Source of the DNA: a virus
IMG/VR virus record: IMGVR_UViG_3300037672_001069
Span: 1-23,062 of that record
DNA length: 23,062 nt
Direction: 5' to 3' (one strand)
The position numbers were made by a program, and so were the translations under genes. The notes under the pieces were generated by a model. It made no database searches, was not told the DNA's origin, and was given only the letters and a program-made list of their open reading frames with translations. Of this stretch, positions 1 through 23,062 are shown piece after piece (position 1 is the first letter of the stretch; every line of letters begins with the position of its first letter).

Positions 1-2
1 TG

Positions 3-638
3 AAGCGGGAGAACATTGCTGAACGTGGTATCTGGACTGCTAAGAAGCGATACATTCTTAACGTATGGGACAGTGAAGGTGTTCGTTACGATGAACCTAA
101 ACTGAAGATGATGGGCATTGAGGCAGTCAAATCCTCAACACCAGCACCTTGCCGCACGATGATTAAGGATGGTCTTAAACTTATGATGAGTGGAACTGAA
201 GAAGATGTTATTGAATTCATCGATAAATGTCGAACCGAGTTCAAAAAACTTCCACCAGAACAGATTGCTTTTCCACGTTCTGTATCTGATGTAGTAAAAT
301 ATCGATCATACTCCAGCATTTATTCTAAGGGAACTCCGATTCATTGTCGTGGTGCTCTCCTCTTTAATCATTATATTAAGGAGAAGAATTTGACGAATAA
401 ATATTCACTCATCAATAACGGGGAAAAAATCAAATTCCTGTATTTGAAGAAACCCAATATTATTCGGGAGAATGTTATCTCATTCATCCAGGACTTTCCA
501 CGCGAACTTGACCTTGACAAATATATTGATTATGACCTACAATTTGAAAAGAGTTTTGTCGAACCTCTCAAGTCAATCCTTGATGCGATTGGGTGGAATG
601 TAGAAAAAACTGTAAACTTGGAATTATTTTTCTCCTAA
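3..638 (+). CDS. 43: DNA polymerase gp43, C-terminal part (5' end outside window)
   Basis: This is the last 211 codons of a family B replicative DNA polymerase of the T4 gp43 type, which extends primers during phage DNA replication. The open frame enters at base 3 and continues upstream of the window. Early residues read AKKRYILNVWD, then EPKLKMMGIEAVKSSTP, which closely follow the T4 gp43 palm/thumb region. The very C-terminus, NLELFFS, resembles the short hydrophobic tail by which T4-type polymerases bind the gp45 sliding clamp (known for the family; inferred here). The stop codon overlaps the ATG of the next ORF by one base, so the two are probably co-translated. An internal ATG at 108 is not the true start because homology continues upstream of it. 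Confidence 0.95.
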   Translation, partial: KRENIAERGIWTAKKRYILNVWDSEGVRYDEPKLKMMGIEAVKSSTPAPCRTMIKDGLKLMMSGTEEDVIEFIDKCRTEFKKLPPEQIAFPRSVSDVVKYRSYSSIYSKGTPIHCRGALLFNHYIKEKNLTNKYSLINNGEKIKFLYLKKPNIIRENVISFIQDFPRELDLDKYIDYDLQFEKSFVEPLKSILDAIGWNVEKTVNLELFFS

Positions 639-808
639 TGGACCTACCTATTAACGACAAAGAACTTGGCACTATTATTAGTGCTATGCGTCTCGGAGGA
701 GATGCTGCCCTTTATCAAAAACTAAAAAGGATTAAGGATATCCGTGATGCTAATCCTGGTGGTCCTTACAAGAAAATTGCCCGTGAAGAATTTGGAATTG
801 TTATTTAA
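638..808 (+). CDS. small conserved-type protein, 56 aa, unknown function
   Basis: A 56-residue ORF starts at the ATG that overlaps the gp43 stop by one base (TAATG). An in-frame start at 593 would lie deep inside gp43, so 638 is preferred. The protein is soluble-looking and charged, with a probable helix over residues 7-35 (KELGTIISAMRLGG, then a Lys/Arg-rich stretch) and a NPGGPYKKIAREEFG tail. I recognise no catalytic motif. Its place between gp43 and uvsX in a tightly chained operon suggests an accessory role in replication or recombination, but that is only inference from position. Confidence 0.75.
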   Translation: MDLPINDKELGTIISAMRLGGDAALYQKLKRIKDIRDANPGGPYKKIAREEFGIVI

Positions 809-960
809 TGATTAATGAAAACATATCATCAGTAGATAGAATTGCTGATGCACTTGAAAGAATTGCAACAGTTCTAGAAACTGGTGCTCACGTCAATGTT
901 GATCATGCACATATAGATGAAATGCATGGCGATGTTGTCACTCACCCCAAAAATTTTTAG
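808..960 (+). CDS. very small ORF, 50 aa, unknown function
   Basis: The ATG at 808 overlaps the stop of the preceding ORF (TAATG), and the frame runs for 50 codons to the TAG at 958-960. The product starts MINENISSVDRIADALERI, a likely amphipathic helix of about 25 residues, followed by a His/Asp-rich segment (HVNVDHAHIDEMHGD) that could bind a metal, although no known family is evident. Support for it being real is the exact overlap with its neighbour and the way it fills the space before uvsX, where there would otherwise be a 160-base gap in a compact operon. The function is unknown. Confidence 0.6.
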   Translation: MINENISSVDRIADALERIATVLETGAHVNVDHAHIDEMHGDVVTHPKNF

Positions 961-973
961 TTTTTAATTTATT

Positions 974-1993
974 ATGGATTTTTTAAAAGAAATTGTAAAA
1001 GAGATCGGAGATGACTATACCAAACTCGCAAAAGACATCGACGACACAGAAACCTATGTGGACACGGGTTCTTACGTTCTTAATTCACTGGTCTCAGGTA
1101 GCATATTTGGCGGTGTTTCTGGGAATAAGATTACTGCCATTGCTGGTGAGTCTTCTACTGGGAAGACTTTCTTTAGTCTCGCTGTGGTTAAGAATTTCTT
1201 GGATAGTAATCCTGGTGGTTACTGTTTGTACTTTGACACTGAGGCAGCAGTTAATAAGTCTCTTCTTGAAAGTCGTGGCATTGACTTAGAACGATTAGTT
1301 GTTGTTAATGTAGTTACTGTTGAAGAGTTTCGTGGAAAGGCACTCAAAGCAGTGGATATGTATCAAAAAACACCTGTAGAGGATCGCAAACCCTGTATGT
1401 TTGTGCTAGACTCTTTGGGGATGCTTTCCACTGAGAAAGAGATTACTGATACACTCAACGATAAAATGGTTCGGGATATGACTAAATCCCAACTGATCAA
1501 AGGTGCGTTTCGTATGCTCACTCTCAAGTTGGGTCAAGCAAACATCCCTATGATTGTTACTAACCACACTTACGATGTTATTGGTGCATATGTTCCAACC
1601 AAAGAGATGGGTGGCGGTTCTGGTCTTAAGTATGCGGCATCCACGATTATTCATCTTACTAAGAAAAAGGAAAAGGACGGAACAGAAGTCATTGGGAATC
1701 TTATTAAGGCAAAGACTGCTAAGTCGCGTCTAAGTAAGGAGAATCAAATTGTTACTGTGCGTCTTTATTATGATGAGCGTGGTCTTGATCGATATTTTGG
1801 TCTTCTTGAGTTGGGTGAACTGGGAGGTCTCTGGAAAAATGTAGGAGGTCGTTACGAAATGACTGTTGATGGTGAGACTAAAAAAGTCTATGCCAAAGCA
1901 ATTTACAAAGATCCTGAAATATACTTCACCCCAGAGGTGATGGAACAACTGAACATTATTGCAAAACAAACTTATTCTTATGGAGCGAATTGA
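974..1993 (+). CDS. uvsX: UvsX, RecA-like recombination protein
   Basis: A 339-residue RecA/Rad51-superfamily strand-exchange ATPase of the T4 UvsX type. It forms filaments on single-stranded phage DNA and pairs it with homologous duplex, feeding recombination-dependent replication and repair. The Walker A motif GESSTGKT lies at about residues 58-65. A Walker B-like strand, CMFVLDSLGML, lies near residue 145, and MIVTNHTYDVIG around residue 195 resembles the region before the DNA-binding loop. Length is slightly below T4 UvsX (about 390 aa). The start at 974 follows an AT-rich 13-base spacer without a Shine-Dalgarno sequence, so coupling to the upstream ORF is possible. Its stop overlaps the gp41 start by 14 bases. 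Confidence 0.95.
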   Translation: MDFLKEIVKEIGDDYTKLAKDIDDTETYVDTGSYVLNSLVSGSIFGGVSGNKITAIAGESSTGKTFFSLAVVKNFLDSNPGGYCLYFDTEAAVNKSLLESRGIDLERLVVVNVVTVEEFRGKALKAVDMYQKTPVEDRKPCMFVLDSLGMLSTEKEITDTLNDKMVRDMTKSQLIKGAFRMLTLKLGQANIPMIVTNHTYDVIGAYVPTKEMGGGSGLKYAASTIIHLTKKKEKDGTEVIGNLIKAKTAKSRLSKENQIVTVRLYYDERGLDRYFGLLELGELGGLWKNVGGRYEMTVDGETKKVYAKAIYKDPEIYFTPEVMEQLNIIAKQTYSYGAN

Positions 1994-3359
1994 GTCAACT
2001 ATTTTACGAAACCTTGTTTTCAATGAAGAGTACTCTCGCAAAGTAATTCCGTTTATTGAACCTGATTATTTTGAGCAGAGAACTGAAAAAATTATTTTTC
2101 AGGAGATTACTGAGTTTATTGTAAAATATGGCAATGTCATTACTACAGAAGCATTGTCAATTGAAATGGAGGATCGTGCAGATCTCTCCGAAATGGAAGT
2201 AAAAGAGTCTCGTGAAATTATTACGGGACTTAATGATTCTCCCGTAGATAGTCAATGGTTACTTGATACTACTGAAAAGTGGTGTCGTGATCGTGCGATT
2301 TATCTTGCTCTTATGGAGTCCATCGGTATTGCTGACGGTGCTGATAAAGAAAAAACCCGTGATGCCATTCCTTCAATTTTGTCGGATGCACTTGCGGTTT
2401 CTTTTGATAATCACATCGGTCACAATTACTTAGAAGATTATCAAGAGCGATACGAGGCATATCATAGGAAAGAGGATAAGATCCCGTTTGATCTTGAATA
2501 CCTTAATAAAATCACGAAAGGTGGTTTACCTAATAAGACTCTTAATATCGCGCTTGCGGGAACAGGGGTGGGTAAGTCCCTATTCATGTGCCATTTTGCT
2601 AGTTCCGCTCTACTGCAGGGAAAAAATGTTTTGTATATCACGATGGAGATGGCTGAGGAGAAGATTGCGGAACGTATTGACGCAAACCTTCTGAATGTTT
2701 CTATTCAAGATCTGGTAGATCTTCCTAGAACTTCATTTGAAAACAAAGTAACCAATCTAAGTAAGAAAACTCAGGGTCAACTTATAATTAAGGAGTATCC
2801 AACAGCGAGTGCTCATAGTGGACATTTTAAAGCACTTCTTAATGAACTTGCACTTAAGAAATCTTTTAGACCTGATATTATATTTGTGGATTATCTCAAT
2901 ATTTGTGCCTCGTCGCGTTACAAGGGATCTGCCAATATTAATTCCTATACTCTTGTTAAGTCGATTGCAGAGGAACTTAGAGGATTGGCTGTCGAAGCCG
3001 AGGTCCCTATCGTATCTGCCACCCAGACCACTCGTTCTGGTTATGGCAGCTCTGATGTTGACCTTACTGACACTAGTGAGTCCTTTGGTCTCCCTGCTAC
3101 TGCTGATCTTATGTTTGCCCTTATTTCTACAGAAGAGTTGGAACAATTGGGACAGATTATGGTGAAGCAGTTGAAGAATCGTTATAACGACATTAATCTC
3201 TTTAAGAGATTTGTTGTTGGTATTGACCGTGCAAAGATGCGTTTGTATGATTGTGAGCAAACAGCACAAGAGGATATACTTGACTCTGGAAGAGAAGAGG
3301 AGTATAATCATGAGGACGAAAAGAAACCTAAAAAATCATTCGACGGATTTAAATTCTAA
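1980..3359 (+). CDS. 41: replicative DNA helicase gp41 (DnaB family)
   Basis: A 459-residue 5'-3' hexameric helicase of the T4 gp41/DnaB type, which unwinds DNA at the fork and partners primase gp61, encoded at 10031. The N-terminal helical domain spans residues 1-140. The RecA-like core has Walker A GTGVGKS at residues 194-200, an LYITMEM strand at about 218-224, and Walker B DIIFVDYLN near 299-307. The C-terminus is acidic then Lys-rich (EDEKKPKKSFDGFKF). I chose ATG 1980 because the protein then begins MERIESTILRNLVFNEEYS, aligning with the T4 start; an in-frame TTG at 1959 would deepen the overlap with uvsX. The stop overlaps the mazG ATG by one base. Confidence 0.95.
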   Translation: MERIESTILRNLVFNEEYSRKVIPFIEPDYFEQRTEKIIFQEITEFIVKYGNVITTEALSIEMEDRADLSEMEVKESREIITGLNDSPVDSQWLLDTTEKWCRDRAIYLALMESIGIADGADKEKTRDAIPSILSDALAVSFDNHIGHNYLEDYQERYEAYHRKEDKIPFDLEYLNKITKGGLPNKTLNIALAGTGVGKSLFMCHFASSALLQGKNVLYITMEMAEEKIAERIDANLLNVSIQDLVDLPRTSFENKVTNLSKKTQGQLIIKEYPTASAHSGHFKALLNELALKKSFRPDIIFVDYLNICASSRYKGSANINSYTLVKSIAEELRGLAVEAEVPIVSATQTTRSGYGSSDVDLTDTSESFGLPATADLMFALISTEELEQLGQIMVKQLKNRYNDINLFKRFVVGIDRAKMRLYDCEQTAQEDILDSGREEEYNHEDEKKPKKSFDGFKF

Positions 3360-3769
3360 TGAGTAAGCAAGTTGATTTTGAAAAGTATCAGAAGTTTGTA
3401 GATGCTGTTACTTCAGACCAATCTACAGATTTTGTTGCCCTTGCAGATCGTCTAGTTGAACTGGATGAAAAGGGTGCAAACATTGAACGTCTTCTGACCG
3501 CTGGTGTTGGTATCAATGCTGAAGGCGGAGAGTTCCTTGAAATTATCAAGAAACTTATCTTCCAAGGCAAACCTTGGGATGAAGCAAACAAGGAACATCT
3601 GTTCATCGAACTTGGTGATCTGATGTGGTATGTTGCCCAAGCGTGTATGGCACTTGGTGTTTCTCTTGATGAAGTTGTTGCTCGCAACGTAAAGAAACTT
3701 GAGAAGCGTTATCCTGGTGGACAGTTTGATGTATACTATTCCGAGAATAGAGAAGTTGGTGATCTTTGA
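3359..3769 (+). CDS. mazG: MazG-like nucleotide pyrophosphohydrolase
   Basis: A 136-residue MazG-type all-alpha NTP pyrophosphohydrolase. The metal-binding signature is visible: an EGGEFLEIIKK helix (Glu55, Glu58, Glu61) and the second helix ELGDLMWYVA (Glu84, Asp87), followed by NVKKLEKRYPGG, the usual closing element of the fold. Family members hydrolyse (d)NTPs or ppGpp-like nucleotides. In cyanophages MazG has been proposed to alter host nutrient signalling or recycle nucleotides, and the sequence does not decide between these. It is a single domain, about half the length of bacterial two-domain MazG. It is coupled to gp41 by a one-base overlap and to the next gene by a TTGA overlap. Confidence 0.92.
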   Translation: MSKQVDFEKYQKFVDAVTSDQSTDFVALADRLVELDEKGANIERLLTAGVGINAEGGEFLEIIKKLIFQGKPWDEANKEHLFIELGDLMWYVAQACMALGVSLDEVVARNVKKLEKRYPGGQFDVYYSENREVGDL

Positions 3770-4791
3770 TAGAATCTGTAATTAAAAATGAACTCTACAT
3801 GGGGTACATCTTTGGTATTATGATTTTGGGTGGGTTCATTCGTGAATATCATGCACTTGAAGATGTGTACTCACTAATAAAAAGATATGTTAGTGATAAT
3901 CGTCTTATTATTATTCTAACTTCATTTTTAGGTGGCGTACTTCCTATTCCAGGACGTGTGGCATTATCTGCACCACTTCTAGATGCTATCGCACCAGCAG
4001 AAAAGAAAAAACGTTCTTATTTTGGTGTAATTGATTATTTGTCTACCCATCATTATTATTGGTGGTCACCACTAGAGAAGACAGTTGTCTTACCTATGGC
4101 GGTGATGGGAGTATCCTATACGACATTTCTTGGATATACAATCGTTCCTCTTATCATTACATTATCGTATACTTGGTGGTACATCTTCTCAAAGATTGAT
4201 CCTGAAAGTGTTAATATTTTAGATAATGTTCGTGAGTTCAATTGGCGTCGTGCTCTTACAGGATGGGCACCACTGATTGCTACTATTATTCTTCTATTAA
4301 ATACAGGTAAAGGTGGGGCAATCTTCTTCTTTCCTTGGTTCCTTGTGATGTCAATCTATTACTCTATTGTATTTAAAGATTGGAAGTGGGGTAAATGGTT
4401 GGATGGTAAGTTTGCTATCATTGCTACTATTGTTCTTGCATTTAGTGGTGTTGTTGGGCAAATAAAAGGTCCTGTGATGGAGTATCTCAAGGCAGCAACT
4501 CCTGAAATGTTAATTCCCGCTTCAATTGTTGCTATGATTGCTGCTTGGATTATGGGTTCATCTGGTAAGTATGCTGGTATGACTTCTGCTCTGGTAGCAA
4601 TCTTCGGTCCCCAATACTTGGTGTGGTTCCTCTGCACTGAATATTCTGGATATCTATTGTCACCTGCACATAAATGTTTGATGATTGGACAACAATATTT
4701 TGGAACTCCTATTAGGAAATATTATAAAGTAATTGGTGGTCTGTGTGGCATACTTATTGGATATGCAGCGATTATAACTTTTGCAATCTAA
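3766..4791 (+). CDS. multi-pass membrane protein, DUF401-like (GntP/citrate-transporter-related)
   Basis: A highly hydrophobic protein with roughly nine or ten predicted membrane segments by eye, for example YIFGIMILGGFI, LIIILTSFLGGVLP, FLGYTIVPLIITLSYTWW, ALTGWAPLIATIILLL and LCGILIGYAAIITFAI. Two features resemble DUF401 proteins, putative integral membrane relatives of GntP-type transporters: LPIPGRVALSAPLLDAIAP near residues 60-78, and a later segment IDYLSTHHYYWWSPLEK recalling the family's NYW...HxWE...PLYPG element. Substrate is unknown. The start is uncertain: TTG at 3766 forms a TTGA overlap with the mazG stop and gives 341 aa, while the in-frame ATG at 3799 would give 330 aa and loses only polar residues. 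Its stop overlaps the next ATG by one base. Confidence 0.82.
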   Translation: MIESVIKNELYMGYIFGIMILGGFIREYHALEDVYSLIKRYVSDNRLIIILTSFLGGVLPIPGRVALSAPLLDAIAPAEKKKRSYFGVIDYLSTHHYYWWSPLEKTVVLPMAVMGVSYTTFLGYTIVPLIITLSYTWWYIFSKIDPESVNILDNVREFNWRRALTGWAPLIATIILLLNTGKGGAIFFFPWFLVMSIYYSIVFKDWKWGKWLDGKFAIIATIVLAFSGVVGQIKGPVMEYLKAATPEMLIPASIVAMIAAWIMGSSGKYAGMTSALVAIFGPQYLVWFLCTEYSGYLLSPAHKCLMIGQQYFGTPIRKYYKVIGGLCGILIGYAAIITFAI

Positions 4792-4982
4792 TGTACACGA
4801 TTCTTAATTATGCTACAGCATTCTGGACTGTAGTTGTTATGAATTGTATTCAACCCGTTAATTGGCAATACTGTTATCGGGTTGATCAGTGGTTAGTTCC
4901 TGAACTTCACGAGGGATGGAAACTATACACTAAAGAAGTAGTCCCATATCAAAAAGAGAAGGACTATCTCAAGGGGTTATAG
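4791..4982 (+). CDS. small protein with one hydrophobic N-terminal segment, 63 aa
   Basis: A 63-residue ORF starts at the ATG overlapping the stop of the membrane-protein gene (TAATG); in-frame codons upstream lie inside that gene and are not used. The N-terminus MYTILNYATAFWTVVVMNCI could be a membrane anchor. The remainder is polar with many aromatics (NWQYCYRVDQWLVPELHEGW) and a charged tail. No family recognised. The last ten bases, including the stop codon, lie inside the tRNA-Ala gene (acceptor stem), so either the C-terminal codons are constrained by the tRNA or processing of the tRNA would clip this message. Position suggests a partner of the membrane protein, which is inference only. 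Confidence 0.65.
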   Translation: MYTILNYATAFWTVVVMNCIQPVNWQYCYRVDQWLVPELHEGWKLYTKEVVPYQKEKDYLKGL

Positions 4983-5045
4983 CTCAACTGGTAGAGCACC
5001 TGCTTTGCAAGCAGGGGGTTTGGGGTTCGAGTCCCCATAACTCCA
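4973..5045 (+). tRNA. tRNA-Ala (anticodon UGC)
   Basis: A complete 73-nt cloverleaf can be folded by hand. The acceptor stem is GGGGTTA paired with TAACTCC, with discriminator A73. The D-stem is GCTC/GAGC and the anticodon stem CCTGC/GCAGG, with loop TTTGCAA and anticodon TGC at 5006-5008. The variable loop is GGGTT, and the T-arm is TGGGG-TTCGAGT-CCCCA. The third acceptor pair is G:U (G4975 with T5042), the classic identity element for alanyl-tRNA synthetase, which strongly supports the alanine assignment. The 3' CCA is not encoded (next bases TAT). It reads GCN codons, GCA best. Its first ten bases overlap the end of the preceding ORF. Confidence 0.96.
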
Positions 5046-5065
5046 TATTTGTGCTATAGTAGGCA

Positions 5066-5073
5066 CATAAATA
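5066..5073 (+). promoter_or_regulatory. T4-type late promoter (CATAAATA) upstream of the nuclease gene
   Basis: CATAAATA differs by one base from the T4 late promoter core TATAAATA that the gp55 sigma factor recognises. It lies 13 bases before the ATG at 5087. If the start site falls about six bases after the core, as in T4, the leader would be only about 8 nt and lack a Shine-Dalgarno sequence. Confidence 0.55.
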
Positions 5074-5086
5074 ACCGAAAACGCCA

Positions 5087-5764
5087 ATGGCTGGTCAAAA
5101 GGGTTTTGTCTATGAAGAGAAAATCCATAATAAGTTGAAGGCAAAGGGAATCGCTCCAGCAGGTTTTACTCCTGCAAGAGCAAATCCATTTGCACCTGAT
5201 GCAATGTTTATGTATAGCGGTTCTTCATATAAACTTGAAGTCAAGTTAAATCTCTCTACAGACTATGGTCAAGGGACTTTAAATTATGATAACGGTATTT
5301 GGAAGCTTGGTGGCGCTTCAACTCCAGAGGCAGATATTCTTCGCGATATGATGCGCGGAGTTGGTATTGAACAATTTGCAAATTCTGAATGGGGTCCTAA
5401 AGGTGCTCCTTTTAGATCAACTGTTCCTGTAGAACAGTTTACTCAGGAAATGGTAACTTCTGATTATGCAAGATTTGGTAATCGATATAAAGTAATTTCA
5501 AGTTCTGCTTTGCATGATTACTATGCAGCAAAGGGAACTTTCTACATTCAGATTGGTGGATATGGTTTGTACTATATGCGTTCAAACCCTTTACGTTTGT
5601 CGATTCCACAATTCAAACCTGGTTTGAGAATACGTCTTCGTACAAAGCGCGGTGGTAGTGTCCCCATCAATAATTATCGGTTTACTACTGCACTGCAAGT
5701 TACTACCAAACCTGGAATCTCGGCATATGATCTCGATAAAAGTTTAGACATTTTAGATTCATGA
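5087..5764 (+). CDS. putative PD-(D/E)XK-fold nuclease, 225 aa
   Basis: Residues 35-53 carry a nuclease-like signature: FAPDAMF with Asp38, a beta-hairpin (MYSGSSYK), then LEVK with Glu51 and Lys53. This matches the PD-(D/E)XK pattern shared by restriction enzymes, resolvases and phage exonucleases. An upstream helix, GFVYEEKIHNKLKAK, supplies the customary Glu (Glu10/Glu11), and Gln62 follows the core. The rest is aromatic-rich, with basic stretches (RIRLRTKRGG) that could contact DNA. I do not recognise the exact family, so substrate is unknown: resolvase, DNA degradation and packaging roles are all possible. A late promoter lies just upstream, so it is probably a late gene. Its stop overlaps the next ATG (ATGA). 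The fold call is inference from motif spacing. Confidence 0.7.
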   Translation: MAGQKGFVYEEKIHNKLKAKGIAPAGFTPARANPFAPDAMFMYSGSSYKLEVKLNLSTDYGQGTLNYDNGIWKLGGASTPEADILRDMMRGVGIEQFANSEWGPKGAPFRSTVPVEQFTQEMVTSDYARFGNRYKVISSSALHDYYAAKGTFYIQIGGYGLYYMRSNPLRLSIPQFKPGLRIRLRTKRGGSVPINNYRFTTALQVTTKPGISAYDLDKSLDILDS

Positions 5765-5976
5765 ATTCATACGTTAAAGAATTAATCAACGACTACGATG
5801 GTGATAATTATGAACACTTCACCAGATATATCTACATGACTTTTCAACGTGAGATTGATTCTAGTGGGGGTAAAAATAAGGATAAATATATAAAGATACG
5901 AAATGACATTTTAAAGTACATAGTTACCAATCGTGGCAATGTTACTTTAGAACTACGCAAAAACCGATATCAATGA
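5761..5976 (+). CDS. small hypothetical protein, 71 aa
   Basis: A 71-residue, predominantly helical, basic-and-aromatic protein (for example YEHFTRYIYMTFQREI and DKYIKIRNDILKYIV). It overlaps both neighbours by ATGA junctions, so it is almost certainly translated with the nuclease gene before it and the nucleotidyltransferase gene after it. No motif is recognised. A partner or small regulator of one of these enzymes is plausible from position alone. The late-promoter-like octamer GATAAATA lies within its coding sequence at 5881-5888. Confidence 0.7.
   Translation: MNSYVKELINDYDGDNYEHFTRYIYMTFQREIDSSGGKNKDKYIKIRNDILKYIVTNRGNVTLELRKNRYQ
5881..5888 (+). promoter_or_regulatory. possible internal late promoter (GATAAATA)
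   Basis: GATAAATA matches the late core in seven of eight bases and sits 85 bases before the ATG at 5973, inside the 71-aa ORF. It could give the capsid-targeted gene its own late transcript. Such matches also arise by chance in AT-rich coding sequence, so confidence is low. Confidence 0.25.
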
Positions 5977-7250
5977 AATCCTTTCTTCAATTTCTAAGCG
6001 AATCTGCAACACAGCAAGCACAACGTCTTGGTCTGGAGGGTGATGGTCATGGTTCCTGGTATGATAGAAGTACTAAGGAATTTGTAGCGAAAACTGAAAA
6101 GGGTAAACTAAAATTTTATAATAAAAGACAGAAGATTGGTAAGGGTGATCCTGATCAAACTGAATTAGAAAAGAATGTCTCTGACCCCAACTTTACTGAT
6201 CCTGGTTTAAAACAAGAACCGCAAGTTGTACCAGAACAAGAAGCAGCACCTGCTCCAGCACAACCAACAGTAGAACTCAATCCAGATCTTACTGCAGGTC
6301 CACAAAAAGCAGCAAAATCAAAAGGAACTCTTACTATTGCTTTTGGTAGATTCAATCCTCCACATATTGGGCATCAGCAATTGATGGATACTGCTAAGAA
6401 ATCGGCAGATCAAGAACATGGAGACTATATTATAGTTCCATCTCGTTCAAATGATCCTAAGAAGAATCCTCTCGACGCTGATACCAAAGTTGCATTTATG
6501 AGAGGGATGTTCCCCAAGCACGCTGGTAGAATTCAAAATGATAACAATACTAGAACTATTTTTGATGTTTTAAAGAAAGCACATGGTGATGGATATGAGA
6601 ATGTCAGAATTATTGGTGGTGCTGACAGAGTAGGTGAATTTAGTAAACTGGCAAATAATTATAATGGTACTCTCTATCAGTTTAACAATATTGAGGTCGT
6701 TTCTGCTGGTGATAGAGATCCAGATGCTGAAGGAATTGAAGGTCTTTCAGCATCAAGATTGAGACTTGCCGCTTCTGAAAATGATTACAAAACTTTTAAA
6801 ATGGCAATGCCTGATGGTATGGCACCTAAGGAAGTGAAAGATCTGTATAATACTCTCCGTGTATCAATGGGTATTAATGAAGAGTGGGGTATTTGGGAAA
6901 TGGCACCTAAGTTTGATCAGCAAACTCTTCGTGAAAATTATGTAAGTAAAACAATATATAAAATTGGTGAATGGGTTGAAAATATGAATACTGGATTGGT
7001 TGGAAAAATTGTTCGTAGAGGTGCAAATCATCTTATCTGTGTCACAGAAGATGATATTATGTTCAAGTCTTGGATTAGAGATGTGAATGAATCAATTGTC
7101 AATGGCACTGAGATAGGTGGAGTTCCTGCAGATCAACGTTTGGTTGGAACTGACTCACACTTTAACTATGTTTCATCGATGGTTCCAGGCGCTATGTCTA
7201 GCGGAATAGCGTTTATAAATAAATATAAGATAGGAAAACGTAAATCGTAA
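5973..7250 (+). CDS. nucleotidyltransferase-domain protein with T4-type capsid-targeting N-terminus
   Basis: A 425-residue multidomain protein. Residues 1-11, MKSFLQFLSES, resemble the capsid-targeting peptide of T4 internal head proteins (MKTYQEFIAE, cleaved after Glu by gp21), with cleavage predicted after Glu10. Residues 20-75 form a Gly/Lys-rich conserved-looking module (GDGHGSWYDRSTKEFVAK). A Pro/Ala/Glu linker (80-115) follows. Residues 118-300 form a cytidylyltransferase-like Rossmann domain: AFGRFNPPHIGHQQLM, with the HIGH motif at 131-134, and GLSASRLR at about 258-264 in place of the ISSTxxR motif. A C-terminal beta-rich region (KIGEWVENMNTGLVGKIV) looks like an SH3/KOW-type fold. 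The family adenylylates or cytidylylates small molecules such as NMN; the substrate here is unknown. Head packaging is inference. Confidence 0.85.
   Translation: MKSFLQFLSESATQQAQRLGLEGDGHGSWYDRSTKEFVAKTEKGKLKFYNKRQKIGKGDPDQTELEKNVSDPNFTDPGLKQEPQVVPEQEAAPAPAQPTVELNPDLTAGPQKAAKSKGTLTIAFGRFNPPHIGHQQLMDTAKKSADQEHGDYIIVPSRSNDPKKNPLDADTKVAFMRGMFPKHAGRIQNDNNTRTIFDVLKKAHGDGYENVRIIGGADRVGEFSKLANNYNGTLYQFNNIEVVSAGDRDPDAEGIEGLSASRLRLAASENDYKTFKMAMPDGMAPKEVKDLYNTLRVSMGINEEWGIWEMAPKFDQQTLRENYVSKTIYKIGEWVENMNTGLVGKIVRRGANHLICVTEDDIMFKSWIRDVNESIVNGTEIGGVPADQRLVGTDSHFNYVSSMVPGAMSSGIAFINKYKIGKRKS
7214..7221 (+). promoter_or_regulatory. late promoter TATAAATA inside the 3' end of the upstream gene
   Basis: A perfect T4-type late core, TATAAATA, 37 bases before the ATG at 7259. 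It lies inside the last codons of the nucleotidyltransferase gene, where it encodes part of the FINKYKIG tail. The downstream leader shares a 12-base sequence with the leader of the gene at 16697. Confidence 0.75.
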
Positions 7251-7258
7251 AATCTTCG

Positions 7259-8476
7259 ATGACTAAAAATATATTTGAAGACCTTCCAGTACGTAAGCAC
7301 GCTGCTGCATCTGCAGTTCCTGCCGCTAAAGAAGGCGTAAAAACGGAGAGTGGTGAAGGAGGATCTGAAAAGAAAATCCGTCAAGCAGTCTACGATATTC
7401 GTTATCGTGCAAGAAGAGAAGGTGTTGACCTGAGAGCAGCATATGCTCAGTATATGCAAAATAGTAATCTGAGTGCTCCCGAACAAACGGCAGTTAGAGC
7501 AAAACTATTTGGTAGGGATGGTGGCGGAGACAAGAAAGAGTCGTATGATTCTTTAATGTCTGATGGTGCTACTGGAACTGTTGCTAGCGCACTCTTCAAA
7601 GTATTTGTCGAAAAAGTTGAAAAGGAACCAATTCAAGAAGATGAAGGTGCAGAAAGAAAGTATAAGGTAAGAGTTGGTGATCCCAAGAGTGGCAAGTCTT
7701 ATGTAAGATATGCTAATCGTTCTAAGATCACAGAACTAAGAGCAAAAGGTCTCAAAGTTGAAATGACTGAGCACGGTGAACCTTATGAGGGTGAAAGGAA
7801 GAAGGGGGGTAAGATGGATCCTGTCGCTAAGAATCCTCAAAAAAGAGATGGTGATGTAAATAATGATGGTAAGAAAGATGGTACTGATAAGTACATCTAT
7901 GCTCGTCGTGATGCAATCAATGCAGCGATTGCCAAAAAGAAGGGAATGAATGAAGATTTCCTTGTTGATGGAACTACTTCAACCGAAGGTCAGGGAACGA
8001 TGGTTCCTGATGGACCGGTTAATAACTATGCAGGTAAAAAACCAGTAGTTCAGATCAATCCAGATTCTAAAGTTGATGGTGCTGGTGGTAAGAATCTCCG
8101 TGCTCATAAAGAAGTTGAAGGTGAAATGATTGCCGAGAAATCGGTAAGTAAAACTCAACAACGTTTTATGAGTATGGTTTCTGAATATAAAAATCGTGAG
8201 ATTGACTCAAATAATGATCCTATAGAAAAGGTTGCTGAAGAAAAAGGTGAAGAATGTCCTAAGTGTAAGAAGTGTCCTTGTGAATGTGGACACATGGATA
8301 GAGAAAAGAGAACTTACAGAGAACTTCTTAAGAATAAGTTGAGAGCGATGGGTATCAAGAACCCAATGATGCTTGGAGCACCTGAAGATGGGGAAGAAGT
8401 TATGAAGATTATGACTTCTCAAACTGCAAAAATGTCTGCAGAAGGTTACGGTAATAAAAAGAAAAAGAAAAAGTAA
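7259..8476 (+). CDS. charged late protein with dockerin-like calcium loop and Cys cluster, 405 aa
   Basis: A very hydrophilic protein of patchwork build, probably a virion or head-assembly component. Residues 38-85 are a basic helical module (KKIRQAVYDIRYRARREGVD). Residues 134-175 form a small domain (KYKVRVGDPKSGKSYVRYAN, then LKVEMTEHGEP). Residues 198-221, DGDVNNDGKKDGTDKYIYAR, closely resemble a dockerin/EF-hand-type calcium loop with Asp/Asn at alternating ligand positions. SVSKTQQRFMSMV at 296-308 recalls the QQRFMGMV motif of DUF3008-like proteins. A Cys cluster, ECPKCKKCPCECGH (333-345), may bind zinc. The tail ends in a poly-Lys run. A perfect late promoter precedes it. No Shine-Dalgarno sequence is evident near the ATG. 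The function is unknown; binding roles are inferred from motifs. Confidence 0.82.
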   Translation: MTKNIFEDLPVRKHAAASAVPAAKEGVKTESGEGGSEKKIRQAVYDIRYRARREGVDLRAAYAQYMQNSNLSAPEQTAVRAKLFGRDGGGDKKESYDSLMSDGATGTVASALFKVFVEKVEKEPIQEDEGAERKYKVRVGDPKSGKSYVRYANRSKITELRAKGLKVEMTEHGEPYEGERKKGGKMDPVAKNPQKRDGDVNNDGKKDGTDKYIYARRDAINAAIAKKKGMNEDFLVDGTTSTEGQGTMVPDGPVNNYAGKKPVVQINPDSKVDGAGGKNLRAHKEVEGEMIAEKSVSKTQQRFMSMVSEYKNREIDSNNDPIEKVAEEKGEECPKCKKCPCECGHMDREKRTYRELLKNKLRAMGIKNPMMLGAPEDGEEVMKIMTSQTAKMSAEGYGNKKKKKK

Positions 8477-8485
8477 CTATTAGCG

Positions 8486-8496
8486 TGCTATATAAT
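8486..8496 (+). promoter_or_regulatory. possible host-type extended -10 promoter
   Basis: TGCTATATAAT contains an extended -10 (TGnTATAnT-like) 20 bases before the ATG at 8516. No convincing -35 is seen. The same GTGCTATA core appears at 5051-5058. This may drive the 68-aa gene from the host sigma factor; support is weak. Confidence 0.3.
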
Positions 8497-8515
8497 GTAA
8501 ATATGTGATAAAACA

Positions 8516-8722
8516 ATGCTTGCATTTCTACTCCCATTAGCGTCGAAAATTATTAAAGATGCTATCAATAACATTCCAGAGAATGAAGAACTCGGTGAGA
8601 AGATGGTTGAGATCTGTCTTGTTATTCTTTCTAAGGCAGTTAAGCTGACTAAGACTGATATGGACGATCAATTATTGGAAGTTGTCAAGAAGGCAATGGT
8701 GTCAAGAGAGGGCGAAGAGTAA
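8516..8722 (+). CDS. small protein with hydrophobic N-terminus, 68 aa
   Basis: A 68-residue ORF between two intergenic promoters. It begins MLAFLLPLASKIIKDAINNI, a hydrophobic-to-amphipathic helix. A second nonpolar stretch, MVEICLVILSKAVKL (about residues 30-44), precedes an acidic, helical C-terminus ending SREGEE. The size and two hydrophobic helices are compatible with a small membrane protein such as a holin-like or membrane-associated factor, but the helices are short and interrupted by charges, so a soluble helical bundle is equally possible. No family recognised. It is separated from the upstream gene by 39 bases and from the next start by 49 bases containing a late promoter. Confidence 0.65.
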   Translation: MLAFLLPLASKIIKDAINNIPENEELGEKMVEICLVILSKAVKLTKTDMDDQLLEVVKKAMVSREGEE

Positions 8723-8734
8723 TCCATTACTTTT

Positions 8735-8742
8735 TATAAATA
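8735..8742 (+). promoter_or_regulatory. late promoter TATAAATA
   Basis: A perfect TATAAATA preceded by a T run (TTTT), in the 49-base gap before the 99-aa gene at 8772. With a T4-like start site about six bases beyond the core, the leader would be about 24 nt and include the AAGG Shine-Dalgarno at 8759-8762. Confidence 0.82.
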
Positions 8743-8771
8743 TCTTTATACAAGATTCAAAGGTAAAAGAC

Positions 8772-9071
8772 ATGGCACCACTTTGGGGATCTGGAGATGT
8801 ATCCACCGATGAGCCAAAATTCACAGCACACCATGAGGGCATGGATACATCCAACCTCACAGTTTTCGGTGTGGATGAAACTGAACTTGGAGTAGCAAAT
8901 GCTACTTCTGGTGATGCTGGCAAGTATGCCCCCGCCCACGGTGGTTGGGTTGGTATTACTACATATAATGATATGCATGGAAATCTTAGAGTTAAAACTG
9001 AGACTCTCGTTGCAATCGGAATTACTGGACTTGACCAGGCAGACGATACGATTCTTCCAGATAGCTTATAA
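8772..9071 (+). CDS. late protein, putative virion component, 99 aa
   Basis: A 99-residue soluble protein starting MAPLWGSGDVSTDEPKF. I chose the ATG at 8772 because it follows AAGG with an eight-base gap and lies downstream of a perfect late promoter; an earlier in-frame codon at 8682 lies inside the preceding gene and the promoter. The sequence is beta-rich with small and polar residues (GKYAPAHGGWVGITTYNDMHGN, followed by RVKTETLVAIGI). WGSGD...PKF and GGWV...RVKTETLVA elements recall small structural proteins common in cyanomyoviruses, from memory rather than a search. A head-decoration or neck role is possible but not shown. Confidence 0.72.
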   Translation: MAPLWGSGDVSTDEPKFTAHHEGMDTSNLTVFGVDETELGVANATSGDAGKYAPAHGGWVGITTYNDMHGNLRVKTETLVAIGITGLDQADDTILPDSL

Positions 9072-9077
9072 TATGGT

Positions 9078-9449
9078 ATGAGATTTAATGAATTGAACGA
9101 GAGTAATTACTTGCTCTTTGCTATAAAATTTTATAATAATCCGCAAGCAGTCACAAGAGATGATTTTGAGTCTGACTTGAAGAGGATTAGATATATAAAA
9201 CGTTTATTGAAAAGATACAAGAATACGGGTGAGCTAAAAGTTCACCTTATATTAAATCATCTTATAATTTTGTTTAATGTATTTGATGAGGCTGCTGTTC
9301 CTCTTCTGTTCTACAATTTAGAAGAAGATCTTTGGCCATCCATAAAAAGTTTTCTTACTTTTTTAAATAGAATTCCTGAATATCCAAAAACTCATATATC
9401 AGGAATTCCTATTGACTATGATTGCTTACAAGAATTAAAGTCGCTCTGA
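9078..9449 (+). CDS. conserved-type hypothetical protein, 123 aa
   Basis: A 123-residue mostly helical protein: MRFNELNESNYLLFAIKFYNN, then a basic helix (DDFESDLKRIRYIKRLLKRY), a hydrophobic helix (LILNHLIILFNVF) and an aromatic-rich C-terminus (LWPSIKSFLTFLNRIPEYP). I recall similar proteins in T4-like cyanophages, where they are annotated as hypothetical. No catalytic motif is seen. The start is the first ATG after the upstream gene, seven bases beyond its stop; its own stop overlaps the next start (ATG within TGATG). A structural or assembly role is possible by position, but unproven. Confidence 0.75.
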   Translation: MRFNELNESNYLLFAIKFYNNPQAVTRDDFESDLKRIRYIKRLLKRYKNTGELKVHLILNHLIILFNVFDEAAVPLLFYNLEEDLWPSIKSFLTFLNRIPEYPKTHISGIPIDYDCLQELKSL

Positions 9450-9631
9450 TGGACATCAATAAAATTATTGGTATTGTTAGAACTCTTAAAGAAGAGGGTG
9501 GTCCTACTATGGCGATGGGTAATGGTCAGATTGCTGGTTCTACTGAGGCAGGAGATGATCCTCCAGTGAAGAAAAAAAGAAAACCAACACCAATTGGCCG
9601 TTATAGAACTCGCGTAACCTGGACGGTATAA
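9449..9631 (+). CDS. small basic protein, 60 aa, unknown function
   Basis: The ORF is 60 residues from the ATG that overlaps the upstream stop (TGATG). A TTG in frame at 9422 lies within the previous gene and is rejected. It starts with a short helix, MDINKIIGIVRTLKEEGG, followed by a Gly/Ala-rich flexible stretch (PTMAMGNGQIAGSTEAG) and a basic Pro-rich tail (PPVKKKRKPTPIGRYRTR). The layout of helix, linker and basic tail suggests a protein tethered by its N-terminus that touches nucleic acid or a capsid surface; this is inference. Its stop overlaps the next ATG by one base. Confidence 0.68.
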   Translation: MDINKIIGIVRTLKEEGGPTMAMGNGQIAGSTEAGDDPPVKKKRKPTPIGRYRTRVTWTV

Positions 9632-10020
9632 TGGATGATGCTGCTGGTGTAAATGCTGCTATTTTAGAAAGATTGGAAAGAGTAGTTGAATCTTTGCAGG
9701 ATAACTCCGTAAAGATGGGTCAACTTCTAGCAGTCCATAATGAGAAGTTAGATAAGCAAGATAGAATTGACGCTGTACTCTTTGAGAAGGTAGATAGTGT
9801 ACATCGCGAAGTAAATCGTAAAGCAGAGGAAATAAAGAAAGGTTGTGAGAGAGATATTAGATTAATTGATGATCGTCTTCGTCTTATGGAAAAGAAGATG
9901 TGGACCATTGCTGGTGCCCTGACTGTAATATCATTCTTGGTTAGCATACCAGGTCAAACAGTGATGGGAAATTTCTTGACTCCTAACCAAACACCAGTTA
10001 TAATAGAACAACAGAAGTAG
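9631..10020 (+). CDS. coiled-coil protein with C-terminal membrane segment (XhlA-like topology), 129 aa
   Basis: Residues 10-90 are charged and heptad-like (ILERLERVVESLQDNSVKM, then DKQDRIDAVLFEKVDSVHRE), predicting a long coiled coil. Residues 92-112, WTIAGALTVISFLVSIPGQ, form one membrane-spanning segment, followed by a short polar tail. The order coiled coil then C-terminal anchor is that of XhlA-type haemolysin/lysis-associated proteins, and a role in lysis or membrane contact is possible. Sequence identity with that family cannot be judged here. It starts at the ATG overlapping the upstream stop, and a 10-base gap separates it from the primase gene. Confidence 0.75.
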   Translation: MDDAAGVNAAILERLERVVESLQDNSVKMGQLLAVHNEKLDKQDRIDAVLFEKVDSVHREVNRKAEEIKKGCERDIRLIDDRLRLMEKKMWTIAGALTVISFLVSIPGQTVMGNFLTPNQTPVIIEQQK

Positions 10021-10030
10021 TCCTATTGTA

Positions 10031-11002
10031 ATGGATCTGATTGATTCCAAGTATGTTGGATTGATTTCGTCACGCCTACAAAAATTCAAGAAGGTTAAAC
10101 CAGACCTATACAACTTCCGTTGCCCTATCTGTGGAGACTCGCAGAAGAACAAGAACAAGTGTCGTGGGTATATGTATGTTATGAAGAATAACACCAACTT
10201 CAAGTGCCATAACTGTGGTGCTAGTTTGTCGTTGAATAATTTTATCAAGAAACTTGATACTACTCTACACAAGCAATATACCCTTGAGAAGTTTAAGGAA
10301 GGTCATACTGGCAGAAACTTTACTGCCGAAGAACCTGTATTCGACTTCAAGAAACCAGTTTTTAAAAAGAAGTTGGATTTACCTAAAGCATCTGAAAATC
10401 CTTATGCTAAAGAATACTTAGAGAAAAGGAAACTTAATCCTGATAGGTTTTATTTTACTGACAGTTTTAAGAAGTGGACAAATAGCAAAAAGCAAACGTT
10501 TGACTCCACATATAAGGATGAACCACGTATCATTATACCAATGTACGATAGAGACAAGGATCTCATCGGATTTCAGGGGAGAAGTCTAATTCCTAACTCT
10601 GTTAAATATATCACTGTGATGTTGAATGACCATTCTCCGAAACTATACGGACTTGATAATGTCGATGAAAAACAACCAATTTACATCGTTGAAGGACCCT
10701 TCGACTCCACGTTCGTGGAAAACGCTGTTGCTATGTGTGGGTCCGATGTTGATATTCGGTCGTTTGATTGGAGCGATCATATTTGGGTTCTTGATAATGA
10801 ACCACGTAACAGAGAAATCGTCAACCGAATTGCCAAACTCATCGATAGAGGAGAGAAGGTAGTGATCTGGGGAAACAACATTGTAGAGAAAGACATTAAC
10901 GATATGGTTCTTGCTGGACATGACGTTATGTCTATGATAAAATTGAATACATATGCTGGACTAGAAGCAAAAGTTAAATTTAACACTTGGAAAAAAGTAT
11001 GA
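10031..11002 (+). CDS. 61: DNA primase gp61
   Basis: A 323-residue primase of the T4 gp61 (DnaG-like) type, which makes the pentameric RNA primers for lagging-strand synthesis and works with gp41. The N-terminal zinc-binding domain is clear: FRCPICGDSQ (Cys31, Cys34) and FKCHNCGASLS (Cys59, Cys62). The Toprim core follows: PIYIVEGPFDST with Glu221 near residues 217-227, and HIWVLDNEPRN with Asp255 near 250-260. Length is close to T4 gp61 (342 aa). The gene is separated from gp41 by about 6.7 kb in this arrangement. Its stop overlaps the nrdA start (ATGA). No Shine-Dalgarno is evident at ATG 10031. Confidence 0.95.
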   Translation: MDLIDSKYVGLISSRLQKFKKVKPDLYNFRCPICGDSQKNKNKCRGYMYVMKNNTNFKCHNCGASLSLNNFIKKLDTTLHKQYTLEKFKEGHTGRNFTAEEPVFDFKKPVFKKKLDLPKASENPYAKEYLEKRKLNPDRFYFTDSFKKWTNSKKQTFDSTYKDEPRIIIPMYDRDKDLIGFQGRSLIPNSVKYITVMLNDHSPKLYGLDNVDEKQPIYIVEGPFDSTFVENAVAMCGSDVDIRSFDWSDHIWVLDNEPRNREIVNRIAKLIDRGEKVVIWGNNIVEKDINDMVLAGHDVMSMIKLNTYAGLEAKVKFNTWKKV

Positions 11003-13296
11003 GCAACGGGACAAAGGTAATTAAGAGAAATGGAAATACTGAACCTCTTGATCTGAATAAACTTCACGTAATGGTGGAGGAAGCATGTAAAGACTTGGCA
11101 GGTGTTTCTGCATCTCAAGTTGAAATGCAATCTGGCATTCAATTTTATGATGGCATCACTACAGGAGAGATACAGGAGATCCTGATTCGCTCTGCAAGCG
11201 ACTTGATTGATCTGGACCATCCCAACTATCAATTCGTTGCTGCCCGCTTGCTCCTGTTCGCTCTCAGGAAGCAACTTAACGGTCGTAGACACGAGACACC
11301 TTCTGTTTATGAACATACTAAACTCTGTGTAGAGAAAGGAGTTTATGATGCGGAAATTCTTGATCTCTACACCAAAGAAGAGTTTGATAAACTCGAATCA
11401 TTTATCGACCATCAACGCGATTATCTGTTTACCTATGCTGGTTTACGTCAGGTTGTGGATAAATACCTAGTGCAGGATCGTAGCACGGGTGCTCAATATG
11501 AGACACCTCAGTTCATGTATCTTTTGATTGCAGCAACAATTTTTTCTAAGTATCCAAAAGAAACCCGTTTAGATTACGTAAAGAAATACTATGAAGCAAT
11601 CAGCAGACACAAGATCAACATCCCAACACCGATCATGGCAGGCGTCAGGACACCCTTGCGTCAATTTGCATCTTGTGTTCTCGTTGATGTTGATGACACC
11701 CTCGATAGTATCTTTAGCAGCGATATGGCTATTGGTAAATACGTCGCACAAAGGGCTGGTATCGGTATTAACGCAGGCAGAATTCGTGGGATCAATGCTA
11801 AAATCAGAGGCGGAGAGGTACAACACACAGGCGTGGTCCCCTTCCTTAAAAAGTTTGAATCAACTGTACGATGCTGCACTCAAAACGGCATCAGAGGTGG
11901 TTCTGCTACAGTTCACTTTCCTATCTGGCACCAAGAAATAGAGGACATTATTGTTCTCAAAAATAACAAAGGCACAGAAGACAACCGGGTACGCAAACTT
12001 GACTACTCAATCCAGATTTCAAAACTTTTCTACGAACGTTTCATTGCGAATGGAGAGATTAGCTTATTCTCACCGCATGACGTACCAGGTCTCTATGATG
12101 CTTTTGGTACTGATTCATTTGACGATCTCTATGTACGCTATGAATCAGATGAGTTTACTCCAAGAAAGACTATCGGGGCACAAGATCTTTTCTTAGATCT
12201 CTTAAAGGAAAGAGCAGAGACTGGTCGTCTTTATATTATGAACATTGACCATTGCAATTCTCACTCATCCTTTATGGATAAGATTGAGATGAGTAACTTG
12301 TGCCAGGAGATTACTCTTCCTACTAAACCTTTACAACATATTGATGATGAAAACGGAGAAATTGCTCTCTGCATACTTAGTGCTGTTAATATCGGAAAAA
12401 TTAGGGATATGGAAGATCTTCAAATTCTTTGCGATCTTGCTGTTCGCAGTCTCGATGAACTTATTGATTTTCAAAACTACCCCATCAGAGCAGCAGAAAT
12501 CGCCACAAAAGCACGCCGCTCACTTGGAATTGGTTATATTGGTTTAGCGCACTTCCTGGCGAAGCAGGGGTTCAATTATAGCGAAGCAGGTGCCTGGGAT
12601 GCAGTTCATAAACTGTCTGAATCCTTTCAATATTATCTGATTTCTGCTACAGTAGAACTTGCTAAAGAAAAAGGTGCTTGTGAGTATAGTGGTCGAACAA
12701 AGTATGGAAATGGAATTTTGCCCATCGATACATATAAGAAGGATGTGGATGAAATTGTTCCAAATGAGCTTCAGTATGATTGGGAGAGTCTTAGGGCACA
12801 AGTTAATCAATACGGAGTTAGGAACTCAACATTGTCCGCACAGATGCCTTCAGAGAGCAGTTCCGTTGTGTCAAATGCAACTAATGGAATTGAACCACCT
12901 AGAGGATACTTGTCCATTAAGAAGTCCAAAAAAGGACCTCTTAAGCAAATTGTTCCACAATATGCAACATTGAAAAATAACTATACTTTACTATGGGATA
13001 TGAAGTCTAATCGTGGTTATATTAACATTGTTGCTGTAATGCAGAAGTTCTTTGACCAAGCAATTAGTGGCAATTGGAGTTATAATCCAGAGAACTATCC
13101 TGACAATGAAGTTCCAGTTTCAGTAATGGCACAAGATCTTTTAACTACATACAAATACGGTTGGAAGACTTCATATTATCAGAACACATACGACTTCAAG
13201 ACTGACGAGGTAGAAGATACTAAGGAAAGTCTTGATAATCTAATCACTCAACTAGAAAACGCCGAGGAGGAAGACTGTGAGTCTTGTAAAATTTAA
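10999..13296 (+). CDS. nrdA: ribonucleoside-diphosphate reductase, large (alpha) subunit NrdA
   Basis: A 765-residue class Ia reductase alpha chain, which reduces ribonucleotides to deoxyribonucleotides with NrdB. An N-terminal ATP-cone, the allosteric activity site, begins TKVIKRNGNTEPLDLNKLH. The active-site cysteines are present: Cys226 (FASCVLVD), Cys435 in NLCQE, the thiyl-radical site with its Asn and Glu, and Cys458 (ALCILSAVNIGKI). The mobile C-terminal redox pair is CESC at residues 760-763. I chose ATG 10999, which overlaps the gp61 stop (ATGA) and follows GGA; the in-frame TTG at 10987 adds four residues without support. The last 20 bases overlap nrdB. All residues needed for activity are visible, so it is probably functional. 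Confidence 0.97.
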   Translation: MSNGTKVIKRNGNTEPLDLNKLHVMVEEACKDLAGVSASQVEMQSGIQFYDGITTGEIQEILIRSASDLIDLDHPNYQFVAARLLLFALRKQLNGRRHETPSVYEHTKLCVEKGVYDAEILDLYTKEEFDKLESFIDHQRDYLFTYAGLRQVVDKYLVQDRSTGAQYETPQFMYLLIAATIFSKYPKETRLDYVKKYYEAISRHKINIPTPIMAGVRTPLRQFASCVLVDVDDTLDSIFSSDMAIGKYVAQRAGIGINAGRIRGINAKIRGGEVQHTGVVPFLKKFESTVRCCTQNGIRGGSATVHFPIWHQEIEDIIVLKNNKGTEDNRVRKLDYSIQISKLFYERFIANGEISLFSPHDVPGLYDAFGTDSFDDLYVRYESDEFTPRKTIGAQDLFLDLLKERAETGRLYIMNIDHCNSHSSFMDKIEMSNLCQEITLPTKPLQHIDDENGEIALCILSAVNIGKIRDMEDLQILCDLAVRSLDELIDFQNYPIRAAEIATKARRSLGIGYIGLAHFLAKQGFNYSEAGAWDAVHKLSESFQYYLISATVELAKEKGACEYSGRTKYGNGILPIDTYKKDVDEIVPNELQYDWESLRAQVNQYGVRNSTLSAQMPSESSSVVSNATNGIEPPRGYLSIKKSKKGPLKQIVPQYATLKNNYTLLWDMKSNRGYINIVAVMQKFFDQAISGNWSYNPENYPDNEVPVSVMAQDLLTTYKYGWKTSYYQNTYDFKTDEVEDTKESLDNLITQLENAEEEDCESCKI

Positions 13297-14461
13297 GACA
13301 AACAATGAGGATAGACCAATGGTCGAATCCATGACTGTTTTTAATTCAGAAGTGGTTGATACCAAAAAACAACCAATGTTCTTTGGTAAACCATTGGGTA
13401 TTCAGAGATACGATTCTTATAAGTATCCAATTTTTGACAAACTCACAACGCAGCAGTTAGGGTATTTCTGGAGACCTGAAGAAGTTTCTCTTCAGAAAGA
13501 TCGTGCTGATTATCAGACATTACGTCCAGAGCAGAAGCATATCTTCACTTCTAACCTGAAGTATCAGATTATGCTCGATTCTGTTCAGGGTCGTGGTCCT
13601 GGTATGGCATTTATTCCTTACTGCTCCTTACCTGAATTAGAAGCGTGTATGGAGGTCTGGGGATTCATGGAGATGATTCACAGTCGTTCATATACACATA
13701 TCATCAAAAACATTTATGCAGACCCTTCAGATGTGTTTGATCATATTCTGACTGACGATCGTATTGTCGAACGTGCAATGAGTGTGACAGAGGCATATAA
13801 TGACTTTATCAATGCAGCACATCATTATGATAGTACTAATGATTGGCAACACGCAATAGAAGGAGTTCCTTATGCACAAAGTTCAAGATATGAACTCAAA
13901 CGCAAATTGTTTAAAGCAGTTGCAAACGTTAATATTCTTGAAGGTATTCGCTTTTACGTATCATTTGCATGTAGTTTTGCTTTTGGCGAACTCAAACTTA
14001 TGGAGGGAAGTGCAAAAATCATCTCACTGATTGCTAGAGATGAGAACCAACATCTTGCCATTACTCAGAATATTCTGAAGAAGTGGAAGGAAGGTGATGA
14101 TCCTGAGATGGCACAAATCTTCAAAGAAGAAGATCGTTGGTTATATTCTATGTTTGAAAAAACTGTGAATGAAGAAAAAATTTGGGCAGAGTATTTGTTT
14201 AAAGATGGATCAATGATTGGTCTCAATGATAAATTGTTGCAGCAGTATGTTGAGTGGATCGCCAACCGTAGAATGAAAGCAATTGGATTAAAACCTATCT
14301 ATGACATACCCGCAAAGAATAACCCACTCCCCTGGACGGAACATTGGATTTCGTCGAAGGGTCTTCAAGTTGCTCCTCAAGAAACTGAGGTTGAGTCTTA
14401 CATCGTCGGAGGAATTAAACAAGATGTCAAAAAAGATACCTTCTCAGGATTCCAACTTTGA
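13277..14461 (+). CDS. nrdB: ribonucleoside-diphosphate reductase, small (beta) subunit NrdB
   Basis: A 394-residue class Ia R2 protein that houses the diiron-tyrosyl radical used by NrdA. Expected ligands are all present: Asp101 (MLDSVQG), Glu132 and His135 (EMIHSRSYTHI), radical Tyr139, Glu222 (ILEGIRFYVSF), Glu256 and His259 (ARDENQH). The C-terminal tail, KKDTFSGFQL, resembles the peptide that docks on NrdA. It starts at GTG 13277 with a strong Shine-Dalgarno (GAGGAGG, 13264-13270) six bases upstream, inside the end of nrdA, so the two subunits are translationally coupled. Identity to the Escherichia coli motifs is high by eye. Confidence 0.97.
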   Translation: MSLVKFKTNNEDRPMVESMTVFNSEVVDTKKQPMFFGKPLGIQRYDSYKYPIFDKLTTQQLGYFWRPEEVSLQKDRADYQTLRPEQKHIFTSNLKYQIMLDSVQGRGPGMAFIPYCSLPELEACMEVWGFMEMIHSRSYTHIIKNIYADPSDVFDHILTDDRIVERAMSVTEAYNDFINAAHHYDSTNDWQHAIEGVPYAQSSRYELKRKLFKAVANVNILEGIRFYVSFACSFAFGELKLMEGSAKIISLIARDENQHLAITQNILKKWKEGDDPEMAQIFKEEDRWLYSMFEKTVNEEKIWAEYLFKDGSMIGLNDKLLQQYVEWIANRRMKAIGLKPIYDIPAKNNPLPWTEHWISSKGLQVAPQETEVESYIVGGIKQDVKKDTFSGFQL

Positions 14462-14639
14462 AGAAGTATGGAAGGAGATGGATGAGATAGAACCTCTTAC
14501 TCCACCTCCTCCTTCAAAAAAAGAATTATCTAATGAAGCACTAAGAGCATATAGAGAAGCAGCATTGTCTGATGCCTATATGTTTGGTGAATATAATGGA
14601 TATGATGCATATCAAGACTATGGTGATATTCCAAATTGA
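14424..14639 (+). CDS. small acidic protein overlapping nrdB, 71 aa
   Basis: The ATG at 14424 gives a 71-residue acidic protein (NFEEVWKEMDEIEPLTPPPP, later DAYMFGEYNGYDAYQDYGDIPN) whose first 38 bases overlap nrdB in another frame. A GGAGGA lies 10 bases upstream at 14408-14413. Alternative start codons further upstream in this frame would overlap nrdB by over 100 bases. It is rich in Glu, Asp, Tyr and Pro, looks flexible and has no recognised motif. It could be a small partner of ribonucleotide reductase by position, but I have no direct support. It ends at the terminator hairpin, whose first two bases are part of its stop codon. Confidence 0.62.
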   Translation: MSKKIPSQDSNFEEVWKEMDEIEPLTPPPPSKKELSNEALRAYREAALSDAYMFGEYNGYDAYQDYGDIPN

Positions 14640-14665
14640 GAGGACTTAGGTCCTCTCTTTTTTTT
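14638..14665 (+). terminator. strong intrinsic terminator closing the gp61-nrdAB operon
   Basis: A perfect 8-bp stem, GAGAGGAC / GTCCTCTC, with a 4-base loop (TTAG), is followed by eight T residues (14658-14665). It starts within the stop codon of the 71-aa ORF. It should stop transcription of the primase-reductase operon. Confidence 0.9.
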
Positions 14666-14672
14666 ATAAATA
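14665..14672 (+). promoter_or_regulatory. late promoter TATAAATA abutting the terminator
   Basis: A perfect TATAAATA whose first T is the last T of the terminator's T run. It is 19 bases before the ATG at 14692, so the predicted leader is about 14 nt and has no Shine-Dalgarno sequence. It should restart transcription for the late genes at 14692-17650. Confidence 0.82.
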
Positions 14673-14691
14673 TCTAAAAACAGTATCTGTG

Positions 14692-15054
14692 ATGAAGACG
14701 TATAAGAAATTTGTTACTGAATCAAATCAGGCAGTAGAAAATCTTCATGAAGGTTGGAGGTCTGGTCTACGTGCTCTTGGAAGAAGTGTTGGTAGACAAA
14801 TGGTAAAGAGACCTGTTGATATTGTGACAGGTCTTTATGGGGCACAGAGAGCGTCTCAAGCGGCAACAAATCCTGCAGGGTATGATGAACCTGGTGTATA
14901 TGCTGGATTGGGTCAAATGATTCCATCGGTAAATCCTGGAGCTGCTGCAGTCAAATATGGTGCTATGGCATTTGATGCTGTAAGAAGAATTAAATCTTAT
15001 CAGAAATACTTGAAGATGAAAAAGAAAGAAGAAAAAGAAGAAGCAGCGAAATAA
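14692..15054 (+). CDS. putative internal head protein with capsid-targeting N-terminus, 120 aa
   Basis: The start MKTYKKFVTES strongly resembles the T4 internal-protein targeting peptide MKTYQEFIAE, with gp21-like cleavage predicted after Glu10 (VTE). The mature part would be about 110 residues, basic (RSGLRALGRSVGRQMVKRP), with a Gly/Ala/Pro-rich middle (GAQRASQAATNPAGYDEPG) and a Lys-rich C-terminus (KYLKMKKKEEKEEAAK). It could bind packaged DNA or the prohead core and might enter the host with DNA. ATG 14692 is chosen over GTG 14689 because it preserves the targeting peptide exactly. A perfect late promoter lies just upstream. Function beyond packaging is unknown. Confidence 0.8.
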   Translation: MKTYKKFVTESNQAVENLHEGWRSGLRALGRSVGRQMVKRPVDIVTGLYGAQRASQAATNPAGYDEPGVYAGLGQMIPSVNPGAAAVKYGAMAFDAVRRIKSYQKYLKMKKKEEKEEAAK

Positions 15055-15086
15055 TAATTTTTAAGTAAAACTACAAAGTATCGGAA

Positions 15087-16667
15087 ATGGCATCACTAAA
15101 CGAAGGAAGAAAAAAATTAAATTTTGGCACTAAGAGTGGTGTTGGTAATGTTGATATAGAGACTTCCCGTTCAAAGGTGCAAGATCCTGCCAATACTACT
15201 GTAAACCCAAAGAAAGAATCACCTAAAAATAGTGGTCAGGGATTTAATCCGAGCAAAGAATCCGCAGCACGGTATGCTGGTAAACCTGATGTTGTACAAC
15301 AGACAAAAGTTGCCGATGATATTAGATCTCGTGCAGGAGTAGATCCTACACCTAAAAAAGCAGCTTCTAATATCATTGGTGGTGGTAAAGCTCCTGATGC
15401 TGATGATATTAAAGTTGGTGGAGAAACAGCAAAACCTGGAAGAGGTCAAAGATATCGTCAAGCAAGACCGTCAGATGTAAAGTCTACTGGTATTGGGACT
15501 AGAACAAAACCAGCACCAATACCTAAAACAACCGCAGTTAAACAGTCTGAGGTATCTAAGAGAGCAGAGAGATTTAGGCAATCTTTTGGTACGCCTACTG
15601 GTGCAAATCCTCTTACAGGGGCACCAACGTACAGATCACTTCCTGCAACGACTAATCTACCACAGGGTGTTGGTGGAAGAGCACCAAGTTCGAGACAGTA
15701 TAGTAAAGTAAAGGTTAGTGATTTAACTCCTACTGCAAAACCTACAAAAGCAGTATCAGCACCAACTAAAACAAAGGTAAAACTTCCAAAACTAACTGTA
15801 ACGAAATTACCAGCACAACCATCTACAACAATAAGAAGAAGATCTGGAGATGCTGGTCCAAGTAGTAAACTTGATGCTGGAAAGTTTACACCACCAAAAA
15901 GTGCAACCAGATCCGTTACAACATCAAAAGAACCTACTTTAGATCTTGGTCGTAAAACTCAAGTTAAAACTAGAGCAGGATCAGTATCATATAAACCCGA
16001 AAAGTACAAGGTATCTTCTAAATATGGTCCTTTGAGTGTAGCTGGTGATGCTTTATATGGTGGAGTTGTTGGTTATGATGCATATCAGAAAGCAAAAGCA
16101 AGAGGACAAACTGATGCCTATGCATATAAGCAGGCAGCGGCGCAAGGCGGTACTGTAGCTACTGCTGGTGCTGCAGGTGGTGCTTTTGGTAGAAAGATTG
16201 GTTCTAAGGCTCCAGGATGGTCAAAGATGATTGCTGCTCCAGTTGGTGACATTCTCGGTAGTTCTATTGGCGGATATGTTGCACAAACTGCTAGTCCAGG
16301 AATAGTTGGAGCAAGTAAGTCTGATAAGAAATGGATGCAATGGGCAAATCGTTCTGTCCAACAAGGAACTCCCACACAATCTGCAACTTCAAAAAGCGGA
16401 AACCGAGCGATTGTACGTGATGCTAAAGGTAAAGAACGGGTTGGATACCGTGCTTATAAGGGCGGCAAAGCAGTGTACAAGCACGGTAACGATCCCTCTT
16501 CACTTCAATACACTTCTAGTAATCCTCTTGAAAGAATTGGTAGAACAGTTGGTAGTAGTGGTGGTCTTGGTCCAGTCTCTGATTTGATTAAGGGATACTA
16601 CTCTAGAAAAGATACTGCAACTAGAACAGCAAACGTTGCTGCTCAAAGATCTAGAGCAAGTAAGTGA
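15087..16667 (+). CDS. large basic low-complexity late protein with Gly/Ala-rich segment, 526 aa
   Basis: A 526-residue protein very rich in Lys, Thr, Pro, Ser and Arg over residues 1-310 (for example GRGQRYRQARPSDVKSTG), so probably disordered and nucleic-acid- or surface-binding. Residues about 312-408 form a Gly/Ala-rich block (GGTVATAGAAGGAFGRKIGS, then DILGSSIGGYVAQ) reminiscent of glycine-zipper membrane segments. The C-terminus has a compact-looking motif (GYRAYKGGKAVYKHGND). No catalytic site is recognised. Its place after a capsid-targeted gene suggests a virion interior protein, possibly ejected with the DNA; this is inference. It begins 32 bases after the previous stop with no clear promoter of its own, so it probably shares the 14665 promoter. 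Confidence 0.78.
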   Translation: MASLNEGRKKLNFGTKSGVGNVDIETSRSKVQDPANTTVNPKKESPKNSGQGFNPSKESAARYAGKPDVVQQTKVADDIRSRAGVDPTPKKAASNIIGGGKAPDADDIKVGGETAKPGRGQRYRQARPSDVKSTGIGTRTKPAPIPKTTAVKQSEVSKRAERFRQSFGTPTGANPLTGAPTYRSLPATTNLPQGVGGRAPSSRQYSKVKVSDLTPTAKPTKAVSAPTKTKVKLPKLTVTKLPAQPSTTIRRRSGDAGPSSKLDAGKFTPPKSATRSVTTSKEPTLDLGRKTQVKTRAGSVSYKPEKYKVSSKYGPLSVAGDALYGGVVGYDAYQKAKARGQTDAYAYKQAAAQGGTVATAGAAGGAFGRKIGSKAPGWSKMIAAPVGDILGSSIGGYVAQTASPGIVGASKSDKKWMQWANRSVQQGTPTQSATSKSGNRAIVRDAKGKERVGYRAYKGGKAVYKHGNDPSSLQYTSSNPLERIGRTVGSSGGLGPVSDLIKGYYSRKDTATRTANVAAQRSRASK

Positions 16668-16673
16668 TAAATA
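16666..16673 (+). promoter_or_regulatory. late promoter-like GATAAATA overlapping a stop codon
   Basis: GATAAATA matches seven of eight bases of the late core and overlaps the TGA of the 526-aa gene. It is 23 bases before the ATG at 16697. The following leader contains TAAGATAGGAAA, also found after the 7214 promoter, with AGGA at 16681-16684 as a possible ribosome-binding site. Confidence 0.55.
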
Positions 16674-16696
16674 CTAAGATAGGAAACTAACTGGCA

Positions 16697-17650
16697 ATGT
16701 ATAATCTTTCGGAAGACAAGCACATCTTTTTGCATGTAACATACTCTATGCTTGAAGAGGGATATGATATTGATGAAATTCTTGGAATGTGGGTGCTGGC
16801 GGATGAAGAAGAGTTGAGTGAACTTATGGAGTCACTTACTTTAACTGAAGAAATTGATCTTAGTAATCAAGATCTAGAAGGTATTACTAGATATTATTTT
16901 GGCGAAAGATTTAAACCCAATTTAAATTTTAGTTGGTTAAAAAGATTATTTGGTAGGGGACAGAAGATTAAACCACCTAAGGTAACACCTAAGGTAAAAC
17001 CAACAAAACCCGTTACTACTTCTGGAGGTAAACCTGTTACTCAAGGTAGTGGATCATCTAAACCTACAACGAAACCAAAAGTTACGAAGAATACCACTGG
17101 AACATTAGCAGATAAAGTTAAGAAAAATGCACCTAAGATTGTAGCTGGTGCCGCAGTTATTGGTGGCGGTTTACTGGGTGGTAGTGATCTTTTACCAGGT
17201 GAACCTGGTACTGGTAATAGTAATCCTCCACTAAAAGATGATAAAGGAGATGATGGAGATAAGAATACTGATAATGCAGCAGCAGATGCAAAAGCAAAAG
17301 CAGATGCAAAAGCAAAAGCAGATGCAAAAGCGGAAGCAGATGCAAAAGCATCATCAGAAAAGAATTCATCTTCAAATAACAAATCTTATGGTTGGTGGAG
17401 ATTGCAAAATCAACCAAAAGATCTTTATAAGAACAGTCCTGGATATCAGGTAAGTCTTAAAGCATATAAGAATATTAGAGCAAATCCTGTACCTTCAATC
17501 TATGATCACTATGAAGTGATTGCAGACTATCTGATCAAAGAAGGACATGCTTCTGATATTAATGAAGCGGATTATATAATGAAGCAACTAGACGAAGATT
17601 TCGTTCAAACTATTATCGAATCTTCTTGCGGATCACATAAGAAGAAGTAA
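16697..17650 (+). CDS. late protein with membrane-like segment and Ala/Lys/Asp repeats, 317 aa
   Basis: Residues 1-75 form an acidic helical domain (SMLEEGYDIDEILGMWVLAD). Residues 86-145 are basic and rich in Pro, Thr and Lys (KIKPPKVTPKVKPTKP). Residues 147-163, KIVAGAAVIGGGLLGG, could cross or insert into a membrane. Residues 196-218 consist of Ala-Asp-Ala-Lys units coded by an 18-base tandem repeat. The C-terminal domain (225-317) is helical with aromatics (YGWWRLQNQPKDLYK) and ends in KKK. The order recalls proteins that anchor or insert into membranes, but no family is recognised. It shares build and neighbourhood with the 526-aa gene and likely acts with it in the virion. The stop abuts the convergent gene's stop with no gap. 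Confidence 0.78.
   Translation: MYNLSEDKHIFLHVTYSMLEEGYDIDEILGMWVLADEEELSELMESLTLTEEIDLSNQDLEGITRYYFGERFKPNLNFSWLKRLFGRGQKIKPPKVTPKVKPTKPVTTSGGKPVTQGSGSSKPTTKPKVTKNTTGTLADKVKKNAPKIVAGAAVIGGGLLGGSDLLPGEPGTGNSNPPLKDDKGDDGDKNTDNAAADAKAKADAKAKADAKAEADAKASSEKNSSSNNKSYGWWRLQNQPKDLYKNSPGYQVSLKAYKNIRANPVPSIYDHYEVIADYLIKEGHASDINEADYIMKQLDEDFVQTIIESSCGSHKKK
17282..17350 (+). repeat. 18-bp tandem repeat, about 3.8 copies, in a coding region
   Basis: GCAGATGCAAAAGCAAAA occurs twice exactly, then once with CGGAA in place of CAAAA, then as a partial unit of 15 bases. Each unit is six codons (Ala-Asp-Ala-Lys-Ala-Lys/Glu), so copy changes keep the reading frame. It may vary between relatives by slippage. 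Confidence 0.9.
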
Positions 17651-17995
17651 TTATCTAGTAACTGATTTTTTAACTAAAACAGTCCCTTCTACTGCTCTTG
17701 TAGTAGATCCAGTGGGACTGTTTAATATTAGGTCGTAAAAATATTTTCCAGGTTTTAGATTTGTAGTATCCGCCGCAAGAAGAGATATTGTAACTCTACC
17801 TGTTTTTCTATCGTTAGCAAAAGATATTGTAAAATCGGCAGTCTTTAATGACGACTCATATCTCTTCATTTGAGCACATCCATTAAATCCAGTCAAGTCT
17901 TTTATACTATTAGACTGTGCATCTTCTAGAACAAATGTTTGATCAAAGTCTGTTCCAGTGTATAATACTAAATTACTAACGTATGTGACTGCCAT
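17651..17995 (-). CDS. small beta-rich virion-type protein, 114 aa
   Basis: A 114-residue protein, MAVTYVSNLVLYTGTDFDQT, with alternating hydrophobic residues and a final strand set (LKPGKYFYDLILNSPTG and VEGTVLVKKSVTR) typical of an immunoglobulin-like or BppU-type beta-sandwich found in phage baseplate and tail proteins. That fold assignment is from pattern, not a search. It lies at the end of a minus-strand structural block and is preceded by a late-type promoter. Its last codons overlap a long inverted repeat, and its stop touches the stop of the plus-strand gene. Confidence 0.78.
   Translation of the reverse strand: MAVTYVSNLVLYTGTDFDQTFVLEDAQSNSIKDLTGFNGCAQMKRYESSLKTADFTISFANDRKTGRVTISLLAADTTNLKPGKYFYDLILNSPTGSTTRAVEGTVLVKKSVTR
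17677..17723. terminator. nested inverted repeat at convergent gene ends, possible bidirectional terminator
   Basis: A perfect 10-bp arm pair, AAACAGTCCC (17677-17686) and GGGACTGTTT (17714-17723), encloses a second 6-bp pair TCTACT/AGTAGA (17688-17693 and 17702-17707). It lies inside the last codons of the minus-strand gene, next to the convergent stops. T-rich but not perfect T-runs flank both ends (GTTTTAGTT on the minus strand), so termination is plausible in both directions but unproven. Confidence 0.5.
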
Positions 17996-18006
17996 CGTTT
18001 TTTAAA

Positions 18007-18014
18007 TATTTATG
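18007..18014 (-). promoter_or_regulatory. late promoter (CATAAATA, minus strand) overlapping a stop codon
   Basis: On the minus strand CATAAATA lies 11 bases before the ATG of the 114-aa gene and contains the TAA stop of the upstream 718-aa gene. It differs from the late core by one base. A start about six bases beyond it gives a leader of only a few bases. Confidence 0.55.
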
Positions 18015-20166
18015 GTAAATCAACCAAGAATGGAGTAATCCAATCTTCATTAGAATTTGTTACTGTAGTGATGGTAATATTTTTTTCATTTAACTTAGCA
18101 ACAAACGCATCATAAGATGCTCTAACTGTTTGAAGTGTCATACTACCAGAAGTATCAATGAACAAAGCGATAGAAGATCCCTCTGGAAGATCATCTATCT
18201 TACAAATCTTGTACCAATCAGTTGCATCTGCAGCAGTTCCACCATCCCTATTTACAATTACTGGTCCGAAGGTTAAACCATTTGCTTGTGCTCCTGGTAC
18301 TGTAGATGTATCTAGGATAGTGATATCTGGAGATCTTATAATAATTGGATCAGTATAACTATGACCTCTTATCGCAACATAGAATACTTCAACACCTTCG
18401 GATACAAAGTCTGCAGTAATTCCAATTGTAGTACTACTAGAACTACCATATCCACTATAAGTTCCAGTTTGGATTTCATGATTAAGAGCTGAAAAACTAG
18501 AATTAAAATCATCATCATTTATTGCACCACTTACAATTTCTATAGTTGCATAAGCAGGACCTTCTGGCATATTTGTACTAATACCAGTTACTGGATGCCT
18601 AGGATTTCCAAAGGTAAGATTTAGTGTATCTCCTTCATTCACTGTAGTTTTATCTACAGTCAGATCAAATAATAAATCTACATCAGTTACAGTTAGTGTT
18701 TTAGATGTAAGAGCAGTTCCGGAACTACCAGAAGATCTTTCGCGAACTACGAATCTAAAGACATCATTTTCATTTGATCGCCAATCGTAAAATGCTCCAG
18801 ATCTAAATGTGGTTGCAGAACCTACTGTATCAACATCTTTAGCGGATGAACTCTGTAATTGATCATTACCGAAATTCCAGAGACCCAAATCTCTATAGTT
18901 TACATTACTTCCAGTTCCAGGTTCTTCTTCAAAATCTACTCGAAGTTGTGTTCCCACTGCAACATTTTGAGTGTTTATAGTAACATCGAATAATTGACCT
19001 TCTTCAAAAGTATCGGTTGCTATTCCAGTTTGAACTTCTACGAAATCTATATCATATATTGGGAATACATCATTGACAGTAATAGTTGGTGTTGTTGTTA
19101 CTGCCGCACCAGAAGTAGAACCAGTTCTAATTGTGACATTAAAGTTTTCAGTTCCTTCGGATCCAGGAGGTTCTGCTACTAACGCTCTGGAGAATGTAGC
19201 AATACCGCCAGTTGTGGTACCATTACCAACAATATTGAATGATCCTGTTAAACTATTATCTGTAAAGTCTGCTGCTACAGTTGTTCCAGAAGTGCTAAAG
19301 TACAGCGTAGTTCCAGCTGCTATACCTGTTGCATTAACAGTAAATTCAACAGACGATCCTTCATTTACAACTGTTGTTGATACTCCAACAGAGTACAATG
19401 CTACAACATCATTAATTGTAATATCATCAGTTCTTGTGACAACTCCAACAGTTGTTGAGTCTGTTAAAATAACAGTACGGAATGTCTCTGGACCTTCTGT
19501 TACACCATCCAGTATAATTGTTCTGGTTACTGTTGCGATACCGCCATCAGAAGTTCCATCACCAACAATGGCGAATGACCCAGAGTTTGGTGATATTAAG
19601 TCTGCGCCAACAGCGGTTGTTCCAGATATACCTGATTCTGTGTTGTAATATAATGTAGTTCCAATATTTACGCCACTGGTTGTGACTACGAAATTGATTG
19701 TACCACCTTCATTAACATTAGTTGCAGATGGTGTGATATCATATATTGGGACACTAGAACTTTGTAGTAATGCGCCACCAAGACCTTTAATTGTTAATGC
19801 CCTTCCGCGAGCAATAGGTATATTTTGATTTAATGTATATGTTGATCCATCTTTAGTGACACCTTGATCTTCACCAACAAATGTAAGTAGTACTGATGTA
19901 GATCCAAAACTTACAGTTACTCTGTCGTTTGTTAATGCAGGTAAGTAAAATAAGGTTTCATTTGCTTCATCACTAGAAATATCAACAGTTTCAAAGTTGT
20001 CAAAAGGTATTACTCTAACGTCATCTGTCGTACTAATCCCAACTGCCTTTTCAGATAGAATTGCATCAATATAAAATTCAGGTATAGTTGTATTTGCAAA
20101 CTTGGATTTAAATTTCCTTAACCAAGTTTTAAAACTAGTTCTTTGTGCTAATGTGGGCTTTGCCAT
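18010..20166 (-). CDS. Calx-beta-repeat virion protein with C-terminal VWA-like metal site, 718 aa
   Basis: The N-terminal domain (1-135) begins MAKPTLAQRTSFKTWLRKFK and is unrecognised. Four Calx-beta-like repeats follow at about 140-253, 256-367, 370-496 and 499-619. They open with YDITPSATNVNEGG or variants (VNEG, EEG) and close with TINDV/TVTDV. Repeats 1 and 2 share a segment, GSFAIVGDGT...GGIAT, showing a recent duplication. The C-terminus (652-718) has an SSIALFIDTSGSMT strand with DxSxS (Asp671, Ser673, Ser675), the metal-ion site of VWA domains, but only about 45 residues follow, far short of a full domain. It looks like an extended fibre or appendage protein binding Ca/Mg. Ribosome site AGGTGG (20173-20178) lies six bases before the ATG. 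Confidence 0.85.
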   Translation of the reverse strand: MAKPTLAQRTSFKTWLRKFKSKFANTTIPEFYIDAILSEKAVGISTTDDVRVIPFDNFETVDISSDEANETLFYLPALTNDRVTVSFGSTSVLLTFVGEDQGVTKDGSTYTLNQNIPIARGRALTIKGLGGALLQSSSVPIYDITPSATNVNEGGTINFVVTTSGVNIGTTLYYNTESGISGTTAVGADLISPNSGSFAIVGDGTSDGGIATVTRTIILDGVTEGPETFRTVILTDSTTVGVVTRTDDITINDVVALYSVGVSTTVVNEGSSVEFTVNATGIAAGTTLYFSTSGTTVAADFTDNSLTGSFNIVGNGTTTGGIATFSRALVAEPPGSEGTENFNVTIRTGSTSGAAVTTTPTITVNDVFPIYDIDFVEVQTGIATDTFEEGQLFDVTINTQNVAVGTQLRVDFEEEPGTGSNVNYRDLGLWNFGNDQLQSSSAKDVDTVGSATTFRSGAFYDWRSNENDVFRFVVRERSSGSSGTALTSKTLTVTDVDLLFDLTVDKTTVNEGDTLNLTFGNPRHPVTGISTNMPEGPAYATIEIVSGAINDDDFNSSFSALNHEIQTGTYSGYGSSSSTTIGITADFVSEGVEVFYVAIRGHSYTDPIIIRSPDITILDTSTVPGAQANGLTFGPVIVNRDGGTAADATDWYKICKIDDLPEGSSIALFIDTSGSMTLQTVRASYDAFVAKLNEKNITITTVTNSNEDWITPFLVDLP

Positions 20167-20169
20167 ATA

Positions 20170-20880
20170 TTACCACCTAATTAATACTGCTATTGCAACC
20201 ATTGCAACTAATAAGTCTAGAGAGTTATCCAGATATACTTTTCCGTCCAATCCTGGATAAAAATCATCATCACCAGTACCAATGTAATCATATGCAACTT
20301 CAACTTCTACAGTTGGATTTCCTATAACATCTTCCCATTTAGCAAAAACGGTTGCTTTCGATGCATTTTCCCACCATTCTTTCCAAGTATCCCAATTAGA
20401 ACTATATTGATTATTAAAATATGCAGTATCAAAGTTTCCTTCATCTTGTCCATGCCAGTCCATCAATCTAAATCCTACTGCATTGCCATCACCTAGTCCA
20501 AGCCTACCAAATAGACCAATTTTGCACTGATCATCTTCTTGACCTTCTTGACATGTATCATCTACAAAAATAGTATTTGGTATTGAAACTAGTCTAGCAA
20601 ATGGACCTATAGTAGATCCATAGGATGCATCATTGAGTCTTTGTTGAGCACCTCTCCAAGGTTTTGGATATGTATCTGATGGACCTATTGGAATATTTCC
20701 AGTAGGATCAAATGAAAAAATTATTGGTGGGTGTGGTCCTCCCAAAAATCCTTCTGTAAATATATTTGTAATTGGACCACCTGGTGATAATCCTCCCGCA
20801 GCACTATATGATATTCCACCTCTACATATACCGTCTTCCCACAGTCTTAAATTACTATTTCTTAGTTCGTTATAGTCCAT
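20170..20880 (-). CDS. unrecognised structural-type protein with hydrophobic C-terminus, 236 aa
   Basis: A 236-residue Gly/Asp/Trp-rich protein. The middle (residues 100-160) has a CX7C pair (CQEGQEDDQC) and a compact stretch of loops (GLFGRLGLGDGNAVGFRLMD). Aromatics (NNQYSSNWDTWKEWWENA) suggest a carbohydrate-binding or packed-core domain, but this is only inference. It ends SLDLLVAMVAIAVLIRW, a 17-residue hydrophobic tail unusual for a soluble virion protein. The genes on either side overlap it or lie three bases away (its ATG overlaps the previous stop), so the block is one transcript. No family recognised. Confidence 0.75.
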   Translation of the reverse strand: MDYNELRNSNLRLWEDGICRGGISYSAAGGLSPGGPITNIFTEGFLGGPHPPIIFSFDPTGNIPIGPSDTYPKPWRGAQQRLNDASYGSTIGPFARLVSIPNTIFVDDTCQEGQEDDQCKIGLFGRLGLGDGNAVGFRLMDWHGQDEGNFDTAYFNNQYSSNWDTWKEWWENASKATVFAKWEDVIGNPTVEVEVAYDYIGTGDDDFYPGLDGKVYLDNSLDLLVAMVAIAVLIRW

Positions 20881-21686
20881 TAAGTTAAATATACGTGTAA
20901 ATCATTACTAGTTCCACCCCATCCAACTTGAATTGACGCTATTCCTACCACTGCTGTTGTTGGTGTGTTTATGCCAACGTTATTATATGAAAATGTACTA
21001 GCGTCAATGATTGTTACAGGAACACCGTTTGGATAAGACGATGTTGATATATTAAAGGAGGTTGCTATACCTGTATTTAGATTCATAATAACACCCCAAT
21101 CATCATATGAAGTGCTTAGTCCGTGTGCCGGAGTGGTAGTTACGATAGCAACATTGTTTGATCTAGAAACTGATGTTGGCGTACAAACTCCCACAGAATC
21201 ATTCCAATTATTCCAAGGTTTTGATGAGTAATCCCTAAATGTAAGATCAGAATCTGTAGTTCCTATTCCAACTTTTTTTAGGCAATTGAAAAATACACTT
21301 ACTTTTGAAACAGTACTACCAACACCAATCGTTGTAGTTCTTTTTGAATCTCCATCTAGAATAGAAATTAACATTGCTTTCGCAACAGAATCTCTATATT
21401 CATGAATTGCCTTAAGGTTTGTTAGCTCACCACCAATTCTTGAATCTGTAATGTAAGTTGATCCAATTCCAACAGGAGATGGAATTCTTCCAATAAATCT
21501 GGAAAGTGTTGCTCCAGCACCAGACTGTATTGGTGCTGGTATGATACTCATCGTATCACTAAATTTGTATAAGTTAAATGCCTCTAATGAAGATCCAATA
21601 CTTATAAAGTCTTTTGAACTATTGATGGTTTCTAGATGAGTATCTAAATGACCTTCTATTGCAATTTTATATCTATCAGTATACAT
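20880..21686 (-). CDS. unrecognised structural-type protein, 268 aa
   Basis: A 268-residue protein rich in Ser, Thr, Gly and Ile, with short repeated VGIG / IGS / IGVGS tracts suggesting beta structure. The N-terminal third (YKIAIEGHLDTHLETINSSK) is followed by a helical part (LKAIHEYRDSVAKAMLISIL) and a beta-rich C-terminal part (ATSFNISTSSYPNGVPV, ending NDLHVYLT). No motif of a known enzyme is seen. It follows the 418-aa gene with a one-base gap and has a Shine-Dalgarno-like GAGGT about eight bases before its ATG. It is probably a tail, baseplate or neck part, by neighbourhood. Confidence 0.75.
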   Translation of the reverse strand: MYTDRYKIAIEGHLDTHLETINSSKDFISIGSSLEAFNLYKFSDTMSIIPAPIQSGAGATLSRFIGRIPSPVGIGSTYITDSRIGGELTNLKAIHEYRDSVAKAMLISILDGDSKRTTTIGVGSTVSKVSVFFNCLKKVGIGTTDSDLTFRDYSSKPWNNWNDSVGVCTPTSVSRSNNVAIVTTTPAHGLSTSYDDWGVIMNLNTGIATSFNISTSSYPNGVPVTIIDASTFSYNNVGINTPTTAVVGIASIQVGWGGTSNDLHVYLT

Positions 21687-21687
21687 T

Positions 21688-22944
21688 CTAGAACCTCACT
21701 TTGATTGGGAATGGAGTTCCTTTTCCCTCTTCGTGTCCACCAACAATAAACGATCTACCAATCCTTCCAGCAGCGCCACCAAAATCTTCCACTGCCGTTG
21801 ATCCTTCTACTGCACCACTTCCGATTTGATTATTAACTTGTGAATGGGTTAAACCTTCACCACCATTCCATCCAGGACGATACATAGACCCATCTTGTAT
21901 AGAAGTGATCGGTTCTCCTGCTGATGAACCGTCACTTCTATCGGATTCATTTCCATAGATGAAATCATAATCATCATGTACAGATGTTATATTTCCACCA
22001 GAGTCTTTAATTACAATAGTAGTTCCAAGTAATAATTCTAATGTAGTCCCATAAGTTCTTACTGTATGAGCGGTATCTCCTGCTTGCATATCAAAATCAA
22101 ATTGTTGTTGAGATGTAGGTGTAAATTGTTCTGTTCTTGGTATTTTTGGTGCATTGATTCTTAATCCACTATGGGCAGGATCTCTAATTGTACCACCCTT
22201 ATCAAATACTTCTTGAATACCTGTTTTTAAATCTGCCAATTCTTGTGGTGTAAAACTAGTTTCTGTTACTTGAGATCCATCACCGTTAAAGTAGTTATTC
22301 ATAAAGTTTGGTATTTTTGCGACAGCATCATTTCCCGAAGAAAACCATATTCTTTGTGCAATTAATCCTAGGTTTGTCCAATCTGAAAGTGCAGAGTCAT
22401 CAGTACCAATAAGTGTATTCCACATATCTTCAAGAAGTGTTGTTGGTGGATTGTTATTGTTATTGGGAGAATTACCTCCAGGATCTCCAGTTGCACCATT
22501 CATAACTTCATCTATAAGTTTCTCTGGTAGTCCTGGTCTTGGAATACCATTAAGTAAATTGGCACTAGAATTGAATGCTGATGCCATTGCATCTTTTGTA
22601 AATACACATCCAAGCATTTGCATAAATTGTCTTCTTTGTGTTGGAGACATTGAGTTTAGAAGTGGACTATTCCCAATAATAAAATCCGTGCCTGGACCAG
22701 TTCCACCAGATCTTTGTTTTATAATAAAAGATGCATATAATAATCCATTCTCTAAAAGTTCTTTTAAAAAATCTCTATCTCTATATGATTCTTCAATATA
22801 ACGTTCAATTTTATCCATCACAACTACTTTATTATTATCGATTTCATATTCATCAATAATTGCTTGTGCAAGTGCCTTGTACTCCACTACAAAGGCATCA
22901 ACTTCTGTTCCCGAAAACGGTATGTCTGGCCAGTTAAAAGTCAT
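21688..22944 (-). CDS. unrecognised virion-type protein, 418 aa
   Basis: A 418-residue protein. The N-terminal 110 residues are helical (MTFNWPDIPFSGTEVDAF, then VVMDKIERYIEESYRDRDF). An Asn/Pro/Gly-rich linker (GDPGGNSPNNNNNPPTT) lies near residues 153-169. The C-terminal part is Gly- and Ser-rich with a late segment (DDYDFIYGNESDRSDGS) and ends GKGTPFPIKVRF. No catalytic motif is seen. GGAG precedes the ATG by about six bases, inside the end of the upstream gene, which shares one base with it. A baseplate or tail role is inferred from its place in the minus-strand block. Confidence 0.75.
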   Translation of the reverse strand: MTFNWPDIPFSGTEVDAFVVEYKALAQAIIDEYEIDNNKVVVMDKIERYIEESYRDRDFLKELLENGLLYASFIIKQRSGGTGPGTDFIIGNSPLLNSMSPTQRRQFMQMLGCVFTKDAMASAFNSSANLLNGIPRPGLPEKLIDEVMNGATGDPGGNSPNNNNNPPTTLLEDMWNTLIGTDDSALSDWTNLGLIAQRIWFSSGNDAVAKIPNFMNNYFNGDGSQVTETSFTPQELADLKTGIQEVFDKGGTIRDPAHSGLRINAPKIPRTEQFTPTSQQQFDFDMQAGDTAHTVRTYGTTLELLLGTTIVIKDSGGNITSVHDDYDFIYGNESDRSDGSSAGEPITSIQDGSMYRPGWNGGEGLTHSQVNNQIGSGAVEGSTAVEDFGGAAGRIGRSFIVGGHEEGKGTPFPIKVRF

Positions 22945-23060
22945 TAGTCTCCGTTCTCCGAAATTAATCTACCTGTGTTGACAGTAGTCTCATTAGCAAA
23001 ATTTTGTGGCATCCGAATTTCACCGTATTCAGTTGTATCTACCTGATGCCCAAATCCTTC
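22944..23060 (-). CDS. C-terminal end of a structural-type gene (5' part outside window)
   Basis: The last 38 codons of a minus-strand gene that continues past the window edge are open in one frame only, ending TAA at 22944-22946, which overlaps the next ATG (TAATG). The tail includes EGFGHQVDTTEYGEIRMPQ and finishes GRLISENGD. The piece is too short to identify. It is likely co-transcribed with the genes below it. Confidence 0.7.
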   Translation of the reverse strand, partial: EGFGHQVDTTEYGEIRMPQNFANETTVNTGRLISENGD

Positions 23061-23062
23061 AC

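Follow-up and report, generated by a model that had tools for sequence, protein, structure and literature searches.

Among the internal head proteins of phage T4, IPI and IPIII have been reported to be active in the host after injection. Mutagenesis of IPIII assigned targeting mainly to residues 4 and 7, and processing to residues 8 and 10 (PMC9026906). The cleavage motif of the prohead protease gp21 is reported as L/I-x-E, and T4 propeptides are reported to be 10–19 residues long. In cyanophages, mass spectrometry has placed the T4-GC190 protein in the virions of S-SM1 (PMC3037559), S-SCSM1 (PMC9602691), S-SZBM1 (PMC9146016) and S-CREM2 (PMC10665884). The authors of cyanophage proteomes were unable to tell packaged from co-purified enzymes (PMC10665884, PMC9602691), and for the SAM hydrolase and the kinase of S-CREM2 they were hesitant to call them packaged (PMC10665884). 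We found no description of T4-type internal head proteins in cyanophages, nor of a late cargo site behind nrdB, in the open-access literature; since only this literature was covered, the absence of an earlier description is not proven.

The internal-protein class is known from T4, and the protein analysed here is, on our reading, a further member of it. We consider it quite probable that the product of the ORF starting at position 14692 is a small, basic internal head protein made late in infection, which carries a T4-type capsid-targeting leader, undergoes processing by gp21 and reaches the host together with the DNA. The window, that is, the whole stretch of DNA analysed, is a 23,062-base IMG/VR record, a fragment of its genome. 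Its gene order (uvsX, gp41, mazG, a DUF401 protein, a cytidyltransferase-like gene at 5973, others, gp61, nrdA, nrdB) matches that of T4-like cyanophages belonging to the Kyanoviridae and their relatives. The features referred to below are these:

5973–7250, plus strand: companion leader gene, encoding a cytidyltransferase-like protein (T4-GC190) whose orthologues are virion proteins in four related phages
5973–6002, plus strand: companion leader MKSFLQFLSE, whose FLSE is identical to that at the maturation site of S-SRM01 gp23
13277–14461, plus strand: nrdB, the conserved upstream neighbour and a survey anchor
14424–14639, plus strand: conserved small ORF in the nrdB-to-terminator interval, second anchor of the leader-independent survey
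14638–14664, plus strand: intrinsic terminator at the end of the nrdA-nrdB operon (8-bp stem, loop of 4, then a T run)
14665–14672, plus strand: late promoter TATAAATA, its first base 27 nt ahead of the ATG of the 14692 ORF
14692–15054, plus strand: 120-aa ORF, a leader and a small basic Gly/Ala-rich body (from its translation and its relatives)
14692–14721, plus strand: capsid-targeting-type leader MKTYKKFVTE, residues 1–10, with the T4 targeting positions occupied by Y4 and F7 and the processing position by E10
14743–14751, plus strand: second candidate gp21 site, L-H-E, residues 18–20 before G21, a canonical [LI]xE
15087–16667, plus strand: 526-aa protein starting MASLNEG, in the late operon of the 14692 ORF, with a C-terminal part common to S-SRM01 gp270
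16697–17650, plus strand: 317-aa protein starting MYNLSE, third in this late operon, with ATAAATA at 16667

The N-terminus of the translated 14692 ORF is MKTYKKFVTES. The sequence-only reading had counted seven of the first ten positions as matching the T4 internal-protein leader; compared with MKTYQEFIAE, six are identical (M, K, T, Y, F, E), and seven is reached only when V is counted for I. The perfect late promoter and the separate late operon that it had described are both present: the terminator closes the nrd operon (folding z-score of −4.0 for the stem, 14638–14657), and the TATAAATA immediately behind it opens a new unit of three ORFs, encoding the 120-aa, 526-aa and 317-aa proteins. 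The cyanophage late motif is NATAAATA (PMC2984593). Note that TATAAATA by itself is not rare, with 3 copies in the window against 2.0 expected, all of them 24–45 nt upstream of an ORF. The spacing from promoter to start is 26–27 nt in 7 of 7 family members checked (six relatives and the window), and the promoter together with this conserved spacing indicates that the ORF would be expressed late. An in-frame GTG lies at 14689, one codon before the ATG.

The companion gene at 5973 (MKSFLQFLSES) is also real, starting 8.7 kb upstream of the 14692 ORF, and the proposed scan of N-termini returned 2 strict matches among the 230 ATG starts of the window. Beyond the window, MK[TS][FY]xxF[ILVM]xE had 11 strict matches among 13,075 ATG starts, in nine cyanophage sequences, while 60,480 permuted motifs gave a mean of 0.008 matches in the same sequences. 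Moreover, a pair of leader genes of the 14692 and 5973 types, about 9–10 kb apart, recurs in three relatives (G001, G004 and G005). This enrichment and this recurrence uphold the proposal that the two genes point to a set and not to a chance match. At the DNA level, a search of two contigs together with eight complete phage genomes gave 14 matches to the pattern MK[TS][FY]xxFxxE and none to the reversed pattern. The T4 matches were IPII, IPIII and 61.1. Gene 61.1 of T4 (18966–19130, L050; MKTFKEFIKEDMV) has the strict motif although it lies apart from ipII and ipIII; its product resembles the 14692 protein in carrying a strict leader, MKTFKEFIKE, at its start codon, beside gene 61, and differs in having only 54 aa and an unrelated body. 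To our knowledge, gp61.1 has no known virion role.

In profile searches, the leader alone (residues 1–30) matched phrog_3966, phrog_15565 and phrog_2667 (‘internal head protein’). These three families were also matched by T4 IPII and IPIII, at comparable E-values and again through the leader residues. The whole 120-aa protein matched the leader-bearing family phrog_3966 with E=0.0057, which had raised the suspicion of full-length kinship. This possibility is ruled out, because in separate searches the leader matches and the body without it (residues 11–120) has no match to any of the three families; residues 1–16 carry the whole-protein match. No match was obtained when the 120-aa protein and the consensus leader were compared by tblastn with 50,697 phage records, so none of these isolates has a detectable copy. 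The ORF had no match in Pfam, and the family profile found only chance matches (E≥0.5) among PDB sequences. The AlphaFold model of the protein is poor (pLDDT 65), and with it a viral fold search gave no match at E≤0.001.

The family combines a constant leader with a variable body. In ten aligned members M1, K2, Y4, F7, E10 and P78 are invariant, and every pair of members has 8–12 of 12 leader residues in common, whereas the identity of the bodies falls to 22–32% in distant pairs. The leader codons differ synonymously among members while the residues are constant. Compared with G005, the window is 99.5% identical in nrdB and 97.6% in the cytidyltransferase, and the 14692 ORF is 34% identical (its body 32%). 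Ten of the eleven members are 115–144 aa long and one has 267 aa. The net charge of the 14692 protein after residue 20 is +10; across all members that of the mature part ranges from +7 to +12, and most of them have a Lys-rich tail. A constant leader with a divergent body is what would be expected if the cargo behind a fixed address were exchanged or evolving fast.

Like T4 IPII and IPIII, the 14692 protein has an N-terminal MK[TS]YxxF[IV]xE leader, with aromatic residues at the IPIII targeting positions (Y4 and F7), on a small basic body that varies under the constant leader, and gp21 is present in relatives of the window phage. Unlike them, it has V8 for I8, an extra [LI]xE at about residue 20 and a body without sequence relation to theirs, and its gene sits behind nrdB in a three-gene operon.

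We found gp21 in 7 of 7 complete cyanophage isolate genomes tested. It is also present in G004, a 231-kb contig with the 14692 family, where its reading frames are broken, as are those of other genes of this contig. It is not within the 23,062-base window, and it was not seen for the window phage because the window is a 23-kb fragment. As for its target, V8-T9-E10 of the leader has V8 outside L/I-x-E, and since the family mostly has FVxE, cleavage at E10 is uncertain. A canonical [LI]xE occurs at about residue 20 in 9 of 11 members, against a background of 4.9%. As T4 propeptides have 10–19 residues, removal of about 20 would agree with the T4 case. Read from the alignment, the gp23 maturation site is FLSE/A, resembling the leaders, in S-SRM01, P-SSM2, S-SKS1 and G004, and ILTE or MLNE in other cyanophages; the T4-GC190 leaders mostly have FLSE, FLNE, FLTE or FITE.

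The T4-GC190 proteins of the four phages with virion data start with MKKFSAFLNEA (S-SM1), MKSFLQFLKEA (S-SCSM1), MRFRQFIIEA (S-SZBM1) and MKNFSSFLTEA (S-CREM2). In the window, T4-GC190 resembles the 14692 protein in having a leader of the same form in the same phage, and its orthologues are virion-detected; it differs in its large enzyme-like (cytidyltransferase/NMNAT) cargo with an extra DGHG domain, and in being conserved where the 14692 protein is hypervariable. Over the complete genome of S-CREM2, MKx[FYL]xxF[ILVMF]x[ED] is found at exactly four start codons, each belonging to an annotated gene (a SAM hydrolase, a kinase, a cytidylyltransferase and a small protein), and all 4 products are among the 52, out of 219, that are listed for the virion. 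The corresponding hypergeometric p=0.003 is only indicative, since this motif, slightly looser than the strict one, was picked after viewing the T4-GC190 leaders and some S-CREM2 N-termini. The leaders of gp6 (SAM hydrolase, MKDFDSFLEE), gp14 (APH/ChoK kinase, MKRFDAFLTE) and the small gp13 (MKDLHSFLTE) resemble that of the 14692 protein, and these three were detected in virions by mass spectrometry; they differ in belonging to a minus-strand cluster at 3.8–13 kb of S-CREM2, and gp6 and gp14 in having enzyme cargos. The claim that the window encodes two capsid-targeted proteins, part of a set, is thus supported by gp21 in relatives and by the virion-detected T4-GC190 and S-CREM2 leader proteins.

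The expectation that every leader-bearing protein would be virion-detected failed: two small ones, S-SZBM1_191 and S-SCSM1 ORF30, were not detected in the published virion proteomes. Their family also includes S-SRM01 gp208, S-SKS1 113009 and G010 10708; these proteins are about 102–106 aa long and have a GDFNGNLY-like stretch behind a leader similar to MKSFKQFISES, and the genes lie near the terminase genes in S-SRM01, S-SZBM1 and S-SCSM1.

The T4-GC190 leader (window 5973–6150) is followed by about 40 aa (SDGHGxWYD...) that recur in two virion proteins of S-CREM2, the kinase (E 4e-18, two copies) and Cas9 (E 2e-11). The kinase gene, gp14 (L251, 10579–12846), and that of the Cas9-like gp12 (also L251, 7704–10313) are both on the minus strand, and the Cas9 has LRFASFMAEA near its N-terminus. 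The DGHG stretch, judged by these matches, appears to be an N-terminal module that can be transferred among unrelated enzymes of the virion.

Seven relatives of the 14692 ORF had been found with the leader as search seed, which alone is no proof that the leader is conserved. Therefore, loci were re-collected through nrdB and the small ORF behind it, without use of the leader, giving 97 non-redundant loci. TATAAATA was present within 260 nt of the anchor in 59 of the 97. The first ORF after it had the strict leader in 14 of these 59 and a looser form in at least 2 more, with different bodies. Most of the remaining post-nrdB genes had a second leader, M[KR][SAP]LSQSEYGE[LI]RxLYxS[IV]Y or MSRxTGxxAxxLxEAYxx[IV]Y. 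Since the first ORFs differ and two types of leader occur, the site behind nrdB is, by its gene content, a hypervariable late cargo site. An isolate, S-SRM01, has gp270 there, starting MKSFSQFLEES and homologous in its C-terminal part to the 526-aa protein of the window. The second leader (SQSEYGELRxLYESIY or LxEAYxx[IV]Y) often has an LxE site; it is seen, for example, at L145, L147, L159, L177 and L191, in S-SKS1 SWZG_00082 and in S-SRM01 gp269. In the same context, the N-terminus of the S-SCSM1 virion protein 89 is MDSKTFNSLSEAYAAVYSN.

Taken as a mechanism, the first ~10 residues of the 14692 protein would serve for capsid targeting as in T4, with Y4 and F7 mediating their binding to the prohead core. 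The protease gp21 would then remove the leader at E10 and/or at LHE20/G21, and the mature protein of ~100 aa would stay in the head with the DNA and enter the cyanobacterium at infection. Since the body varies and the leader and promoter are constant, as in the T4 internal proteins, its most likely job would be early action in the host, e.g. counter-defence or takeover. Packaging seems well supported by analogy; the cleavage position, injection and function we infer.

The protein could instead be a component of the prohead core, a scaffold replacing the missing gp67 and gp68 that, instead of being injected, is degraded or expelled when the head matures. Cyanophages are reported to lack both gp67 and gp68, some small leader-bearing proteins are absent from virion proteomes, and the 14692 protein is small, charged and predicted to be helical. 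However, its body is hypervariable or replaced outright, whereas the core gene gp22 is conserved, and the [LI]xE sites of the family are confined to the N-terminus, in contrast to the several sites spread over gp22; we regard a scaffold as quite improbable. A variant of the favoured explanation, differing in the last step, is that the protein is packaged but does its work in the head, where as a basic protein it would bind DNA or help assembly, without a host role. The positive mature parts and Lys-rich tails would suit this, but T4 IPI and IPIII, whose leaders are of the same type, are active in the host, and fast divergence fits an arms race with the host better than DNA condensation, so this variant seems rather unlikely.

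It is also conceivable that the likeness of the leader is due to chance, or that the conserved DNA is a promoter/start cassette serving as a recombination anchor, in front of an ordinary late gene. Promoter, start and leader are indeed adjacent and conserved together. Against this, the leader codons change synonymously under constant residues, the motif is enriched, and the same residues recur at other loci in genes that are unrelated, as well as in proteins detected in virions, which makes this explanation very improbable indeed.

More generally, T4-type cyanophages may possess a general head-loading system, a proposal to which we give an even chance. The address would be M-K-x-F-x-x-F-[IL]-x-E, in some cases with the DGHG module, and unrelated cargos (NMNAT-like enzymes, SAM hydrolase, kinases, even Cas9) would be delivered at infection. 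The hypervariable late site behind nrdB would exchange cargos, and there the second leader LxEAYxx[IV]Y would serve the same purpose. If the leader marks packaged proteins, the packaged-versus-co-purified question becomes directly testable, and candidate injected proteins can be listed from sequence alone for some of the ocean's most abundant viruses. The post-nrdB site would also be a place to seek cyanophage counter-defence proteins.

Finally, two other proteins of the window deserve mention. The DUF401 protein (341 aa, 3766–4791; phrog_14035, E 5e-183) has its gene between mazG and the operon of the cytidyltransferase. The 317-aa ORF has, close to its C-terminus (window 17501–17620), a 40-residue domain of the LxxEGxA type, YxVIxxYLIxEGHAxxIxEAxYIMxQLDExxxxxIIE; a single cyanophage genome can encode up to four proteins with this domain, and gp269 and gp271 of S-SRM01 are among those that have it.
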